NCBI GenBank assembly: GCA_025936995.1 | Contig: JAICSH010000001.1 | Location: 1-64,000, forward strand | DNA: 64,000 nucleotides | Direction of reading: 5' to 3' | From: Thermoleophilia bacterium | GTDB taxonomy: Bacteria > Actinomycetota > Thermoleophilia > Gaiellales > Gaiellaceae | Shown here: positions 1-64,000 of the stretch, in pieces | How the letters are laid out: every line of letters starts with the position of its first letter | How positions within the stretch are numbered: the stretch's first letter is position 1 | Made by a program: the position numbers and the translations under genes | Notes under the pieces: model-generated | The model's database searches: none | Seen by the model: only the letters and a program-made list of their open reading frames with translations | Told to the model about the DNA's origin: nothing

Positions 1-108
1 AACGACCGCCTCGAGATCTGGGACCGCGCAGCCTGGAAGCGCGAGCTCGCCGAGGTCGAAGGGAGTGCTGAGGATGTTGCCGAACGTCTTGCAGCCCAGG
101 GAAGCTGA
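1..108 (+). CDS. mraZ: MraZ, C-terminal fragment
   Basis: The open frame enters from outside the window and ends at TGA 106-108. It encodes about 35 residues beginning NDRLEIWDRAAW and ending in AERLAAQGS, which is the typical tail of MraZ: the RLEIWD strand followed by a short amphipathic helix. MraZ is the DNA-binding transcriptional regulator that usually opens the division and cell-wall (dcw) cluster, and here it lies directly before rsmH as expected. Its end overlaps the start of rsmH by about 35 bases, which suggests coupled translation. The N-terminal part, the start and the promoter are outside the window. Confidence 0.85.
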   Translation, partial: NDRLEIWDRAAWKRELAEVEGSAEDVAERLAAQGS

Positions 109-1045
109 CCACGTCCCCGCTCTCGCCGAGGAGGTGCGGGCGGGACTCGCCGTCCGGCCGGGCGAGACCGTCATCGACGCGACCTTCGGGGCGGGCGGGC
201 ACGCCGCGATCCTCGCCGCCGACCTCGGCGGCAAGGGGAAGCTGATCGCGATCGACCGCGATCCGACGGCGCGCACGTACTTCGAGCGGCTCACGAGCCG
301 CATTCCGCTGAACGCCAGGCTCCTGCGCGGCGACTTCGGCGTAGTCCTGCCGCAGCTCGCGGAGAACAGCGTCCGGGCCGACGCGATCCTCCTCGACCTC
401 GGCGTCTCCTCGATGCAGCTCGACCGGCCAGAGCGCGGCTTCTCGTACGCCACGGACGCACCCCTCGACATGCGGATGGACCCGATGCAGGACGTCAGCG
501 CGAGCGACGTGGTCAACACGTGGAGCGAGCGCGATCTCGCGACGATCTTCCGCCGCTACGGCGAGGAGCGGTACGCGAAGCAGATCTCACGGGCCATCGC
601 CCGGCGCCGGCGCGAGCAGCCGTTCGAGCGCTCGGGGGAGCTCGTGGACACGATCAAGGCGGCGATTCCCGCTCCGGCTCGGTTCGGCGAAGGGCATCCC
701 GCGAAACGCGTCTTCCAGGCGCTGCGGATCGCGGTCAATGCCGAGCTCGACTCGCTCGAGAACGCCCTGCCCGCGGCGCTCGGGATGCTGCGGCCGGGCG
801 GGAGGCTCGCCGTCATCTCCTTCCACTCGCTCGAGGACCGGATCGTGAAGCGCTTCCTCCGCGAGCGGGAGCGCGGGTGCACGTGCCCGCCGGACTTCCC
901 CGTCTGCGTGTGCGGCCACGAGCCCGAGCTCCGCGCGGTGCAGCGGCGGCCGATCCGGCCCGGACAGTCCGAGCTCGCAGCGAACCCGCGCTCCGCGTCG
1001 GCCCGGCTCCGGGTCGCGATCAAGACGGTGGCGGAGGCGGCCTGA
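74..1045 (+). CDS. rsmH: 16S rRNA (cytosine1402-N4)-methyltransferase RsmH (MraW)
   Basis: This SAM-dependent enzyme methylates N4 of C1402 in 16S rRNA. The SAM-binding motif DATFGAGGHAAILA lies near residue 40, followed by DLGVSSMQLD, the family segment KRVFQALRIAVN and the C-terminal block SFHSLEDRIVKRFL. About 323 residues is normal length. I chose ATG at 74 because GGGAG at 61-65 sits 8 bases upstream; GTG at 65 in the same frame is possible but has no spaced ribosome site. The gene overlaps mraZ and touches ftsL by one base, the standard dcw order. Confidence 0.95.
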   Translation: MLPNVLQPREADHVPALAEEVRAGLAVRPGETVIDATFGAGGHAAILAADLGGKGKLIAIDRDPTARTYFERLTSRIPLNARLLRGDFGVVLPQLAENSVRADAILLDLGVSSMQLDRPERGFSYATDAPLDMRMDPMQDVSASDVVNTWSERDLATIFRRYGEERYAKQISRAIARRRREQPFERSGELVDTIKAAIPAPARFGEGHPAKRVFQALRIAVNAELDSLENALPAALGMLRPGGRLAVISFHSLEDRIVKRFLRERERGCTCPPDFPVCVCGHEPELRAVQRRPIRPGQSELAANPRSASARLRVAIKTVAEAA

Positions 1046-1452
1046 TGGCCGCGGTCGACTGGTTCGCGCAGGCCGAGGTCGCAGAGCCGGTCCCGGCGCC
1101 TCGCACGAAGCCGAAGCCACGCCGCGCCGGGCAGTGTCCGGCCGCGCCCGTACGCTCGCGGCGCAAGGTAACGCGCCGTCGCGTTCGCGGCCACATCGTC
1201 TGGATGATCCTGTTCGCCTTCCTCCTCTTCGGCGTCGTCGCGGTCAACGTCGCCGTCCTGCAGGCGCACGTGGCCGTCTCGCAGCTCGACCAGGAGCGCG
1301 CGCAGCTGAAGGCGCAGAACCAGGCGCTCGCCTCGCGGCTCTCCGCCGCGAGCGCCGCTCCGCAGGTCGAGGCGGCGGCTCGCCGGCTGGGCCTCGTGCA
1401 GGCGCCGGCCGCGAGCACGTCCTACCTGGATCTCGCGCCGGCCCGTAGGTGA
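1045..1452 (+). CDS. ftsL: FtsL-like septum protein
   Basis: A 135-residue bitopic membrane protein. The N-terminal third is basic and proline-rich (cytoplasmic), a single membrane segment runs from about residue 50 to 72 (WMILFAFLLFGVVAVNVAVL), and the rest is a periplasmic coiled coil rich in Gln, Ala and Leu ending in RRLGLVQAP. This layout and its place between rsmH and the transpeptidase gene identify FtsL, which joins FtsQ/FtsB-type proteins in activating septal synthesis. Primary sequence conservation in this family is low, so the call rests on topology and position. The ATG overlaps the rsmH stop by one base. Confidence 0.85.
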   Translation: MAAVDWFAQAEVAEPVPAPRTKPKPRRAGQCPAAPVRSRRKVTRRRVRGHIVWMILFAFLLFGVVAVNVAVLQAHVAVSQLDQERAQLKAQNQALASRLSAASAAPQVEAAARRLGLVQAPAASTSYLDLAPARR

Positions 1453-3128
1453 GGATGCCGGTCCGCGTCGTCAACTCGCGGCTCCGGCTCCTGCTCCTCG
1501 TCCTCCTCGTCACCTTCGCGGCTCTCGGCGCGCGCGCGGCGTGGATCCAGACCGTTCGCGCCTCCTCGCTCGCCGCGCGGGCGCAGGCGCAGACGAAGTT
1601 CGACCTCGTCCTGCCGGCGGGACGCGGCACGATGTACGACCGGCTCGGCACGCCGCTCGCGATCGGCGAGCAGGCGACCGACGTGATCGCCGACCCGATG
1701 CAGATCTCCGATCCGTTGCACGAGGCCAGGGTCGCGGCGAAGGTGCTCGAGCTTCCCGTCGGTCCGCTGTACAAGGCCCTCTCCGACCGCGGCAGCGGGT
1801 TCGTCTACGTCCAGCGGAAGGCGCCCGCGGGACGGGCGAAGGCGCTCGCGAAGCGGCACCTCACGGGATTCACGTTCCAGGCCGACGAGCTCCGCGTCTA
1901 TCCGCAGGGCACCGTCGCGGCGCCGCTGCTCGGGTACGCGGGCACCGACAACACGGGCCTTGCGGGGCTCGAGCTCGAGCTGAACAAGGAGCTGGCGGGG
2001 ACACCCGGCCGCGCGACCGTCGTGCGGGATGCGCTCGGCCAGGACGTCAACACGACGCAGGAGCGCCCGGCCCACGACGGCCGCGACGTCTTCCTCACCC
2101 TCGACAGCCACATCCAGGCGAATGCCGAGCAGATCCTGCAGCGGACCGTGAGCCAGTGGCACGCGAAGGACGCGACCGCGATCGTCCTCGATCCGCACAC
2201 GGGCGCGATCCTCGCGATGGCCCAGGAGCCGGGCTACAACGCGAACGACTTCCCGACGGCGACGAAACACGCGCTGACCGTCGACCATGCCGTCAACGAC
2301 GTCTTCGAGCCGGGCTCCGTGTTCAAGGTCGTGACCGTCGGCGGCGCGCTGTCGGAGCACAAGGTCACGCCGCAGACGGCGTTCACGCTGCCGTACAAGA
2401 TCCAGGTCGCCGACCGCGTGGTCCACGACGCCGAGTACCGGCCGACCGAGCGCATGACCGTCTCGCAGATCCTCCAGCGCTCCTCGAACGTCGGCGCGAT
2501 CACGATCGCGGAGCGGTATCTCGGCGAGTCCGGCCTGAAGCGGTGGATGGCGCGCTTCGGTTTCGGAGCCAAGACGGGAATCGACTTCCCCGGCGAGAGC
2601 CCCGGCATCCTGCCGTCGTACTGGTCCGGCTCCACGATCGGCAACGTCCCGATCGGCCAGGGCGTCTCGGTCACGTCGATCCAGCTCGCGTCGGTCTACG
2701 CGGCGATCGCGAACGGCGGCGAGTGGGTCCAGCCGCACCTGCTCGACCACGTCCTCGGCGATCCGGCGCCGACGCTGCAACGGCGGAGGATCCTCTCGCC
2801 GGGCGTCGACGAGGAGTTGCGGACGATGCTCAAGGGCGTCGTCTCGGACCAGGGCACGGCGCGGTTCGCCGCCATTCCCGGCTACACCGTCGCGGGGAAG
2901 ACGGGCACTGCGCAAAAGCCGGGACCGCACGGGTACATGCCGGGCGCCTACGTGGCGACGTTCGTCGGGATGGTGCCGGAGCGGGATCCGCGCCTCGTCG
3001 TGATGGTGAGCATCGACGAGCCGCACGGCGGGATCTTCGGCGGCCTCGTCGCGGCACCCGCGTTCGCGCAGATCGCGTCCTTCGACCTCCAGTACCTCGA
3101 GGTCCCGCCCGATCTCAAGATCCGCTAG
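1449..3128 (+). CDS. ftsI: Division-specific penicillin-binding protein FtsI (PBP3 type)
   Basis: Septal peptidoglycan transpeptidase of 559 residues. One N-terminal membrane anchor (residues 10-32) is followed by a pedestal domain and the transpeptidase domain. The three active-site motifs are visible: SVFK (nucleophile Ser near residue 290), SSN near 347 and KTGTAQ near 483. There is no C-terminal PASTA domain, unlike many Gram-positive homologues. GTG at 1449 overlaps the ftsL stop as GTGA; ATG at 1455 is an alternative. The stop codon shares the palindrome CTAG with the stop of the converging transporter gene. Confidence 0.95.
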   Translation: MRMPVRVVNSRLRLLLLVLLVTFAALGARAAWIQTVRASSLAARAQAQTKFDLVLPAGRGTMYDRLGTPLAIGEQATDVIADPMQISDPLHEARVAAKVLELPVGPLYKALSDRGSGFVYVQRKAPAGRAKALAKRHLTGFTFQADELRVYPQGTVAAPLLGYAGTDNTGLAGLELELNKELAGTPGRATVVRDALGQDVNTTQERPAHDGRDVFLTLDSHIQANAEQILQRTVSQWHAKDATAIVLDPHTGAILAMAQEPGYNANDFPTATKHALTVDHAVNDVFEPGSVFKVVTVGGALSEHKVTPQTAFTLPYKIQVADRVVHDAEYRPTERMTVSQILQRSSNVGAITIAERYLGESGLKRWMARFGFGAKTGIDFPGESPGILPSYWSGSTIGNVPIGQGVSVTSIQLASVYAAIANGGEWVQPHLLDHVLGDPAPTLQRRRILSPGVDEELRTMLKGVVSDQGTARFAAIPGYTVAGKTGTAQKPGPHGYMPGAYVATFVGMVPERDPRLVVMVSIDEPHGGIFGGLVAAPAFAQIASFDLQYLEVPPDLKIR

Positions 3129-4303
3129 GCCCGGCTGCGCGCGCGGCGCAGGCTCGCGAGCACGCCGAGCACGATCACGCCGACGCCGGCGCAGAAGCCG
3201 ATCCCGGCCGAGCGGAGCGAGGTGTAGTTGATCGCGACACCGGCGGCGATCACCGGGATCGAGAGGCCGAGGTAGAGGACGACGAAGAAGCTCGACGCGG
3301 TCTCGCCGCGACGCTCCGCCGGTGCGCGCTCGGCGATCGAGGCGAGTCCGCCGCCGACGATGACGCCCTGGCCGAGCCCGCCGACCGCGGCGCTCGCGAA
3401 CAGCGCCTCGATGGAGTCGGCGGCGAGCGCGACCGCGAGCAGTCCGACGCCGCCGACGAGCAGGCCACAGCCGACCTCGAGCGCGTTCGGCAGGCGGACG
3501 ACGAGCGCCTGGCCGGACACCGACATGACGAAGAGCACGAACACGAGCAGGCCGGCGAGGGCCGGGCTGTGCCGGTGGAGGCCGAGGCCGAGAAACTCCG
3601 GGGCGACGGAGCCGAAGATGCCGGAGACGGCGAAGGCGGCGGCTCCTGCGAGCGAGGCGCGAACGAAGATGCCGGCCACCTCGGCCGGGACGCCCAGCCG
3701 CTGGAGCCTGAAGCTCGAGGCTCCCCGGCTCACGGTCTCGGGCGCGAGCAGCAGACCGGCGGTCGCGGCTGCGACGAGGACGAGGTCGACTGCGAACGGG
3801 ATCCGCAGCGGATGGGGCACCCACTGCGCGAGCAGCCCGGAGAGGAGCGTGCCGGTGCCGAGGCCGCCGAGGTTCGCGAACACGGCGATGAAGCTCGCGA
3901 AGCGGCGGCGTCCGTCCGGAGCGAGGTCGATCACGTATGCCGTGGCGGTGCCGGTGAAGATGCCTGCGGACACGCCCGAGACGATGCGCCCGACGTAGAT
4001 CGGCGCGAGCGACCCGGCGAGCAGGAAGAGGATCGCACTCGCCGCGGAGACCACGAGACCGAACAGCAGCACCGGCTTCCGGCCGAGCTGGTCGGACAGG
4101 TTCCCGAAGAGGACGAGCCCGGCGATCACCCCGAAGGCGTAGATCGCGAAGATGACGGTCACGAGCAGCGGCCCGAACGAGTAGCGCTGCTCGAACAGCG
4201 GGTAGAGCGGCGTCGGCAGCGTCGTGCCGACCATGGCGACGAAGAACGCGAGGACCGCCAGAACGAAGGCGGTGAGCGAGCCGGCGTGCCCGTCACCGCG
4301 CAC
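3125..4303 (-). CDS. MFS transporter, drug/sugar efflux type
   Basis: A 392-residue polytopic membrane protein with about 12 hydrophobic segments. The loop between segments 2 and 3 reads FGNLSDQLGRKPVLLFG, matching the major facilitator motif GxLxDrxGrkxxl. The substrate cannot be told from sequence. It is on the strand opposite to the cell-wall genes that enclose it, converges on ftsI with a shared CTAG stop, and diverges from murE with only 16 bases between start codons. The start is GTG at 4303, preceded at 6 bases by CAGAAT, a plausible -10 element for a leaderless transcript. An MFS gene here is unusual for a dcw cluster. Confidence 0.85.
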   Translation of the reverse strand: MRGDGHAGSLTAFVLAVLAFFVAMVGTTLPTPLYPLFEQRYSFGPLLVTVIFAIYAFGVIAGLVLFGNLSDQLGRKPVLLFGLVVSAASAILFLLAGSLAPIYVGRIVSGVSAGIFTGTATAYVIDLAPDGRRRFASFIAVFANLGGLGTGTLLSGLLAQWVPHPLRIPFAVDLVLVAAATAGLLLAPETVSRGASSFRLQRLGVPAEVAGIFVRASLAGAAAFAVSGIFGSVAPEFLGLGLHRHSPALAGLLVFVLFVMSVSGQALVVRLPNALEVGCGLLVGGVGLLAVALAADSIEALFASAAVGGLGQGVIVGGGLASIAERAPAERRGETASSFFVVLYLGLSIPVIAAGVAINYTSLRSAGIGFCAGVGVIVLGVLASLRRARSRA

Positions 4304-4306
4304 GAG

Positions 4307-4315
4307 TACATTCTG
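4307..4315. promoter_or_regulatory. Overlapping divergent -10 elements for murE and the MFS gene
   Basis: On the plus strand TACATT (4307-4312) stands 7 bases before the murE ATG at 4320. On the minus strand CAGAAT (4315-4310) stands 6 bases before the GTG of the transporter at 4303. Both spacings are those expected when transcription starts at or next to the start codon, so both mRNAs may be leaderless. Neither gene has a Shine-Dalgarno sequence. This is inferred from spacing only. Confidence 0.5.
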
Positions 4316-4319
4316 ACGG

Positions 4320-5693
4320 ATGAACGTGGAGCGCCTCGTGGCAGCGCTCGAGCCGGTCGAAGTGCTCGGGCGCCGTGAGGTCGAGGTGCGCGATCTCGCC
4401 TACGACGCCCGCGCCGCCGGTCCGGGCACGGTCTTCTTCGCGGTTCCGGGCGAGCGCGCCGACGGCCACGACTTCGCCGCCGCTGCGGTGGAGCGCGGAG
4501 CGGTCGCGCTCGTCGTCGAGCGCCGGCTCGACCTTCCCGTGCCGCAGCTCGTCGTCCGCGACTCGCGCGCCGCGATGGCGCCGGCGGCCGAAGCCTTCTT
4601 CGGCGAGCCGACGAGGGAGCTGGAGGTCGTCGGCGTCACGGGGACGAGCGGCAAGACGACGACGAGCTTCCTCCTCTTCGCGATCCTCGCCGCCGCCGGC
4701 CGCCGGCCCGGGCTCCTGGGCACCGTCGAGGCCCGCGTGGGGGGAGAGCGCCGCGGCGTCGTGCGGACGACCCCGGAGGCGATCGACCTGCAGCGGCTGT
4801 TCCGCGAGATGCTCGACGCCGGCGACCGCTCCTGCGCGATGGAGGCGTCGTCGCACGCATCCGTCCTCCACCGGCTCGACCGTGTGTGCTTCGCCGCGCT
4901 CGTCTTCACGAATCTCAGCCAGGACCACCTCGACTTCCACGGCGACATGGAGTCGTACTTCGAGGCGAAGCGGCGCCTCTTCCTCGCCGAGCCACGGCCG
5001 ATCGCCGTGGTCAACGTCGGCGACGAGTACGGCCGGCGGCTCGCGCAGGAGCTGCCGGAGGCGATCACGTTCACCGCGGAGGACGCGAGCGCGCTCGACA
5101 GTATCGAGCTGCGGCTCCGTGGGCGCTTCAACGTCGAGAACGCGCTCGGAGCGCTGCACGCCGCGCGGGCGCTCGGCATCGACGACGCTGCGATCCGGCG
5201 CGGGCTCGAGTCTGTCCGGGGAGTTCCGGGCCGGTTCGAGGCCGTCGACGTGGGCCAGCCGTTCCACGTCATCGTCGACTACGCGCACAAGCCAGGCGCA
5301 CTCGAGAACGTGCTGCGCGCGGCGCGCGATCTCTCCGCGGGCAAGCACGTGATCTGCGTCGTGGGCGCAGGCGGCGACCGCGACCGCGGCAAGCGCGCGG
5401 TCATGGGGCGGCTCGCCTCCGAGCTCGCCGACGTCGTGATCGTCACCTCCGACAACCCGCGGAGCGAGGATCCGGAGGCGATCGCGGCCGAGATCGTCTC
5501 CGGCGCGGACGGCAACGCCGAGGTCGAGCTCGACCGTACGGCGGCGATCGCGCGGGCGATCGAGCTCGCGGAGTCCGGCGATGTCGTCCTCATCGCGGGC
5601 AAGGGCGCGGAGCAGGGGCAGGAGTTCGCCGACCGGACCATGCCGTTCGACGATCGAGCGGCGGCGCGGGAAGCGCTGGAGGCCCGGTCCTGA
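4320..5693 (+). CDS. murE: UDP-MurNAc-L-Ala-D-Glu ligase MurE (meso-DAP adding)
   Basis: ATP-dependent cytoplasmic ligase that adds the third residue to the peptidoglycan stem peptide; 457 residues. The ATP-binding loop is GVTGTSGKTTTSFLL (near residue 108), the middle domain has FTNLSQDHLDFHG, and the C-terminal domain carries DNPRSEDP. DNPR is the signature of enzymes that add meso-diaminopimelate rather than lysine, predicting A1-gamma-type peptidoglycan. The carbamylated lysine region is in the segment around ESYFEAKRRLF. It begins a run of co-directional genes after the antisense transporter and probably has its own leaderless promoter. Confidence 0.95.
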   Translation: MNVERLVAALEPVEVLGRREVEVRDLAYDARAAGPGTVFFAVPGERADGHDFAAAAVERGAVALVVERRLDLPVPQLVVRDSRAAMAPAAEAFFGEPTRELEVVGVTGTSGKTTTSFLLFAILAAAGRRPGLLGTVEARVGGERRGVVRTTPEAIDLQRLFREMLDAGDRSCAMEASSHASVLHRLDRVCFAALVFTNLSQDHLDFHGDMESYFEAKRRLFLAEPRPIAVVNVGDEYGRRLAQELPEAITFTAEDASALDSIELRLRGRFNVENALGALHAARALGIDDAAIRRGLESVRGVPGRFEAVDVGQPFHVIVDYAHKPGALENVLRAARDLSAGKHVICVVGAGGDRDRGKRAVMGRLASELADVVIVTSDNPRSEDPEAIAAEIVSGADGNAEVELDRTAAIARAIELAESGDVVLIAGKGAEQGQEFADRTMPFDDRAAAREALEARS

Positions 5694-6925
5694 TCCCGAT
5701 CCCGCTCGCCGAAGTGCGGGCGCTCTCGCTGGGGAGACTCGAGGGCGACGCGGAGTCGGTCACCGGCGTGGACGTCGACTCGCGCCGGATCCGGCCGGGA
5801 GACCTGTTCGTCGCGGTCCAGAGCGGCGAGGCGTTCCTCGACGATGCTCGCCGGCGCGGCGCCGCGGCGACGCTCGTCCCCGACGACGCGCATGCCGCGC
5901 TCGCGGCGCTGGGGAGTGCCGTCCGCGCCCGCAGCGATGCTCGCGTCGTGGCGATCACCGGCTCGGTCGGCAAGACGTCGACGAAGGACATCCTCGCGGC
6001 TCTCCTGCGCCCACGCTTCCGCACCGTTGCGGCGCCCGACGGCTTCAACAACGAGATCGGCCTGCCACTCACGCTCTGCCGGATCGAGCCCGAGACAGAG
6101 GTCGTCGTGACCGAGATGGCGATGCGCGGAGCCGGCCAGATCCGTGATCTCGCACGAGTTGCGCGGCCGCATCTCGGGGTGATCACGGCGATCGCGCCGG
6201 TTCATCTCGAGCAGCTCGGCAGCCTCGAGAACATCGCGCGCGCGAAGGCCGAGCTCCTCGAAGAGCTTCCCGCGGGCGCCGTCGCGGTTCTGCCCGAGGA
6301 CGCCCCCGAGCTTGAGCCGTTCGTACCCGACGGCCTCGACGTGCGCCGCTTCCCTGCGCCGGCGGCGGAGGTCCGCGACGGCCGCACGCACCTCCGGTGG
6401 CACGGCCGCGACGTCGCCTTCGGATTTACGGCGCGGCACCAGGCAGCCAACGCGGCGGCGGCTCTGGCCGCGGCCGAGGCGCTCGGGGTCGACCCGCCGG
6501 ACGAGCCCGTGGAAGTGACCTTCTCCCGCCTGCGCTCGCAGGAGGTGGAGCTGCCCGGTGGCGGCGTGCTGATCAATGACGCGTGGAATGCGAACCCGGT
6601 GGCGATGCGGGCGGCGCTCGCGCACCTCCGCGATCGCGCCGACGGGCGCAGGACCGTCGCGATCCTCGGCGAGATGACGGAGCTCGGTCCGGAGGCCCCC
6701 GGCTACCACCGCGAGATCGCAGGCGAAGCCGAGGGGATCGACGTCGTGCTGGGAGTGGGCGAGCTCGCCCGCGAGTATCGGCCGGACGAGTGGACGCGCA
6801 CCGCGGCGGAGGCGGCTGCGGCCGTGCGCGGGCTCGTTCGCCCGGGAGACGCCGTCCTCGTCAAAGGATCGCGGGTGGTCGGCCTGGAGGCCGTGGTCGA
6901 GGCGCTGCAGGAGCCGCGGCCGTGA
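5690..6925 (+). CDS. murF: UDP-MurNAc-tripeptide--D-Ala-D-Ala ligase MurF
   Basis: Ligase that adds D-Ala-D-Ala to complete the UDP-MurNAc pentapeptide; about 411 residues. Motifs are GSVGKTSTKDILAALL (ATP loop), NNEIGLPLTLCR, AIAPVHLEQLG and DAWNANPVAMRAAL, all typical of MurF. No ATG, GTG or TTG lies near the expected N terminus. The frame runs back through LIPIPLAEVRAL, and CTG at 5690 overlaps the murE stop as CTGA, exactly like the other coupled overlaps here, so I propose a CTG start. The next conventional codon, GTG at 5714, would remove part of the conserved N-terminal strand. The end overlaps mraY. Confidence 0.92.
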   Translation: MIPIPLAEVRALSLGRLEGDAESVTGVDVDSRRIRPGDLFVAVQSGEAFLDDARRRGAAATLVPDDAHAALAALGSAVRARSDARVVAITGSVGKTSTKDILAALLRPRFRTVAAPDGFNNEIGLPLTLCRIEPETEVVVTEMAMRGAGQIRDLARVARPHLGVITAIAPVHLEQLGSLENIARAKAELLEELPAGAVAVLPEDAPELEPFVPDGLDVRRFPAPAAEVRDGRTHLRWHGRDVAFGFTARHQAANAAAALAAAEALGVDPPDEPVEVTFSRLRSQEVELPGGGVLINDAWNANPVAMRAALAHLRDRADGRRTVAILGEMTELGPEAPGYHREIAGEAEGIDVVLGVGELAREYRPDEWTRTAAEAAAAVRGLVRPGDAVLVKGSRVVGLEAVVEALQEPRP

Positions 6926-7929
6926 TCCGCGTCCTCATCGCGGCGGCGGTCGGGCTCGGAGTCTCGATCGTCATGGGGCCCCGGTTCATCGACTTCCTGC
7001 GGCGCAACGAGTTCGGCCAGCAGATTCGTGAGGATGGGCCGGAGCACCACATCGTGAAGCAGGGGACGCCGACGATGGGCGGGCTGATGATCCTGTTCGC
7101 GGCGAGCATCGCCTTTTTTCCGGTCACGCATTTCCGGCTCCAGGCGCTGACCGTCCTGTTCGCCGCGCTCGCATGCGGTGCGATCGGCTTCCTCGACGAC
7201 TTCATCAAGCTCACGCACAGGCGGTCGCTCGGGTTGTCGGGGCGCTGGAAGCTCGTGCTCCTCGCCGGTGTCACGCTGGTGGTCGCGATCGTCGCCCGCC
7301 ACCTCCATCTGAGCACGGACGTCTACATCCCGGTGATCGACGTCACCGTGCCGCTGTCGTACGGCTGGTACGTGTTCCTCTTCCTCGTGATCGGCGGCGC
7401 CGCGAACGGGACGAACCTCGCCGACGGAGTCGACGGTCTCGGCGCGGGGACGGCGATCATCGCGCTGTTCACCTTCATGGCGATGAACGTCGTCTCGTAC
7501 GTCCGGTCCGGACACGTCGGCCACCGCAACCTGACGAAGCTCGATCTCGCCATCGTCGGCGCTGCGCTCATCGGAGCCGCCGTCGGCTTCCTCTGGTTCA
7601 ACGCGTTCCCGGCCGAGGTCTTCATGGGCGACACGGGCTCGATGGCCTTCGGAGGAGCGCTCGCGGGGTTCGCAATCATGATGAAGGTCGAGCTGCTCCT
7701 GCTCCTGATCGGCGGGATCTTCGTGATCGAGGCGCTCTCCGTGATGATCCAGGTCTTCACGTTCAAGTACCTCGGGCGACGCGTCTTCCTCATGGCGCCG
7801 ATCCACCACCACTTCGAGATGAAGGCGTGGTCCGAGACGAAGATCACCGTACGGTTCTGGATCGTCGCCGGGCTGCTGTGCGCGGTCGGCTTCGCGCTCT
7901 ACTACCGCTACTACTTCGGTCAGCGATGA
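6922..7929 (+). CDS. mraY: Phospho-MurNAc-pentapeptide transferase MraY
   Basis: Integral membrane enzyme that moves phospho-MurNAc-pentapeptide onto undecaprenyl phosphate to make lipid I; 335 residues with about ten membrane segments. Conserved pieces include KQGTPTMGG, FLDDFIKL with the catalytic aspartates, NLADGVDGL, FMGDTGSMAFGG and the magnesium/uridine-site histidines APIHHHFEMK. The GTG start overlaps the murF stop (GTGA) and the stop overlaps the next gene (ATGA), so the gene is embedded in a coupled operon. Confidence 0.96.
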   Translation: MIRVLIAAAVGLGVSIVMGPRFIDFLRRNEFGQQIREDGPEHHIVKQGTPTMGGLMILFAASIAFFPVTHFRLQALTVLFAALACGAIGFLDDFIKLTHRRSLGLSGRWKLVLLAGVTLVVAIVARHLHLSTDVYIPVIDVTVPLSYGWYVFLFLVIGGAANGTNLADGVDGLGAGTAIIALFTFMAMNVVSYVRSGHVGHRNLTKLDLAIVGAALIGAAVGFLWFNAFPAEVFMGDTGSMAFGGALAGFAIMMKVELLLLLIGGIFVIEALSVMIQVFTFKYLGRRVFLMAPIHHHFEMKAWSETKITVRFWIVAGLLCAVGFALYYRYYFGQR

Positions 7930-8405
7930 GCTCGGGTCCGACGGAGGTGGAGCTGGCGTTGCTCGACGCGGCTCAGCTGCAGCCGGAGGAGGCTGTGCTC
8001 GTGCTCGGCGGCGGGTCGCTCGCGCTCGGCGCCCACGACCGAGTCGGCGACGGCTGGGTCTACGTCGTCCGGTCCCAGATCGACGAGCTCGAGGAGTTGC
8101 TCTGCGAGGCGCATGCAGTGGGGGCGAGCGGCGTGGCGTACCTCGTCGGCGACACCCCCGTGCTGCCGCTTCCGGACGACGCCGTCGCGGCCGCCGTCGG
8201 GCGGATCGTAACGGACGACGGGGCGCTCGGGGCTGCCGTCGAGGAGCTCGCGCGCGTGCTCTCGGCCGGCGGCCGCGTCTCGCTCGCGGAGCCGGACTCC
8301 GCAGCGGGCGACGAGCTCGCGCGCTTCCTCGAGGCGGCGGGATTCGAGGGCGTGGACGTGGCTCGAGCCGGTGAGCAGGCCGTCGTGAGCGGCCGGCTCC
8401 GCTGA
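7926..8405 (+). CDS. Methyltransferase-fold protein of unknown function in the dcw cluster
   Basis: A 159-residue protein whose pattern resembles the second half of a class I SAM methyltransferase: VLVLGGGSLALG near residue 24, the acidic/proline segment PVLPLPDDAVAAAVG near 78, the helix and turn ELARVLSAGGRVSLAEP near 107, and a final AAGFEGVDV strand. It is shorter than a full methyltransferase and the glycine-rich loop is not canonical, so it may bind SAM weakly or not at all. It overlaps mraY by ATGA and precedes murD after a 125-base gap. No such gene belongs to the classical dcw set; the function is unknown. Confidence 0.75.
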   Translation: MSSGPTEVELALLDAAQLQPEEAVLVLGGGSLALGAHDRVGDGWVYVVRSQIDELEELLCEAHAVGASGVAYLVGDTPVLPLPDDAVAAAVGRIVTDDGALGAAVEELARVLSAGGRVSLAEPDSAAGDELARFLEAAGFEGVDVARAGEQAVVSGRLR

Positions 8406-8502
8406 GGACCCGGGAGCCGGACGGCGAATACGTACCGCATCCTCCACGAAGCCTCCACACCGCTGTCACAACCGCGCGCGTACGCTGACCTCAGGGGACC
8501 TG

Positions 8503-8524
8503 CGCCCCCCATTGGGGGGGAGCG
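8503..8524 (+). promoter_or_regulatory. GC hairpin covering the murD ribosome-binding region
   Basis: CGC plus a C run (8503-8510) can pair with a G run plus GCG (8514-8524) around an ATT loop, with one bulged A. The G-rich arm GGGGGAG is also the only Shine-Dalgarno-like sequence before the murD GTG at 8531. The hairpin could therefore hide the ribosome site, or act as a weak terminator before the TTT that follows. This is the only non-overlapping junction between murE and ftsQ. The 8406-8502 stretch upstream holds no gene; TACGCT at 8481-8486 is a possible -10. Confidence 0.45.
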
Positions 8525-8530
8525 TTTGCC

Positions 8531-9802
8531 GTGAGCGGGACACGTCCCGACGGGCCGTCTCCCGACGAGGCCTGGCTGCCGCGCCGCGCCCTCGTCGTCG
8601 GGCTCGCACGGTCGGGCCGCGCGGCGGCCGCCGCGCTCGCTCGCCGTGGCGTTCACGTCGTCGCAGCCGATCGCTCTGTCGACGCCGACGCCGGGAGGCT
8701 CGACGACCTCGGTGTCGAACTCCGACTCGGAACGGAGGAGGAGGCGTTGCTCGAAGGGGTGGATCTGGTCGTCAAGAGCCCCGGCGTGCCGGCGGAGTCG
8801 CCGCTCGTCGTGGCCGCGCGCGCGCGCGAAGTCGCCGTCTGGAGTGAGGTCGAGCTCGGCTACCGGCTGCTACCGGCGGGGACGCGGTTCATCGGCGTCA
8901 CCGGCACGAACGGCAAGACGACGACGACGGAGCTGCTCGGCGCGATCCTGCGCACGGCCGGCCGGCCGGTCGAGGTCGCCGGCAACGTCGGACGGGCGCT
9001 CACGGAGGTGGCCGCGGCCGTGCAGGCCGATTCGTGGATCGTCTGCGAGCTCTCGAGCTTCCAGCTCGAGGACGTCCACGTGCTCGCCTGCGACGTCGCC
9101 GTCCTCCTCAACCTCGAGCCCGACCACCTCGACCGGCACGGCAGCTTCGAGGCGTACAGTGCCGCGAAGCTGCGGATCTTCGAGCGGGCGCAGGCGAAGG
9201 TCGTCCCGCGAGGGTTCGGCGTCGACGGGATCGAGTTCTCCGCTGACGACCCGCTTCCCGCGGAGCCGCTGATCCCCGGTCGTCACAACCGGGAGAACGC
9301 CGCCGCGGCCACCGCCGCCGCCCGCGCAGCAGGCATCCCAGACGACGCGATCGCGGAGGCGCTCCGCACGTTCCCCGGCGTCCCGCACCGGCTGGAGCTC
9401 GTCCGCGAGCGGCACGGAGTGCGCTGGGTCAACGACTCGAAGGCGACGAACACGGCCGCTGCTGCCCGCGGGGTCGCCGCCTACGACACTCCGCTCCGCC
9501 TCACCCTCGGCGGTTCTCTCAAGGGCGAGGACTTCGGGCCCTTCGCCCGCGGGCTGCCGGAGAACGTCAGCTCGATCTACCTCATCGGCGCCGCGAGCGA
9601 CGAGCTGGCAGCCGCGCTGGACAGCGCGGGGCGCGCCTACGTCCGGGCGAACGACCTTCCGACGGCGGTCACCCGTGCCGCCGCCGACGCCGAGCCGGGG
9701 GACGTCGTCCTGCTCTCTCCCGCCTGCGCGAGCTTCGACCAGTTCGCGAACTTCGAGGAACGCGGGGACACGTTCCGGCGCCTCGTGCAGGAGCTGCCGT
9801 GA
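8531..9802 (+). CDS. murD: UDP-MurNAc-L-alanine--D-glutamate ligase MurD
   Basis: Adds D-glutamate to UDP-MurNAc-L-Ala in the cytoplasm; 423 residues. The N-terminal Rossmann-like domain begins VVGLARSGRAAAAAL, the ATP loop is GVTGTNGKTTTTELL (near residue 125), followed by ELSSFQLED, LNLEPDHLDRHGSFE and the C-terminal motif NDSKATNTAAA, then LLSPACASFDQF. All are MurD signatures. The GTG start lies 10 bases after a G-rich ribosome site inside a hairpin. It ends overlapping ftsW by GTGA. Confidence 0.96.
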   Translation: MSGTRPDGPSPDEAWLPRRALVVGLARSGRAAAAALARRGVHVVAADRSVDADAGRLDDLGVELRLGTEEEALLEGVDLVVKSPGVPAESPLVVAARAREVAVWSEVELGYRLLPAGTRFIGVTGTNGKTTTTELLGAILRTAGRPVEVAGNVGRALTEVAAAVQADSWIVCELSSFQLEDVHVLACDVAVLLNLEPDHLDRHGSFEAYSAAKLRIFERAQAKVVPRGFGVDGIEFSADDPLPAEPLIPGRHNRENAAAATAAARAAGIPDDAIAEALRTFPGVPHRLELVRERHGVRWVNDSKATNTAAAARGVAAYDTPLRLTLGGSLKGEDFGPFARGLPENVSSIYLIGAASDELAAALDSAGRAYVRANDLPTAVTRAAADAEPGDVVLLSPACASFDQFANFEERGDTFRRLVQELP

Positions 9803-11049
9803 GCGGCGCCCGCACGAAACAGCTCCAGTTCGAGTGGAACCTGCTCGTGCTCGTCACGGCGGCCCTCGTCCTCTTCGGCCTCGTGATGGTGTACAGCGCG
9901 ACCTCGGGATCCGCCGCGCTCGGGAACGGCAACCCGCTCGGCTACGTCGGCCGGCAGCTGGCCTACGTGATCGTCGGGGTCGGCCTGCTCGTGGTCGTCT
10001 CGCGCCTCGAGCTCGAGCGGCTCCGCGCGCTGGCGCCGACGCTCGTCGTGACCGCGCTCCTCCTCCTCCTCGCCGTGCTCGCCGTCGGGTCGCGGATCCA
10101 CGGCGCGCGCCGCTGGATCGCGTTCGGGCCGTTCGTCTTCCAACCCTCGGAGCTGGCCAAGCTCGCGCTTGTCGTCTGGACCGCCGCCTACCTCTCGCGG
10201 CACCGGCCGCCGCGCACCCTGAAGGAGCTCGGCCGGCCGATCGGCTTTCTCGTCCTCGCCTTCGCCGGCCTCGTGCTCGTCGAGCCGGACCTCGGAACCG
10301 CGCTCACGCTCCTCCTCGTCGTCGGCGCGATCCTGCTCGTCTCGGGGACACGGCTGCCGCTGCTCGCGTCCGCCTACGGCCTCGTCTTCGGGCTGGCCGC
10401 GATCGCGGCCTGGACGTCCCCGTACCGGCGCGACCGCCTCCTCACGTTCCTCGACCCCTGGAAGGATCCGACCGGCGCCGGGCTGCAGAACGTCCAGGCG
10501 CTGATCAGCATGGGCTCCGGCGGCGTCTTCGGGCGCGGCCTCGGACAGTGCATCGAATGCCTCCACTACCTGCCCGAGGCGCACACGGACATGATGTTCG
10601 CCGTCGTCGGCGAGGAGCTGGGGCTCGTCGGCGTCGGCCTCCTCGTCGCGGCGTTCAGCGCGTTCGCCTACGCGGGTGTGCGGCTCGCGATCGTCACGCG
10701 CGACCCGTTCGCGAAGCGGCTCGCCGCGGGGGTCACGGCGCTCGTCTGCGGCCAGGCCGCGATCAACATGGCGGCGACGATCGGTGTCGCCCCGCTGACC
10801 GGGATTCCGCTCCCATTCGTCTCGTACGGCGGCTCGAGCCTCGTGGTGATGCTCGCCGGGGTGGGCGTCCTCCTTAACATCGCCCGTGGCAATGGCGGAC
10901 GAGCGGCAGCTGCGGTTCCTGATCGCGGCCGGAGGGACGGTCGGACACGTCGCGCCGGCGCTCGCCGTCGCGGAGGCGCTGCGGCGGCGGGGCGGGCTGG
11001 TGACGTTCGCCGGGTCGCCGGATCGCGTCGAGGCGCGGCTCGTTCCTGA
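9799..11049 (+). CDS. ftsW: Septal lipid II polymerase / SEDS protein FtsW
   Basis: SEDS-family membrane protein with ten predicted segments that works with FtsI to polymerise septal glycan. Recognisable elements are LVMVYSATSG, FQPSELAKLALV, VEPDLGTALTLLLV, NVQALISMGSGGVFGRGLG, PEAHTDMMFAVVGEELG and the C-terminal PLPFVSYGGSSLVVML. The normal end would be shortly after LLNIARGNG, but the frame stays open for another 50 residues, rich in Arg, Gly and Ala, and stops at 11049, inside murG. The result is a 158-164 base overlap. The extra tail may be real or may reflect a lost base. Confidence 0.93.
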   Translation: MSGARTKQLQFEWNLLVLVTAALVLFGLVMVYSATSGSAALGNGNPLGYVGRQLAYVIVGVGLLVVVSRLELERLRALAPTLVVTALLLLLAVLAVGSRIHGARRWIAFGPFVFQPSELAKLALVVWTAAYLSRHRPPRTLKELGRPIGFLVLAFAGLVLVEPDLGTALTLLLVVGAILLVSGTRLPLLASAYGLVFGLAAIAAWTSPYRRDRLLTFLDPWKDPTGAGLQNVQALISMGSGGVFGRGLGQCIECLHYLPEAHTDMMFAVVGEELGLVGVGLLVAAFSAFAYAGVRLAIVTRDPFAKRLAAGVTALVCGQAAINMAATIGVAPLTGIPLPFVSYGGSSLVVMLAGVGVLLNIARGNGGRAAAAVPDRGRRDGRTRRAGARRRGGAAAAGRAGDVRRVAGSRRGAARS

Positions 11050-11965
11050 GCGCGGCTACGAGTTCGACGCCTTCGCCGTCTCGGGCTTCCCGCGCCGGAC
11101 GAGCGTCGAGCTCGTTCGCGCCGCGGGCCGGGCCGCGGCGGCACCCGCCGCGTGCCTTCGCATCCTCCGGCGCAGGAGGCCGGACGCGGTGCTCGGTGCC
11201 GGCGGCTACGTCGCCGGGCCGATGGTGCTTGCCGCGCGGTTGCAGGGGATCCCGTGCGCGCTCACCGAGGCGGACGCGCACCTCGGACTCGCGAACCGTC
11301 TCGCCGCGCCGCTCGCGGAACGCGTCTTCCTTGCGCTGCCGCTCGGCCTGCAGGGGGAGAAGTACCGGGCGGTCGGGCGACCGATCCCGGCGGCGTCGCA
11401 GGCGGTCGACCGCGCCGTGGCCCGCAGCCGCCTCGGGCTCCCCGCTGAGGCGCGGGTCGTCCTCGTCTTCGGCGGCTCGCTCGGCGCGCGCCTGCTCAAC
11501 GACGTGGCGCTCGACGCGTGGGCCGAGTCCGGGCCTGCCGTCATCCACCTCTGCGGCGAGCGGGACTTTCCGGAGCTGAAGGGACGGGTCGCGCGCCCCG
11601 ACTACCTGCTCAGGCCGTTCATCGAGGAGATCGGCGTCGCGTACGGCGCCGCGGACGTCGCGCTGGCCCGGGCGGGAGGGTCGATCTGGGAGCTCGCTGC
11701 GGCGGGACTGCCGGCGGTGCTCGTCCCCGGCGCTTTCGCGACAGGGCAGCACCAGGACAAGAACGCACGCTGGTTCGCGGATGCGGGAGGCGCGGTGGTC
11801 GTGCCCGAGGCCGAAGCCGCCGGCGCGCCGCAGACTGTCGAAGCGCTGCTTGCCGACCACGACCGCCTGGCGGCGATGGCCGCCGCGATGCGGGCGGTCG
11901 CGAAACCCGACGCAGCGGAAGAGATCGCGGATGAGCTCGTCTCCCTCGCAGCCGCTCGCCGGTAG
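10886..11965 (+). CDS. murG: UDP-GlcNAc:lipid I N-acetylglucosaminyltransferase MurG
   Basis: GT28-family membrane-associated enzyme that adds GlcNAc to lipid I to give lipid II; about 359 residues. The N-terminal donor loop reads AAGGTVGHVAPALAVAE; the usual GGTGGH has Val in place of the third Gly. Further motifs are GAGGYVAGPMVLAA, LTEADAHLGLANRL, FGGSLGARLLN and ARAGGSIWELAAAGLPAVL with PGAFATGQHQDKNA, all family-typical. The start is GTG 10886 or ATG 10892. The glycine loop is near residue 16, so the start cannot be later and the overlap with ftsW cannot be a misplaced murG start. The 3' end overlaps murC by 35 bases. Confidence 0.95.
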   Translation: MAMADERQLRFLIAAGGTVGHVAPALAVAEALRRRGGLVTFAGSPDRVEARLVPERGYEFDAFAVSGFPRRTSVELVRAAGRAAAAPAACLRILRRRRPDAVLGAGGYVAGPMVLAARLQGIPCALTEADAHLGLANRLAAPLAERVFLALPLGLQGEKYRAVGRPIPAASQAVDRAVARSRLGLPAEARVVLVFGGSLGARLLNDVALDAWAESGPAVIHLCGERDFPELKGRVARPDYLLRPFIEEIGVAYGAADVALARAGGSIWELAAAGLPAVLVPGAFATGQHQDKNARWFADAGGAVVVPEAEAAGAPQTVEALLADHDRLAAMAAAMRAVAKPDAAEEIADELVSLAAARR

Positions 11966-13124
11966 GCGAATCTGGATCGCCGGGATCGGCGGCGCCGGCA
12001 TGAGCGGCTACGCGCTGCTCGCGCGTGCCTGGGGCGCCGAGGTCGCCGGCTGGGACCGAGTCGAGACGCCGTACCTGCGCAACCTCGCCGGCGTCGCCGT
12101 CGAGATCTCGCCCGAGCCGCCGTCCCCTCCGGACGGCTGGGACGCCTACGTCTCGACCGCGTTCGCAGCTCGGGTGGACGGACGCCCGCGCGCCGATCTT
12201 CTTGCCGAGCTCGTCGCGCTGCGCCGCTCGATCGTCGTCGCGGGCGCGCACGGCAAGACGACGACGACCGCGATGATTGCCTTCTGCCTCGACCGGCTCG
12301 GTCTCGAGCCGGCGTTTCTCGTGGGCGGCGACGTCCCTCAGCTGGGCGGCAACGCCCGCGCCGGCTCCGGCTGGCTCGTCGTCGAGGGCGACGAGTCGGA
12401 TCGGTCGGTGGCTGCCCTGCGCCCGGAGATCGCCGTGCTTCTGAACGTCGACCTCGACCACCACGCGACGTTTGTCTCCCGCGGCGAGCTCGCCGCGTTC
12501 TTCGACGAGTGGCTGCGCGACGTGCCGCACGTCGTGCGCGCCGAAGAGCTCGAGCCCGCGACTCTCGACCTCGCGGTGCTGGGAGAGCACAACCGCCGGA
12601 ACGCCGCGGCCGCTCTCGCCGCACTCGAGCTCGCGGGAGTGCCGCGAGAGGACGCCGAGGCGGCGATCGTCGAGTTCCGCGGCGCCGGCCGGCGGCTCGA
12701 GCCGAAGGGCGAGGCGGGCGGCGTCGTCGTGCTGGACAGCTACGCGCATCATCCGGCCGAGCTCGCGGCGGACCTCGCGGCCATTCGCGACGGCGGCCGG
12801 CTGATCGCGCTCTTCCAGCCTCACCTCTACTCGCGGACTCTGCATCTGGCGCACGGCTTCGCCGAGGCGCTCGCCGCCGCGGACGCAGCGTGCGTGACCG
12901 AGATCTATGCCGCGCGGGAGGAACCAATCCCCGGAGTGACCGGACGGCTGATCGTCGACGAGCTCGCACGGCGGAGGCCCGGCATGTGCATCGGCTGGGC
13001 GCCGGTGCTCGAGGACGCCGCTTCACTCGTCGCCCGGTGGCCCCGGCCGGGCGACACCGTGCTCACGCTCGGCGCCGGCGACGTGGAACGGGCCGCTCCG
13101 TTGATCCTCGAGGCGCTGGCATGA
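11931..13124 (+). CDS. murC: UDP-MurNAc--L-alanine ligase MurC
   Basis: ATP-dependent ligase that starts the stem peptide; 397 residues, on the short side for MurC (usually 430-480). The N-terminal nucleotide fold is IWIAGIGGAGMSGYALL, the ATP loop is AGAHGKTTTTAMIAF, and VVEGDESDRS, LNVDLDHHATF, GEHNRRNAAAALAA and DSYAHHPAELAADL follow in MurC order. ATG at 11931 lies inside the end of murG; the Rossmann strand begins only 12 residues later, so no shorter start is credible. It ends with ATGA overlap to murB. Confidence 0.95.
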   Translation: MSSSPSQPLAGRRIWIAGIGGAGMSGYALLARAWGAEVAGWDRVETPYLRNLAGVAVEISPEPPSPPDGWDAYVSTAFAARVDGRPRADLLAELVALRRSIVVAGAHGKTTTTAMIAFCLDRLGLEPAFLVGGDVPQLGGNARAGSGWLVVEGDESDRSVAALRPEIAVLLNVDLDHHATFVSRGELAAFFDEWLRDVPHVVRAEELEPATLDLAVLGEHNRRNAAAALAALELAGVPREDAEAAIVEFRGAGRRLEPKGEAGGVVVLDSYAHHPAELAADLAAIRDGGRLIALFQPHLYSRTLHLAHGFAEALAAADAACVTEIYAAREEPIPGVTGRLIVDELARRRPGMCIGWAPVLEDAASLVARWPRPGDTVLTLGAGDVERAAPLILEALA

Positions 13125-13999
13125 CGATCGAGGAGGGAGTCGAGCTCGCTCGCTTCACGACGCTCGGCACGGGAGGGCTCGCGCGCGCCTTCGCACGGCC
13201 GGAGTCGGAGCCGGAGGTCGAGGAGCTTCTGCGCTGGGCGCACGACCGCTCCCTCCAGGTCGCGGTCGTCGGGCTCGGCTCGAACCTTCTCGCCGCGGAC
13301 GACGGCGTCGACGCGCTCGTCCTCAAGCTGGGCGGCGAGCTCGCGGCGGTCGAGGTCACAGGCGAGGTGTTGCGCGTGGGGGGCGGCGCGGCGAACGCGG
13401 TCGCGCTGCACCGCGCGCGCACCGCCGGGCTCGGTGGCTTCGAGTTCGCGTGCGCGATCCCCGGCACGATCGGCGGCGGGGTCTGGATGAACGCCGGAGC
13501 GTACGGGGGCGAATTCGCGGGCGTCCTGAGGCGAGCGCTCGTCGCGACCGCCGACGGCAGCGACTGGCTGACGCCCTCCGAGCTCGGTCTCTCGTACCGG
13601 CACTCCGAGCTTCGCCACGGCCAGGTCGTGCTCCGGGCCGAGCTGGAGCTCCGGCCGAGGCCGTCGGACGAGATCAAGGCCGAGGTACGCGAGCTGAACA
13701 GGCAGCGGAAGGAGGCCCAGCCGACGAACCGGCGTACCTTCGGGAGCGTCTTCAAGAACCCGGATCACGAGCTCAGCGCGGGACGGATGCTCGAGGCGTG
13801 CGGGCTCAAGGGCCACCGGCTCGGCGGAGCCCAGATCTCGCCCAAGCACGCGAACTTCATCGAGAACGCGGACGGCGCGAAGACGGCCGACGCTCTCGCT
13901 CTCATGGCCGAGGCCCGCCGCCGTGCTCACGAGCAGTTCGGCGTCCGGCTCGAGCACGAGGTCGAGTTCCTCGGCGAGCTCGAGCTGCCGGACCTGTAG
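13121..13999 (+). CDS. murB: UDP-N-acetylenolpyruvoylglucosamine reductase MurB
   Basis: FAD-dependent, NADPH-using enzyme that reduces enolpyruvyl-UDP-GlcNAc to UDP-MurNAc; 292 residues, consistent with the type IIa (short) form found in Gram-positives. FAD-binding segments are ARFTTLGTGGLARAFARP, VVGLGSNLLAADDG and IPGTIGGGVWMNAGAYGG; the catalytic serine is in RTFGSVFKNPD and the final helix has GAQISPKHANFIEN. It lies between murC and ftsQ, a common actinobacterial order. Confidence 0.95.
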   Translation: MTIEEGVELARFTTLGTGGLARAFARPESEPEVEELLRWAHDRSLQVAVVGLGSNLLAADDGVDALVLKLGGELAAVEVTGEVLRVGGGAANAVALHRARTAGLGGFEFACAIPGTIGGGVWMNAGAYGGEFAGVLRRALVATADGSDWLTPSELGLSYRHSELRHGQVVLRAELELRPRPSDEIKAEVRELNRQRKEAQPTNRRTFGSVFKNPDHELSAGRMLEACGLKGHRLGGAQISPKHANFIENADGAKTADALALMAEARRRAHEQFGVRLEHEVEFLGELELPDL

Positions 14000-14030
14000 G
14001 AGGGACAGCTCCGGCGACGAACATCGAAAG

Positions 14031-14882
14031 GTGGCCGCCAAGGCTCGCTTCCCCCGGTCCGTGACCCGCGTCACGGCCGCGGCGCCGCCGCTCCACGCGA
14101 GATGGCCACAGCTGAGCCTGCGCGAAGCGCTCGGTCGCCTGACGCCGACCAGGCGCTCGCTCGCGATCGGTTTCGGCATCCTCGCCTTCGCGCTGTGCGG
14201 TTACCTGCTCGCGCGCGAGTCGTCGCTCTTCGCCATCGACCGGATCGAGGTGGAGGGAGGCTCGGCCCGGGTGGATGCCCAGGTGCGCAGCGCGCTCGGC
14301 TCCCTGGCCGGGAGGCCTCTCGTCGGGCTCGACGGGTCGGCGGTCCTACGCCGGGTCGACGCGCTTCCGGCGGTCGTGCGCGCGAGCTACGACCGCGCGT
14401 TCCCGCACACCTTGCGAATCCGGGTGGTTCCCGAGCGTCCTGCCGCTGTCCTGCGCCGCGGTCGGGACAGCTGGCTCGTATCCGTGCGAGGCCGCGTGAT
14501 GGAAGGGCTGCCGGCCGGCGCCGACTCGAGCCTGCCGCGGATCTGGGTCTCGGCGCACACCTCGGTGACCGTGGGGGCGGAGCTCTCGGGCGCGGGCTCC
14601 GGCGTCTCGGCGCGCGCGGTCGGCCTGGCCGGTCCGTTCGCGACCCGCGTGGCCACGGTGACCTACGCAGGCGGAGCGCTCGTGTTTCATCTGCGGTCGG
14701 GCATCGAGCTTCTCCTCGGTGACGGCGGGAATCTCCGGCTCAAGGTGGCGGTGGCCGCGCGCACGCTCCCGATACTTCCGTCCGGATCGACCTTCCTCGA
14801 CGTCAGCGTCCCGGGCAGGCCCGTGTCCGGAGCCGGCTCGCCGCCGCCGTTCTACGCACTGCAAGGCTCTAGTAGAGGTTGA
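14031..14882 (+). CDS. ftsQ: Cell division protein FtsQ (POTRA domain)
   Basis: Bitopic septal protein of about 283 residues. A basic cytoplasmic head is followed by one membrane segment (around residues 44-62, LAIGFGILAFALCGYLLA), then a POTRA domain starting FAIDRIEVEGGS with FPHTLRIRVVPERPAAVL, and the FtsQ/DivIB domain. It links FtsL and related proteins to septal synthesis. I place the start at GTG 14031, with AGGAGGG about 25 bases upstream and no closer ribosome site; GTG 14061 is the alternative. It is separated from murB by 31 bases and from ftsZ by a 111-base promoter region. Confidence 0.9.
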   Translation: MAAKARFPRSVTRVTAAAPPLHARWPQLSLREALGRLTPTRRSLAIGFGILAFALCGYLLARESSLFAIDRIEVEGGSARVDAQVRSALGSLAGRPLVGLDGSAVLRRVDALPAVVRASYDRAFPHTLRIRVVPERPAAVLRRGRDSWLVSVRGRVMEGLPAGADSSLPRIWVSAHTSVTVGAELSGAGSGVSARAVGLAGPFATRVATVTYAGGALVFHLRSGIELLLGDGGNLRLKVAVAARTLPILPSGSTFLDVSVPGRPVSGAGSPPPFYALQGSSRG

Positions 14883-14904
14883 GGCAACGAAGCTCCACCT
14901 CCAG

Positions 14905-14933
14905 TTGACAACGAGGCTCGCGGCACATACCCT
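14905..14933 (+). promoter_or_regulatory. Sigma-70 type promoter of ftsZ
   Basis: TTGACA (14905-14910), 17 bases, then TACCCT (14928-14933). Both boxes and the spacing are close to the housekeeping consensus, and it is the best-formed -35/-10 pair in the window. Transcription from about 14940 would give ftsZ a leader of roughly 54 bases containing the small palindrome CTGAAGGTTCAG near the ribosome site. ftsZ can thus be expressed independently of the upstream cluster. Confidence 0.8.
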
Positions 14934-14993
14934 CCGGCCCGTTGTTGCTGAATCAAGCCCCGATCCTCTACTGAAGGTTCAGACTCAGACCGA

Positions 14994-16055
14994 ATGAGCT
15001 CGAAGGAAGCAGCCGGGAACTATCTCGCCGTCCTCAGGGTCGTGGGTGTCGGCGGGGGAGGCACGAACGCCGTCAACCGGATGGTGGACGCCGGCCTTTC
15101 GGGCGTCGAGTTCATCGCGGTGAACACGGATGCGCAGGCACTCATGGTCTGCGACGCGGACGTGAAGATCCACATCGGCTCGGCCGCGACGCGCGGCCTC
15201 GGCGCCGGGGCGGATCCGGCGGTCGGCCTCGCAGCGGCGCAGGAAAGCCGCGACGAGCTGAAGGAAGCGCTGAAGGGCGCCGACATGATCTTCATCACCG
15301 CGGGTGAAGGCGGCGGGACGGGGACGGGCGCCGCTCCCGTCGTCGCCGAGCTCGGGCGCGAGCTTGGAGCGCTGACCGTGGGCGTCGTCACGAAGCCGTT
15401 CGGGTTCGAGGGTCGCAGGCGCGGGCAGCAGGCCGAGCAGGGAATCGAAAGCCTCCGCGACCGCCTCGAGACGCTGATCGTGATCGAGAACGACCGCCTG
15501 CTTCAGGTGGTCGAGAAGCAGACGTCGGTCGTCGACGCGTTCCGGATGGCGGACGACGTGCTGCGCCAGGGCGTCCAGGGGATCACGGACCTGATCACCG
15601 TGCCGGGGCTCGTCAACCTCGACTTCGCGGACGTGCGCACGATCATGCGCGAGGCCGGCTCGGCGCTGATGGGGATCGGCGTCGCGAGCGGCGACAACCG
15701 CGCGGCCGAAGCAGCGCGCGCGGCTGTCTCGTCGCCGCTGCTCGAGTCGTCGATCGAGGGCGCGACCGGGATCCTGCTCAACATCACCGGCGGTCCGGAC
15801 ATCGGCCTCTTCGAGGTGAACGAGGCCGCGGAGGTCGTGACGAGCGCGGCGGACGTGAACGCGAACGTCATCTTCGGCGCCGTGATCGACGACGCGATGG
15901 GCGACGAGGTGCGCGTCACCGTGATCGCCACGGGCTTCGGCGGCGGACGGCGCCGCCGGCGCGCGGGCAGCGAGACTCCCGTCGCGGTTCCGGCGCGCAG
16001 CCCGGAGCAGGGCGAGGAAGGACTCGACGTGCCGTCCTTCCTGCGCGGCGAGTAG
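14994..16055 (+). CDS. ftsZ: Cell division GTPase FtsZ
   Basis: Tubulin-like GTPase that forms the Z ring; 353 residues. The N-terminal [13 protein letters not shown], the tubulin signature [17 protein letters not shown] near residue 103, the T7-loop region [11 protein letters not shown] and TVIATGF are present. The C terminus ends in [10 protein letters not shown], matching the conserved peptide (D-I/V-P-x-F-L-R) that binds SepF and other partners; no ftsA lies in the cluster. The linker is short, about 30 residues. The start ATG has GAAGG about 13 bases upstream. Confidence 0.97.
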
Positions 16056-16077
16056 CGCCCGCCTCGAGCCGCGCGTC

Positions 16078-16254
16078 CTTCGCTTTGCGAAGAAAGGTTT
16101 GGGCCCCTCGAAAGGGGGCACACGGTGCGTGCCCTCAACAAGGGTTGACCCGTAATCGAGTCAACCCCACGACCCGGTCCGCCGCCCCGGCCCGTTTTCG
16201 GACGAGCCGGGGCGGCTCCGTTCTGGGGCAGGATTTCGACTGAGCCGGGGCGGC
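16078..16254 (+). terminator. Cluster of stem-loops between ftsZ and gcvT
   Basis: Several perfect inverted repeats lie in a row: 16078-16083/16087-16092; 16104-16108/16113-16117; 16116-16121/16129-16134; 16142-16149/16160-16167 (GGGTTGAC arms); and an 11-base pair GCCGCCCCGGC 16181-16191 with 16206-16216. The right arm of the last stem is repeated exactly at 16244-16254, so two pairings exclude each other; likewise 16135-16139 can pair with 16144-16148 instead of forming the GGGTTGAC stem. The strongest stem probably terminates ftsZ transcription. No poly-T run follows. Confidence 0.6.
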
Positions 16255-16266
16255 ACAGCGACGCAC

Positions 16267-16272
16267 TAGGAT
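16267..16272 (+). promoter_or_regulatory. Leaderless -10 element of the gcv operon
   Basis: TAGGAT stands exactly 7 bases before the GTG start of gcvT at 16280. No ribosome site is present and no -35 box is recognisable. The spacing argues that the operon transcript begins at the start codon, which also argues against a glycine riboswitch acting through a leader. Confidence 0.5.
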
Positions 16273-16279
16273 CGGCTCC

Positions 16280-17338
16280 GTGCCGACGCCCGAGACGCTC
16301 CAGCACACGCCTCTACACGACCGCCACGTCGCGCTCGGTGCGCGGATGGTGCCGTTCGCCGGCTGGGAGATGCCGGTGCAGTACGCCGGGGTGATCCCGG
16401 AGCACCGCGCGGTGCGCACCGACGCGGGGGTCTTCGACGTCTCGCACATGGGCGAGCTCGAGGTGGAGGGGCCTCACGCACGCGAGCTCCTCCAGGCAGC
16501 CCTCTCGAACGACCTCGACCGGCTCGCAACCGGCGAGGCGCAGTACACGCTGCTGACGAACGAGGCAGCCGGGATCATCGACGACCTCATCGTCTATCGC
16601 ACGGGGGAGCACGCGTATCTCCTCGTCGTGAACGCGTCGAACCGCGGCCCCGCCTACGACTGGCTGAAAGACCGCGAGATCCGGGGCTCGGACGTCCGCG
16701 ACGTCTCCGAGGACTGCGCGCTTCTCGCCGTCCAGGGCCCCCGGGCGCTCGAGCGACTCGGGCTCGCGCCTGCGAAGCCGTTCACGTTCGGGGAGAGCTC
16801 TATCGACGGGGTCGAGGTGATGGTCAATCGCACCGGCTACACGGGCGAGGAAGGCTGTGAGCTCCTCTGCATGAGCGAGGACGCGGCGCGGCTCTGGGAC
16901 GCCGTGCTCGAGCGCGGCGTCGTCCCGTGCGGCCTCGGCGCGCGCGACACGTTGCGGCTCGAGGTCTGCTACCCGCTCCAAGGCAACGACATCGGGCCCG
17001 AGACCGACGCCATCTCCGCGGGCCTCGGCTGGGCGTGCGCGCTCGACAAGGAATTCGAGGGTGTCGACGTCCTCCGGCGGGTGAAGGCGGACGGGCCTGA
17101 GAGCAGGCTCGTCGCCTTCGTCATGGAGGACAAGGCCATTCCGCGGCACGGGATGCCGATCGAGGGCGGCGGCGAGGTGACGTCGGGCTCGCATTCGCCG
17201 ATGCTCGAGATCGGGATCGGCATGGGATACGTGCCGGCGGCGCAGGCGAAGCCCGGGACAGAGTTGACCATCGACGTTCGCGGTCGCCCGCGGCGGGCGC
17301 GCGTCGTCAAGAAGCCGATCTACAAGAGGGAGGATTAG
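16280..17338 (+). CDS. gcvT: Aminomethyltransferase, glycine cleavage T protein
   Basis: T protein of the glycine cleavage system: takes the aminomethyl group from lipoyl-H protein, releases ammonia and loads methylene onto tetrahydrofolate. The 352 residues show [23 protein letters not shown] at the N terminus in the family pattern (quoted as [11 protein letters not shown]), [44 protein letters not shown] with the folate region, and [14 protein letters not shown]. The first of four overlapping genes in the order T-H-PA-PB; the stop overlaps gcvH by one base. Confidence 0.95.
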
Positions 17339-17733
17339 TGGCAGCTGCCGAGAGCTATCCGGAGGAGCTGAGGTACCACGAGGAGCACGACTGGGCACGC
17401 ATCGAGGGCGATGAGGCGTTGCTCGGCATCACGTGGTTCGCCGCCGACTCGCTCGGCGAGCTCGTCCATTTCGAGCCCCCCGAGGCGGGCTCGAGCGTGA
17501 CGAAGGACCAGTCGTACGGCGAGGTCGAGTCGGTGAAGGCGGTCTCTGACGTGATTGCGCCCCTCTCGGGCGAGGTGCTCGAGGTCAACCGGCAGGTCGT
17601 GGATGCGCCCGAGACCGTGAACGAGGAGCCGTACGGCAACGGCTGGCTCGTCCGCATCCGGCTCACCGATCCGGGCGAGGCCGACGCGCTGCTCGACGCG
17701 GGCGCCTACCGGCAGCTGCTCGCGAGCCAGTGA
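17338..17733 (+). CDS. gcvH: Glycine cleavage H protein
   Basis: Small carrier protein (131 residues) that shuttles the aminomethyl group between P, T and L proteins. The start of the domain reads YPEELRYHEEHDWARIEG, and the lipoyl lysine is in GEVESVKAVSDV near residue 64. The end has NEEPYGNGWLVRIRL, also family-typical. GTG at 17338 is preceded by GGGAGGA, a good ribosome site, and overlaps the gcvT stop. The gene for the L protein is not in the window and is probably shared with other dehydrogenases. Confidence 0.95.
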   Translation: MAAAESYPEELRYHEEHDWARIEGDEALLGITWFAADSLGELVHFEPPEAGSSVTKDQSYGEVESVKAVSDVIAPLSGEVLEVNRQVVDAPETVNEEPYGNGWLVRIRLTDPGEADALLDAGAYRQLLASQ

Positions 17734-19079
17734 CGCATCCGTTCCTCGCGCTGACGGAGTCCGACCGGGAGGAGATGCTCCGGACGATCGGCGTCGCCTC
17801 GGTCGGCGAGCTCTTCCGCGACGTGCCGGAAGGGGTTCGCTTCGGACGGGAGCTCGACCTCGAGCCGGCCCTTTCGGAGCAGGAGGTCTACGCACACGTC
17901 GCCGAGCTCGCGGAGCGGAACGCCGATGCGAGCCGGGAGCTCTCCTTTCTCGGCGCCGGCATGTACGACCACTACGTCCCCGCCGTCGTCGACGCGATCC
18001 TCCAGCGCGGGGAGCTCCTGACCGCGTACACGCCGTACCAGCCGGAGATGAGCCAGGGAGTCCTCCAGGCGATCTTCGAGTACCAGACCGCGATCTGCGA
18101 GCTCACCGGCATGGACGTGTCGAACGCGTCCGGATACGACGGGACGAGCGTCGCCGCCGACGCGTGCTACATCGCGAAGCACGCGACCGGCCGCGGCAAG
18201 GTCGTCGTCACCGAGGCGACCAACCCGCAGGTGCGGCAGGTCGTGAAGACGTACGCCGCCGGCTTCGGGCTCGAGACCGTCGAGGTGCAGCACCGGGACG
18301 GCGTGACCGATCTCGACGAGGTGGAGCGCGCCGCCGCGGACGCCGCGGCGGTCATCTTCCAGCAGCCGAACTTCTTCGGCTGTCTCGAGCCGGCTCCGGA
18401 GCTCGTCGCCCGCGCCGCCGACGCGGGCGCGCTGCCGGTCGCCCACGTCGACCTCCTCTCGCTCGGCGTGCTCGAGGCACCGGCCCGCTACGGCGCGGCG
18501 ATCGCGCTCGGCGAGGGCCAGCCGGCCGGCAACTTCCCGTCATTCGGCGGGCCGCACTACGGCTTCCTCGCAGCCCGCGAGGAGTTCATCAGGCGCATGC
18601 CGGGACGCATCGTCGGTGAGACGCTCGACACCGCGGGGGAACGCGGCTATGTCCTCACCCTGCAGACCCGCGAGCAGCACATCCGGCGCGAGAAGGCCAC
18701 CTCCAACATCACCACGAACCAGACACTGCTCGCGCTCGGCGGGCTCGTCTACCTCACGTGGCTGGGGCCGCAGGGTCTGCGGGAACTGGGGGAGACCTGC
18801 CTGTCTCTCGCCGCCCATGCGAAGCAGCGCCTCGAGGAGCGGGCGGGACTCGAGCCGGTGTTTGCCGATCAGCCAACGTTCAAGGAGTTTGCCGTCCGGG
18901 TCGGACGGAACGCGCGCGAGGTCGTCGCGGCGGCCCGGGAGCGTGGAGTCCATCCCGGCTACGCGCTCGGCCGCGACTACGAGGGGATGGACGACGTCCT
19001 GCTGGTCGCGGTCACCGAGCGCCGGACACCGGAGGAGATCGACCGCCTCGCCGACGTCCTCGCGGAGGTGGCTCGGTGA
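17730..19079 (+). CDS. gcvPA: Glycine dehydrogenase (decarboxylating) subunit 1
   Basis: N-terminal half of the two-subunit P protein (449 residues). With gcvPB it forms the PLP-dependent glycine decarboxylase that loads the lipoyl arm of GcvH. The family blocks SFLGAGMYDHYVPAVV, YTPYQPEMSQGVLQAIFEYQ, NASGYDGTSVAAD, QPNFFGCLEPAPEL and REQHIRREKATSNITTNQ are all visible. The GTG start overlaps the gcvH stop (GTGA), and the end overlaps gcvPB the same way. Confidence 0.95.
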   Translation: MTHPFLALTESDREEMLRTIGVASVGELFRDVPEGVRFGRELDLEPALSEQEVYAHVAELAERNADASRELSFLGAGMYDHYVPAVVDAILQRGELLTAYTPYQPEMSQGVLQAIFEYQTAICELTGMDVSNASGYDGTSVAADACYIAKHATGRGKVVVTEATNPQVRQVVKTYAAGFGLETVEVQHRDGVTDLDEVERAAADAAAVIFQQPNFFGCLEPAPELVARAADAGALPVAHVDLLSLGVLEAPARYGAAIALGEGQPAGNFPSFGGPHYGFLAAREEFIRRMPGRIVGETLDTAGERGYVLTLQTREQHIRREKATSNITTNQTLLALGGLVYLTWLGPQGLRELGETCLSLAAHAKQRLEERAGLEPVFADQPTFKEFAVRVGRNAREVVAAARERGVHPGYALGRDYEGMDDVLLVAVTERRTPEEIDRLADVLAEVAR

Positions 19080-20578
19080 AGCTCATCTACGAGAAGTCGC
19101 AGGCCGGGCGCCGCGCGTCGGCCGTTCCGCGCCACGACGAGCTCCCACGGCCCGAGGTTCCGGAGGAGCTCCGGCGCAGCGAGCTTCCGCGCCTGCCGGA
19201 GGTGCCGGAGTTCGAGCTCGTCCGCCACTTCACCGAGCTCTCGACGCGCAACTTCGGCGTCGACACGGGCTTCTACCCGCTCGGCTCCTGCACGATGAAG
19301 TACAACCCGCGGATCAACGAGCGGCTTGCGGCGCTGCCCGGCTTCGCGCGGCTGCATCCGCTGCAGGAGGAGGACGGGGCGCAGGGAGCGCTCGAGCTGA
19401 TGTGGCGGCTCCAGGAGATCCTCGCCGAGGTCACCGGGCTCGACGCGGTCTCGCTCCAGCCGGCTGCCGGCTCGCAGGGCGAGCTGACCGGGCTCCTGCT
19501 CGTGCGTGCGTACTTCGCCGCCCGCGGCGAGGCGGAGCAGCGGAGGAAGGTCGTCATCCCCGACACGGCGCACGGCACGAACCCGGCCTCGGTGACGATG
19601 GCGGGCTACGAGCTCACGCCGGTGCGGACGGACGCGCGAGGCAACATCGACGTCGACGACCTGCGCGGCAAGGTCGACGAGCACACCGCGGCGCTGATGC
19701 TCACGAACCCGTCGACGCTCGGCCTCTTCGACGAGAACATCGAGGAGATCGAGCGGATCTTCAACGGCGCCGGCGCGCTCATGTACTACGACGGCGCGAA
19801 TCTCAACGCGGTGTGCGGGATCTCGCGGCCGGGCGACATGGGCTTCGACATCGTCCACATCAATCTGCACAAGACGTTCTCGCAGCCGCACGGAGGCGGC
19901 GGCCCCGGCGGCGGCCCGGTCGCGGTGCGCGGCATTCTCGAGCCGTTCCTGCCGGTGCCGGCGATCGTGCGGCGGGAGGAGGGCGGCTTCGGCCTCGACT
20001 TCGACCGGCCGCAGACGATCGGCAAGGTGCGCGGCTTTGCAGGCCCGTTCGGCGTCTTCGTCCGCTCGTACGCCTACATCCGGATGTGGGGGCCGCGACT
20101 GCGCGAGATGTCGGAGGCGGCCGTGCTCAACGCGAACTACGTCCTCGCGCGGCTAAAGGGGGCCTACGACCTGCCGTTCGACCGTCTCTGCACGCACGAG
20201 TTCGTCCTCTCGGCGAAGACGCTGAAGCGCGAGCACGGCTGCACCGCGCTCGACGTCGCGAAGCGGCTGATGGACTACGGCTTTCATCCGCCGACGATCT
20301 ACTTCCCGCTGATCGTCCCCGAGGCGCTGATGGTCGAGCCGACCGAGACCGAGGCGAAGGAGACGCTCGACGCGTTCTGCGACGCGATGCTCGCGATCGC
20401 CCGCGAAGCGGCGGAGGAGCCGGAGCTGCTGAAGGAGGCTCCGCACCATCGGCCGGTGCGACGGCTCGACGAGGTGCGCGCGGTCAAGCGGCCCGTCGTC
20501 AAGTACGGGTTCGGCGAGCATCCCGTGACAAAGGGAGAGGCGAAAGCCGTCGTGACCGAGGCGCCGCAGGGCGTCTAG
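19076..20578 (+). CDS. gcvPB: Glycine dehydrogenase (decarboxylating) subunit 2
   Basis: PLP-carrying subunit of the glycine decarboxylase, about 500 residues. Early motifs are GVDTGFYPLGSCTMKYNP and LQPAAGSQGELTGLL; the cofactor lysine is in NLHKTFSQPHGGGGPGGGP (near residue 267). The C-terminal domain has HEFVLSAKTLKREHG and DYGFHPPTIYFPLIV. The start GTG 19076 overlaps the gcvPA stop. Its stop TAG lies in a CTAG shared with the stop of the converging GalT-family gene. Confidence 0.95.
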   Translation: MKLIYEKSQAGRRASAVPRHDELPRPEVPEELRRSELPRLPEVPEFELVRHFTELSTRNFGVDTGFYPLGSCTMKYNPRINERLAALPGFARLHPLQEEDGAQGALELMWRLQEILAEVTGLDAVSLQPAAGSQGELTGLLLVRAYFAARGEAEQRRKVVIPDTAHGTNPASVTMAGYELTPVRTDARGNIDVDDLRGKVDEHTAALMLTNPSTLGLFDENIEEIERIFNGAGALMYYDGANLNAVCGISRPGDMGFDIVHINLHKTFSQPHGGGGPGGGPVAVRGILEPFLPVPAIVRREEGGFGLDFDRPQTIGKVRGFAGPFGVFVRSYAYIRMWGPRLREMSEAAVLNANYVLARLKGAYDLPFDRLCTHEFVLSAKTLKREHGCTALDVAKRLMDYGFHPPTIYFPLIVPEALMVEPTETEAKETLDAFCDAMLAIAREAAEEPELLKEAPHHRPVRRLDEVRAVKRPVVKYGFGEHPVTKGEAKAVVTEAPQGV

Positions 20579-21582
20579 CCCCGCCGCGCGAAGGCCGGAC
20601 GCGCCAACTCGGCGACGTGCTCCGGCGCGAGGTCGGTGGCGGCTTCCCACTGGAGCCGCTCGCTCCACATCGCGTCCGAGCGCTCGGCAGCGCCGAAATA
20701 CCCGCGCGCGACGATGCGCAGAAGCAGGGTCTGGGCGGCGGGGACGCCGTACAGCGCGAGATTGAAACTCTGGAAGCCAAGACGGTCGTAGACGCCGAGC
20801 ACGGCCGAGATGCCGCGTGCGAGCTCCTCGACCAGTGCGTCTTCGAGGTCGTGCGGCGAGCCGACTCCCGCGGCGAATGCGCAGATCTCGGCCGGCCCGA
20901 GCGGTGCGAAGCTCGCGACCCAGTCGATCCCGCCTGAGGACGCGAGAAGTCGCGTCCCGTCGTCCCGCTCGGCGGCGACGTATGCGCGCACGTCCGCGGG
21001 CGGGACAGCCGCGAGGAGGTGCTGCATCGTCGTCGGCAGCGGGTTCGCGCTGCCCTGCAGGTGAGGATGGAAGATCGAGCTGCCGGCCGGCGGGAGGTGG
21101 TTTGCGTTGACGCTGATCCACTGCGAGGTCGGGTCGAAGGCGAGCACCGCCCGGCCGAACGCGCGCTGGGCAAGCAGGTTGGCGGCGACGAGCGACGGCG
21201 TGAGGTCCGGCAGCGAGAGCAGGTGGCGCTCCGGGGAGTAGACCGAGACCGAGCTCCACTTCGCGTAGGGGACGAGGTTCGGGAAGAGGACGGCCTCGCC
21301 GGCGCGGATCCGTCCGTCTCGGTTGACGGCGGGCGGCAGGCGCGGTGTCTCCTCCTCGATCCGCTCGGCGCAGAACGGGCAGGTTTTGCGGGTCTCGGCG
21401 GCGAGGCGCTCGAGATCGTGCCGGGCAGGCGGCGGAAAGCTCCCGGCGGGGAGGATCCGGGCGCTGTGACCCGTCAACGGATCGCGCCGCGCCTCGACCT
21501 TCGTCCGCGTGGGCGCGAAGCCGTGGTAGGGGTCGAGCAGCTCGGCTTCGAAGATCTCGCGCTCGAACGCAATGCGGCTCAT
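20575..21582 (-). CDS. galT: Galactose-1-phosphate uridylyltransferase family protein
   Basis: HIT-superfamily nucleotidyl transferase of 335 residues. It has an N-terminal zinc knuckle TCPFCAERIEEETPR near residue 62, the PNLVPYAKWSSVSVYSPERH segment (quoted as PNLVPYAKW), NANHLPPAGSSIFHPHLQ with a His-Pro-His-x-Gln like the uridylylated His-x-His-x-Gln of GalT, and a second domain ending in FNLALYG. Some lineages annotate this subgroup as DUF4921, and its substrate is not proven. ATG at 21582 overlaps the stop of rlmN by ATGA, so both are one operon. Confidence 0.75.
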   Translation of the reverse strand: MSRIAFEREIFEAELLDPYHGFAPTRTKVEARRDPLTGHSARILPAGSFPPPARHDLERLAAETRKTCPFCAERIEEETPRLPPAVNRDGRIRAGEAVLFPNLVPYAKWSSVSVYSPERHLLSLPDLTPSLVAANLLAQRAFGRAVLAFDPTSQWISVNANHLPPAGSSIFHPHLQGSANPLPTTMQHLLAAVPPADVRAYVAAERDDGTRLLASSGGIDWVASFAPLGPAEICAFAAGVGSPHDLEDALVEELARGISAVLGVYDRLGFQSFNLALYGVPAAQTLLLRIVARGYFGAAERSDAMWSERLQWEAATDLAPEHVAELARPAFARRG

Positions 21583-22649
21583 CCCGCTGGAACGGCGGCC
21601 TGTCGCCCGCGCGGCCTCGGCGCGGCTGCGAGCTGCCCGCAGGCGGCTTCGATGTCCCGTCCACGGGTCAGCCGCACGGTGACCGGCACGCGCGCGCGTT
21701 CGAGCTCGTGCCTGAAGGCGCCGATCCGCTCCCGCGAGGAACCTTCGTACAGGGCGCCTGCCGCCGTAGGCGGGGTCTTCGGCCGCGCGACGGCGGCTTG
21801 ACCGCCAGCCCAAGCGTTGTAGGGGATCAGGTTGACCTTGAAGTGGTCGCGGCCGAGGAGCTCGGCCAGCTTGCGCGCGAGCTCCGGCGTGTCGTTCACG
21901 CCGGCGAGCATCACGTATTCGACGAAGACGCGGCGGTTCGTCGCCTCCGCGTGCCGGCGGCACTCCGCGACCACGTCCGCGATCGGGAACCGCTCGTTCA
22001 CGGGCATGATCCGCGACCGCAGCCCGTCGTCCGGCGCGTGGAGCGAGAGCGCGAGCCGGATCGGCTCGGCCACCTCGTCGACGAAGCGGCGCAGGCCGGG
22101 GAGCCAGCCCACCGTCGAGATCGTCGTCCGCCGGTGCGTGATCCCGAGGTCGGGAAGGCGTCGCGCCGCGGCGAGCACCTCGTCGAGGTTGAGCATCGGC
22201 TCGCCCATCCCCATGAAGACGCAGTGGTCGAGCTCGGTGAGGCGCCGGAAATGGAGCGCCTGGTCGAGGATCTCGGAAGCCGTGAGGTTCCGCCCGAACG
22301 CCATCGCACCGGTCGCGCAGAAGGTGCACGTCAGCGGGCAGCCCGACTGGGACGAGAGGCAGAGCGACCGCCGGCCGTCCCGGTACCGCATCAGGACCGC
22401 CTCGACCGGGTGGCCGTCTCCGGTGCGGAACAGCGTCTTCACGGTGCCGTCCCGCGACTCGCGCTCGGTCTCGACCGAGAGCGTCGAGTAGGGGACGGCC
22501 GCGTCGAGCTCCTCACGCAGCGCACGCGAGAGGTTCGTCATCCCGTCGTATCCGGGCGCGCCGCGGGCCGTCCACTCCCAGACCTGCCGCCGACGGAACG
22601 CCGGCTCGCCGCGCTCGCGCAGCGTCCGTTCGAGGAGGTCCAGATCCAT
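21579..22649 (-). CDS. rlmN: 23S rRNA (adenine2503-C2)-methyltransferase RlmN
   Basis: Radical-SAM enzyme (356 residues) that methylates C2 of A2503 in 23S rRNA and of A37 in some tRNAs. The iron-sulphur motif CPLTCTFCATG (C-x3-C-x2-C) is near residue 107; MGMGEPMLNLDEV, ISTVGWLPGLRRF, LSLHAPDDGLRSRIMPVN and FVEYVMLAGVND follow. The catalytic C-terminal cysteine would be in DIEAACGQL. A TACCGT box 6 bases before the ATG suggests a leaderless transcript. It diverges from the threonine aldolase gene, 24 bases away. Confidence 0.95.
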   Translation of the reverse strand: MDLDLLERTLRERGEPAFRRRQVWEWTARGAPGYDGMTNLSRALREELDAAVPYSTLSVETERESRDGTVKTLFRTGDGHPVEAVLMRYRDGRRSLCLSSQSGCPLTCTFCATGAMAFGRNLTASEILDQALHFRRLTELDHCVFMGMGEPMLNLDEVLAAARRLPDLGITHRRTTISTVGWLPGLRRFVDEVAEPIRLALSLHAPDDGLRSRIMPVNERFPIADVVAECRRHAEATNRRVFVEYVMLAGVNDTPELARKLAELLGRDHFKVNLIPYNAWAGGQAAVARPKTPPTAAGALYEGSSRERIGAFRHELERARVPVTVRLTRGRDIEAACGQLAAAPRPRGRQAAVPAG

Positions 22650-22655
22650 CGGCCT

Positions 22656-22665
22656 ACGGTAGCGT
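22656..22665. promoter_or_regulatory. Overlapping divergent -10 elements of rlmN and ltaE
   Basis: The minus strand has TACCGT (22661-22656) 6 bases before the rlmN ATG, and the plus strand has TAGCGT (22660-22665) 8 bases before the ltaE ATG. The two hexamers overlap by two base pairs in a region of only 24 bases between the genes. No ribosome site exists on either side, so both messages are predicted to be leaderless. Confidence 0.5.
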
Positions 22666-22673
22666 CAGGCCCG

Positions 22674-23657
22674 ATGATCGATCTCCGCTCCGACACCGTC
22701 ACGAAGCCGACGCCCGGGATGCTCGCCGCGATGGCGACCGCCGCGGTCGGCGACGAGCAGGAGCGCGAGGACCCGACCACGAACGAGCTCCAGCGCCGGA
22801 TGGCGAAGCTGCTCGGGAAAGAGGCGGCGCTCTTCCTCCCGACCGCGACGATGGCGAACCAGGCGGCCCTGCGCGCCCTCGGCCGGCCCGGCTGCAAGGT
22901 CGTGGCGGAGGAGCGGACGCACGTCCTGATCTACGAGTGGGGAGGTCCGGCGATCCATTCCGGCCTCGTCATGCGCGGCCTCGTCGCGGAAGCGGGCCGG
23001 CCGACGCCGGAGCAGATCGAGGAGCTCGACGAGTTCGGGCCCGGCAGCGTCGTCGTGCTCGAGAACACGCATCGCAGCTCCGGCGGCCGGGTCTGGCCGC
23101 TCGACGAGCTCGGCGCGACGGTGGCGGCGGCACGCGAGCGAGGCGCGGCCGTCCACCTCGACGGTGCGCGCCTCTTCAACGCCGCGGTCGCCGCGGGTCT
23201 CGAGCCGTCCGCGTGGGCGGCGCTCGCCGACACCGTCACGATCTGCTTCTCGAAGGGGCTCGGGTGTCCGTTCGGCGCGATCCTCGCCGGTCCGGCCGAG
23301 ACGATCGAGCGGGCGTGGGAGAGCAAGTTCCTCTTCGGCGGCGCGCTGCGGCAGTCGGGCATCGCCTCCGCTGCGATGCTCTACGCGCTCGGCCACAACG
23401 TGGAACGGCTCGCGGACGACCACGCGCGGGCGAAGCGGCTCGCGGAGGGAATCGGGATCGATCCCGCGACCGTCGAGACGAACTTCGTCCCGATTCCCGA
23501 CGAGCCGGGGCTCACCGAGCGCCTCCTCGAGCACGACGTCGGCGTCGGAGGGCTTCGCCCCGGCTGGCTGCGCGCCGTCACGCACCTCGACGTCGGCGAC
23601 GGCGAGATCGACCAGGCGATCGAGCGGATGCAGGCGGTGCTCTCCGTCCATGCCTGA
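22674..23657 (+). CDS. ltaE: Low-specificity L-threonine aldolase
   Basis: PLP enzyme of 327 residues that splits threonine or allo-threonine into glycine and acetaldehyde. The N terminus IDLRSDTVTKPTPGML, the GDEQEREDPTTNELQ segment, LENTHRSSGGRVWPL, HLDGARLFNAAVA and the cofactor lysine in CFSKGLGCPFGAILAG (near residue 200) are family signatures. Lying just after the glycine-cleavage operon, it could feed glycine into one-carbon metabolism. ATG 22674 begins the conserved MIDLRSD. Its end overlaps the next gene by 8 bases. Confidence 0.95.
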   Translation: MIDLRSDTVTKPTPGMLAAMATAAVGDEQEREDPTTNELQRRMAKLLGKEAALFLPTATMANQAALRALGRPGCKVVAEERTHVLIYEWGGPAIHSGLVMRGLVAEAGRPTPEQIEELDEFGPGSVVVLENTHRSSGGRVWPLDELGATVAAARERGAAVHLDGARLFNAAVAAGLEPSAWAALADTVTICFSKGLGCPFGAILAGPAETIERAWESKFLFGGALRQSGIASAAMLYALGHNVERLADDHARAKRLAEGIGIDPATVETNFVPIPDEPGLTERLLEHDVGVGGLRPGWLRAVTHLDVGDGEIDQAIERMQAVLSVHA

Positions 23658-24987
23658 GACCCCCGAGCGCCTGGCCGCGCGCCTCGAGCGGCTCGTCGGA
23701 GTCACGCAGCGCGAGAAGCGCGTTCCGAGCCTCGCCGCGGCCGTGCTCCGCGACGGCGAGCTCGTGTGGGAGACGGCCGTCGGCGCCGCCGACGTCGAGG
23801 CCGGTGTCGAGGCGACACCCGAGACGCAGTACCGCCTCGGCTCGATCACGAAGACGTTCACGGCGGCCGCGATCATGCAGCTTCGCGACGCGGGCAAGCT
23901 CGACCTCGAGGACACGCTCGACCGGCACATCGAGGGTGCGGCGCACCGGCCCACGATCCGCCGGCTGCTCTCACACGCCTCGGGCCTTCAACGCGAGACG
24001 CAGGACGACTCCTGGCTGACGATGCGGTTCGCGCGGCCCGACGAGCTGCTCGAGACGCTCGCGGAGGCGGAGCTCGTGCTCCCGTCGGGAGCCCGCTTCC
24101 ACTACTCCAACCTCGCCTACGCGCTGCTCGGCATCGTCGTCGAGCGCGCCTCGGGCGTGCCCTACATGGACTACGCGCGCGAGCGGCTGTTCGCGCCCGC
24201 CGGCCTGACGCGGGTGAGCTTCGAGGCCGAGCCGCCCGCCGCGAAGGGCTATCTCGCCCAGCCGTACGCCGACGGCGTCTGGGACACGGTCGACGTCGAG
24301 ACGGGCGCCTGGGCGTCCGCCGGCCAGCTCTGGGGGACGGCCGTCGACGTCTGCCGCTGGGGCGCCTTCCTCATGGAGCCGGACGAGGCGGTGCTCGCGA
24401 AGAAGACCGCAGAGGAGATGCGGACGGTGCAGGTGATCACCGAGCACGACCGGTGGCTCGCGGGCTACGGGCTCGGGCTCTACCTGCGACGCGACGGCGA
24501 GCAGATCCTCGCCGGGCACACGGGCTCGATGCCCGGCTTCATCGCGGTGCTCCTCTTCTCGCCGAAGGAGAAGGTCGTCGTCACGGCCCTCACGAACGAG
24601 AGCGAGGCGGCGACCGTGGAGCTCGGGCTGTCGCTCGTCCGCACGACCGTGGAGGAGTGGCCGGTTGCGCCCGAGCCGTGGCGGATCGGGGAGCCGCCGC
24701 CCGACGACGTCGCGCCGGTTCTCGGGATCTGGTTCGTGGAGGCGGCCAGGCTCGTCTTCCGCTGGCGCGAGGGCCGGCTCGAGGCGCGCTACGACGGCCT
24801 GCTCGACTGGGAGCCGTCGTCGGTCTTCGAGCGGGAGACGGACGACCGCTGGCGCACGGTCTCCGGGCCGGAGCAGGGCGAGGCGCTGCGGATCGAGCGG
24901 GAGCCGGACGGCTCGGTGGCGCGGATGATCTGGGCCGGCTATCCGGTCACGCGCGAACCGGGTCCCTGGCGCGCGCCCGGGGAGTAG
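23650..24987 (+). CDS. Serine hydrolase of the beta-lactamase/PBP4-like family
   Basis: A 445-residue enzyme with the class C beta-lactamase/D-aminopeptidase fold. Motif 1 SITK (near residue 67), motif 2 YSN (near 156) and the HTGSMPG block replacing KTG (near 295) are all present, so it should be catalytically competent. No signal peptide is visible, suggesting a cytoplasmic esterase or peptidase rather than a secreted lactamase. A C-terminal beta-rich domain of about 110 residues (from about PVLGIWFVEA) resembles the lipocalin-like extension of these enzymes. The substrate cannot be predicted. It overlaps ltaE and is followed within 6 bases by a GNAT gene. Confidence 0.85.
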   Translation: MPETPERLAARLERLVGVTQREKRVPSLAAAVLRDGELVWETAVGAADVEAGVEATPETQYRLGSITKTFTAAAIMQLRDAGKLDLEDTLDRHIEGAAHRPTIRRLLSHASGLQRETQDDSWLTMRFARPDELLETLAEAELVLPSGARFHYSNLAYALLGIVVERASGVPYMDYARERLFAPAGLTRVSFEAEPPAAKGYLAQPYADGVWDTVDVETGAWASAGQLWGTAVDVCRWGAFLMEPDEAVLAKKTAEEMRTVQVITEHDRWLAGYGLGLYLRRDGEQILAGHTGSMPGFIAVLLFSPKEKVVVTALTNESEAATVELGLSLVRTTVEEWPVAPEPWRIGEPPPDDVAPVLGIWFVEAARLVFRWREGRLEARYDGLLDWEPSSVFERETDDRWRTVSGPEQGEALRIEREPDGSVARMIWAGYPVTREPGPWRAPGE

Positions 24988-24992
24988 CCCCG

Positions 24993-25385
24993 GTGGAGAT
25001 CGCCGCCTTCGGCGAGGAGCATCTTGCCGCGGTTCTCCGGCTGTGCGAGGCGGAGGGCTGGCCGACGCTGCCGACCGATCCGGATCGCGCAATGCGAGCC
25101 CTGACGGCTCCCGGGGTCGTCTCGGTCGTTGCCGTGGAGGGTGGAGGCGTTGTCGGCTTCGCCTATCTCCTCACGGACGGCGAGATCGAGGCGTATCTCT
25201 CGCTGCTCGTCGTCGCCGGCCATGTGCGCCGGCGCGGGATCGGTCGCGCCCTCGTCGACGAGGCGTTCGCGCGCTCGGGAGCGCAGCGGCTCGATCTCCT
25301 CTCGGCGGCGGAGAGCGAGGGCTTCTACCGCTCGTACAAACACCGCGCCTTAGCCGGCTACCGGATCTACCCGATCGCCGGCTAG
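24993..25385 (+). CDS. GNAT-family N-acetyltransferase
   Basis: A 130-residue single-domain acetyltransferase. The acetyl-CoA loop is RRRGIGRALVDEAF (R/Q-x-x-G-x-G/A, near residue 76), after LSLLVVAGHV, and the C-terminal strand contains LDLLSAAESEGFYRSY. The substrate is unknown. GTG at 24993 is 5 bases after the stop of the serine hydrolase, so the two are probably cotranscribed with ltaE. The 114 bases that follow (25386-25499) hold no gene I can support. Confidence 0.88.
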   Translation: MEIAAFGEEHLAAVLRLCEAEGWPTLPTDPDRAMRALTAPGVVSVVAVEGGGVVGFAYLLTDGEIEAYLSLLVVAGHVRRRGIGRALVDEAFARSGAQRLDLLSAAESEGFYRSYKHRALAGYRIYPIAG

Positions 25386-25499
25386 CGCACGAAGGCGAGC
25401 GCGAGCTCGCTGTGATGTCGACGAAGCGCGAACTCGGCGCTGCCCGCTTCGAGGCGGCCCGCGAGCCCTTCCTCGATCAGCCGCGCGTCGTCCACGGGC

Positions 25500-28061
25500 T
25501 TACTCGTACTGGAGCGCCTGGAGCACGTTGAGCTTGCCGGCACGGCGGGCCGGGAGGATGGCCGCGAGCAGCCCGGCGAGGATCGCCGCGATCACGAAGA
25601 CGACGAGCGTGCCGACCGGGATCGTGAAGGCCGGATACTTGATCGCGCGGCCGACCATGAGCGCGAGCACGACGCCGACCGGGATGCCCAGTGCCGCGCC
25701 GATGAGTGCGGTGACGATGCTCTCGTGCCGGATCATGCGGCGTACCTGCCGCCGTGTCATCCCGATCGCGCGCAGCATGCCGAGCTCACGCGTCCGCTCG
25801 AACACCGTCAGGACGAGCGTGTTCACGATGCCGAAGAGGCTGATCACGATCGAGAGCGAGAGCAGGACGTAGAGGAGGTTCAGGAGGGTGTCGATGCCGG
25901 ACTCCTGGTTCTTCTTGAACTGGCTCGCAGTCGCGATCTTTGCGTCGGGGAAGTTGCCGAGCGCCTTCGTCAGCTTCGCGGTGTTCGCTGCGGTCACCCC
26001 GCCGGCCATGTCCACGAAGGCGTAGAGGTTCTGCGGGTTCTGGTACTCCGCGTCGAACCTCTGCGTCGAGATCGTGACGTCGCCGTACGGCGAGCCGCCC
26101 TTGGGCGGTGCGAAGATCCCGCGGAGGACGAGGTGCAGCCTCTTCCCGGACGGAACCTCGACTGCGACCGGCGAGCCGACCGAGAGGTGGTGTTTCTTCG
26201 CGTAGTCCTTCGACACGAACGCGCCGTCGTTGCGGAGCGCGCCGGGAGTCGCCTGTGAGCCGTCCTGCCATTTGACGACGATGACCTTGGCGATGTCGCC
26301 GGAGACCGCCGTGACGTTGATTCTGTGCCCGAACGCCTTGCCGTCGCCGGCGCGGACCCCCGAGACGACGTTGGCTCCCGGAACGTTCTTCAGGGCAGTC
26401 GCCGACGCGACGGAGATCGGCGAGAAGTTGTCGGTCGCCGTCAGTGCGTAATCGCCTCTGAAGATCGAGTTGACGGCGTCGGAGAAGGTCGTCTTCAGGC
26501 CGGACGCGAGAACCGAGACGAGCGTGACGAGCGCGAGCCCGATCATGAGCGCCGAGGCCGTCGATGCCGTGCGCTGCGGGTTCCGCATGGCGTTGCCGCG
26601 CGCGAGCTCGCCGGCAGCTCCGCCGATCTCGGTCGCCGGCCAGCCGAGCACGCGTGCGAGCGGCGGGACGAGCGTCTTGGCGAGCATCGCAACGCCGAGG
26701 AACACGGCCGCGGCGCCGACGCCGATCGCGAGCAGGCGCTGCGTCGTCGAGAGCCCGCTGACGAAGAGGCCGACGAGCATCAACGCGACCGATCCCCCGA
26801 TCGTGAGCAGTGCCGCCTGGGCGCTGAACCTGGCGAATCGCGACACGGGCAGCACCGCGCCCTCGCGCACGGCGGAGATGGGTGGCACGCGGGTCGCACG
26901 GATCGCCGGCCGCAGCGCGGCCAGCAGCGTCACGAGGATCCCGACGACGAGCGCGACGACGATCGTCCTGGTCTTGAACACGGTTCCCGCCTGCGGCAGG
27001 TTGAGCCCGAAGTGGACAAAGACCGCATTCAGGCCCTTCGCCAGCGCGAGCCCGAGGAAGAGACCGGTGATCGAGGCGACGATCCCGATCACGAGCGCCT
27101 CGAGGAGCACGGAGAGGAGGACCTGGCGCCGGTTCGCGCCGAGGGTGCGCAACGTCGCAAGCTCGCGGGTGCGTTGCGCGATCGTGATTCCGAGCGTGTT
27201 GGCGATCACGAACGTGCCGACGAACAGCGCGACACCGCCGAACGCGAGCAGGAAGTCGTTGATGATCGAGAGGAAGCCGTTCGTGTCCTTCGTCGCCTGC
27301 TTCGCCTGACCCTGCGCGGTCCGCACCTCGGCGGTCGGAGGCAGGAGCGGCTTGATCTCGCTCACGAGCTGCGCCGGGCTCGTGCCGTTCGCGGCTGCGA
27401 TGTCGATCGAGTCGAGCTTTCCCTCCTTGTGGAAGATCCGTTGCGCAGTCGGGAAGTCGAAGATGGCCATCGTCGCGCCCCCCAGCGACGAGACGCCGCC
27501 GATCTTGACGATGCCGGCGATCCGGTACTTCGTCGTCGGGCCGCGCGCGATCACGCCGATCGACTGGCCGACCTCGTAGTGCGCCGTGCTCGCCGTGTGC
27601 TCGTCGATGTCGATCTCGTGCGCGCCGACGGGCCACGCGCCGGATACGAGCGTGAGCGGGTTGAAGCGCTGGTCGCCGCCCGAATGGACGCTGAAGGCGA
27701 GCGCCGGCGCGCCGTGGCCCGAGATCACCTTCCCGTCGCGCCCGACGAGATGCGCGAGATCACCGATCCCCCCGTCGGCGGCGGCCACGCCCGGGAGGTT
27801 GCGCACCTTTCCGAGCAGTGACGCCGAAAACGACGGTGGCAGGTTGTTGCTGTTCGCGTTGTTCCCGAACGCGACCTTGCCGGTGACGACGGCATCCGTC
27901 TTCGCGTAGACGGTGGTGAAGACCGTGCTGAATGCGGCCTTGATCGTGTCGGTGAGGACGTAGGTACCGCTGATCATCGCGACGCCGAGCACGATCGCTA
28001 CGGCGGTCAGCACTGCGCGCAGCTTCCGGCCCGCGAGTCCTTTCAGCGCGACGAGAAACAT
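25500..28061 (-). CDS. ABC transporter permease, MacB/FtsX type with two FtsX domains
   Basis: An 853-residue membrane protein: an N-terminal membrane segment (residues 10-32), a large MacB-type extracytoplasmic domain, a three-segment FtsX core around residues 260-390, another long external domain, and a final FtsX core with GIVNTLVLTVFERTRELGML and RAIGMTRRQVRRMI. Such permeases export lipoproteins, peptides or drugs, or act by mechanotransmission; the cargo is unknown here. The start ATG at 28061 shares one base with the stop of the ATPase gene, so the two proteins are made together. Four more membrane segments near the middle separate the halves. Confidence 0.92.
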   Translation of the reverse strand: MFLVALKGLAGRKLRAVLTAVAIVLGVAMISGTYVLTDTIKAAFSTVFTTVYAKTDAVVTGKVAFGNNANSNNLPPSFSASLLGKVRNLPGVAAADGGIGDLAHLVGRDGKVISGHGAPALAFSVHSGGDQRFNPLTLVSGAWPVGAHEIDIDEHTASTAHYEVGQSIGVIARGPTTKYRIAGIVKIGGVSSLGGATMAIFDFPTAQRIFHKEGKLDSIDIAAANGTSPAQLVSEIKPLLPPTAEVRTAQGQAKQATKDTNGFLSIINDFLLAFGGVALFVGTFVIANTLGITIAQRTRELATLRTLGANRRQVLLSVLLEALVIGIVASITGLFLGLALAKGLNAVFVHFGLNLPQAGTVFKTRTIVVALVVGILVTLLAALRPAIRATRVPPISAVREGAVLPVSRFARFSAQAALLTIGGSVALMLVGLFVSGLSTTQRLLAIGVGAAAVFLGVAMLAKTLVPPLARVLGWPATEIGGAAGELARGNAMRNPQRTASTASALMIGLALVTLVSVLASGLKTTFSDAVNSIFRGDYALTATDNFSPISVASATALKNVPGANVVSGVRAGDGKAFGHRINVTAVSGDIAKVIVVKWQDGSQATPGALRNDGAFVSKDYAKKHHLSVGSPVAVEVPSGKRLHLVLRGIFAPPKGGSPYGDVTISTQRFDAEYQNPQNLYAFVDMAGGVTAANTAKLTKALGNFPDAKIATASQFKKNQESGIDTLLNLLYVLLSLSIVISLFGIVNTLVLTVFERTRELGMLRAIGMTRRQVRRMIRHESIVTALIGAALGIPVGVVLALMVGRAIKYPAFTIPVGTLVVFVIAAILAGLLAAILPARRAGKLNVLQALQYE

Positions 28062-28828
28062 CAGCGCAGGCTGCTCATGACGGCGAGCACGTCCGCCGCG
28101 GTGCTTCCCTCGTGGAGCTCCTGGACGATCTCGCCGTCGGCGAGGAAGAGGATCCTGTCGGCGGTCGAGGCGGCGCGAGGCTCGTGCGTGACCATGACCG
28201 TCGTCTGGCCGTAGGTGTCGACCGAGTCGCGGATCAGGTCGAGGATCTCGCCGCCCGTCTTCGAGTCGAGATTGCCGGTCGGCTCGTCGGCGAAGAGGAT
28301 CGTCGGCTTCGAGACGAGCGAGCGCGCGATCGCGACGCGCTGCTGCTCGCCGCCCGAGAGCTCCGCCGGCCGGTGGTCGCGGCGCTTGTCGAGGCCCATC
28401 TTTCCGAGCAGCTCGTCGAGCCACGCCTTGTCGGGCTTCTCGCCGGCGATCGACAGCGGGAGGAGGACGTTCTCCTCGGCGTCGAGCATCGGCAGGAGGT
28501 TGAAGAACTGGAAGACGAAGCCGATGTGCTTGCGCCGGAGACGGGTCAGGTGCGAGTCGTCGAGCTCCGTGATCTCCGTGCCGGCGATCTTCACCGTCCC
28601 GGAGGTCGGCTTGTCGAGGCCCGCGAGGATGTGCATCAGCGTCGACTTGCCGGATCCGGACGGGCCCATGACGGCGACGAGCTCGCCGGAGCGGACGTCG
28701 ATGTCGACGCCGCGCAGCGCCTCGACGGCGGTCGACCCCTCGCCGTAGCGGCGCACGAGATCGCGCGCCTCGACCGCGGCGTTCGCGGGCACGGCGACGC
28801 CGTCCTTCGACTCCTCCCTCACGGCCAC
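28061..28828 (-). CDS. ABC transporter ATP-binding protein, LolD/MacB type
   Basis: A 255-residue ATPase that powers the adjacent permease. Walker A is GPSGSGKST (near residue 56), the Q loop lies in [13 protein letters not shown], the signature is [15 protein letters not shown] and Walker B is [12 protein letters not shown], followed by [26 protein letters not shown] is characteristic of the MacB/LolD group. GTG at 28828 is preceded at 6 bases by TACCTT, a probable leaderless -10. There is no outer-membrane partner gene nearby, consistent with a Gram-positive efflux system. Confidence 0.95.
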
Positions 28829-28834
28829 GCCCCC

Positions 28835-28840
28835 AAGGTA
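28835..28840 (-). promoter_or_regulatory. Leaderless -10 element of the ABC transporter operon
   Basis: TACCTT on the minus strand lies 6 bases before the GTG start of the ATPase gene. The intervening bases are GGGGGC, which is not a ribosome site at usable spacing. Confidence 0.45.
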
Positions 28841-28903
28841 GTCGAAGTCCCGCCCGGCCGTAAGGGAGCTAGCCGAACCGTCACAGGGCGGCCGGCCGCA
28901 CCC

Positions 28904-29956
28904 TCAGCGGCCACCCCCGAGGAGGAACCCGAGGACGGCCGCCGCGTAGGCAGCAACGAGGAACCAGCCCCCTTTCCGCCTCGATCGCCCGTCCCACACG
29001 GTGGCCGCGACCACCACCGTGGCGCCTGCCATCGCCACGAGCTCGGTCCAGCGGAACGAGAGCGCGAGGCGGTGCGAGAAGAGGAGCGAGAGAAGTGTCA
29101 CGACCGGGATGACGAGCAGCGCGACCTGCGCGCTCGACGAGATCGCGATCTCGGTCGCAAGCCGCATCTTCCCGCCGCGGGCGATGAGGATCGCGCCGCC
29201 GTGCTCGGCCGCGTTGCCGACGATCGCCACGATCACGACGGCGATGAAGAACTCGCTGAGCCCGACCGCAGCGGCGAAGGCGTGCAGCGAGTGGACGAGG
29301 ATCTCGCTCACCCACGCCGTCGCTCCGGTCGCCACCGCAAGGGCGCCGAGCGCGACCGACAGCGACCAGGTTCCCTCTCCCGGCTCCGCCCGCTCGCGCT
29401 CGCGCTCGCTCTCGCGGTGGCGGCGCAGGTTGCGGCCGATGACGGCGAGGTAGAGCAGCAGCAGCACGATCGCGATCGGGATCGAGGCGACGACCACGGT
29501 GTGCCGCTCGGGTGAGCCCGTGTAGCCGAGCGCCACCGGAATCACGAGGGCGACGACCGCGGCGCCGACGAGCCCGAGCTGCGAGAGCAAGGAGCGGCGG
29601 TCGATCCGTGCTCCGTCCGGGCCTGCAACCTGCGTGACGCCGTAGACGAGCAGCAGGTTCGAGATGACGCTTCCCGAGAGCGAGCCGCGCACGACGACGG
29701 GCAGGTTGGCGCCGATCGCGAACAGCGCAACGATCAGCTCCGGCGCGTTCCCGAAGCTCGCGTTGAGGAATCCGCCGATGCCCGGGCCGGTGTGCTCCGC
29801 AGCGTGCTCGGTCGCCTCGCCGATCAACCAGGCGAGGGGGATGAGGGACGCTGCGGCGAGCACGAAGAGCGCGACGTCGCCCGCGCCGGTGAGCTTGTCC
29901 ACCACGATCGTCGCGGGCGCGAGGACAAGCGACGCCCAAAGCAGGTTCCGGACCAC
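28904..29956 (-). CDS. Calcium/cation antiporter (CaCA family, CAX type)
   Basis: Polytopic membrane protein of 350 residues with about 11 segments. The two internally repeated alpha motifs are FLNASFGNAPELIVALFAIG in the first half and FFIAVVIVAIVGNAAEHGGA in the second, each with the conserved Glu that binds cation, so it should exchange Ca2+ (or another cation) for protons. A short acidic/basic loop rich in Glu and Arg separates the halves. The GTG start has TAGGCT (29968-29963) 6 bases upstream, again a leaderless layout. Confidence 0.92.
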   Translation of the reverse strand: MVRNLLWASLVLAPATIVVDKLTGAGDVALFVLAAASLIPLAWLIGEATEHAAEHTGPGIGGFLNASFGNAPELIVALFAIGANLPVVVRGSLSGSVISNLLLVYGVTQVAGPDGARIDRRSLLSQLGLVGAAVVALVIPVALGYTGSPERHTVVVASIPIAIVLLLLYLAVIGRNLRRHRESERERERAEPGEGTWSLSVALGALAVATGATAWVSEILVHSLHAFAAAVGLSEFFIAVVIVAIVGNAAEHGGAILIARGGKMRLATEIAISSSAQVALLVIPVVTLLSLLFSHRLALSFRWTELVAMAGATVVVAATVWDGRSRRKGGWFLVAAYAAAVLGFLLGGGR

Positions 29957-29962
29957 CGACCA

Positions 29963-29968
29963 AGCCTA
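29963..29968 (-). promoter_or_regulatory. Leaderless -10 element of the CAX gene
   Basis: TAGGCT on the minus strand is 6 bases from the GTG at 29956. The 115 bases from here to the next gene on the plus strand hold no coding sequence that I can see. Confidence 0.45.
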
Positions 29969-30083
29969 AAGAGCCGCCGAGCGGGCATGAGGGCGGGGTG
30001 CACGCGCGGCGTTCGGCTCAGCGACCTAGCTCGATTGCGCTGTCCTGTCAAGTCTTGCGCAGCCCTCCATCCGCTCGGACAAT

Positions 30084-30497
30084 GTGACCGTGAGCTCCGA
30101 GCAACCTGTCGCGACACTCCCGCTCCACCCGCAGGACGAGGCGGAGTGCAGGCGCTGCGACGTCCATTGCGAGAAGGTCGTCCACCCGGCGTCGTGCCTC
30201 GAGCGGTCGTGTCCGTTCGTCTATGCGTACGACGAGCACGGGCACACGTACATGGGCTGCCTGCAGAAGGTGTTCGAGGCGGAGATCGACGTCGAGATGC
30301 TCCGCGCCGCCGAGCGGACGCGCGAGGGCTTCGGCGCCGTGCGCGCGCTGCGGCGGCCGCTGCCGATGTGCCACGCCGCGGTGCAGTCGACGTTCTCGCA
30401 GCGAAAGAGCGAGCTCGGATGTGTCAATCCGGAGTTCGGCGAGCTGCCGGCAGGGTCGCCGACGTTCCGCGTGTTCGCGCGGGTCGCGGACCTCTAG
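30084..30497 (+). CDS. Small cysteine-rich protein, unknown function
   Basis: A soluble 135-137 residue protein with about eight cysteines: ECRRCDVHC near residue 20, SCLERSCPF near 37, then GC, MC and GC further on. The spacing suggests metal or cluster binding, but no family is recognised. The motif C-x3-SCPF recurs in the small protein at 50457-50729. The start is GTG 30084 or, better, GTG 30090, since GACAAT ends 6 bases before it. The last 74 bases overlap the end of the converging MFS gene, an unusually long tail-to-tail overlap. Codon use (GC-rich third positions) supports it as a real gene. Confidence 0.75.
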   Translation: MTVSSEQPVATLPLHPQDEAECRRCDVHCEKVVHPASCLERSCPFVYAYDEHGHTYMGCLQKVFEAEIDVEMLRAAERTREGFGAVRALRRPLPMCHAAVQSTFSQRKSELGCVNPEFGELPAGSPTFRVFARVADL

Positions 30498-31656
30498 CCG
30501 TCTCGCTCAGCGGCCGCAGGACGAGGACCCCGAGCGCGGGGCCGAGCGCGGCGAGGACGAACGCGAGCCGCCAGCTGTGCTCCGCGACGGCGGCGACGGC
30601 AGGCGGCGCGCCGGCGACCACGACGCCGAGCAGCGTCTGCTGGAAGCCGAGGGCTGCGCCGGTGCGTGCTGGGCCGGCCGTCTCCGCTGCCGCGGCGTAG
30701 GCGAGCCCGTTCCACGCCATGCTGAGCAAGCCGGCGACGAGGAACAGCGGGACGAGTACGCCGAGGGGTGCGTTGGTGGCGGCCGCGATGCCGGCCGTGA
30801 AGAGAGCGAGCGCGACGCCGATCGTCCGCAACGGCTTGAGGCGGCTCCCGAGCCGGTCGGAGATCCTCCCGGAGGAGACGCGGGCGACGATGGCGAGGAC
30901 GTTGATCGCCGCGAGCAGGCCCGCCGCGGCGTGGGTCGAGACGCCGCGATGCTCGTGGAGGAAGAGGACCACGAATCCCGTGATGCCGATCTGCGCCGTG
31001 AGGTAGAGACCGGTGCCGGTGCCGAGGAGCCACATCCGCGGGTCGCGCACCGGGCCAGAGACGTCGCCGAGCTCGACCTCGGCCTCGGGGTCGGCACTGC
31101 CGCGGATGAAGACCGCAGCGACGACGGCTCCCGTCGCGCACGCGCCGGCGAGGAACAGGAAGGCGAGGCGGGTGCCGCCCGAGGAAGCGAGGACCGGCAG
31201 GAGCGACGCTCCGACGGCTCCGCCGATCGGGATCGCCGTCTGCCTGATCCCGAGCGCCAGCCCGAGTTCGCTGCGCGGGAACCACGCCATGACCGCGCGT
31301 CCGCTTGCGGCGTTCACGCTCGCTCCGAGCGCTCCCACGGCGACGAGGACTCCGGTGACGCCGGCGAAGGTGTGTGTTGTGGAGGCGGCAACGAGCCCCC
31401 CGGCAGCCGCGGTGAGACCTGCCGCGATCACCCAGCGCTCGTCGACGCGGTCGGCGACGAGGCCCCACGGCAGCAGCGTGAAGAGCATTCCGATCCCGAT
31501 CGCGGCGAGCACGACTCCCGTCTCGCCGAGCGTCAGGCCGTAGTGTGACTTGAGGGCGGGCCCGAGGGCGGGGAGCCCGACCGAGGAGGCGGAGAAGCTC
31601 GCCTGCGCAAGAGTTCCGGCAGCGAGCACGATCCACCGATACCGCATGCCGGACAC
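30424..31656 (-). CDS. MFS transporter
   Basis: About 410 residues with 12 hydrophobic segments. The motif between segments 2 and 3 is PWGLVADRVDERWVIAAG, and the halves are joined by an acidic loop (DPEAEVELGD). Substrate unknown. ATG at 31647 begins the first membrane segment, but GTG at 31656 has TACGTT (31668-31663) exactly 6 bases upstream, so I prefer it. The C-terminal tail is Arg/Pro-rich and overlaps the cysteine-rich gene on the other strand. Confidence 0.88.
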   Translation of the reverse strand: MSGMRYRWIVLAAGTLAQASFSASSVGLPALGPALKSHYGLTLGETGVVLAAIGIGMLFTLLPWGLVADRVDERWVIAAGLTAAAGGLVAASTTHTFAGVTGVLVAVGALGASVNAASGRAVMAWFPRSELGLALGIRQTAIPIGGAVGASLLPVLASSGGTRLAFLFLAGACATGAVVAAVFIRGSADPEAEVELGDVSGPVRDPRMWLLGTGTGLYLTAQIGITGFVVLFLHEHRGVSTHAAAGLLAAINVLAIVARVSSGRISDRLGSRLKPLRTIGVALALFTAGIAAATNAPLGVLVPLFLVAGLLSMAWNGLAYAAAAETAGPARTGAALGFQQTLLGVVVAGAPPAVAAVAEHSWRLAFVLAALGPALGVLVLRPLSETARGPRPARTRGTSATLPAARRTPD

Positions 31657-31700
31657 GTCCCGAACGTACACGTCTCGGTGCCGGGCACCAGGACATGTCC
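31651..31700. repeat. Palindromic direct repeats upstream of the MFS gene
   Basis: GGACACGTCCCG (31651-31662) recurs with one change as GGACATGTCCCG (31691-31702), 40 bases apart; the second contains the perfect 10-base palindrome GGACATGTCC. GGTGCCGGGCACC between them (31678-31690) is another inverted repeat. The region is upstream of, and partly inside, the start of the MFS gene. It could be an operator or a copy of an interspersed intergenic repeat. Confidence 0.45.
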
Positions 31701-31805
31701 CGTAGGGCGAGGTGCGACTCGACCCGCCCGCGGCGGTGCGAGCTGCGGCGGAGCAGTGCTCTTTCGGGCCGTGGCCGTCTGCCTGGCACCGGGCCATGCC
31801 TCGAA

Positions 31806-31840
31806 CGGCCACGTCCGGAACCTGGTTCCGGACGTGGCCG
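31806..31840. terminator. Perfect 16-base-pair stem-loop after nfo
   Basis: The arm 31806-31821 (CGGCCACGTCCGGAAC) is exactly complementary to 31825-31840, with a three-base CTG loop. It lies 6 bases beyond the stop codon of nfo on the minus strand, the position of a terminator, though no T run follows. Together with the palindromes at 31651-31700 it fills the 190-base gap between nfo and the MFS gene, which has no coding sequence. Confidence 0.6.
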
Positions 31841-31846
31841 GAGGGG

Positions 31847-32698
31847 TCAGCTCAGCCAGCGGACGTGCAGGTCCTTCGTCTTTTGGATCTCGTTCGCGTC
31901 CGGGCCGCGGTTTTCCGGGCCGGCGGTCTCGAGGACGGCCGGCAGGCCCTGCAGGCGCGGGTTCGCGAGGAACACTCCGAGCCGCTCGCCGAGCTCGCCC
32001 TCGAGGATGTTCGCGTGCCGGTCACGGTTCGACGCGAACGGCGCCGCAGCGTCGTTGACGTGCAGCGCCCGCAGCCGCTCGAGGCCGATCGCGGAGTCGA
32101 GCTCGTCGAGGCACACGTCGAGCGCGGCCGGATCGGTCACGTCCACGCCTGACACCCAGAGGTGGCAGGAGTCGAGACAGATGCCCAGGCGCGGATGCCC
32201 GCCCAGCCGCTCCCAGATCGTCGCGAGCTCCTCGATCGAGCGGCCGATCGTGCCGCCCGCCCCCGCGGAGTTCTCCATCAGGAGCCACGTCTCGTCGGTG
32301 CAGAGCTCGAGCACCTGCTCGAGCGCCGGCACCACGTGCTCGAGCCCGGCCTCGAACCCGCTCCCGAGATGCGAGCCCACGTGGAAGACGACGCCGTCGG
32401 CGCCGATCCCGCGCGCCACCTCGGTCGTGTTCCGCAGCGACGCGACCGAGCGCTCGTAGAGCATGGGATCAGGCGTCGCGAAGTTGCAGAGGTAGACCGC
32501 ATGGCACAGGACGCCGTCGATCCCCGCCTCCACGCGCTTCTCGCGGAAGCGGGCGAAGCTCGCGGGATCGTGGTTCGTCGGCCGCCACGCGCGCGGGCTC
32601 TGCGTGAAGACCTGCACCGACTCGGCGCCGATCTCCACGGCGCGGTCGATCGCCTTGTCGATCCCGCCCGAGGAGGAGACGTGCGCGCCGATCTGCAT
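31847..32698 (-). CDS. nfo: Deoxyribonuclease IV (apurinic/apyrimidinic endonuclease Nfo)
   Basis: Zinc-dependent TIM-barrel endonuclease of 283 residues acting in base-excision repair. Metal-ligand segments in order: IGAHVSSSGGIDKA, FHVGSHLGSG, LLMENSAGAGG, GICLDSCHLWVSG, and HVNDAAAPFASNRDRHANILEGELG (quoted as HVNDAAAPFASNRDRH). These match the nine-ligand trinuclear zinc site. It diverges from gltX with only 19 bases between the two ATGs. A TAGCGT box 8 bases upstream suggests a leaderless message. Confidence 0.95.
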   Translation of the reverse strand: MQIGAHVSSSGGIDKAIDRAVEIGAESVQVFTQSPRAWRPTNHDPASFARFREKRVEAGIDGVLCHAVYLCNFATPDPMLYERSVASLRNTTEVARGIGADGVVFHVGSHLGSGFEAGLEHVVPALEQVLELCTDETWLLMENSAGAGGTIGRSIEELATIWERLGGHPRLGICLDSCHLWVSGVDVTDPAALDVCLDELDSAIGLERLRALHVNDAAAPFASNRDRHANILEGELGERLGVFLANPRLQGLPAVLETAGPENRGPDANEIQKTKDLHVRWLS

Positions 32699-32705
32699 CG
32701 CTGCC

Positions 32706-32712
32706 TACGCTA
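32706..32712. promoter_or_regulatory. Shared bidirectional -10 for nfo and gltX
   Basis: The seven bases TACGCTA read TACGCT on the plus strand, 6 bases before the gltX ATG, and TAGCGT on the minus strand, 8 bases before the nfo ATG. One near-palindromic element can therefore serve both start sites. Neither gene has a ribosome-binding site. Confidence 0.55.
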
Positions 32713-32717
32713 TCCGC

Positions 32718-33980
32718 ATGCCGGTCCGCGTCCGCATCGCCCCGAGCCCCACCGGGTTCCTCCACATCGGCACCGCCCGTACCGCGCTCTTCAACTGGCT
32801 CTACGCGCGCCACGAGGGCGGCGAGTTCCGGCTCCGGATCGAGAACACCGACACGTCCCGCGAGGTCGCCGAGGCCGTCGACCAGATCCAGGAGTCGCTC
32901 CGCTGGCTCGGCCTCGACTGGGACGGGCCGCACACCTTCCAGCTCGACCGGATGGACGACTGCCGGCGCCTCGCCGAGCAGCTCCTGGCCGAGGGGAAGG
33001 CGTACGAGGACGACGGCGCGATCCGCTTCCGCATGCCGGACGAGGGAGTCACGGCCTGGGAGGACGTCGTCCGGGGCCGCATCGAGTACCCGAACGACAA
33101 GCTCCATGACATCGTGCTCGCCCGTTCCGACGGGCGCCCGACCTACAACTTCGCGTCGCCGATGGAGGATGTCTGGGACGGGATCACGCATGTGATCCGC
33201 GGCGACGACCACATCCCGAACACGCCGGCGCAGATCAACATCGTCCGCGCGGTCGGCGCCGAGGTCCCGGTCTACGCGCACGTTCCGATGATCTTCGGGA
33301 TGGACGGGAAGAAGCTCTCGAAGCGCCACGGCGCGCAGGCGGTCGAGGAGTTCCGCGATGCGGGCTACCTGCCCGAGACGATGCTCAACTTCCTCGCTCT
33401 GCTCGGTTGGGCGCCCGACGGCGAGACGACGATCATGGGCCGCGACGAGCTCGTGTCGCGGTTCGACCTGACGCGCGTCAGCTCGAGCCCGTCCCCGTTC
33501 GACTACCAGAAGCGCGCCTGGATGAAAGGCGGCTACATACGCGAGCTGACGTCGGAGGAGTTCGCGCACCGGCTCGTCCTCTGGCTCGGCGAGCACGGGT
33601 ACGACTGGGACGCCGAGCTGGTGTCGCGCGCCGCGCCGCTCGTCCAGGAGAAGATCGCGCGGCTCGCCGAGTTCCCCGGCTTCGCAGGCTTTTTCTTCCA
33701 CGAGGTCGAGCCCGATGCGGCCGACCTCGACGGTGGAGGCCCGATGCTCGCGGCAGCCGACGACGCGCTCGCCGGGCTCCAGCCGTTCGAGGCTGCCGAG
33801 ATCGAGACGGCGCTGCGTGCGACGGCCGACCGACTCGAGCTGAAGCCGCGGCAGGCGTTCCAGCCGATCCGTGTCGCGGTCACCGGCTCGAAGATCTCTC
33901 CGGGCCTGTTCGAGAGCATCGAGCTGCTCGGCCGCGAGAAGACGCTCAGCCGCCTGCGCGCGGCAGTCGACGCGATGTGA
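32718..33980 (+). CDS. gltX: Glutamyl-tRNA synthetase
   Basis: Class I aminoacyl-tRNA synthetase of 420 residues that charges tRNA-Glu (and possibly tRNA-Gln for later amidation). The HIGH-type motif is PTGFLHIGTARTALFNWLY and the KMSKS-type motif is KKLSKRHGA; GDDHIPNTPAQINI and PTYNFASPMEDV are also family segments. At 420 residues it is shorter than the usual 460-490, with a reduced anticodon-binding domain ending in SRLRAAVDAM. ATG 32718 directly starts the MPVRVRIAPSPTG strand. Confidence 0.93.
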   Translation: MPVRVRIAPSPTGFLHIGTARTALFNWLYARHEGGEFRLRIENTDTSREVAEAVDQIQESLRWLGLDWDGPHTFQLDRMDDCRRLAEQLLAEGKAYEDDGAIRFRMPDEGVTAWEDVVRGRIEYPNDKLHDIVLARSDGRPTYNFASPMEDVWDGITHVIRGDDHIPNTPAQINIVRAVGAEVPVYAHVPMIFGMDGKKLSKRHGAQAVEEFRDAGYLPETMLNFLALLGWAPDGETTIMGRDELVSRFDLTRVSSSPSPFDYQKRAWMKGGYIRELTSEEFAHRLVLWLGEHGYDWDAELVSRAAPLVQEKIARLAEFPGFAGFFFHEVEPDAADLDGGGPMLAAADDALAGLQPFEAAEIETALRATADRLELKPRQAFQPIRVAVTGSKISPGLFESIELLGREKTLSRLRAAVDAM

Positions 33981-34075
33981 TCGCGGATACGGGCAGCGGC
34001 TTCGGCCGCGCGAGAGGATCTAGCGCGCGCTGGAACAAGCGCCAGGCCCGGCGCCGGAAGCGCTGGGTCGGCTGA
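33977..34075 (+). CDS. Candidate 32-residue basic peptide coupled to gltX
   Basis: GTG at 33977 overlaps the gltX stop codon as GTGA, the same coupling used throughout the window, and opens a 32-codon frame ending in NKRQARRRKRWVG. Nearly half the residues are Arg or Lys in the second half, like small ribosomal or RNA-binding proteins. No family is recognised and the short length means it could be chance. The following 143 bases (34076-34218) hold no gene; a CCACT-TCAG-AGTGG hairpin lies there. Confidence 0.35.
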   Translation: MIADTGSGFGRARGSSARWNKRQARRRKRWVG

Positions 34076-34204
34076 GGTAGGCCGGCGAGATCGGCGCTCT
34101 GGACGCCGCGCCCGCCGCGACCGGGCTGCGGAAAGTCCTGTGCCACTTCAGAGTGGTAAACGGGCGCCGCGGAGCCGCGGGTACGGACAGACCCTCGTCC
34201 CCGT

Positions 34205-34210
34205 TAGACT
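34205..34210 (+). promoter_or_regulatory. Leaderless -10 element of the receiver/peptidase pair
   Basis: TAGACT lies 8 bases before ATG 34219 of the receiver gene. No ribosome site is found, so this fits the leaderless pattern and defines the start of the two-gene unit. Confidence 0.5.
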
Positions 34211-34218
34211 CGGCCGCG

Positions 34219-34605
34219 ATGAGCGATACCGGGGGCTCTGCGGCGGCCCGGGTCCTCGTGGTCGACGACGAGCCGTCGATCCGACTTCTTTGCCGGGTCA
34301 ACCTCGAGCTCGACGGCCACGAGGTGCTCGAGGCCGACTCGCTTGCTACGGCGCGGGCAGCGCTGGAAGACGAGGACATCGACGTCATCCTCCTCGACGT
34401 CCACCTGCACGGCGAGCGCAGCGACGCGCTCATTGCCGAGTGCCACGCGCAACGCCCTCCGATCCCGGTCCTGCTCGTCACGGGCTCGGCGGACGTGACG
34501 CAGGACGGCCTGACCGACGCGGACGCGGTTCTGCCGAAGCCCTTCGAGCTCGACGCGCTTCTCGCTACCGTGCGCAGCCTGGCCAGCGTCCACGCACACG
34601 GTTGA
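34219..34605 (+). CDS. Single-domain response regulator receiver
   Basis: A 128-residue CheY-like receiver with no output domain. The acidic pocket is VLVVDDEPS, the phospho-acceptor Asp is in VILLDVHLHGE near residue 60, the conserved Thr/Ser is in LLVTGSAD and the lysine is in VLPKPFELD. No kinase is adjacent. It may act by protein-protein contact or as a phosphate relay. The following peptidase gene begins on its stop codon, so the two are translated together, hinting at a functional link that I cannot specify. Confidence 0.9.
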   Translation: MSDTGGSAAARVLVVDDEPSIRLLCRVNLELDGHEVLEADSLATARAALEDEDIDVILLDVHLHGERSDALIAECHAQRPPIPVLLVTGSADVTQDGLTDADAVLPKPFELDALLATVRSLASVHAHG

Positions 34606-36119
34606 GCACCACCGCGATCCGCAGCTCGCAGGAGTACGAGGACGCCTACCGGGCGTACTACGTCGAGGCGGCGGAGGAGTTCCGGGCGGTTCGCGTCGGC
34701 GAGAAGGAGACGTCGGAGCAGGCCGCGATCGTCGCTCGCCACGCCGATCTCTTCACGCAGGAGCAGGTCGAGGCGCTCCGTGCGGCCGAGGCCGGCGCGT
34801 CCGATCCCGACGAGCGGGAGCGCCTCTACCGGCTGCGCAGGACCTGCGAGGCGGGAATCGTTGACGCGGAGCTCGCGCAGCGCGAGGACGAGCTCGCGAA
34901 CGCGCTCCTCGCGGCGCGGCTCACGTTCGACGGCGCGGAGGTGCCGTTGCGGGCGGCCGAGGCGCAGCTCGCCGTCCTTCCCGACTACGCGAAGCGCGAG
35001 GAGCTGGGCGAGCTCGTCCGCGCCCTCGACTCGAGCTTCAACGGGCAGCGGCGGGAGCTGCTCGGCGCACGCGACGATCTCGAGACGGCGATCTCCGGCG
35101 AGAGACAGGCCGTGGCGAGGAACGAGGCCGAGAAGCAGATCTCGCTGCGGGAGCTCGAGACGGTGCTGCGGAGCGCATCCGACGCAGTCACCGAGGAGTA
35201 CCGCCGACTGTCCGGGCGCTGGTTCGAGCGGCTGCTCGGCCCCGAGTGCGACGAGGTGCCCACGAACGCGCACGTCCGCTGGATCCGACGCCTCTCGCCG
35301 CTCGAGTCGACGTATCCGAAGGAGCGCTCCGTCGAGGTGTGCGTCGAGACCGTCCGCGCGCTCGGCTTCGAGCTCGAGGCGATTCCGAACATCCGGCTCG
35401 ACCTCGAGGACAGGCCGCAGAAGAGCCCGCGCGCCTGCGTGATCGCCGCCGACCCGCCCGAGGTCGTCCATCTCATCACGCGCGCGCAGGGCGGGGTGTC
35501 CGACTACCAGGCGTTCCTCCACGAAGCCGGGCACGCGCTGCACTACGCGGGTTGCGACCCGCGGCTGCCCTGGACGTTCCGCGCGGTCTCGCGCGACCAC
35601 GCGCTGACGGAGATCTACTCGTACATCGTCGAGGCCGTCTCGCGGGAGCCGGGCTGGCATGCGCTGCATTTCGGGCTCTCCGACGCGGAGGCCGAGGAGA
35701 ACGCCGACGCGACGCGGTTCCTCGAGGCTTTGCTCTTCCGCCGCTATGCGGCGAAGCTTCGGTACGAGCTCGGCTTCTGGGACGCGTTCCCGAAGGAGCG
35801 CGGAGACGCCTCACGCGACTACGAGACGCTGCTCACCACCGCGACGGGCCTGCGCTACGACAGCCGGGGCTACCTCGCGGACATGGACGCCGGCTTCTAC
35901 TCCGCCGACTACCTGCGCGCCTGGATCCGCGCGGCGCAGCTCAGCTCGTACCTGCGGAGCGAGTTGGGGGAGGACTGGTGGCGGGACAGCCGGACGGGAG
36001 AGATCCTGCGTGCGCTGTTCGCCGAGGGAACACGGCCGTCGAGCGAGGACGTCGCGGGCCGGATCGGCTTCGACCCGCTCGACACCGGGCCGCTCGTCGC
36101 CGAGCTGACCCGCGCCTAG
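34602..36119 (+). CDS. M3-like zinc metallopeptidase (HEAGH)
   Basis: A 505-residue soluble protein. The first 190 residues are helical and rich in Glu, Arg and Ala; the second half carries FLHEAGHALHYAG, the HExxH zinc site of thimet-oligopeptidase-like (M3) enzymes, with the third ligand probably in TEIYSYIVEAVSRE about 25 residues later. It probably degrades peptides in the cytoplasm; no signal peptide is seen. The start is TTG 34602, which overlaps the receiver stop as TTGA; no ATG or GTG fits. Its stop shares a CTAG with the converging DUF1003 gene. Confidence 0.82.
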   Translation: MSTTAIRSSQEYEDAYRAYYVEAAEEFRAVRVGEKETSEQAAIVARHADLFTQEQVEALRAAEAGASDPDERERLYRLRRTCEAGIVDAELAQREDELANALLAARLTFDGAEVPLRAAEAQLAVLPDYAKREELGELVRALDSSFNGQRRELLGARDDLETAISGERQAVARNEAEKQISLRELETVLRSASDAVTEEYRRLSGRWFERLLGPECDEVPTNAHVRWIRRLSPLESTYPKERSVEVCVETVRALGFELEAIPNIRLDLEDRPQKSPRACVIAADPPEVVHLITRAQGGVSDYQAFLHEAGHALHYAGCDPRLPWTFRAVSRDHALTEIYSYIVEAVSREPGWHALHFGLSDAEAEENADATRFLEALLFRRYAAKLRYELGFWDAFPKERGDASRDYETLLTTATGLRYDSRGYLADMDAGFYSADYLRAWIRAAQLSSYLRSELGEDWWRDSRTGEILRALFAEGTRPSSEDVAGRIGFDPLDTGPLVAELTRA

Positions 36120-36592
36120 CCGCCTGCCGGCTCGGCCGGCTTGACGACGAGCGCGTGGATCTCGCGCGTGAGCTTCGCGACCTGCTCCGTCAGGTCCTTG
36201 TCCTGTGACGTGAGCTTCGTGTTCGACTCGAGCAGCTCGAGCAGGCGTTCCGTCTCGCTCTTCATCTGGTGCTCGACCCGGTTGTGCCGCCGCTCGGTCT
36301 TCTCCTCGGTGAACTTGTCGCGGTCGGCCTGCCGTGTCTGGGCGAGCAGGATCAGCGGCGCGGCGTAGGCGGCCTGGGTCGAGAAGACGAGGTTGAGCAG
36401 GATGAACGGCTCGGGGTCGAAGCGGACGAGGCCGCCCAGCGCGGCCGTGTTGAACGCGATCCAGCAGAGGACGACGATCGTCTGGCCGAGGATGTACTGA
36501 GGTGTGCCGAAGAAGCGGGCGACACGCTCCGCGAACTGCCCGAAGGAGTCCGACCCGAACGCGCCGTGATGCGACTCCGCGGCGGCTGGCAC
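36116..36592 (-). CDS. DUF1003 membrane protein
   Basis: About 158 residues. ARFFGTPQYILGQTIVVLCW, then FDPEPFILLNLVFSTQAAYA and the following helix form the two membrane segments of the DUF1003 family, followed by QTRQADRDK, the conserved cytoplasmic turn. The rest is a long coiled coil (residues 95-150). Function unknown; some homologues sit with transport or stress genes. The frame extends upstream to 36634, but GTG at 36592 has TAGGCT (36606-36601) 8 bases upstream, so I prefer it. Confidence 0.88.
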   Translation of the reverse strand: MPAAAESHHGAFGSDSFGQFAERVARFFGTPQYILGQTIVVLCWIAFNTAALGGLVRFDPEPFILLNLVFSTQAAYAAPLILLAQTRQADRDKFTEEKTERRHNRVEHQMKSETERLLELLESNTKLTSQDKDLTEQVAKLTREIHALVVKPAEPAGG

Positions 36593-36677
36593 CGCGGCTG
36601 AGCCTACGAGCCGCCCCGGATGACGCCTGCCCACGAGAGGCAGAGCCGGACGATCGCCCTGAAGCTACGCCGGCGCG

Positions 36678-37523
36678 CTAGTGGACGGTGCCGCCGGCGA
36701 TGCCCTGCTGCGCGAGCTGCGTCGCGTCGAAGACGTCGCTGCTCAGCGGCGCCGCGATCGTGACGTCGGCACCGTAGTCGGAGATGTCCAGCGTCATGTC
36801 CAGCTGCACCGGGGCGTTGCTCTGCCCCTGGCCGGCCGAGACCTCGATCCGGTGCACGAGGCCGTCCTTCCCGATCCAGACGTCCGCCGGAATCGTCGGC
36901 ATCTGCGCGACCATCGCGCCGAGCATCGGGTTCGCCAGGCCCTTCGACTCCAGCGCCTTCGCGACGTCGATCGTGACGCGGTAGTGCGTCGTCGCGGCGC
37001 CGTCGACGGTGGCCGGCCCGAGGTTGCTGATCTTGGCGCCGCTCGCCTTGAGCATCGCGAGGAGGTCGCCCGGCTGGAGCTGGCTCCCGGAGAGCAGCGT
37101 CCCGAGGTCGAAGCCCGCCGACTTGCCGAGCTTCGAGAGGTCGACCTCGATCCACAGCTTGTTGCCCGGGAGGTGGGCGCTGAGGGCTGCGAGCTGGAGG
37201 TACGCGACGTAGTCGCCGCCCTGCTCGAGTGAGATCTCCTTGATCGACTGCGGGCCGACTGTGAAGGTCAGCTCGCTGCTCGTGCCGTCGACCGCGCCGG
37301 CTCCGCGCACGTGGACGGTCTTGCCTCCCGGAAGCTGCGAGCTGCTGAAGGAGAGCGCGAAGCGGACGTGCGCCGCCCCTGCCTGCTGCGTCTTCGTCGC
37401 GGCTGCCGCCACCGGGTCGAACGAGAGCGCGTCACTGGTCCCGCCGCCGCAGCCGGCCGTCGCGACCGTGGTTGCGGCGATCGCGAGCGCAGCTGCGATG
37501 GCTGTCCAGCGACCCCTGCGCAT
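36678..37523 (-). CDS. LppX/LprG-like lipoprotein
   Basis: Secreted lipoprotein of 281 residues. A basic N terminus and hydrophobic stretch end in a lipobox TAGC near residue 25. The mature part is beta-rich with alternating hydrophobic strands, a layout like the LppX/LprAFG family that binds lipids in its half-barrel in actinobacteria; residues THYRVTIDVAKAL and PADVWIGKDGLVHRIEV are typical. It probably carries or senses envelope lipids. The start ATG has TACACT (37535-37530) 6 bases upstream. Confidence 0.82.
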   Translation of the reverse strand: MRRGRWTAIAAALAIAATTVATAGCGGGTSDALSFDPVAAAATKTQQAGAAHVRFALSFSSSQLPGGKTVHVRGAGAVDGTSSELTFTVGPQSIKEISLEQGGDYVAYLQLAALSAHLPGNKLWIEVDLSKLGKSAGFDLGTLLSGSQLQPGDLLAMLKASGAKISNLGPATVDGAATTHYRVTIDVAKALESKGLANPMLGAMVAQMPTIPADVWIGKDGLVHRIEVSAGQGQSNAPVQLDMTLDISDYGADVTIAAPLSSDVFDATQLAQQGIAGGTVH

Positions 37524-37529
37524 GACCTC

Positions 37530-37535
37530 AGTGTA
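37530..37535 (-). promoter_or_regulatory. Leaderless -10 element of the lipoprotein gene
   Basis: TACACT on the minus strand stands 6 bases before ATG 37523. The same hexamer occurs before both tRNA genes of the window. Confidence 0.5.
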
Positions 37536-37541
37536 GACACG

Positions 37542-37585
37542 GCCCCCACCCCGGAAGGGTGATCTCCCGGACGAGGGGTGGGGGC
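37542..37585. repeat. 11-base inverted repeat upstream of the lipoprotein gene
   Basis: GCCCCCACCCC (37542-37552) is exactly complementary to GGGGTGGGGGC (37575-37585), enclosing a smaller GGG/CCC pair. It opens a 525-base stretch (37536-38060) with no convincing gene. A second perfect 10-base inverted repeat lies at 37806-37815 with 37839-37848. A minus-strand frame ending at 37678 (EDLDVRHAQLVRKIVRRGCE) has protein-like composition but no start codon and may be a remnant. Confidence 0.5.
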
Positions 37586-37951
37586 GGCCGCAATGGCCGT
37601 GGCAGCCGCCCCCTGCGAGGAGCGGGACGGCCGTTGTGAGGACTGGTGGCCGCCCCTGTCGGAGAGCACGGCCGGCGTCAGGTGGCCGGCTCTGTCGGTG
37701 CTTCCTCTACTACTCGCGGACGGGGCGTTTGGATCTCGTAAATCTCGCAACCTCGCCGCACGATCTTTCGAACCAGTTGCGCGTGCCGTACGTCTAAGTC
37801 TTCGAGGGGCGGGCCCCGGAGAAGGGGGCCGCGACCGAGGCCCGCCCCGTACGAGGTTACGCCCGTCCGCCGGATTCGAAAAGAGGTCTCCCCGGGACAG
37901 GGTGCTTTCCGCCGGATGGATGCTCGCCTCGCGCTGCCGGCGGTCCCTGAC

Positions 37952-37973
37952 GTTTGGGGCACGTTTGGGGCAC
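37952..37973. repeat. Tandem GTTTGGGGCAC repeat
   Basis: GTTTGGGGCAC occurs twice head to tail (37952-37962 and 37963-37973) with no mismatch. It lies in the non-coding stretch on the far side of the secreted gene from the integrase remnant. It may be part of a recombinase-binding arm or simply a slippage product. Confidence 0.45.
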
Positions 37974-38060
37974 GCCGACCTACCTCCAGACGACGGGCGC
38001 GATCTCCGGCACCGCGTTGAACTTTGGAGACTTCGCGTGAGCCCGCCGAGGTGGCGACGC

Positions 38061-39161
38061 TCAGGGAAGCGTCAGCGCCAGAACCCGGCCGTGGCCGTGC
38101 ACGTTGACGGCCCACGCGACCCGCTTGCCGGCGACCGATAGCCCGATCGGCGCCCTTGGCGAGACGGCGAGCACCTGCTGCCCCCCGGTATTCGCGTCAA
38201 TGGCCTCGATCTTCCCCCCGCCGACCGAGAAGACGAGCGTGTCGCCGCTCACGGAAATCGAGTTGTCCGCTGCCACGCCGGTGGTCGTTCCGGTCAGGGC
38301 TCCCGTGGCTGGGTCGTAGCGCTCGATGTTCCTGGACCCGTCGCTGAGTTCGTCTACCACGGCGACGACCGAGCCGGACAGCGCGAGCGCGCGCACGGTC
38401 CCCGGCGGCGTGAACTGCGCAATGAGGCTCCCCGTGGTCGCGTCGCGGATTTCGACAGGCGTGCCGGGCGCTGCCGGTGGCGGGGCTGAGGGGTTGGAGA
38501 GCTGTGTCGCGGCGACCTGCTGGGGCGCAGGCAACAGTGCGATCCGGTTCCCCGAGACGGCGAGCTTGGTCGCCCCCGGCACGACGACCGGCAATTGCGT
38601 GATCCCGGTGGTGCCCTTGACGCGGAACACTCCGTTCGACGGAGAGGGCTGTTCCGCCAGCTCCGAGCAGTCGTTCAGGTCAACGCATTGGTAGTCGACG
38701 TCCGTGTACGCGAGCGTCGAGCCGGCCCCCACGATCGGACCGAAGAAACCGCCTGGCCCGCCCTCCCTGAGCGCCGCCGCGAGGAAGACCATCTTGGGAG
38801 CGGCCCGAGCCCCGGTTTTCCGGACCCAGACGCTCGTCTCGAGGAAGTTACCGCCGCCATGACGGGTCCAGAGAACGCGCGCTCCGGCGAGCGCGAGCTG
38901 CGAGGGCACGCCGCCGTTCCCCGGGTAGGGGTGCGCAGTGCCGACGAGGAGGGTCTTCGGCCGGTGTCCCGTCCGGCGCACCTCAACGTGCCATTTCGCG
39001 CCGATCCACGCGATTCGGCCAGAGTCCTGCGCGAACGCACGGATCGGCCCCCTCGTCGCCAGCAGTGTGCGAGGCGTCTTCGCTTCCCGCGCACCCGCGG
39101 CCTGGACCAGCACGCATGTGCCGAGCACGACCGCGACGACGGCGGAAACTCGGGCAACCAT
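38061..39161 (-). CDS. Secreted beta-propeller-like protein
   Basis: A 366-residue protein with a signal peptide (residues 1-24, ending at AAGAREA). The rest is made of repeated units in which a hydrophobic strand pair ends in patterns such as SGNRIALL, SGSVVAVVD, SGDTLVFSV and AGKRVAWAV, typical of WD40/TolB-like propeller blades. A Cys pair in QCVDLNDCSEL may form a disulphide. No catalytic motif is seen; binding or scaffolding outside the cell is likely. TACGGT (39173-39168) lies 6 bases before the ATG. It is enclosed by element-like sequence and may be a cargo gene. Confidence 0.7.
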   Translation of the reverse strand: MVARVSAVVAVVLGTCVLVQAAGAREAKTPRTLLATRGPIRAFAQDSGRIAWIGAKWHVEVRRTGHRPKTLLVGTAHPYPGNGGVPSQLALAGARVLWTRHGGGNFLETSVWVRKTGARAAPKMVFLAAALREGGPGGFFGPIVGAGSTLAYTDVDYQCVDLNDCSELAEQPSPSNGVFRVKGTTGITQLPVVVPGATKLAVSGNRIALLPAPQQVAATQLSNPSAPPPAAPGTPVEIRDATTGSLIAQFTPPGTVRALALSGSVVAVVDELSDGSRNIERYDPATGALTGTTTGVAADNSISVSGDTLVFSVGGGKIEAIDANTGGQQVLAVSPRAPIGLSVAGKRVAWAVNVHGHGRVLALTLP

Positions 39162-39239
39162 GGGACGACCGTAGCCGAGCGAGATGCGGAACCTGTGAAG
39201 AGATCGAGGCGGCCCCGAACAAGCCGGCCGACCTCGGCC

Positions 39240-39559
39240 TAAGGAGAGGTTTTCGGGCCGATCGTCGCTTTCGCAGCAGCGACCGGGCTGCGCCCGCAGG
39301 AATGGATCGCGCTCGACCGCGCCGATGTATTCCGCGATGAGCGGATCGTGAAGGTGCGTGGGACAAAGACTGCCTGTTCGCGGACGAGCGCGGCGAACGG
39401 ATCGACCTTTACAACTTCCGCCGCCGCGTCTGGAGTCCCGCCGTCGAGTCGGCGGGGATCGAGAAGCCCTACGGCGCCCTTATCGGCGGCGCTCACGCAG
39501 GGATCGTCGGCCGGCTGGATGCCCTCGAAGCGCAGCAGGCCGTTGCCGCTGAGGTTTAG
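39240..39559 (+). pseudogene. Tyrosine integrase remnant
   Basis: Two pieces of a phage-type integrase in different frames. The first (from 39255) reads GPIVAFAAATGLRPQEWIAL and includes the catalytic Arg I box TGLRPxEW. After a frameshift near 39350-39374 the second reads LFADERGERIDLYNFRRRVW and runs straight into a normal integrase C terminus, GAHAGIVGRLDALEAQQA, ending at TAG 39557. The segment with the HxLR and catalytic Tyr boxes is deleted and the 5' end is missing. It lies 82 bases from the 3' end of tRNA-Glu, the usual integration site, and keeps its own terminator. Confidence 0.85.
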
Positions 39560-39580
39560 GGCCTGAGTGGAGCACGAGTA

Positions 39581-39605
39581 GCCGCCCGGCATCGGGCGGC
39601 TTTCT
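39581..39605 (+). terminator. Rho-independent terminator of the integrase remnant
   Basis: GCCGCCCG (39581-39588), loop GCAT, CGGGCGGC (39593-39600), then TTTCT. The stem is perfect and a short T run follows, making it the most classical terminator in the window. It follows the integrase stop by 22 bases. Confidence 0.85.
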
Positions 39606-39640
39606 GCTGAAAGTGTCGGCTTGCAAAGCGAAGGCGAAAG

Positions 39641-39713
39641 AGGCGCATACGGGATTCGAACCCGTGCCGCCGCCGTGAGAGGGCGGTGTCCTAGGCCACT
39701 AGACGAATGCGCC
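39641..39713 (-). tRNA. tRNA-Glu (CTC)
   Basis: The minus strand folds as a cloverleaf: acceptor GGCGCAT pairs with ATGCGCC, the D arm holds TCTAGTGGCCTAGGA, the anticodon loop is CTCTCAC on a CCGCC/GGCGG stem giving anticodon CTC, and the T arm is CGGGTTCGAATCCCG. CCA is not encoded. TACACT on the minus strand (39730-39725) is the likely -10. It reads codon GAG. The integrase remnant lies beyond its 3' end. Confidence 0.95.
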
Positions 39714-39777
39714 CGGCGGGGCTCAGTGTAGCGAGGCCCCGACCCCGTTCTGGGCCGTGTGGAGCGAGCGAGTCTTG

Positions 39778-41370
39778 CTAGTTCGAGCGCGGAGTCGGCG
39801 TCTCTTCCGCTACCCGGCGCCGGCGGCGGAAGACGAACGCTCCGGCCGAGATGCCGACGACCACGACTGCGCCCGAGACCCCGCCGCCCAGCCACGGCGT
39901 CATGCTCGCGGGGGAGGAGACGTGCTCCGCCGTCGCCTCGACCGCCGTCACCGGCAGTCTCGAGACGACGCCCGAGGCTTCGAGGCTCGGCGGGTTCGGG
40001 AACGGCCCGCGGACCACGCCGGCGCCCGCGAGTCCCTTCGGGGGCAGCAGATGCCGGGCCGCGAGCAGCTCGTGCCAGACCACGGTCGCCTCCTGCGTCG
40101 GCGTGCCGACCGGTGCCTTCAGCGTCGCCGGGTTCGGCATCTCCTTCGCCGGCACGTGGACGAGGCGCCACTTCTGCAGGTAGGCGGTGGGATCGACAGC
40201 CCCGTCGTAGCCGAGGTCGAGGTACTGCTGCGGGTGGATCTCGAAATGGAGGTGCGGATCCGTGGTGAAGGCGTCTCCCGTGCGGCCGAGGAAGCCGACC
40301 ACCTGTCCCGCTCTCACGTGCGGGTGCTTGAGGATCCAGCGCGAGTACCCGGCGAGGTGGGCGTAATAGAAGGAGTTCCCGTCGCCGTCGGTGAGCCACA
40401 GCCGCCAGCCGCCGAGCTTGTTCCAGCCGACAAGGCTGAGCGTGCCGTTTGCGACCGCGACGATCGGGGTTCCGAGCGACGCGAACAGGTCATCGCCGTG
40501 ATGCCAGCCGTCGTAGATGTCGTTGCGGGTCCCGCCGTACGTGTCTCCGTAGTCGGCGCCGCCGTTGACCGGGAAGACGTAGTGGGACGGCCGGAAGCCG
40601 AGCGGCGGCGTCGTCGTGAGCGGCTTCCGCATCCGCTTCTTGTGCTTGTGCTTCTTCGTGGTCGCGGGTTGGGCTTGCGTCTTCGAGCCTGACGCCGCCG
40701 TCGTGTCGCCCGGTTGCGTGCTCGTGGACGACGAGGAGTGGTGCGTCGTCTGTGGGCGGGCGACCGGCTCCGCGGAGGCGGTGAAGCCGACGAGGACCAT
40801 TGTCCCGGCCGGCAGCGCCCAGTGCCGTTTGAGAAGGAGCACGACGAGGGGTGCCCTGAGGCGCCCGACCGTCCGGCCCAGCGTGAGCTGTCCCCAGTAG
40901 CCGAGGAGCGCCGAGTCGCCGGGCGCCACCGACACGGGCGAGCCGTCGATCACGAGACCGCTGACCGAGCCGTGGCCGTGAGTCGCCGTCACGCTGCTCG
41001 CCTGGACGAAGCCACCGAACAGCGAGACCGACTCGAGGGTGACCGACGCGGTCTCGCACGTCGAGACGCCCACGGAGGAGGAGCTGAACGCGACGATCGG
41101 CGACGTCGACGGATAGGCGGAAGGGCCGAGTCCCGAGGCCGGCGTCCCGAGCGTGAGCACCTTGCCGTCAGGGGGCGCGATCGCGGCGGCGCCTGCGCCG
41201 ATGCAGGTCCGCGGCAGGTACGACGCGCGCAGCGGCGCGTACGGCGGCGCAGCCGTCGTCGTGGTCGTGCCGGCGGTCGTCGTCGTGTCCGTTCCGTCAG
41301 CCCGGGCGGACGACGCCGCGGCCGCCGCAGCGAGCACAACGAGAACGAGGAGCCAGACCCCACGCCGCAT
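39778..41370 (-). CDS. Membrane-anchored M23 metallopeptidase
   Basis: A 530-residue exported protein. Signal peptide 1-24, a Thr-rich linker, a beta-rich domain to about residue 190, a Ser/Thr/Gln and Lys/His-rich linker, and the LytM/M23 domain (about 260-400) with DGWHHGDDLFASLGTPIVAV and the HLHFEIHP zinc motif. A C-terminal membrane helix (about 490-515) ends in RRRRR, anchoring it with the peptidase outside. M23 enzymes cut cross-links in peptidoglycan, so a role in wall remodelling is likely. The first zinc ligand of the usual H-x-G-x-D block is kept (HHGDD). Confidence 0.9.
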   Translation of the reverse strand: MRRGVWLLVLVVLAAAAAASSARADGTDTTTTAGTTTTTAAPPYAPLRASYLPRTCIGAGAAAIAPPDGKVLTLGTPASGLGPSAYPSTSPIVAFSSSSVGVSTCETASVTLESVSLFGGFVQASSVTATHGHGSVSGLVIDGSPVSVAPGDSALLGYWGQLTLGRTVGRLRAPLVVLLLKRHWALPAGTMVLVGFTASAEPVARPQTTHHSSSSTSTQPGDTTAASGSKTQAQPATTKKHKHKKRMRKPLTTTPPLGFRPSHYVFPVNGGADYGDTYGGTRNDIYDGWHHGDDLFASLGTPIVAVANGTLSLVGWNKLGGWRLWLTDGDGNSFYYAHLAGYSRWILKHPHVRAGQVVGFLGRTGDAFTTDPHLHFEIHPQQYLDLGYDGAVDPTAYLQKWRLVHVPAKEMPNPATLKAPVGTPTQEATVVWHELLAARHLLPPKGLAGAGVVRGPFPNPPSLEASGVVSRLPVTAVEATAEHVSSPASMTPWLGGGVSGAVVVVGISAGAFVFRRRRRVAEETPTPRSN

Positions 41371-41471
41371 CGACGCAGTGTGCCGAACCTGTCCACGAAT
41401 TGGGGAAATCGACCGGAATGCCGTTTGCCTGGCGGCGTTCGGCCACCGCGGCCCTGGTCAGAACGGCGGAA

Positions 41472-41487
41472 GGCGGCTTTCGCCGCC
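41472..41487. terminator. GAAA-loop hairpin after the small secreted protein gene
   Basis: On the minus strand GGCGGC-GAAA-GCCGCC forms a six-pair stem closed by a GNRA tetraloop, 30 bases past the stop at 41517. It probably ends that transcript. The rest of 41371-41516 has no gene. Confidence 0.6.
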
Positions 41488-41516
41488 CTCCGGGAAAAAG
41501 CTCGTGCGGGTTCAGA

Positions 41517-41873
41517 TCAGCGTACGGTGAGCTTCAGGTGGTTGTCGTCGGACTCCTGGCGGACCATCGTGATCACGTAGTGCCCGCGGCTGACCAGGAT
41601 CGACTTGCCGACCGGGATGCGCTGCGTGCCGTGACTCGAGGCGACCTTCAGGGTGTCCTCGTCGAGATTCCTGAGCCGGACGCTGCCCGTGACGGTGGCG
41701 GTCTTCGTGTACTTCCCCTTCACCAGGAACCAGTGGCAGCCGGGATCGTGCATGGCGATCGTCAGCGTCTTCGTGGAGGCCTGGCTCGTCGTCGTGGCGA
41801 GGGCCCGGCCGGTGCCGAAGGCGCCGGCGCAGATGGTCGCGGCGGCTGCGAGTGCGATCAGTGAGAGCTTCAT
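41517..41873 (-). CDS. Small secreted protein, unknown function
   Basis: A 118-residue exported protein with a signal peptide (MKLSLIALAAAAT, cleavage near ALA-TT around residue 25). The mature 90 residues form a beta-sandwich-like pattern with a HDPGCHWF segment and end in DDNHLKLTVR. Cupredoxin-like folds often look this way, but the copper ligands are not clear. Unlike most genes before it, it has a strong Shine-Dalgarno GGAGGAG 7 bases before ATG 41873. Confidence 0.7.
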   Translation of the reverse strand: MKLSLIALAAAATICAGAFGTGRALATTTSQASTKTLTIAMHDPGCHWFLVKGKYTKTATVTGSVRLRNLDEDTLKVASSHGTQRIPVGKSILVSRGHYVITMVRQESDDNHLKLTVR

Positions 41874-41987
41874 CGTTGCTCCTCCGGTAATCGGTGGCAT
41901 TGGCCGCATGATCGGCCTCCGGGTCGCCGCCGGAATCCGGGCGAACCGATACTGCCGTCGGTAGTTCTCCGTAGATCTCGTGCGGCG

Positions 41988-43139
<1,152 letters not shown>

Positions 43140-45784
43140 TTACCAGCTCTTCGCGCGGTGCGGCCGCGACCGCTCCGCCACCCGCACCCGTGCGTCGACC
43201 GCCACGCAGCCGTCGCTCATCGCGAGCACCGGGTTCAGGTCGAGCTCGGCGATCTCCGGCAGGTCGTCGGCGAGGAGGGAGAGGCGCAGGAGGAGGTCGA
43301 CGAGCGCCGCCTCGTCGGCGGGTGGGGCGCCTCGGAAGCCGGCGACGAGCCGGCCTGCCTTGCCCCCCCGGACGAGTTCCAGCGCGTCGAGATCCGTGAG
43401 CGGGGCGAGCCTGAACTGGGCCTCGCCGATCAGCTCGGCGAGCACGCCGCCCGGGCCGAAGGCGACGAGCGGGCCGAAGACCGGATCCTGCACGGCGCCG
43501 GCGAGCAGCTCCGTCCCGCCGCGGAGGAACGGCTGCACGAGCAGCGGCGCGCCGATGCGCTCCGCCGCGCCCAGGACGGCTCCTTCGTCTCCGAGATCGA
43601 GAGCGATGCCGCCCTGCTCGGTCTTGTGCGCGCCGGGCGCGGCCGTCTTGAGGACGACCGGGAAGCCGAGCTCCTCCGCCGCCTCGACCGCCGCGCCCGT
43701 CGTCGCCGCGAGACGCTCCGGCACGAGCGGCACGCCGTACGCGTCGAACAGGCGGCGCGTCTGAGCCGCGTCGAGCCAGTCGCTGCCCGCTTCGAGAGCC
43801 TCACGCACGACCGCCTGGCCCTCTGCGCGGTCGCACTCGAGCTCCGGCACCGTGCCTGCCGGCCTTCGGAGCCACTCTCCACGCTCGGCCGCGCGCCCTA
43901 GGGCGCGCGCCGCTGCTTCGGGATAGCCGAAGCCCGGGACGTTGGCGGAGCCCCGGAGGCTCGGCGGCGCTCCCTTCGCGCTGACGAAGACGCAAAGGAC
44001 GGGCTTGTCCACGCCTGCTGCGGCCTCGCTGATCGCCGCTCCGACAGCCTGCTCGTTGCTCCCGACCGTGGGGACGAAGAGGACGATCGCGGCGTCGAAC
44101 GCCGGATCCGCAAGGATCGGCGGCAACGCTGAGGCGAAGCTCTCGGCGGTCGCGCCGCCAAGCAGGTCGATCGGGTTCGCACTGCTTCCCTCGGCCGGCA
44201 TCACCTCTGCGAGCGCCGTGCGGGTCTCCGCGCCGGGCGGAGCCACCTCGAGACCGGCCGCCTCGCAGGCGTCTGCGGCGAGGATTCCAAGACCGCCCGC
44301 GTTCGTGACGAGTGCGACCCGACGGCCGCGGGGGACGGGCTGCGCGGAGAGCAGCGTCGCCACGTCGATCAGCTCCTCGAGCGTTCGCGCCCGGATGACT
44401 CCCGCCTGGCGGAAGAGCGCGTCGACGGCGACGTCCGAGCCGGCGAGGGCGGCCGTGTGAGAGCCCGCGGCGCGGCTGCCGGCTCCGGTGCTCCCGCCCT
44501 TCAGGGCGAGGATCGGCTTGCGGCGCGCGACCCGCCGGGCGATACGCGAGAAGGCGCGCGGATTACCGAACGACTCGAGGTACTGGACGACCATCTCGGT
44601 CTCGTCGTCGTCCTCCCACCACTCGAGCAGGTCGTTCGACGAGACGTCGGCCTTGTTGCCGATCGACACGAAGGAGGTGACGCCGAGGCCGGTCGACTCC
44701 GCCCGCTCGAGCAGCGCGAGGCCGAGTGCGCCGCTCTGGGACGAGAAGCCGATCTTTCCGGCGGGAAAGCTCCGCGGCGCGAACGTCGCGTTGAGGTGGA
44801 CCGGGGAGGAGGCGATGCCGAGGCAGTTCGGGCCGAGGAGGCGCGCCCCGCGGTCGCGGACGAGCCCGAGGAGCTGCTCCTGCCGCTCCGTTCCGGCGTT
44901 GCCCGTCTCGGCGAACCCCGCGGAGATGACGACGAGCGCCCGGACCCCGGCGGCGAGCGCGTCTTCTGCCGCTGCGAGCACCTGCTCGCCGGGGACGCAG
45001 ATGACCGCGAGGTCGATGGTCTCCTCGACGTCGGTCACGGACCGGTAGCCGTGGACTCCGGCGACGGGATCTCCCTTCCGGTTCACCGGGTAGACGGAGC
45101 CCGCGAAGTCGCCGGTGAGGATGTTGCGGAAGAGCTCCCCGCCGATCGAGCCGCGGCGCCGGGAGGCCCCGATCACCGCGACCGAGCGCGGCAGGAAGAA
45201 GGGCTCGAGCGAAGCGCGCACCGCGACGTGGTCACGGCTTGCGACGTGCTCCCGGTAGCCGTGCGTCGGAGCGATCGGGAACCGGATTTCGAGCTCCCCG
45301 CCTTCGGCCGCGCGGGTCACGGCGAAGCCGGCGTCGCGGAAGACGCCGTGCATCGCGGCGTTCTCGTGCAGCACCTCCGCAACGAACTCCTCGATCCCGG
45401 CCTCCGCCGCCCGCGCCGCGAGGCGCTCTAGCAGGCGCGTGCCGATGCCCCGCCGCTGGAAGTCGTCGCCCACGGCGAACGCGACCTCGGCGGCGTGCGG
45501 GTCGCGGAGCTTGACCCAGTTCGCGAGCGCGACGATGCGGCCGTCGAGCGATCCGAGCAGCGCGCCGCGCTCGTCCCAGTCGGGATCGAGCACCGTCTCC
45601 ACGAGCTTCGGCCCGAGCGCGGGGAAGCCGTGGAAGCGGAGGTAGCGGCTCTGATCGGAGAGGGCGGAGAAGAACTCGACGAGTGCCGCGGCATCCTCCG
45701 CGGCGGGGGCCTGAGCCGTAGCGTCGACCCGTCGCGGAGGATGACGTCCGTCGTCGCGGAGGCGTCCGTGTGGGTGGCGCTCAC
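43140..45784 (-). CDS. GNAT-acyl/acetyl-CoA synthetase (ADP-forming) fusion, with apparent frameshift
   Basis: Bifunctional protein of about 880 residues. An N-terminal GNAT domain (loop RRGIGTRLLERL) is followed by the CoA-binding fold (SVAVIGASRRRGSIGGELF), a succinyl-CoA-ligase-like domain with SQSGALGLALLE, and an ATP-grasp domain (VVLKTAAPGAHKTEQGGIAL). Such proteins interconvert acetyl-CoA + ADP and acetate + ATP or act as protein acetyltransferases. GTG 45784 overlaps the stop of the stress-protein gene and opens SATHTDASATTDVILRDG; a one-base deletion in the G run at 45705-45709 then moves the reading frame, which continues from AAEDAAALVEFF. The longest intact frame starts only at 45602. 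Confidence 0.88.
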
Positions 45785-46260
45785 GCGGCCGCCGCGTGGT
45801 CGGCTGCCTGCTCCTTCGAGCGGACGACGAGTACCGGGCACGGAGCGGAGTGCACGAGCCCTGTCGAGACGCTCCCGGAGAGGAGCCGACGTGCGGCGCC
45901 CCAGCCGTGGGAGCCGACGACGATCAGCTGCGCGTCGCGCTCACCTGCGATGCGGCAGATCTCGTCGACTGCAAGTCCGTCAGCGGCGATGGTGGTGCAC
46001 CTCAGACCGGCAGCGCACGCGGTGGCCGCGATCGTGGCCAGGACCTTCTCCACGCGGTGCCGTTCCGCTTGGGTCAGCTCGGCGACGATGTCGGAGTACC
46101 CGTAGGCGGCGTAGCCGAGAGTGGGGAGCACGGCGTGCGCGACGGAGAGGACGAGAAGCGGAGCCTCGAGGTGCTGCGCTAGCTGGAACGCTTCGCGCTG
46201 GGCCCCCGCCGCGGAGGGCGAGCCGTCGGTCGCAAACAGGATCGGTCTCGTGTCGTTCAT
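45781..46260 (-). CDS. Universal stress protein (UspA family)
   Basis: A 159-residue single Usp domain. The N-terminal strand ILFATDGSPSAA and the ATP-binding loop VVGSHGWGAARRLLSGSVSTGLV (quoted as VVGSHGWGAARRLL) with the G-x2-G-x9-G pattern are present, so it should bind ATP. AAGGAGG lies before ATG 46260, a strong ribosome site. Its stop overlaps the start of the acyl-CoA synthetase gene, making a two-gene unit. Usp proteins are prominent members of hypoxia regulons in actinobacteria. Confidence 0.93.
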   Translation of the reverse strand: MNDTRPILFATDGSPSAAGAQREAFQLAQHLEAPLLVLSVAHAVLPTLGYAAYGYSDIVAELTQAERHRVEKVLATIAATACAAGLRCTTIAADGLAVDEICRIAGERDAQLIVVGSHGWGAARRLLSGSVSTGLVHSAPCPVLVVRSKEQAADHAAAA

Positions 46261-46396
46261 CTCAGGCCTCCTTCTCGAGGATCATGGAAACAGTGTTCGT
46301 GCAGGCGAATGCGGCTGCATCCGGGCGAGGCCGACGCGTGCTGCGGGAAACCACGGAGCCGGCTTCGGTGCGCCTTCCGATGCCGGAGGCGTGGCG

Positions 46397-46416
46397 GAAA
46401 GCGACGATTTCCCTGT
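46397..46416 (-). promoter_or_regulatory. Candidate regulator site between the two usp genes
   Basis: On the minus strand ACAGGGAAATCGTCGCTTTC matches 13 of 20 bases of the gap site, including CAGGGA and TCG-CG. It is 21-40 bases upstream of the plus-strand usp start and about 140 upstream of the other usp gene. Confidence 0.35.
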
Positions 46417-46436
46417 CGAAGGAAAGGACAGAGACC

Positions 46437-46892
46437 ATGTTCGAGACGATCGTGTGGGCAACCGACGGCTCGGATCTCGCCGACGGCGCGCTCGAGCACG
46501 TTCGCAAGCTCGCCGAGGTTCACGGGTCCCGCATCGTCGCCGTGCACGCCAACGAGTTGCTGCAGGGCCGGTTCGGCGGCGCGTCGCTGCTCGCGGACGA
46601 GCCCGACATCCGGGAGAAGCTCGAGAGCCAACTGGGCGAGCTTCGCAGCGACGGGTTCGACGCGAGCCTGGAGATCCGCACGGGCAGTCAGGACGCCGCG
46701 ACGCCCGTGGAAGGGGCCGCGCAGGACTATGAGGCCGAACTGATCGTGGTCGGCACGCACGGCCGCGGCGGAGTTGCCGCCGCTCTCATGGGCAGCGTGG
46801 CCCGCTCGCTCTGCCACACGGCGCAGCGGCCGGTTCTCGTCGTGCCGCCGGCAAGCCGGGTCGAGCAGCCCGCGAAGCTGACGACCGCGTAG
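46437..46892 (+). CDS. Universal stress protein (UspA family), second copy
   Basis: A 151-residue Usp domain in the opposite orientation to the first copy. IVWATDGSDLADGALEHVRK opens the fold and VVGTHGRGGVAAALMGSVAR is the nucleotide loop. It is only distantly similar to the neighbouring copy, so this is not a recent duplication. GGAAAGGA upstream of ATG 46437 is the ribosome site. A hairpin terminator follows directly. Confidence 0.93.
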   Translation: MFETIVWATDGSDLADGALEHVRKLAEVHGSRIVAVHANELLQGRFGGASLLADEPDIREKLESQLGELRSDGFDASLEIRTGSQDAATPVEGAAQDYEAELIVVGTHGRGGVAAALMGSVARSLCHTAQRPVLVVPPASRVEQPAKLTTA

Positions 46893-46904
46893 CACGCAGT
46901 AGGA

Positions 46905-46939
46905 GAGGGCGGCACCCTTCGGCAGGCGCCGCCCTCTTT
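46905..46939. terminator. Bidirectional terminator between usp and adh
   Basis: GAGGGCGGC (46905-46913) pairs perfectly with GCCGCCCTC (46928-46936), followed by TTTC on the plus strand. It lies between two converging genes and can serve both. Confidence 0.8.
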
Positions 46940-46946
46940 CGTGCTG

Positions 46947-48038
46947 CTAGGCGGTGACGGGTACCGCGTGCTGCTCGAGTAGCTCGTGCCCGACCTTCTC
47001 GGCCTCGAGCACGACCTTGAGTGCGCCGGTCTCGGCTGCTGCCCCGAAGACGTCGTACGCCTGCTCCGCGTCGCCGAGGACGAAGCGATGCGTGGCGAAC
47101 GGCGTCGGGTCGAGGCGTCCCGTCTCGATCAGCTTGAGGAGCTTCGGCGTCGTCGTCGTGTCGACGAGGCCCGTCGTGATCAGGACGTCGCGGATCCACA
47201 GCTTCTCGAGGTGGAGCGTCGCGGAGTGGCCGTGCACGCCGACGTTCGCAACGCGGCCGCCCGGGCGAATCAGCTCGGTGCAGAGCTCGAACGTCTCCGG
47301 CACGCCGACCGCCTCGATGGCGACGTCCGCTCCGAGACCGTCCTTGAGCTCCATCACCTTCGCGATGGCATCCTCCCGGCCGTTGTCGATCAGGACGTCG
47401 GCGCCGAACTCGAGCGCCTTCTCGAGTCTCGACGCGTCGAGGTCGATCGCCACGATCCGGCCCGGCGAGTGGAGCTGTGCGGTCATGATCACCGCGAGCC
47501 CGATTGGTCCTGCGCCGACCACCGCAACCGTGTCGCCCGGCTCGACGCCGCCGTTGAGGACGCCGACCTCGTACGCGGTCGGGAGGATGTCGGCCAGGAA
47601 GAGCACCTGCTCGTCCGAAAGCACCTCCGGCACCTTGTAGACCGAGGTGTCGGCGAACGGCACGCGTGCGTACTCGGCCTGGAGCCCGTCGATGAGGTGG
47701 CCGAAGATCCAGCCCCCTCCTCCGGTGCAGAGCCCGTAGTGCCCCTCCTTGCAGAAGCGACAGCGACCGCACGAGGTGATGCAGGAGACCAGGACGCGGT
47801 CCCCCGGTTCGAGCGTCGTGACGGCATTTCCGGTCTCGACCACGGTGCCGACCGCCTCGTGACCGAGGATCGTGCCCGGCTGGACCTCCGGGACATCACC
47901 CTTGAGGATGTGGAGGTCGGTGCCGCAGATCGTGGACGAATCGATCTTGACGATGGCGTCCGTCGGCGCCTGAATGGTCGGGTCGGGAACGTCCTCCCAG
48001 GCTCGCTGGCCCGGCCCGTGATACACGAGCGCTTTCAT
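46947..48038 (-). CDS. Zinc-dependent alcohol dehydrogenase (MDR family)
   Basis: A 363-residue medium-chain dehydrogenase. The catalytic zinc ligands are in STICGTDLH and GHEAVGTVVE; the four structural-zinc cysteines are in CGRCRFCKEGHYGLC (near residues 92-106). The NAD(P) fold is VAVVGAGPIGLAVIM. The sequence resembles the tetrameric secondary alcohol/aldehyde dehydrogenases of actinobacteria. It could re-oxidise NADH by reducing aldehydes or ketones when oxygen is low. GGAGG before the ATG is a good ribosome site, and a copy of the GGGA motif lies 46-65 bases upstream. Confidence 0.93.
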   Translation of the reverse strand: MKALVYHGPGQRAWEDVPDPTIQAPTDAIVKIDSSTICGTDLHILKGDVPEVQPGTILGHEAVGTVVETGNAVTTLEPGDRVLVSCITSCGRCRFCKEGHYGLCTGGGGWIFGHLIDGLQAEYARVPFADTSVYKVPEVLSDEQVLFLADILPTAYEVGVLNGGVEPGDTVAVVGAGPIGLAVIMTAQLHSPGRIVAIDLDASRLEKALEFGADVLIDNGREDAIAKVMELKDGLGADVAIEAVGVPETFELCTELIRPGGRVANVGVHGHSATLHLEKLWIRDVLITTGLVDTTTTPKLLKLIETGRLDPTPFATHRFVLGDAEQAYDVFGAAAETGALKVVLEAEKVGHELLEQHAVPVTA

Positions 48039-48083
48039 ATCGCGCCTCCTTTCCGTCCCAGTCTCATCGCCTGTTGCGCCTGC

Positions 48084-48103
48084 GGCATCGGCGCTCTCCC
48101 GGA
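48084..48103 (-). promoter_or_regulatory. Candidate regulator site between adh and the kinase gene
   Basis: On the minus strand TCCGGGAGAGCGCCGATGCC shares 16 of 20 bases with the gap site. It lies 46-65 bases from the adh start and 52-71 bases from the kinase start, so it could act in both directions. The perfect palindromic arms CGGG/CCCG at 48113-48125 lie next to it. Confidence 0.45.
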
Positions 48104-48140
48104 GTCGAGGTGCGGGCTTTTCCCGACGGCCGCCAGAGGT

Positions 48141-48146
48141 TAGGGT
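48141..48146 (+). promoter_or_regulatory. Leaderless -10 element of the kinase gene
   Basis: TAGGGT stands 8 bases before ATG 48155; no ribosome site is present. Most other genes of this island have Shine-Dalgarno sequences, so the regulator pair is an exception. Confidence 0.5.
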
Positions 48147-48154
48147 GAGCGCGT

Positions 48155-49801
48155 ATGGACGCGCTGTCCGTCAGCGAAGGGCGGCTGCGCGCGCTGTTCG
48201 CAGCGGGCCTCGCAGTCACTTCGGAGCTGTCGCTGGAGGCCCTCCTCCACCGGCTGGTGCAGACCGCTGCGGAGCTCACGGGCGCTCGCTACGCGGCCCT
48301 CGGCGTGATCGACGCGGGCGGCGCGGAGCTCGAGCAGTTCGTCACGCACGGCATGGATGCAGAGGTCCATGCCGAGATCGGCTCGCTGCCGCGCGGCCGC
48401 GGCATCCTCGGCGTGCTGATCCGCGAGACGACGCCGCTGCGGCTGCACGACCTGTCCGAGGATCCGCGCTCGGTCGGTTTTCCGCCGGGGCATCCGCCCA
48501 TGCACAGCTTCCTCGGCGTCCCGATCCTGCTGCGCGGCGTGGCGTACGGGAACCTCTACCTGACCGAGAAGCAGGGCGGCGAGAACTTCACCGAGGAGGA
48601 CGAGGAGCTCGTCACGCTGCTCGCCGGCCAGGCCGCGGTGGCGATCGAGAACGCCCGCCTCTACGAGGCCTCGACCCGCTGGTCGCGCCAGTTGCAGTCG
48701 CTCGAGGAGGTCGGGAACGCGCTCGCCACCGAGACGGATCTCGAGCGCCTCCTGGACCTCGTCGTCCGGCGGCTCCGCGAGCTGCTCGGCGCCCGGGTCG
48801 TCGCGCTCGCGCTGCCGAGCGGCGAGGACCACCTCCGGTTCGCCGCGGTGGCGGGAGACGAGGCTCGGGACCTGCTCGGCGAGACCATCCCGAGCCTGGA
48901 CTCGAAGAGCGGCCGCGTCCTCGCGCGGCGGCGCAGCGAGCGGATCGACTCCGTGATCGACGACCCCGAGGTGCATCAGGAGGTAACGAGACGGCTCGCC
49001 GCGCGCACCGGCATGTGGGTGCCGCTCACCGTGCGCGACCGGGTGATCGGCGTCCTCGAGATCCACGACAAGGAAAGCGCCGACGCCCGCTTCACGGACG
49101 ACGACCTCCGCCTGGCCGAGACCTTCGCCGCCCGCGCCGCGGTCGCAGTCGAGCTGTCCCAGCGCGTGGTGCGCGACGTCGTTCGCCGCGTGGTCGAGGC
49201 GCAGGAGCTCGAGCGCCGGCGGCTCGCGCGCGAGCTCCACGACGAGACCGGGCAGGCCCTGACGTCGATCCTGCTCGGACTGAAGCCGCTGGAGGAGGCG
49301 CTGGCGGATCACCCGGCCCGCGCAAGCCTCAGCGAGTTGCGGGAGCACGTCGTGCACGCCCTCCAGGATGTCCGGCGGCTCGCCGTCGAGCTCCGTCCTG
49401 CAGTGCTCGACGACTTCGGTCTCGTGCCGGCCCTGGAGCGTCTGGCCGACTCGTTCGCCGAACAGGCCGAGATTCGCGTGGACTTCCATTCGGCGCTCGG
49501 AGCGGCGAGACTGCCGACCGACGTCGAATCCACTCTTTACCGGGTCGTGCAGGAGTCCCTCACAAACATCGTCAAGCACGCGCAGGCGCAGAACGTGAGC
49601 GTCTCGATCTCGCGTAGGGACTCCGCCGTCGTCGCGGTGATCGAGGACGACGGAGCGGGGTTCGATCCGAGGAGCGTGCGCGAGGACGGGTTCGGCTTTC
49701 TCGGCATGCGCGAGCGGCTGGCATTGCTCGACGGCAGGCTGGAGATCGAGTCGCGGCCAGGCGCCGGAACGACGATCGTGGCGGAGGTGCCACTCCCATG
49801 A
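48155..49801 (+). CDS. DosS/DevS-like sensor histidine kinase (GAF-GAF-HisKA_3-HATPase)
   Basis: A 548-residue soluble kinase. GAF-A (about 18-165) contains LTGARYAALGVID, LPRGRGILGVLI, GFPPGHPPMHSFLGVP and YGNLYLTEKQGG, nearly the pattern of mycobacterial DosS/DevS; the histidine before PPM corresponds to the haem ligand region of those sensors. GAF-B covers about 180-335. The phospho-acceptor His is in RELHDETGQALTSIL near residue 361, and VVQESLTNIVKHAQA and DDGAGFD form the ATPase domain. It is predicted to sense oxygen, NO, CO or redox and phosphorylate the adjacent regulator, which overlaps it by ATGA. Confidence 0.92.
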   Translation: MDALSVSEGRLRALFAAGLAVTSELSLEALLHRLVQTAAELTGARYAALGVIDAGGAELEQFVTHGMDAEVHAEIGSLPRGRGILGVLIRETTPLRLHDLSEDPRSVGFPPGHPPMHSFLGVPILLRGVAYGNLYLTEKQGGENFTEEDEELVTLLAGQAAVAIENARLYEASTRWSRQLQSLEEVGNALATETDLERLLDLVVRRLRELLGARVVALALPSGEDHLRFAAVAGDEARDLLGETIPSLDSKSGRVLARRRSERIDSVIDDPEVHQEVTRRLAARTGMWVPLTVRDRVIGVLEIHDKESADARFTDDDLRLAETFAARAAVAVELSQRVVRDVVRRVVEAQELERRRLARELHDETGQALTSILLGLKPLEEALADHPARASLSELREHVVHALQDVRRLAVELRPAVLDDFGLVPALERLADSFAEQAEIRVDFHSALGAARLPTDVESTLYRVVQESLTNIVKHAQAQNVSVSISRRDSAVVAVIEDDGAGFDPRSVREDGFGFLGMRERLALLDGRLEIESRPGAGTTIVAEVPLP

Positions 49802-50439
49802 GCATCCGCGTTCTCGTCGTCGACGACCATGCCGTCGTCCGCAGCGGCCTGAGGCTTCTCCTCGACGCGGAGGACGACATAGAGCCGGTCGGCGAGGCGG
49901 GCAACGGTCGCGATGCCGTGTTCCAGGCCCGTGCCCTGACGCCGGACGTGATCCTCCTCGACGTGGTCATGCCCGACCAGACCGGTCTCGAGGTGCTGCC
50001 GCAGCTCAAGCACGAGAACCCGGAGGTCAAGGTGCTCATCCTCTCGATGCAGGACGAGCCGCGCTACGTCCGCGAGGCGTTCGCGGCGGGTGCGAGCGGA
50101 TACGTCCTCAAGGAGGCAGCCGACACCGAAGTGGTGGCCGCGGTGCGGGAGGTCGCAGGCGGCGGTCGCTACGTGAATCCCGAACTCGGCGCGCGCCTCG
50201 TCGCCGCCGACGCCGAGGCGGCCAAGCGCGCGGAGCAGGACCCGCTCTCGGACCGGGAGCGGGAGGTGCTGCGGCTCCTCGCCCTCGGCCATACGAACCA
50301 GGAGATCGCGAAACAGCTGTACATCTCGGTGCGCACGGCTGAGACGCACCGGGCGCACATCATGCAGAAGCTTCGGCTGCAGACCCGGGCGGACCTGGTC
50401 GCGTACGCGATCGAGCGGGGAGTCCTCGAGCCCGACTGA
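49798..50439 (+). CDS. NarL/DosR-family response regulator
   Basis: A 213-residue regulator: receiver (1-120) with VLVVDDHAVVRSGL, phospho-acceptor in VILLDVVMPDQTGLEVL and the lysine in YVLKEAAD; then a LuxR-type helix-turn-helix (about 148-205) reading PLSDREREVLRLLALGHTN, EIAKQLYISVRTAETHRAHI. It should bind DNA as a dimer after phosphorylation by the kinase upstream. The GGGA sites upstream of gap, usp and adh are its most likely targets, though that is inference. Confidence 0.95.
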   Translation: MSIRVLVVDDHAVVRSGLRLLLDAEDDIEPVGEAGNGRDAVFQARALTPDVILLDVVMPDQTGLEVLPQLKHENPEVKVLILSMQDEPRYVREAFAAGASGYVLKEAADTEVVAAVREVAGGGRYVNPELGARLVAADAEAAKRAEQDPLSDREREVLRLLALGHTNQEIAKQLYISVRTAETHRAHIMQKLRLQTRADLVAYAIERGVLEPD

Positions 50440-50456
50440 GTCCGGGTCGTCGGGCC

Positions 50457-50729
50457 CTATTCGGACGCGTCGTTGAGCAGCTGGTGATAGAGGCTGCGCA
50501 GGGCGTCCGGATCAGCAGACTTCCCGGCCACCTCCAGGCGCTCGCGGATCTCGAGCAGCCAGCCCGCGAGCGGAACGTCCCTTGCGACGTCGACCTGCTC
50601 GAAGGCGCAGCGCCCGTCGAGAACTGCGCCGCCGGCTTCCCAGAACGGACACGAGTCCTCCGGACAGACCCCACGATCGCCGACGGCTGCTTCGAGGGAG
50701 CAGAGCCGCGGTTCCCCGTGCGTGAGCAT
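50457..50729 (-). CDS. Small cysteine-containing protein, unknown function
   Basis: A 90-residue protein. The N-terminal half contains four cysteines, LCSLEAA, GVCPEDSCPFWEAG and GRCAFEQVD, followed by a helical, acidic tail ending in LLNDASE. C-x3-SCPF also occurs in the unlinked protein at 30084-30497, suggesting a shared metal-binding knuckle. ATG 50729 begins the conserved part; the open frame extends to 50813 without better support. It converges on the regulator gene. No family name can be given. Confidence 0.65.
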   Translation of the reverse strand: MLTHGEPRLCSLEAAVGDRGVCPEDSCPFWEAGGAVLDGRCAFEQVDVARDVPLAGWLLEIRERLEVAGKSADPDALRSLYHQLLNDASE

Positions 50730-50816
50730 GACGTCATCGTCGCAGCGGGGGGACCGACCGGCGTCGTGCCGGTCACGGATCGTGGCTGCGGCATTCCCCG
50801 TAACGCCGAGCAATGC

Positions 50817-50844
50817 GCGAGGGCCGCCTTTCGGCGGCCCTCGC
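50817..50844. terminator. 12-base-pair GAAA-loop hairpin
   Basis: On the minus strand GCGAGGGCCGCC-GAAA-GGCGGCCCTCGC is a perfect stem with a GNRA loop, 24 bases beyond the stop of the two-TM membrane protein. It is probably its terminator, although no T run follows. Confidence 0.7.
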
Positions 50845-50867
50845 TGTCCAGCGGTGGAGTCGGGCGC

Positions 50868-51536
50868 TTATGCCACCGGCACCGCAGGAGTCTTGATGCT
50901 CGACCGCCGGAGGAACGAGAGGGCGGTCTGAGGATTGCGGAGGGCTCCGCCGATCGCGAGGATCCCGAATCCGAATCCCGAGAGCAGGAGAGCGATCCCG
51001 ACCACGACCCCGAACAGCCCGAGCTGGCTTGCCATGTAGCTCGTGTTGAGGGCGGTCGTGAGCGCGGTCTCGGTGACCCAGACCTGGCGGGCGCCGTTCG
51101 ACACCGGCTGCTTGGTGGTCGGGTCGATTGCAGCAAAGGCCGCGTTGTCCGTGCCGCCGCCCGGCATCAGCTCTGCCTTCGGCGTTCCGGGCTTGGCCGT
51201 CCAGATGCCCATCTGCGCGTACGTGAAGCCGTGGGTGGACTCCAGCGCGTGGATGTGCATGTACTGCGCCATCAGGCGCGCCCTGTCGCCCGTGTCGATC
51301 TTCTGGTTGGCGACGCTCTTGGTCGGCCATTCCTTGACCGCCGACGCGATGCCTGCCTTCTGCGCCTCGGCCCTGATGGCCGTCGGCGTCATGTCGCCCG
51401 AGCCGACGATGAACTCGTTCGCCAGGCTCTTGTTGACCGTATCCCGGCCGGAGAAGCCCATCGTGACGGCAACGACGCCGAACGCGATGAGGACGGCTGC
51501 CGCGACGAGCCCTCCGATCTCGAATAGCTTGCGCAT
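50868..51536 (-). CDS. Two-TM membrane protein, unknown function
   Basis: A 222-residue protein with a membrane helix at each end (about 5-27 and 172-196) and an exported loop of about 140 residues between them, containing RARLMAQYMHIHALESTHG and PTTKQPVSNGARQVWV. The short cytoplasmic tail ends in IKTPAVPVA. No family is recognised. AAAGGAGT lies before ATG 51536. A GGGA-type motif copy (TCAGGGATTTCCCGC, 51666-51652) lies about 116-130 bases upstream, which groups it with gap and adh. Confidence 0.75.
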   Translation of the reverse strand: MRKLFEIGGLVAAAVLIAFGVVAVTMGFSGRDTVNKSLANEFIVGSGDMTPTAIRAEAQKAGIASAVKEWPTKSVANQKIDTGDRARLMAQYMHIHALESTHGFTYAQMGIWTAKPGTPKAELMPGGGTDNAAFAAIDPTTKQPVSNGARQVWVTETALTTALNTSYMASQLGLFGVVVGIALLLSGFGFGILAIGGALRNPQTALSFLRRSSIKTPAVPVA

Positions 51537-51651
51537 GTCCCGACTCCTTTCCGAACTGAGGTGGTGCATTTCGCAGAAGTGTCGGGTGTCACGCAGCCTG
51601 CGCCATCCGGGCGGCTTCTGAACTCGAGGTCGGACTTCCCTCGCCTCCGTT

Positions 51652-51666
51652 GCGGGAAATCCCTGA
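51652..51666 (-). promoter_or_regulatory. GGGA motif upstream of the two-TM protein
   Basis: On the minus strand TCAGGGATTTCCCGC shares TCAGGGA-TTC with the gap site and is itself quasi-palindromic (GGGA/TCCC). A second weaker copy lies at 51632-51643. Both fall just past the end of the GGDEF-EAL gene. Confidence 0.35.
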
Positions 51667-51678
51667 TGGTTGGGCGCG

Positions 51679-54339
51679 TCAGCCGGCAACGGCGTCCGCG
51701 GCTACGGGTCGCTGCGCCCTGGCCTCGGCGGGGGAGGGGCGCCCGTAGAGAAAGCCCTGGCCGTACTCGATTCCCCGCCCACCGAGAATGCGGATCGTCG
51801 CCGGTCTCTCGATGCCCTCGGCGATCACCTTCATGGAGAGCGCATGCGCGGTGTTGACGATGCCGTCGAGAATCGCGCCGCTGACCGGGTCCGAGTTGAC
51901 CTCGTCGACGAAGCCGGCGTCGACCTTGAGGAAGTGGGCCGGCAAACGGCGTAGGTGCTCGAACGAGGAGAAGCCGGTGCCGAAGTCGTCGATCGCGACC
52001 AGGCACCCGAGCTCCCTGAGCACGGTGAGGCGCCTCTGCGCGCGGTCGTAGTCGTGCAGCGGCGCGCGCTCGGTGATCTCGATGCCGAGGCGGCCGGCGA
52101 GGTGCCGCCGCGTGGTGAACGTGTGCTCGAGCCGGTCGAGCAGCGGATCGCTGTGGAAGCTCTTGGTGTCGAGGTTGACGAAGATCCGCAGCTCGGGGTC
52201 GGCTTCGAGCAGCGCGACCGCTCGGTCGATCGCGTTCTGGTCGATCTGGTCGATGACCCCGAGGTCGGCGGCACCGGGGAGGAACTCGGCCGGCCCGATG
52301 ATGCGACCGTGGCCGTCGACCATGCGGGTGAGCGCCTCGTGGTACGCGACTCTCCCGACCTGGAGGTCGACGATGGGCTGGAGGTAGATGACGAACCGGT
52401 CCTCCTCGAGCGCATCCTTGATTCGCGTCGACCAGCCCTGCCGTGCCGTGAGCTGCTGGGTCTCCGCGAGCGTGGGTGTCCAGACAGCGGCTCGGTTGCG
52501 GCCCTGCTCCTTCGCCTCGTAGAGCGCCATGTCGGCATGCAGGAGCACGGTCTCCGCGCGCGTGGCGGGATCGCTCCCCGGTCTGACTGCGCCGAGGCCG
52601 ATGCTGAGGGTGACATCCAGAACTGCAGGCGAGCCTTCCAGGGGCAGGCGATAGCCGTGCGCCGCGGTGAGGATGCGTCCGGCGACGTCGACTGCTTCGT
52701 CCGTTCTGGCCCCGCGCAGCAGGAACGCGAACTCGTCCCCGCTGAGGCGGGCGCACACGTCGTTTGGTCGCAGGTTCGCCGCGACGATCCGCGCGAGATC
52801 GCGGAGCACCTGATCGCCGGCGGCATGACCGGCCGTGTCGTTGATCAGCTTGAAGTGGTCGACGTCCGCGATCGCCACGACGAGAGGTGCTCCGGTCAAA
52901 TCGCCGTCGGCGATCGCCTCCTCCAGGCAGACGGAGAACCGCCGTCTGTTCACGAGCCCGGTGAGAGGGTCGTGGTCGGCGAGATACCGGACCTCGTCCT
53001 CGCGCATGCGCTGGTCGGTCACGTCGTCGAACACGGCGATCACTGCATCGGGGGCGCCCGGCGTTCCGACTGGTGCCGTGGAGACCTGGACCCGCCGGGG
53101 AGTTCCATCCTGCCGCCGGAGACCGAGCTCGATGTGATCGAGACGCTCTCCGGACAGTGCGCGCCGGCGGATGCCCTCGGCCCGTCTCTCGCCCGCCGCC
53201 GGCGCCAACTGCCAGCGCTTGCCGATCACGTCCGTCGCCCGCCAACCCGACGCGACCTCGGCCGCCTCGTTCCACCGCTGCACTCCGCCGTCCGCGTCGA
53301 ACACCGCGATCGGGAGCGGCGACGCGTCGAGGACGGCCTCCAGGCGGGCGGCTGCGGCTGCAGCTTCCTGGCCGAGGTTGCGCGCGGTGCTGGCCAGGTC
53401 GAAGAACCGGTACACGACGAGCGTCGGGATCAACGCGGCGGCGACGACGAAGAGGACGAGATCGTCCAGGTCGAAGGTGTCGTGGGAGAAGAGGACGACG
53501 ATCGGGATCGTGGCGAGCGCACCGCCGAGGAGCGTCAGGCGCCGGGCGGGCATCACCCGGGACTCGTCGACCTCGATCTCGGTCAGTCGGCGCATGGAAG
53601 GGTGGAGGCCGGCCGCGCCGAGCAGCGCGAAGCTCAGGTAGTAGCTCGCGTTGACCAGGGTGCTCTGGTAACTCGTGGTCTGGAGGAAGCTGCGCCAGAT
53701 CAGGTCGCCGACGAAGCCGAACCCGATCCCGGCCGTGAGCAGTCCGAACGATGGGAGCCGTGCCGCTCCGGTCAGAAGCAGACGCGCCGTGAGCGCCAGC
53801 AGGAGGAGATCGATCGTGGGGAATGCTCCGACGAGGATCCGGCTGGAGATCGACAGGCCGGTCGCGTCGAACTGGCGGTTGAAGACGAGAAACCACAGCA
53901 GCAGGAACGAGCCGAGGAATACCGGTGCCGCATCGACGATGAGCATCCGGCCCGCCCAGCGCGAGTGTCGCGGGTGGCTGCCGAGCCAGGTCAGCGCGAC
54001 GGCCAGCGTGAGCCCGCCCGCGAGGTAGAGCCAGTCTCCGACGGAGAAGAGGGCGAGCGTCCCGCCGGCCGCATCTGCCTCGTAGGCGATGTCGCCACAG
54101 CCGAACAACAGCACGGCGAGCGCGAGGAGCAACCATGGCCGCAACGAGGTCGGCCGGTGGTAGACGATTCCAGCGACGATCGCAGCGGCAGCTCCGACGC
54201 TCGCGACGTCGTGGAGCAGGGAAGCCGCTACGCCGTGGTGCAGCACGAGCGCGACGCCGCCCGCCGTGAGGTCGGCCACGACAAACACGCCCGTCACCAG
54301 GTACGGGGTACGCGCAGAGGTCCGAGGCCGCAACCACAT
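51679..54339 (-). CDS. Membrane-bound GGDEF-EAL cyclic-di-GMP protein
   Basis: An 886-residue protein: eight or nine membrane segments (about 1-285), a PAS domain (about 320-430), a diguanylate cyclase domain with DHDPLTGLVNRRRF and ARLSGDEFAFLL (SGDEF in place of GGDEF, a variant found in active enzymes), and a phosphodiesterase domain with YHEALTRMVDG, DDFGTGFSSFEHLRRL and KVDAGFV. Both domains keep most catalytic residues, so it may make or break c-di-GMP or do one under control of the other. ATG 54339 has GAGGG 8 bases upstream. Two direct repeats lie further upstream. Confidence 0.92.
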   Translation of the reverse strand: MWLRPRTSARTPYLVTGVFVVADLTAGGVALVLHHGVAASLLHDVASVGAAAAIVAGIVYHRPTSLRPWLLLALAVLLFGCGDIAYEADAAGGTLALFSVGDWLYLAGGLTLAVALTWLGSHPRHSRWAGRMLIVDAAPVFLGSFLLLWFLVFNRQFDATGLSISSRILVGAFPTIDLLLLALTARLLLTGAARLPSFGLLTAGIGFGFVGDLIWRSFLQTTSYQSTLVNASYYLSFALLGAAGLHPSMRRLTEIEVDESRVMPARRLTLLGGALATIPIVVLFSHDTFDLDDLVLFVVAAALIPTLVVYRFFDLASTARNLGQEAAAAAARLEAVLDASPLPIAVFDADGGVQRWNEAAEVASGWRATDVIGKRWQLAPAAGERRAEGIRRRALSGERLDHIELGLRRQDGTPRRVQVSTAPVGTPGAPDAVIAVFDDVTDQRMREDEVRYLADHDPLTGLVNRRRFSVCLEEAIADGDLTGAPLVVAIADVDHFKLINDTAGHAAGDQVLRDLARIVAANLRPNDVCARLSGDEFAFLLRGARTDEAVDVAGRILTAAHGYRLPLEGSPAVLDVTLSIGLGAVRPGSDPATRAETVLLHADMALYEAKEQGRNRAAVWTPTLAETQQLTARQGWSTRIKDALEEDRFVIYLQPIVDLQVGRVAYHEALTRMVDGHGRIIGPAEFLPGAADLGVIDQIDQNAIDRAVALLEADPELRIFVNLDTKSFHSDPLLDRLEHTFTTRRHLAGRLGIEITERAPLHDYDRAQRRLTVLRELGCLVAIDDFGTGFSSFEHLRRLPAHFLKVDAGFVDEVNSDPVSGAILDGIVNTAHALSMKVIAEGIERPATIRILGGRGIEYGQGFLYGRPSPAEARAQRPVAADAVAG

Positions 54340-54391
54340 GTGTCGCACCCTCGTCGTTGAAAGCCGAGCGGCATACCGCAAGACACCGCCG

Positions 54392-54429
54392 TGACCTTCA
54401 GTAGGAACCCGCACCTGACTTTCAGCAGG
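54392..54429. repeat. Direct repeat upstream of the GGDEF-EAL gene
   Basis: TGACCTTCAGTAGG (54392-54405) and TGACTTTCAGCAGG (54416-54429) differ at two of 14 positions and are 24 bases apart, a little over two helical turns. The position, 53-90 bases upstream of the gene start, is suitable for an operator. Confidence 0.4.
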
Positions 54430-54447
54430 TCCGGGCGGCCTGGCTCG

Positions 54448-56759
54448 TCACGGAGCCACGACCGCCTCGGGCGGCCAGCGCCATTCCGACACCTCGGGCG
54501 CGTCTTCACCATGCTCGCGGGCGTACGCGTGCGCCCGCAGCCGTGCGTCCTCCATCTCCTGGCGCAGGTGGCCGGCGCGGTCGACGAGTCCCGGCACGCG
54601 GTCGATCACGTCGATGACCAGGTGATAGCGGTCGAGATCGTTGAGCATGACCATGTCGAACGGGGTCGTGGTCGTGCCCTCCTCCTTGTAGCCGCGGACG
54701 TGAAGGTTCGCGTGGTTCGTGCGCCGGTAGGTGAGGCGATGGATGAGCCATGGGTAGCCGTGGTAGGCGAAGACGACGGGCCGGCTGGACGTGAACAGAG
54801 AGTCGAACTCGTGATCGGGGAGCCCGTGCGGATGCTCGAGCTCCGGTTGCAGCCGCATCAGGTCGACCACGTTCACGACCCGGACCTTGAGCTCGGGCAG
54901 CCGCTCGCGGAGGATTGCCGCCGCGGCGAGCGTCTCGAGCGTCGGCACGTCCCCGCAGCAGGCGAGCACGACGTCGGGCTCGCCGCTTGCGTCGTTGGAG
55001 GCCCAATCCCAGATCCCGACCCCACGCGTGCAATGCAGGATCGCCTCGTCCATCGGCAGGAACTGCAGCGCGGGTTGCTTGCCCGCGACGATCACGTTCA
55101 CGTAGTGGCGGCTGCGCAGGCAGTGGTCGGCGACGGAGAGGAGGCAGTTTGCGTCGGGCGGGAGGTAGACGCGGATGATCTCGGCCCTCTTGTTCACGAC
55201 GTGGTCGATGAAGCCGGGATCCTGATGCGAGAAGCCGTTGTGGTCCTGCCGCCAGACGTGCGAGCTGAGGAGATAGTTGAGCGAGGCGAGCGGGCGCCGC
55301 CACGGGATCCCGCGGGTGACCTTCAACCACTTCGCGTGCTGGTTGAACATCGAGTCGACGATGTGGATGAATGCCTCGTAGCAGTTGAAGAGCCCGTGGC
55401 GGCCGGTGAGGAGGTAACCCTCGAGCCAGCCCTGGCACTGGTGCTCCGACAGCATCTCGACGACCCGGCCGGTCGGTGCGAGGTGCTCGTCGACGGGTTC
55501 GATGCGGGCGTCCCACTGCTTGTCCGTCACCTCGTAGACGGCGTCGAGCCGGTTCGACGCGGTCTCGTCGGGGCCGAAGATACGGAAGTTCTCGGGGTTC
55601 GAGCGCACCACCTGCGTCAGCCACTGCGCGAGGACGCGTGTCGCCTCCGCGGTCACGGTTCCAGGCTCGTCGACCGGAACGGCGAAGCGGCGAAAGTCCG
55701 GTAGCTCGAGGTCGCGCAGCACGAGGCCGCCGTTCGTCTTCGGGTTTCCGCTCATGCGGCGCTCGCCCCGCGGCGCGAGGCCGGCGAGCGTCTCCTTCAG
55801 CGCGCCGTCTGCATCGAAGAGCTCCTCCGGCCGGTAGCTGCGCATCCACTCTTCGAGCTGACGGAGGTGCTCTGCGTTCGTCCGCACCTGGGCGAGAGGA
55901 ACCTGATGCGCGCGCCACGTCCCTTCGACCGGCAGTCCGTCCACTTCCCGCGGGCCGGTCCAGCCCTTCGGAGAGCGGAAGACGATCATCGCCCGCCGAT
56001 CGTCGAGCGCTCGGTCGAGGAGCTCCGTGAACCGGCGGTGCGTGTCGAGATGGTCGTCGCCCGTGTCGAAGAAGAGCGGTTCGTACCCATAGCCGCGCAG
56101 AAGGGAGGCGAGCTCCTCTTCGGGAATGCGCGCGAGCACCGTGGGGTTCGCGATCTTGTAGCCGTTGAGGTGGAGGATGGGGAGGACGCGGCCGTCCCGT
56201 TCGCGGTCCGAGAACTTGTTCGAGTGCCAGCTCGTTGCGAGCGGGCCCGTCTCCGCTTCGCCGTCTCCGACGACGCAGGCGACCGTCAGGCCGGGATCGT
56301 CGAAGGCCGCACCGTACGCGTGAGAAGGGCGTAGCCGAGCTCGCCGCCTTCATGGATCGAGCCCGGAGTCTCGGGTGCGGCGTGGCTCGGGATCCCGCCG
56401 GGGAACGAGAATTGTCGGAAGAGCGCCTGCAGTCCGCTCTCGTCACCCGTGATGTGCGGGTAGAGCTCGGTGTACGTCCCCTCGAGGTACGAGTGCGCGA
56501 CGACCGCCGGTCCGCCGTGTCCGGGGCCACAGACGAAGATCGCATCGAGGTCGCGCTCGCGGATGGCGCGGTTGAGGTGCGTGTAGAGGAAGTTCAGGCC
56601 CGGAGTCGTTCCCCAGTGTCCGAGCAGCCTCGGCTTCACGTGCTCCGGCCGCAGCGGCTCGCGGAGCAGGGGGTTGTCGAGCAGGTAGATCTGCCCCACC
56701 GAGAGGTAGTTCGCAGCCCGCCAGTACGCGTCGAGCGCGCGTAGCTCGTCATCGGTCAC
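54448..56759 (-). CDS. xfp: Phosphoketolase, with apparent frameshift
   Basis: Thiamine-diphosphate enzyme that splits xylulose-5-phosphate (or fructose-6-phosphate) with phosphate into acetyl phosphate. The N-terminal piece (56759-56286) has [35 protein letters not shown] and EGGELGYAL. One missing base near 56321-56330 then breaks the frame; restoring it gives [13 protein letters not shown] and the TPP motif GDGEAETGP before the second open frame (from 56139). That part has [20 protein letters not shown] and [18 protein letters not shown]. The corrected length of about 770 residues is normal. GTG 56759 has AAGGAG upstream. Unless the base loss is an assembly error the gene is inactive. Confidence 0.9.
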
Positions 56760-56782
56760 GAGAATCTCCTTCCATCGACATC

Positions 56783-57694
56783 CTGGTCGTCAACGCGGGC
56801 TCCACGAGCCTCAAGCTTCACCTCGTGCACGGTGACGAATCGCGATCGGTCGAGGGCTTCGTCCCGGCCGACGCCGTGGGCCACCGCGTCGTCCACGGCG
56901 GACGCCGCTTCGACCGGCCGGCGCTGATCGACGAAGCGGTCGAGCGGGCGATCGAGGAGCTCTCGGTGCTGGCTCCGCTCCACAACAGCCGTGCGCTGGA
57001 GGAGATCCGCCGTGCGCGGCAGGCGTTGCCGGACGTGCCGCAGGTCGCGGTGTTCGACACCGCGTTTCACCGCACGATGCCTCCGGCGGCGTCCACGTAT
57101 GCGATCCCGGCGCGATGGCGCGAGGACTGGGACGTGCATCGCTACGGATTCCATGGCATTTCCGTGCAGTGGGTTGCCTCGCAGGTCGAGGCCCGGCGGC
57201 TCGTCGTCTGCCACCTGGGCGGCGGCTGCTCGGTGACTGCAGTTCGGGACGGACGATCCGTCGACACGACGATGGGATTCTCGCCGCTCGAGGGCGTCCC
57301 GATGGCGACACGGTCCGGCTCGCTCGACCCGGGTGCGGTCCTCTACCTGCTGCGGGCGGGGCTCCTCACGGAGGAGGAGATCGAGCACGCACTCGAGCAC
57401 GAGTCGGGGCTCGCAGGGCTTTCGGGCGGCGGCTCCGGGGACGTGCGGGAGGCCTCGCCGCTCGGGCTCGACGTGTTCGTCCACCGCGTCGCGGCCGCAG
57501 TGGCCGCGATGGCGACGGCCTGCGGCGGCATCGACGTGCTCGCGTTCACCGGGGGGATCGGCGAGCACGCCGACGACGTACGAGCGCGGGTCGTCGAGCG
57601 CGTCGGCTTCCTCGGCGCGTTCCGCGTCGAGGTCGTCGCCGCGCGCGAGGAGCTCGTGATCGCCGCCGAGACGCGCAGGTTGCTCGGCCCCTGA
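56783..57694 (+). CDS. ackA: Acetate kinase, short form
   Basis: Makes ATP and acetate from acetyl phosphate; next to phosphoketolase it completes that bypass. Motifs are [56 protein letters not shown] and [12 protein letters not shown]. About 303 residues is well below the usual 390-400; the region between the first and second domains is compact. No ATG, GTG or TTG precedes VVNAG; CTG 56783 is the best candidate, and ATC 56774 lies 8 bases after GAGAAT, a -10-like box. GTG 56825 would lose the phosphate-binding loop. Confidence 0.85.
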
Positions 57695-57702
57695 GCCGAC
57701 GC

Positions 57703-58176
57703 TCAGGCGGACGCGAACGTCTCGCGAGGGCCGTGACCGGCCGCCACCGACCGTGCGATGTCGAGCGTGGAGATCACGCCGATCGGCTCGCCGGAGTCGG
57801 GATCGGTGACCGCGAGATGCGCGATCCCGTAGGCGCCCATCAAGCCGCCGGCCTCGGCGATCGGACGATCCGCCGGGACGCTGACGAGCGGGGTGACCGC
57901 AGTCGCGCCGGCCGTGAGTGTGTCGAGGTCGAGCGGTGTCGCGGCGACGAGGTCGAGGTCTGAGACGACCGCCCAGAGATGGGGAGTCTCACCCTCGTCC
58001 TCGGCGCGGTCGAAGACGAAGACCGCGTGGACGCTGAACGTCGCCATCATCCTCGCGACGGTCCGGAGCGGCGTCTCCGGCGGGCAGCTGATGACGCCAC
58101 GGCTCATCGCGTCTCCGACCGTGGCCGTCTCGAACGGGACCGGCAGCTTCTCGTCGCGATGGTCCGTGCAGGTCAT
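57703..58176 (-). CDS. CBS-domain pair protein
   Basis: A 157-residue protein made of two CBS motifs: TVGDAMSRGVISCPPETPLR with VHAVFVFD, and PLVSVPADRPIAEAGGLM with GEPIGVISTLDIAR. Such stand-alone CBS pairs bind adenine nucleotides and are frequent members of the DosR regulon in mycobacteria. It converges on ackA with 8 bases between stops. GACGAT lies 6 bases before ATG 58176, the same arrangement as at 50729. Confidence 0.9.
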   Translation of the reverse strand: MTCTDHRDEKLPVPFETATVGDAMSRGVISCPPETPLRTVARMMATFSVHAVFVFDRAEDEGETPHLWAVVSDLDLVAATPLDLDTLTAGATAVTPLVSVPADRPIAEAGGLMGAYGIAHLAVTDPDSGEPIGVISTLDIARSVAAGHGPRETFASA

Positions 58177-58261
58177 GGCCGGATCGTCACGGCACGTCCG
58201 GCGGGCCGCATCCGCACGAACTACGGAACCCGCCGCGACCGCTACGGATCCGAAGTCCGGG

Positions 58262-58693
58262 CTACCAGACGACGACCGAGACTCCGCCGACCTCGTCGAG
58301 AGCGACGGTGTTCGCGCCCGGGGCGATCACGATGCGGTCGGTGGTTCCGGCTGCGGGCAGCGTCCCGGTGACCGGCGAGCCGACCGCGTCGTCGGCGCGG
58401 TCGACGAACGTCACGGAGATGTTCTTGCCCAGGCAGGCCGAGGGGATGTCCGACAGGTCGATGCCGTCGATCGCGTAACCGGAGACGGCTCCGTAGAAGC
58501 TTGTCGAGTAGCTCATGGACATTCCGGTGCCGCAGGCCGTGACCAGCTCGCTGCCGGCTCCGAGACCTGCGGAGGCGGTGCCGAGCGACGCCGCAAAGCC
58601 CTGAATCGCGACGAAGACAACGACGGCCGCGAGGGCAGCGACGCCGAGTCGTGTCCTCGACGCGGCCCTGCGGAACCACGTCTGGACTCTCAT
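58262..58693 (-). CDS. Small secreted protein of the SipW-like locus
   Basis: A 143-residue exported protein. The N terminus MRVQTWFRRAASRTRLG is basic and a hydrophobic helix (about 17-37) follows, ending FAASLGTASAGLGAG. The mature part has STSFYGAVSGYAIDGIDLSD, close to the SGYTVSSIHYGLN segment of the protein at 60717-61112, so the two are distant relatives. The beta-rich composition and two cysteines (near 54 and 87) suit a camelysin/TasA-type fold. ATGA overlap with the upstream gene shows it is the last member of the operon. Confidence 0.75.
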   Translation of the reverse strand: MRVQTWFRRAASRTRLGVAALAAVVVFVAIQGFAASLGTASAGLGAGSELVTACGTGMSMSYSTSFYGAVSGYAIDGIDLSDIPSACLGKNISVTFVDRADDAVGSPVTGTLPAAGTTDRIVIAPGANTVALDEVGGVSVVVW

Positions 58694-60164
58694 GACGCCG
58701 TGCCCGTCGCTTCGCACCCGCTGTACGCGTTCACGGCTCCGGGGGAGCCGATGCAGACGTCGCCGGAGCCGGCGCCGGCCTGCAGCGTGTTCGTCGTTCC
58801 CGCGCCGCCGCCGGCGACGATGCAGTCGTTCCCGTTGCCGCCGCTGAGGGTTTGCGACCCTGCCGCGTTGCGCCCGAGAATCAGATCGTTCTGCGAGGTG
58901 CCGGAGTTCGAGGAGGTCGTCGCGACGACGAGGTTGGCCGGATTGACGCCGGCGCAGAGCGCCGGGGCGATTTGCGTGAGCGTTCTGGCGAACGAGGATC
59001 GTCCCGCATACGAGGCAGGCACGACGTTGCCGGCCGTGAACGTCGCCGCCGAGTACGGGGCCGGCTCGGCGGGCTCCGGGAGCTTCGTCAGCTCGAAGCG
59101 GTAGAGGCGCGGCGGGTCGTCGACGACGAAGACGGTGACGTTCCCGTTCACGTGGCGCAGGATCGGGCGCTCGGCCTGGCGCGCGATCCCGGTGAGGCTC
59201 TCGAGATCCGGGACCGGCGTGACGGCGGTGTTCGGCGGAGCGGGAAGGTCGGAGACGTCGAACATGTCGCGCCCGTAGCGGTGGGCGATCCGCCGTTCCG
59301 TCGACCAGATCTGCCGCCGACGGCGGAATTGGCCGGTGTCCACGGCCCATGCCCCTCCGAGGATGAGCATCGCGCTCAGGATCTCGAGTGCCGCACCGGT
59401 GAACCGCGATCGTCCGACAGCCACGGTGTTGGTCACGCTGCGCGGCAACGTCCCCGTCTTCGACGGTGGAGCGCGGCGAGCAAGACCGACGCCGCGGAGG
59501 GCGCCGCATACGTTGCTCCCGGGGCCATGGCAGGCGCCGAGACGTTCAGCTTCAAGACGGCGTTGTTCGCCGTGAAGGGAAGCGTGGGCGTGAAGTCCTG
59601 GGACACGTGCTTCCCGGCGACGGTGCCGGTGATGTGGACGAGCGGATCGAGCTCGAGCGCGTACGAGGCGCCGGGCGTGCCTGCGCTCGCCGCGAGCGCG
59701 TCGAGCTGCTCGGTGAGGTCGTGGAGGTCGACCTGCACGCTGGCGGTTGCGTGGTCGCCGGCGAACGACTGAGGGGCCTTGAGCCGGTAGCGGTGATGCC
59801 ACGCTGTGGACTCGTCCGCGAGGACGCTACGGAGGACGATCGTGCCTCGGACGTGGTGCGGGAGGCTCGACCGGAACCGGTAGTCGAAGGACAGCGTCAG
59901 GCTGCGGATCTCGGAGAGGAAGATCGGCGCTCCGGTCTGCACGATCCCGGCCGGATAGGCCGCGCTCGAGGCGGCGTTCGCGTGCCCCACGTACGAGAAG
60001 GCTCCCGTGCTCTCATAGCTTCTGACCTGAACGGTTTTCGTCCCGGGCTGCGCCAACCCCGTCACGACCGCGACGGGGCCGACGACCAGCGCGACGAGCC
60101 CGGCGAGCGAAAGCAGCGAACGCCGTGGGCGGCGGAGCCGGGCGAGCAGCGTTGAGCTCAGCAT
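58690..60164 (-). CDS. DUF5305-like membrane protein fused to a secreted-type tail, with apparent frameshift
   Basis: ATG 60164 follows GGGAGGAAA. A membrane helix (residues 16-36), an exported beta-rich domain (SLTLSFDYRFRSSLP, HGTIVLRS-type strands, ELDPLVHITGTVAGKH), then a break: the frame must shift by one base between about 59510 and 59460 to continue into SKTGTLPRSVTNTVAVG, a second membrane helix (LEILSAMLILGGAWA) and a cytoplasmic domain (RIAHRYGRDMFDV, ERPILRHVNGN, LYRFELTKL). The layout is that of DUF5305. After LTKLPEPAEP it runs on into TFTAGNVVPASYAG and a glycine-rich GGNGNDCIVAGGG tail, which looks like the mature part of another secreted protein. Confidence 0.6.
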
Positions 60165-60689
60165 GGGTTTCCTCCCGCGAGCGCGACCTGATCCGCCGCG
60201 CCGTCTCCGGCGACGGAGAGCGCGGGGGACAGCCCTGGCTCCGACGAGGAGTAGGAGCAGCGTCCCGGCGGCGGCGACGAGCGCGGAGTGCCGCGGCTTG
60301 CCGATCCAGCTGAGGGCGCGTCCGGCCTTGGGCACGCGGAACCAGAGCCTGCCGAGCAGGTCACCACGCGTGGCGTAGCCGGCGTCGACGAAGTCGTTGT
60401 TGTCGCCCTTGAAGAAGTAGTGGCCGTGCTGGGCGACGATGATCCGGTGGAGGACGGCGCGATGGAAGACGGGGCTCTCATAGAGGACGACCTGACCGAC
60501 CTTGTACGAGGGGGCGCGCCGGACGACGGCCAGGTCGCCGGCGTGGAAGAGCGGCTCCATGCTCGTCCCCACCGTGGCCGAGTAGAGCGTGGAGCCGCCG
60601 AGCTGCGGGGGCGCCAGGAAGAACCAGGCAGCAGCGAGGTCGAGGAGGAGCGCCGTGCGCAGCGCACGTCCTCGGATGCTCCGGTTCAC
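60165..60689 (-). CDS. SipW-like signal peptidase I (S26B type)
   Basis: About 175 residues. An N-terminal membrane helix (12-28), the catalytic serine in VGTSMEPLFHAGDLAVV (near residue 43), RAVLHRIIVAQ with His where bacterial enzymes have Lys, and YFFKGDNNDFVDAGY. His at the second site marks the archaeal/eukaryotic/SipW subgroup, which processes special signal peptides such as those of TasA and camelysin. A second membrane helix (about 135-153) is followed by a very basic tail. There is no stop: the frame continues through the ATG of the next gene to 59433, so the two are either fused or a stop has been lost. Confidence 0.85.
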
Positions 60690-60716
60690 CTCGCGCCCCC
60701 ATCTTCGATGCGTTGG

Positions 60717-61112
60717 TTACTGCGCCGCGACGACCGTGACCGTGGACAGCTTGTCCGTGGTCAGCTGCGGCGACGTCGTCGCACAGGTGACCGTGGTCCC
60801 GGGAGCGTCGGTGGAGCAGGTGTAGTTGTTCGGGCCGCCGGTGGTGAGCGCGGCCTGCACGATCACCTTCCCGCTGCCGGTGCTCGGCACTGCCGGGCTG
60901 ATCGAGAACGTCAGCGAGTCGATGTTGTTCGGTGTCGTGGAGTTCAGCCCGTAGTGGATGCTCGAGACCGTGTAGCCGGACACGGTGCCGCTGCCGGAGC
61001 CGGCGTTCGTGGCCGGGACCGTGTTCGCGGCGGTGAAGGCGTACGCACCGCCGGCCACGACGGCTGCGACAACGGCCACGAGGACGATCCGAAGGGGTGA
61101 GAAGAACCGCAT
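60717..61112 (-). CDS. Camelysin/TasA-like secreted protein
   Basis: A 131-residue exported protein. The N terminus MRFFSPLRIVLVAVVAA leads into GGAYAFTAANTVPATNAGSG, the typical SipW-dependent signal and maturation region (A-x-A-F-T-x-x-N). The mature part is beta-rich with SGYTVSSIHYGLNSTTP, IDSLTFSISPAVP and two cysteines (TCSTDAPGTTVTC). Proteins like this are structural fibre or surface components in organisms with SipW peptidases. AAGGAGAAAG before ATG 61112 is a strong ribosome site. It is first in the operon that includes the peptidase. Confidence 0.85.
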   Translation of the reverse strand: MRFFSPLRIVLVAVVAAVVAGGAYAFTAANTVPATNAGSGSGTVSGYTVSSIHYGLNSTTPNNIDSLTFSISPAVPSTGSGKVIVQAALTTGGPNNYTCSTDAPGTTVTCATTSPQLTTDKLSTVTVVAAQ

Positions 61113-61282
61113 TGAGCTTTCTCCTTGGGTTAGGCGCAGGGGTATCTGTCTCGTTTTCGGTGGGTTCGGGGCACCAGGCTTCCGGGGTTCTGCGGTTCGG
61201 AGGGGAGTAGTTCGTACCGAGGCGGTTCCACCAAAGTGGTGAGTCAGGCGTGAGAGTGCGCGTCTTCGGGTACTGAACGCGC

Positions 61283-61462
61283 ATGCCCTGGATGGTCATG
61301 AAGTCGTCGTTCCGCGAGGCGGAGCGACTTCAGCAGGAGGAGCCCGAGCGCTTCGACGCGATCGTGTCCGAGGGGGTCGTGGCCGAGCCGGACCTGGCGA
61401 ACCGCGATGCGCTGAGCCTCGTGACGCTGTACCTCTACGACCAGCGCGTCAACAGCGCCTAA
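61283..61462 (+). CDS. Small 59-residue protein
   Basis: ATG 61283 to TAA 61460-61462. The frame encodes MPWMVMKSSFREAERL and an acidic middle (QQEEPERFDAIVSEG) and ends in LYLYDQRVNSA. Codon third positions are mostly G or C, as in the true genes here, and TACTGA lies 6 bases upstream in the leaderless position. It faces the secreted-protein gene at 61477-61926 with 14 bases between stops. Its function is unknown; it is soluble and helical. Confidence 0.5.
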   Translation: MPWMVMKSSFREAERLQQEEPERFDAIVSEGVVAEPDLANRDALSLVTLYLYDQRVNSA

Positions 61463-61476
61463 GCCCGTCCGTCAGG

Positions 61477-61926
61477 TCAGAACGAGAGCGTCCAGGCGGC
61501 GCTCGCCGACACCTCGAAGGTGTAGGTGCCCGGCGGGACGAAGCTCGTGCCGCTCGTCGTGCTGTCGCCGTTGTCGAACTCGATGAAATTCTCGTCGTTC
61601 GGGGTCGAGGAGACCAAGAAGTCGTTGAAGCCGTCGGAGTCCGGCTGCGACGTCCACGTCACCGTGACGCCGTGGGAGAGCGTCATCGGGGCGAGGGTCT
61701 CGTCGCCGTTGCCGCTGAACGTCTGGCCGACCGGGGACGGCGCGATCGTGACCATGACCGTGCGCGTGGTGGTGCGGGGCTTGACGGCGCGGGCGCAGAC
61801 CTTCGTCCCGTGCACCTTCGTGCAGTGCCCCGGCCGGAGGAAGATCGTGTGGAGCGCATAGGCGCTCGCGCCGCCCGCGGCAGCGAGTGCCAGCACCGCC
61901 GCGACCACGAGAGCACGCTTCCGCAC
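61477..61926 (-). CDS. Secreted protein of the SipW-like locus
   Basis: A 149-residue exported protein. Signal peptide MRKRALVVAAVLALAAAGG with cleavage near ASA-YA, then a basic segment with two cysteines (GHCTKVHGTKVCARAV), a Thr-rich linker and a beta-sandwich-like domain (TWTSQPDSDGFNDFLVSS, FVPPGTYTFEVSAS). The start is GTG 61926. It reads in the same direction as the camelysin-like gene but is separated from it by the small gene, so it is probably a separate transcript. No catalytic motif; adhesion or surface role is a guess. Confidence 0.7.
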   Translation of the reverse strand: MRKRALVVAAVLALAAAGGASAYALHTIFLRPGHCTKVHGTKVCARAVKPRTTTRTVMVTIAPSPVGQTFSGNGDETLAPMTLSHGVTVTWTSQPDSDGFNDFLVSSTPNDENFIEFDNGDSTTSGTSFVPPGTYTFEVSASAAWTLSF

Positions 61927-62048
61927 ACACTGATTATTCGCGCCCGGCCGGACGAGTCAACGGGCCGGAGAGCGCTGCGAAAGTCGAGCGCCCAACTTCG
62001 TCCGCCTCACTAGCCAGTAGCCGGGCTCTGGTCTACATAGGTATACGG

Positions 62049-62122
62049 GCGGGTTGCGCCAGCGAGATCATCTCCACCGTGCCTCCAGTCAGACCTCGCT
62101 ACGACCTTTCGGCGCAACCCGC
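62049..62122. repeat. 12-base inverted repeat with nested arms
   Basis: GCGGGTTGCGCC (62049-62060) is perfectly complementary to GGCGCAACCCGC (62111-62122); AGCGAG (62061-62066) and CTCGCT (62095-62100) form a second pair inside. The element fills most of the 234-base gap 61927-62160, which has no gene. It lies downstream of the small monooxygenase-like gene on the minus strand, where it could form a terminator-like or regulatory stem. Confidence 0.55.
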
Positions 62123-62160
62123 TCTGGGCCTCGAGTAACCGCAAGCCGCGAGGATCCCCG

Positions 62161-62457
62161 CTAGCGGCCGGCGAATCCGTGGAGCTCGTATACGGACTGC
62201 CGGGCGGGCGGCGGCGCGTCTCCGGCCATCTGCTCGACCAGAGGTTCGATCCGCTCCCGCATGAACCGCTCGCTCTGCTCCTGCGTCTCCCATACCTCGA
62301 AGATGCGGAAGACTCCCGCGTCGTCGTCGAAGCCGGCGCTGTGGAAGATGGCGCCGTCCGGCCAGTCGTTCGCGAGGCCGAGAGCCTCGCTGATGGCGTC
62401 GTAGTTCGTGGTGCTGCGATCCTCGATGGGGAATTCCTGGATGAACGCGACGGGCAT
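62161..62457 (-). CDS. Dimeric alpha-beta barrel (ABM-like) protein
   Basis: A 98-residue single-domain protein. MPVAFIQEFPIEDRST, GAIFHSAGFDDDAGVFRIFE and VWETQEQSERFMRERIEPLVE give the strand-helix-strand pattern of antibiotic-biosynthesis monooxygenase-like (ABM/EthD-type) barrels, which dimerise and often bind small aromatic or haem-like ligands. The actual role is unknown. AAGGAGGC before the ATG is a clear ribosome site. Confidence 0.8.
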   Translation of the reverse strand: MPVAFIQEFPIEDRSTTNYDAISEALGLANDWPDGAIFHSAGFDDDAGVFRIFEVWETQEQSERFMRERIEPLVEQMAGDAPPPARQSVYELHGFAGR

Positions 62458-62514
62458 GGCCGCCTCCTTGTCGAAGGAGCCGGGAGCCTACAAGCGGGAG
62501 GCGTTCGCTACTAG

Positions 62515-62585
62515 CTGCGGGGCAGGGATTCGAACCCCAACTTCCTGATCCAGAGTCAGGCGTCCTACCATTAGACGACCCCGCA
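62515..62585 (-). tRNA. tRNA-Gln (CTG)
   Basis: The minus strand gives a full cloverleaf: acceptor TGCGGGG with CCCCGCA, D arm GTCTAATGGTAGGAC, anticodon stem CCTGA/TCAGG around CTCTGGA giving anticodon CTG, and T arm GGGGTTCGAATCCC. The U1-A72 pair is typical of tRNA-Gln. CCA is not encoded. TACACT (62605-62600, minus strand) lies 14 bases upstream. Confidence 0.95.
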
Positions 62586-62623
62586 ACGGGCCGGCGCCCA
62601 GTGTAGCCGGGTGTCGGACGGGG

Positions 62624-63991
62624 TCAGCCTGCCGCACGCACGGCGTCCGCCAGCACCGCGACCGCTCGCCGCAGCGACGGCTCCGGGGCCACCGCATAGC
62701 CGAGGAGAAGCGCCGGATCGCGCACGGCTTCGGCGCAGTGCTCGCTCATCCCCGCAAGCCCGACGCCTCGAGCTCGGGCTTCGGCGAGGACGCGTTCCTC
62801 GTTCAGCATGTGAGGCAGCACGGCCTCCAGGTAGAGCCCCGCCGCGAGCCCGCGCACCTCGAGCTCGGGGAGCTGCCGCGCCAGCTCCCGAACGAGGGCG
62901 TCGCGCCGCCGCCGGTAGCGAAGGCGCATCCGGCGCAGGTGGCGGTCGAGCTCGCCGCGGAGCAGGAAATCCGCGAACGCAAGCTGTTCGAGCCGTGGCG
63001 GGGAGATGACGGTGTACAGGACCTCGTCGACGAGCGGCCGGACGAGCTCTCCCGGCGCGACGATCCAGCCGAGCCGCAGCGTCGGCGCGAGCGTCTTGCT
63101 CGCCGTCCCGCAGTAGACGACCCGTTCCGGCATCAAGCCCTGAAGCGAGCCGACGGGAGGACGGTCGTAGCGGTACTCGGAGTCGAAGTCGTCCTCGACC
63201 ACGACGGCACCCGTCTTCTCCGCCCAGGCAAGGAGCCGGGCGCGACGCTCGGGCGCAAGTACGACGCCGGTGGGGAACTGGTGCGCCGGCGTCACGAGCG
63301 CGGCGTCCGGAGACGCGGCGGCGAGCGCCTCCACGTCGATCCCGTCGCCGCCCACCGGAATCGCGATCGTTTCGAGGCCGGTCCTCGCCGCTACCGCGCG
63401 AATCACGACGTGGCTGGGATCCTCGACCGCGATCCGTCTCCGCCCGGAGCGCACGAGGACGCCGCCGATCAGGCTGAGCGCCTGTGCGAAGCCCGAGCAG
63501 ACAAAGGTGTGCTCGGGCTCGCCCACCACGCCTCGCACCCGGCCGAGGTAGGCGGCGAGCGCTTCACGAAGTTCTGCCGACCCGCGGACGTCGCCGTAGG
63601 CGAGCGCGGCGTTCGGAGCCCTCCGGAGCGCGGCGCGGTACGACTTCAGCCACTCGGCGCGGGGAAACGCGTCGTAGTCGGGTAGATCGGGCCGCAGGTT
63701 GTGCGGCCACTCGGGGTCGGCAGCGAGGGTCCTGGCCTCCGCCGCCACGCCGATGCCCTGCGCGACGATGGGCGGGGCATTGCGACCGAGCCTGAGATAA
63801 CCCTCGGCGCCGAGCTGGGAGTAGGCGGCGACGACGAGCCCGCGCGAGACTCCGAGCTCGGCCGCAAGCGCTCGCGTCGAGGGCAGAGGCGTGCCCGGCC
63901 GGAGGGCTCCGCTCCGGACACCGTCGCGCAGCGCTCGCTCGAGCTGGAGCGACAGGGGCTCGTCTGCGCCCCGGTCGAGCTCGACGAGCAC
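62624..63991 (-). CDS. MocR/PdxR-type transcriptional regulator
   Basis: A 455-residue fusion of a GntR winged helix (about 10-75; PLSLQLERALRDGVRSGALR, LPSTRALAAELGVSRGLVVA) and a class I aminotransferase-like domain. The PLP lysine is in YCGTASKTLAPTLRLGWI (near residue 300), and DDFDSEYRYD and SHVVIRAVAARTG are family elements. PdxR/MocR proteins sense PLP and control pyridoxal synthesis, or act on other amino-compound pathways; the target here is unknown. GTG at 63991 has GGAG just upstream, so the gene seems complete. It probably shares no operon with the tRNA. Confidence 0.9.
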   Translation of the reverse strand: MLVELDRGADEPLSLQLERALRDGVRSGALRPGTPLPSTRALAAELGVSRGLVVAAYSQLGAEGYLRLGRNAPPIVAQGIGVAAEARTLAADPEWPHNLRPDLPDYDAFPRAEWLKSYRAALRRAPNAALAYGDVRGSAELREALAAYLGRVRGVVGEPEHTFVCSGFAQALSLIGGVLVRSGRRRIAVEDPSHVVIRAVAARTGLETIAIPVGGDGIDVEALAAASPDAALVTPAHQFPTGVVLAPERRARLLAWAEKTGAVVVEDDFDSEYRYDRPPVGSLQGLMPERVVYCGTASKTLAPTLRLGWIVAPGELVRPLVDEVLYTVISPPRLEQLAFADFLLRGELDRHLRRMRLRYRRRRDALVRELARQLPELEVRGLAAGLYLEAVLPHMLNEERVLAEARARGVGLAGMSEHCAEAVRDPALLLGYAVAPEPSLRRAVAVLADAVRAAG

Positions 63992-64000
63992 CTCCGGCGC

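Follow-up and report, generated by a model that had tools for sequence, protein, structure and literature searches.

Introduction

METTL14, which stands beside METTL3, and the N-terminal domain of RsmC are pseudo-methyltransferases that serve as non-catalytic partners. The protein described here, encoded between mraY and murD and called below the slot protein, resembles them in its methyltransferase descent, in the loss of the cofactor motif and in the conservation of its sequence. METTL14 and the RsmC domain, however, are whole domains next to an active methyltransferase, whereas the slot protein has MraY and MurD as neighbours, and its domain has been cut to 80 aa in separate lineages. RsmH/MraW is likewise encoded by a methyltransferase gene of the dcw cluster, but belongs to another family and occupies another place in the cluster. 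Full-length relatives of the slot protein match the class I methyltransferases of the Methyltransf_11 and Methyltransf_25 families (UbiE/MenG- and arsenite-methyltransferase-like). Compared to these enzymes, the protein of the window (the whole stretch of 64,000 nucleotides analysed) scores below cut-off and lacks motif I, the acidic residue, the cap, the insertion and the C-terminal parts. Among the titles and beginnings of abstracts covered by our literature search, from which subscription papers were mostly absent, no paper describing the slot gene was found.

Results

The mraY-murD junction in the window

The window carries, in order, mraW/RsmH (65-1045, PF01795, 3e-109), a penicillin-binding transpeptidase gene, a Mur ligase gene, mraY, the slot gene and murD, followed by ftsW, murG, a second Mur ligase gene, murB and, later, ftsZ. 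The Mur ligase before mraY was taken as murF from its position, and the second one as murC; the segment 3134-4375, tried as murE, gave no Pfam match at 1e-5. Among named genomes, those with the most similar mraY genes are mostly MAGs of Thermoleophilia or other actinobacteria, Candidatus Gaiellasilicea being one, which points to Thermoleophilia as the class of the window. The upstream murF frame and the mraY start share GTGA, as read in the sequence, and mraY itself matches PF00953 at 8e-30. The features of the junction are:

6922 to 7929, forward strand: mraY, GTG start, stop TGA at 7927-7929, Pfam Glycos_transf_4 and MraY_sig1
7926 to 7929, forward strand: ATGA overlap, slot gene start upon the mraY stop, read in the sequence
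7926 to 8405, forward strand: slot gene, ATG start at 7926, putative pseudo-methyltransferase of the "half" type, 159 aa
8531 to 9802, forward strand: murD, GTG start 125 nt past the end of the slot gene, Pfam Mur_ligase_M at 9e-25

The frame 7926-8405, its ATGA coupling to mraY and its position between mraY and murD were thus found as an earlier note on this DNA had described them. The same note held that the product belongs to no described dcw protein, and this agrees with our results: the RsmH/MraW gene is a separate one, and no PF01795 match was found in the slot protein by Pfam scan.

Distribution of the slot gene

Within the family of the window, mraY was detected in 92 of 103 genomes, and the regions 3′ of it were taken for 91 of them, G068 being left out because mraY lies at a contig edge. 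MurD was readable at 88 of these 91 junctions (all except G110, G112 and G083). A methyltransferase-derived slot gene was present at 22 of the 91, in four genera: in all 13 mraY-bearing genomes of g1, the genus of the window, in 7 of the 8 g6 genomes, and in G054 (g19) and G116 (g40). In one more g1 genome, G004, a fragment of the half type lies at the end of a contig, with no mraY. In most of the family, mraY and murD abut or overlap and the slot gene is absent, as it also is from G049, a g6 genome; it is therefore not required for mraY and murD function in general. Orthologues always next to mraY had been proposed as a check in the earlier note: the family relatives do adjoin mraY, but the gene is not general in the family.

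Outside the family, the slot gene was found in none of the 7 readable mraY loci from other families of the order (nine loci taken; the order-level junction set omits G027, G029, G030, G033, G038 and G039). Among 80 named loci across bacteria, 77 show murD, and gaps longer than 140 nt occur there on three contigs only, apparently the already counted G018, G079 and G054. No additional relatives of the slot protein were found on viral contigs.

Other sequences also occupy this junction. In g24 (L193, L194, L190, L201) the slot holds an EamA/DMT-like transporter frame, named by eye, and the mraY-murD junction thus appears to be a repeated insertion site in the family. In the two related genomes G091 (L171) and G100 (L179) the gap is filled by long minus-strand open frames of 236-258 aa, opposite in direction to the cluster, and a few further genomes have other inserts.

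Occupation of the slot by other genes, such as the g24 transporter frame, raises the question of whether the protein is a functional pseudo-methyltransferase unrelated to cell-wall precursors, for which the junction simply offers a handy site with good expression. Non-slot members of the parent subfamily do lie in unrelated neighbourhoods. We nevertheless regard this explanation as improbable, as the start of the slot gene has kept its overlap with the mraY stop (NTGA) in 20 of 22 cases, and all 21 matches of an order-wide search with a profile of the shortest forms (E ≤ 3e-10) sit in the mraY-murD slot.

Coupling to mraY and murD

The two exceptions to the overlap with mraY are G012, where the gene starts 8 nt off, and G116, where it starts 167 nt downstream. 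The overlap reads ATGA or GTGA in g1, and CTGA in 8 of 8 genes of g6 and g19. An apparent CTG start was accordingly read in these eight slot genes (L049, L152-L154, L159, L162, L165, L206), and murD of G049 and G044 seemingly starts at a CTG of the same kind. In the short gene of G046, neither ATG, GTG nor TTG occurs in the entire frame, so that its translation, if any, would need a restart at CTG or another non-standard codon. Such CTG starts upon the mraY stop hint that translation may be re-initiated at a non-standard codon.

At the other end, all eight g6 and g40 slot genes have a stop that overlaps the murD start, while in g1, the window included, about 20-200 nt separate the slot gene from murD. 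Given this gap, and the promoter-like linker of the window, the overlap in g1 is with mraY only. The linker has the following features:

8406 to 8530, forward strand: linker, 125 nt, of equal length in five g1 genomes
8481 to 8488, forward strand: TACGCTGA, conserved −10-like element before murD
8502 to 8524, forward strand: C-run/G-run inverted repeat that covers the likely murD ribosome site

These elements are recognisable in G013, G009, G005 and G054; G024, which has no slot gene, shows them too when read by eye (loci compared: window 8406-8530, L034-L039, L045 and L206). In the linker hairpin no base pair was changed on both sides, and z-scores were 0.11 and −1.19, so that folding statistics lend the hairpin no support. 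Rfam returned nothing at gathering score for the linker; a minus-strand hit to the Glutamine-II model (17.1 bits, compared to a required 33) was taken as chance.

A methyltransferase in three sizes

The 22 slot proteins fall into 5 full or near-full forms (224-283 aa), 9 halves (138-159 aa) and 8 minis (80-86 aa):

Full forms: G013 (283 aa), G054 (278), G048 (274), G005 (271), and G009 (224), with parts already missing
Half forms of g1: G000 (the window), G014, G011, G006 and G007, 156-159 aa
Half forms of g6: G020, G053, G050 and G052, 138-152 aa
Mini forms: G003, G008, G015, G002 and G012 (83-85 aa), G051 (86), G046 (82) and G116 (80), ending in ARVLR, ARVTR or ARVKAP, plus or minus one residue

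The window protein had been read in the earlier note as a degenerate class I methyltransferase, and alignment, Pfam and profile comparisons bear this out. The motif quoted there, ELARVLSAGGRVSLAEP, was found in the protein and lines up with the RVLRPGGR segment of intact methyltransferases. By itself the window protein remains below the Pfam cut-off (best match 0.015, 16.4 bits, cut-off 27), and two of four minis scanned had no Pfam match. The full slot relatives match PF08241 (Methyltransf_11) at 6e-15 to 2e-19, as well as NCBIfam arsenite-methyltransferase and UbiE models, with no function named. Their profile retrieved 54 solved chains at E ≤ 0.001, the best being phosphomethylethanolamine N-methyltransferase 5wp5 (3.4e-16), and the profile of the minis matched that of the full forms with an hhalign E of 1.2e-16. 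In a 45-row tree, which holds 23 of 24 paralogues (one, identical in sequence to another, was dropped), the g1 halves are nested within the full slot forms (G054, then G005, G013 and G009) with bootstraps of 90-100, and the G051 mini is nested among the g6 halves. In a class-wide search of 299 genomes, the five full forms scored 331-466 bits with their own profile and the next non-slot relatives 197 at most; three of these non-slot relatives lie in unrelated neighbourhoods, with genes recognised by eye. By these comparisons, the slot gene descends from a full-length class I methyltransferase, which relatives still carry between mraY and murD.

Homology to the full forms also supports a Rossmann-like fold of the slot protein. 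AlphaFold2 predictions from two-row alignments were poor (pLDDT 53.9 and pTM 0.37 for the window protein aligned to a single relative, pLDDT 38.7 for the full G054 relative) because the alignments were shallow, and a Foldseek search with the window model at pLDDT 53.9 gave no match at E ≤ 0.001.

In the 22-row alignment, the N-terminal cap, the substrate-side insertion, the stretch after strand 5 and a large part of the C-terminus are missing from the shortened forms; halves of both genera retain a short C-terminal strand and tail. Positions of interest in the window, all read from the alignment, are:

7995 to 8021, forward strand: broken glycine-rich motif I, VLVLGGGSL, residues 24-32
8070 to 8072, forward strand: Arg49, Asp in all five full slot methyltransferases, at the acidic position ending strand 2
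8139 to 8177, forward strand: YLVGDTPVLPLPD, most conserved segment, residues 72-84
8253 to 8294, forward strand: RVLSAGGRVSLAEP, part of the motif quoted in the earlier note, where the minis end

Motif I of the window protein has lost DxGxGxG, and its loop is 2 residues shorter than in the intact slot methyltransferases. Residues L55, G75, P81, L82, D84, R110 and V111 (window numbering) are invariant in all 22 proteins. An intact SAM site was what the earlier note had named as evidence against its reading: the window protein has none, but four slot relatives keep an intact motif I. In the near-full G009 form (L038:2502-3173) motif I is already broken (ALDAGAG) and the C-terminal part is shorter, but the loop keeps its full length and the acidic residue is still there; this combination suggests that trimming started before the glycine loop was shortened.

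Could the shortened proteins still be SAM enzymes, with a changed cofactor site and a substrate that is new or more restricted? Their best conserved segment, LPLPD, presumably forms the adenine side of the SAM pocket, as in class I enzymes, and most minis and the g6 halves keep the acidic residue after strand 2. Against this, none of the 17 shortened forms has a complete DxGxGxG, which 4 of 5 full forms do have, the glycine loop is 1-3 residues shorter in all 17, and all five g1 halves have Arg for Asp at the end of strand 2, a position which, from the class I motifs, we take to be the acidic SAM-binding residue; the substrate-side insertion is also gone, together with a large part of the C-terminus. 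We consider a remaining SAM enzyme very unlikely. SAM binding would have been lost in the shortened forms, and the shortened slot protein is very likely not an enzyme.

Coding and selection

The frame of the slot gene is open far 5′ (ORF 7173-8405, 410 aa), and in such G+C-rich DNA openness by itself is no proof of coding. The slot frames, including those opening far upstream, were read directly, and the homologue search used the sense frame only. Among the five g1 half genomes, changes at third positions exceed those at first and second positions (12, 20 and 60 for G000-G014). Under a codon model, omega was 0.083 for the g1 half genes (5 genomes; likelihood-ratio test against omega = 1, 288; 0.073 with 4 of the 5 genomes), 0.145 for the g6 half genes (4 genomes, 130) and 0.049 for the g1 mini genes (5 genomes, 185). 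For mraY, the matching sets gave 0.039, 0.018 and 0.046. Pairwise and tree-based codon analyses were concordant. The full-form value, 0.016, was set aside since these sequences are too diverged. As controls, the linker yielded omegas of 0.77, 1.09 and 1.74, the wrong forward frames 1.4 to 7.4, and the antisense frames 0.85, 0.115 and 7.9, the value of 0.115 being due to a frame that has its third positions in common with the sense frame. In the MraY+MurD tree the g1 mini clade (95/94) and the g1 half clade (95/86) are monophyletic, so that omega measures selection after the shortening, unless members were shortened individually. As judged by this comparison among relatives, the slot ORF is a real coding gene, and its shortened versions are under strong purifying selection.

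A series that runs stepwise from full to half, mini and absent, even inside g6, is also what a methyltransferase pseudogene in decay, not erased so far, would leave behind. This explanation is extremely unlikely: the 22 curated slot frames contain no frame break, and purifying selection acts within clades that were already shortened (288, 185 and 130 in the tests above), so that the gene would not be a pseudogene.

The frame might otherwise be kept solely to carry ribosomes from mraY to murD, the protein being a by-product. Deletions have preserved the frame, and where the gene starts on the mraY stop (g6) and ends on the murD start (g6 and g40), a frameshift would harm murD. Selection at the amino-acid level (omega 0.05-0.15, with third positions free) argues against such a role, as do the many relatives, G049 for example, in which mraY and murD overlap without any spacer, and the g1 genes, which stop short of murD. 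A pure coupling role is thus unlikely. Descent from an enzyme family, loss of the cofactor signature and conservation of the protein afterwards, which are among the marks of a pseudoenzyme, are apparent in the shortened sequences.

Parallel reduction

On trees of MraY and MurD (FastTree with 96 rows, IQ-TREE with 44 of these), 2 changes to the half form and 4 to the mini form were counted, all forced by supported branches. Grouping of the minis in one clade was rejected (p-AU 1.2e-92, IQ-TREE). The half form arises at least twice on them and the mini in four places, of which G116 could be a transfer: its mini resembles those of g1, with which it has ELADPR in common, and joins them on a long branch in the 45-row tree. 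Three clear independent minis would then be left, the g1 clade, G051 and G046. The G051 mini falls together with the G050 half in the 45-row tree, but on the MraY+MurD tree the genome of G051 clusters with that of G048, which has a full form; given this conflict, recombination between slots is possible.

A single origin of the slot genes relative to other methyltransferases was neither shown nor rejected by the 45-row tree (3 changes, 1 forced). Either one gain was followed by many losses, or separate gains took place in g1/g19, g6 and g40.

Discussion

The explanation that we favour, with moderate confidence, is that a captured methyltransferase was repeatedly reduced and then kept by selection, most likely for a non-catalytic role as partner or regulator of MraY, MurD or both. 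At the start, an ordinary class I SAM-dependent methyltransferase would have entered the mraY-murD junction in this family of Thermoleophilia. Several lineages then shed most of the N-terminal cap, the substrate-side insertion, the glycine loop for SAM and a large part of the C-terminus. What remains is a presumably Rossmann-like half, as in the window, or a mini-protein of about 80 aa, in either case with an amino-acid sequence under strong purifying selection. From the conserved overlap, ribosomes ending MraY probably re-start at the overlapping stop, and the slot protein would thereby be made beside MraY and in proportion to it. Most likely this small protein does its work without catalysing a reaction, as partner or regulator to MraY, MurD or both. 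We infer a role at the MraY/MurD step from position and overlap.

More tentatively, and with less confidence than we place in the favoured explanation, the product may be a non-catalytic module of about 80 aa that arose by repeated, parallel conversion and is translated together with MraY, in some genera with MurD too. It would have kept an interaction surface, discarded the enzyme, and now serve the lipid I step as a dedicated partner or throttle.

The mraY-murD junction belongs to the more constant portions of the cell-wall gene cluster in bacteria, and MraY is a known antibacterial target, of which the slot protein may be a partner. Shedding of the enzyme in separate lineages, with the remainder conserved, would amount to a natural experiment in turning an enzyme into a pure interaction module, in which graded living intermediates reveal the part retained, the LPLPD segment.

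Follow-up and report, generated by a model that had tools for sequence, protein, structure and literature searches.

A putative SipW-like secretion module with a signal peptidase fused to DUF5305 in a Thermoleophilia bacterium and its relatives

The window analysed here is a stretch of 64,000 nucleotides from a contig of a soil-dwelling member of the Thermoleophilia (Actinomycetota), whose genome is a 1.85-Mb draft, 70% complete. Its minus strand carries, from 61112 to 58262, a module consisting of the gene for an exported protein (A), an ORF for a signal peptidase joined to DUF5305, an ORF in a second frame for DUF5305 and an RTX-like protein (B), and the gene for a further exported protein (C). 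The features are the following:

60717..61112 (-): A, putative substrate, exported protein of 131 aa (ORF translation; homologue 5' of peptidase-DUF5305 in relatives)
60240..60689 (-): S26B (ER-type) signal peptidase domain (TIGR02228 above cut-off)
59460..60122 (-): transmembrane segment (TM) and extracytoplasmic part of DUF5305 (PF17231 positions 1-92)
59450..59475 (-): 1-nt frameshift inside DUF5305, near 59459 (relative to sister species G011)
59092..59457 (-): C-terminal part of DUF5305, TM and cytoplasmic domain (PF17231 positions 95-210)
59058..59092 (-): junction left by an in-frame deletion of net 90 nt (alignment with G011)
58693..59057 (-): B, putative substrate in cis, RTX-like (in frame with DUF5305)
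58262..58693 (-): C, putative substrate, exported protein of 143 aa (ORF translation)

A is preceded by a strong ribosome site (AAGGAG), the GTG start of the peptidase ORF lies 27 nt past A, and the start of C overlaps the stop of the preceding ORF (ATGA). The peptidase and the beginning of DUF5305 share, in frame, an ORF of 418 aa (59433-60689), and the ORF in the second frame (59802-58690) encodes the C-terminal half of DUF5305 followed by B. The original prediction had described several small exported proteins at this site, of which the 131-aa and 143-aa proteins belong to the module. The third, an exported protein of 149 aa that belongs to no known family (61477-61926, minus strand), has no homologue at any related locus and lies 364 nt upstream, and is therefore probably not a module member. 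A PAS-GGDEF-EAL protein is encoded 4 kb from the module (51679-54414, minus strand).

The peptidase (60689-60240) scored 56.8 bits against TIGR02228, above the cut-off of 51.85, which places it in the S26B family as had been predicted. Its active site is of the Ser-His and not the Ser-Lys kind, with the serine in GTSMEP and the histidine in VLHRI, both invariant in a sequence comparison of 62 fused homologues, and the predicted activity is that of a Ser-His S26B enzyme. The clustering of this peptidase with a DUF5305 protein was likewise found, but not as the two separate genes originally proposed. PF17231 matched the window in two halves with the frameshift between them, at 18.8 and 25 bits against a cut-off of 29, and since positions 1-92 and 95-210 of the model sit in consecutive frames, the two supposed genes are one gene, broken by that frameshift. 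The cut-off was exceeded in three relatives (L001, L002 and L035), and peptidase and DUF5305 form a single ORF of about 550-640 aa in relatives.

A scan of named genomes yielded 80 loci, from Thermoleophilia, Geodermatophilaceae, Micromonosporaceae and Anaerolineae genomes and from genomes labelled Acidimicrobiia or Dormibacterota. Both domains were present at 79 loci, and they were fused in 68 of these 79 and encoded by overlapping neighbours in the remaining 11, in Actinomycetota and Chloroflexota. The literature searched made no mention of DUF5305 and described no fusion of a signal peptidase with its own substrate; the fused peptidase-DUF5305 architecture is apparently undescribed.

In the AF2 model of a related fusion (L071, 667 aa), the outer domains of peptidase and DUF5305 reached a pLDDT of about 90-98, and the B part was modelled with low confidence. 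Foldseek matched the peptidase model to human SEC11A/C. For the DUF5305 beta-domain the best match was the luminal domain of TMEM106B, followed by other beta-sandwich proteins (E 2.5e-4 and weaker), these matches coming from a table without residue ranges and being assigned to DUF5305 from their fold. Hydropathy together with the positive-inside rule (K/R-rich cytoplasmic loops) gave five TMs for each of the chains L071 and L101 and four above threshold in L045. The predicted topology would place B, as well as the catalytic and the DUF5305 beta-domains, on the same, outer side of the membrane.

An A homologue was found directly 5' of peptidase-DUF5305 in all 71 named loci with room for it, that is, with at least 600 nt upstream of the peptidase, although the A profile had been trained without regard to gene position. 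A cluster conserved across phyla in this way exceeds chance, and an absence of conservation in any relative, which would have told against the original prediction, is thus not what was observed. Within the order of the window the distribution of A is patchy: the profile matched 22 of 129 genomes, and the peptidase was also present in 21 of the 22 (G025 has A and no peptidase match; in G126 a fragment lies at a contig end). At three Thermoleophilia loci (L108, L109 and L110, in G100, G119 and G101), A and B flank a peptidase without DUF5305, and DUF5305 is therefore dispensable in some modules. The window's genome also holds a second, standalone S26B peptidase (L124, G000:C16:5500-13500). Around it are encoded exported proteins of the C type and a CBM96 protein, together with a PAS histidine kinase and a response regulator, and G005, G006 and G007 have comparable loci.

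The in-frame B protein, fused in sister species too, was absent from the original prediction. In Anaerolineae and several Thermoleophilia, B is encoded directly 3' of the peptidase as a separate gene, and its product has an A-like signal and RTX calcium repeats, with PF00353 above cut-off in all six separate B proteins. The B of the window (ATFTAGNVVPASYAG followed by RTX-like repeats, NDLILG...GGNGNDCIVAGGG...DVCIG...GCE) gave only 11.8 bits against a PF00353 cut-off of 23. The B profile counted 18 of 72 loci, L079 being discounted; matches within the DUF5305 ORFs of L016 and L079 were rejected as spurious, the triple fusions having been part of the training set. In the window's genus (G008, G011 and G015), the C-terminus of DUF5305 continues in frame into B, the basic stretch and TM of B included, giving a chain of about 670-700 aa. 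The four fused copies, including that of the window, formed one branch (SH-aLRT 99) in a peptidase tree built from a short alignment and with many forks open; judged from these sequences, the fusion of B arose once. As B is fused in frame together with its own signal and TM segment, the peptidase would carry a likely substrate in cis.

The proposed cleavage site A-F-T-A-A-N-T-V-P is indeed present in the 131-aa protein, whose predicted layout is an n-region, a TM and a cleavage region AYA/FTAANTVP; most A proteins have a TM followed by x-A-[FY]-[TA]-x-x-N-x-V. Profile comparison of A with B found a common part only in about the first 44 residues (probability 95.5%), and hhalign of A with C gave probabilities of 94.6% for the signal region, 17.8% for the mature part and 2.6% for the core. 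The relatedness earlier seen between the SGYTVSSIHYGLN and SGYAIDGIDLSD regions is thus not significant once the signal region is left out. A search for substrate signals with an iterated profile had drifted to C-type proteins (E 1.6e-5), and homology of the mature parts of A and C was rejected after a trimmed comparison traced the drift to the signal region. By these comparisons A, B and C are alike in the signal region alone, with mature parts that appear unrelated; one signal type on unrelated mature parts points to different passengers, as expected of a dedicated peptidase. C is 46-50% identical to proteins beside the standalone peptidase of the genus. None of the NCBIfam models, SipW-linked ones included, gave a meaningful match to A, to C or to 64 homologues of A, and a PDB sequence search with A returned chance nanobody-like matches alone. 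A points to an uncatalogued family of exported proteins.

Several Anaerolineae copies of the module bear additional domains. The chains end in EAL in Ornatilinea, Levilinea and another Anaerolineaceae genome (E 8e-62), and in HD_5 in one Anaerolineales genome (E 4e-39). Chains with EAL or HD-GYP-type ends were seen at L035, L041, L050, L052 and L049. Judged by eye, the EAL domain of Ornatilinea has retained the usual catalytic motifs, and the other EAL domains look degenerate. These fusions suggest a matrix role linked to c-di-GMP.

We consider it rather probable that the operon encodes a module dedicated to the secretion and maturation of proteins of the surface or matrix. A, B and C would be exported via Sec with a special signal-anchor, presumably ignored by the housekeeping peptidase; in A and B this consists of a TM followed by x-A-[FY]-[TA]-x-x-N-x-V-P. 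The committed S26B peptidase would cleave all three. A second pair of TM helices would connect it with the outer beta-domain of DUF5305 and with a small domain in the cytoplasm. DUF5305 is probably a scaffold or chaperone, by analogy with TapA, that keeps the mature proteins at the membrane or presents them there. In the window's genus, the RTX protein B would form the extracytoplasmic end of the peptidase chain, and cleavage in cis or in trans at the FTAANVVP-type site of B would free it. The released products would become surface or matrix material, and the EAL/HD-GYP chain ends of Anaerolineae imply that release there is probably coupled to c-di-GMP. More tentatively, and with less confidence than we place in the module as such, peptidase, DUF5305 scaffold and RTX protein may constitute one self-releasing chain, of which the Anaerolineae form senses or degrades c-di-GMP, so physically coupling the second messenger of biofilm control to matrix export.

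A serious, though less probable, alternative is that the conserved motif is a mere processing signal, and that unrelated surface proteins, calcium-binding or adhesive, are secreted singly and form no polymer. The unrelated mature parts of A, B and C would fit it, as would the second peptidase locus with its C-type and CBM96 proteins; the presence of A at every peptidase-DUF5305 locus with room, however, hints at one fixed partner, and the c-di-GMP domains hint at a matrix.

The original prediction likened the locus to SipW-TasA/camelysin biofilm systems. Bacillus SipW-TasA is the main known case of a dedicated signal peptidase. In the SipW-TasA-TapA operon of Bacillus subtilis, TapA is an accessory protein, and TasA fibres assemble by donor-strand exchange (PMC9674648); SipW is bifunctional in biofilm control according to the title of a reference cited in that paper. 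Were this a true TasA/camelysin fibre locus, A would be the fibre subunit, its mature N-terminus serving as the exchanged donor strand in polymerisation, and DUF5305 would form the base or cap. Some features are in keeping with this: the S26B peptidase adjoins small beta-rich exported proteins, and residues 23-39 of A, its mature N-terminus, are unstructured in the model and contain a conserved motif, as a donor strand could. The mature part of A has only about 106 aa, however, and PF12389 matched none of the window proteins or the 64 A homologues and found nothing in the window's genome, in a search that did match the B. subtilis positive control. The fold comparison for the 60717-61112 protein gave a beta-sandwich with two conserved cysteines, at a moderate pLDDT of 70.7, and without a TasA/camelysin match: Foldseek against the PDB returned no match for A, the best being an antibody domain at E 0.27, and TasA was not in its list. 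As A has no known fold match, a polymer is unsupported. When the profile of A was compared with same-order camelysins, 20 signal-peptide columns aligned and none of the mature part. Membership of the TasA/camelysin family is therefore not supported by these comparisons, and a fibre locus of this kind is unlikely. Within the reach of these tools, A showed no jelly-roll match, an outcome that counts against the original prediction. PF12389 proteins do occur in 9 of 61 related genomes, among them camelysin-family proteins at L130, L132 and L133 in further genomes of the window's order. The one at L132 has a signal peptidase of its own beside it, and these proteins represent a distinct TasA-type system of these bacteria. 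Of the proposed likeness, the dedicated ER-type peptidase, the shared special signal and the conservation remain, and the locus is SipW-like in its predicted working and not TasA/camelysin by membership.

The window copy differs from that of G011, to which it is 75% identical in nucleotides and, in the C-terminal part of DUF5305, 71% in amino acids. The G011 frame is intact where the window has its frameshift, and the net 90-nt loss removes 30 residues, corresponding to the basic stretch and TM of B in G011; with this TM lost, the B of the window would stay intracellular, if the assembly is right. A phosphoketolase gene nearby (54448-56759, minus strand) also carries a 1-nt frameshift, near 56285, at GELGYAL, and the frameshift near 59459 is for this reason probably an assembly indel. 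A programmed frameshift was rejected, there being no apparent slippery site and G011 being intact. Values of dN/dS against G011 were 0.13 for A, 0.25 for the peptidase, 0.40 and 0.26 for the DUF5305 parts and 0.29 for B, thus still 0.26-0.29 beyond the frameshift, and purifying selection acts on all parts. That the copy is a decaying pseudogene, as the frameshift and the lost membrane segment of B might indicate, is improbable given these low ratios in every segment, the assembly errors to which the phosphoketolase gene points, and a deletion that preserves the frame.

As a dedicated secretion and maturation module, the locus would represent a widespread and apparently undescribed SipW-like version, its fused architecture being fixed, in Actinomycetota and Chloroflexota, including the cultured Actinoplanes, Blastococcus, Ornatilinea and Levilinea. 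DUF5305 gains a testable role, the window's genus offers a natural experiment with an enzyme and its likely substrate on one chain, and the EAL/HD-GYP fusions would link c-di-GMP directly to protein maturation.

With SipW-TasA-TapA of Bacillus subtilis the module shares a dedicated signal peptidase encoded beside the small exported proteins that it matures, here putatively. It differs in the fusion of the peptidase to DUF5305, in putative substrates that are not camelysin/TasA by profile or fold, in an RTX putative substrate, fused in cis in the window's genus, and in the EAL/HD-GYP fusions of the Anaerolineae copies. Camelysin (Peptidase_M73, PF12389) resembles A in the signal region (FTSSTSA versus FTAANTV), whereas the mature domains have no match to A. 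RTX proteins (PF00353) have nonapeptide repeats in common with the B homologues, but B has an N-terminal SipW-like signal-anchor, and a C-terminal type I secretion route is not implied. With the archaeal/ER-type signal peptidase I (TIGR02228, S26B; SEC11) the module shares the catalytic domain, SEC11A/C-like in the model of a relative, to which a TM pair and the DUF5305 domain are added, as well as an RTX passenger at the C-terminus in this genus.
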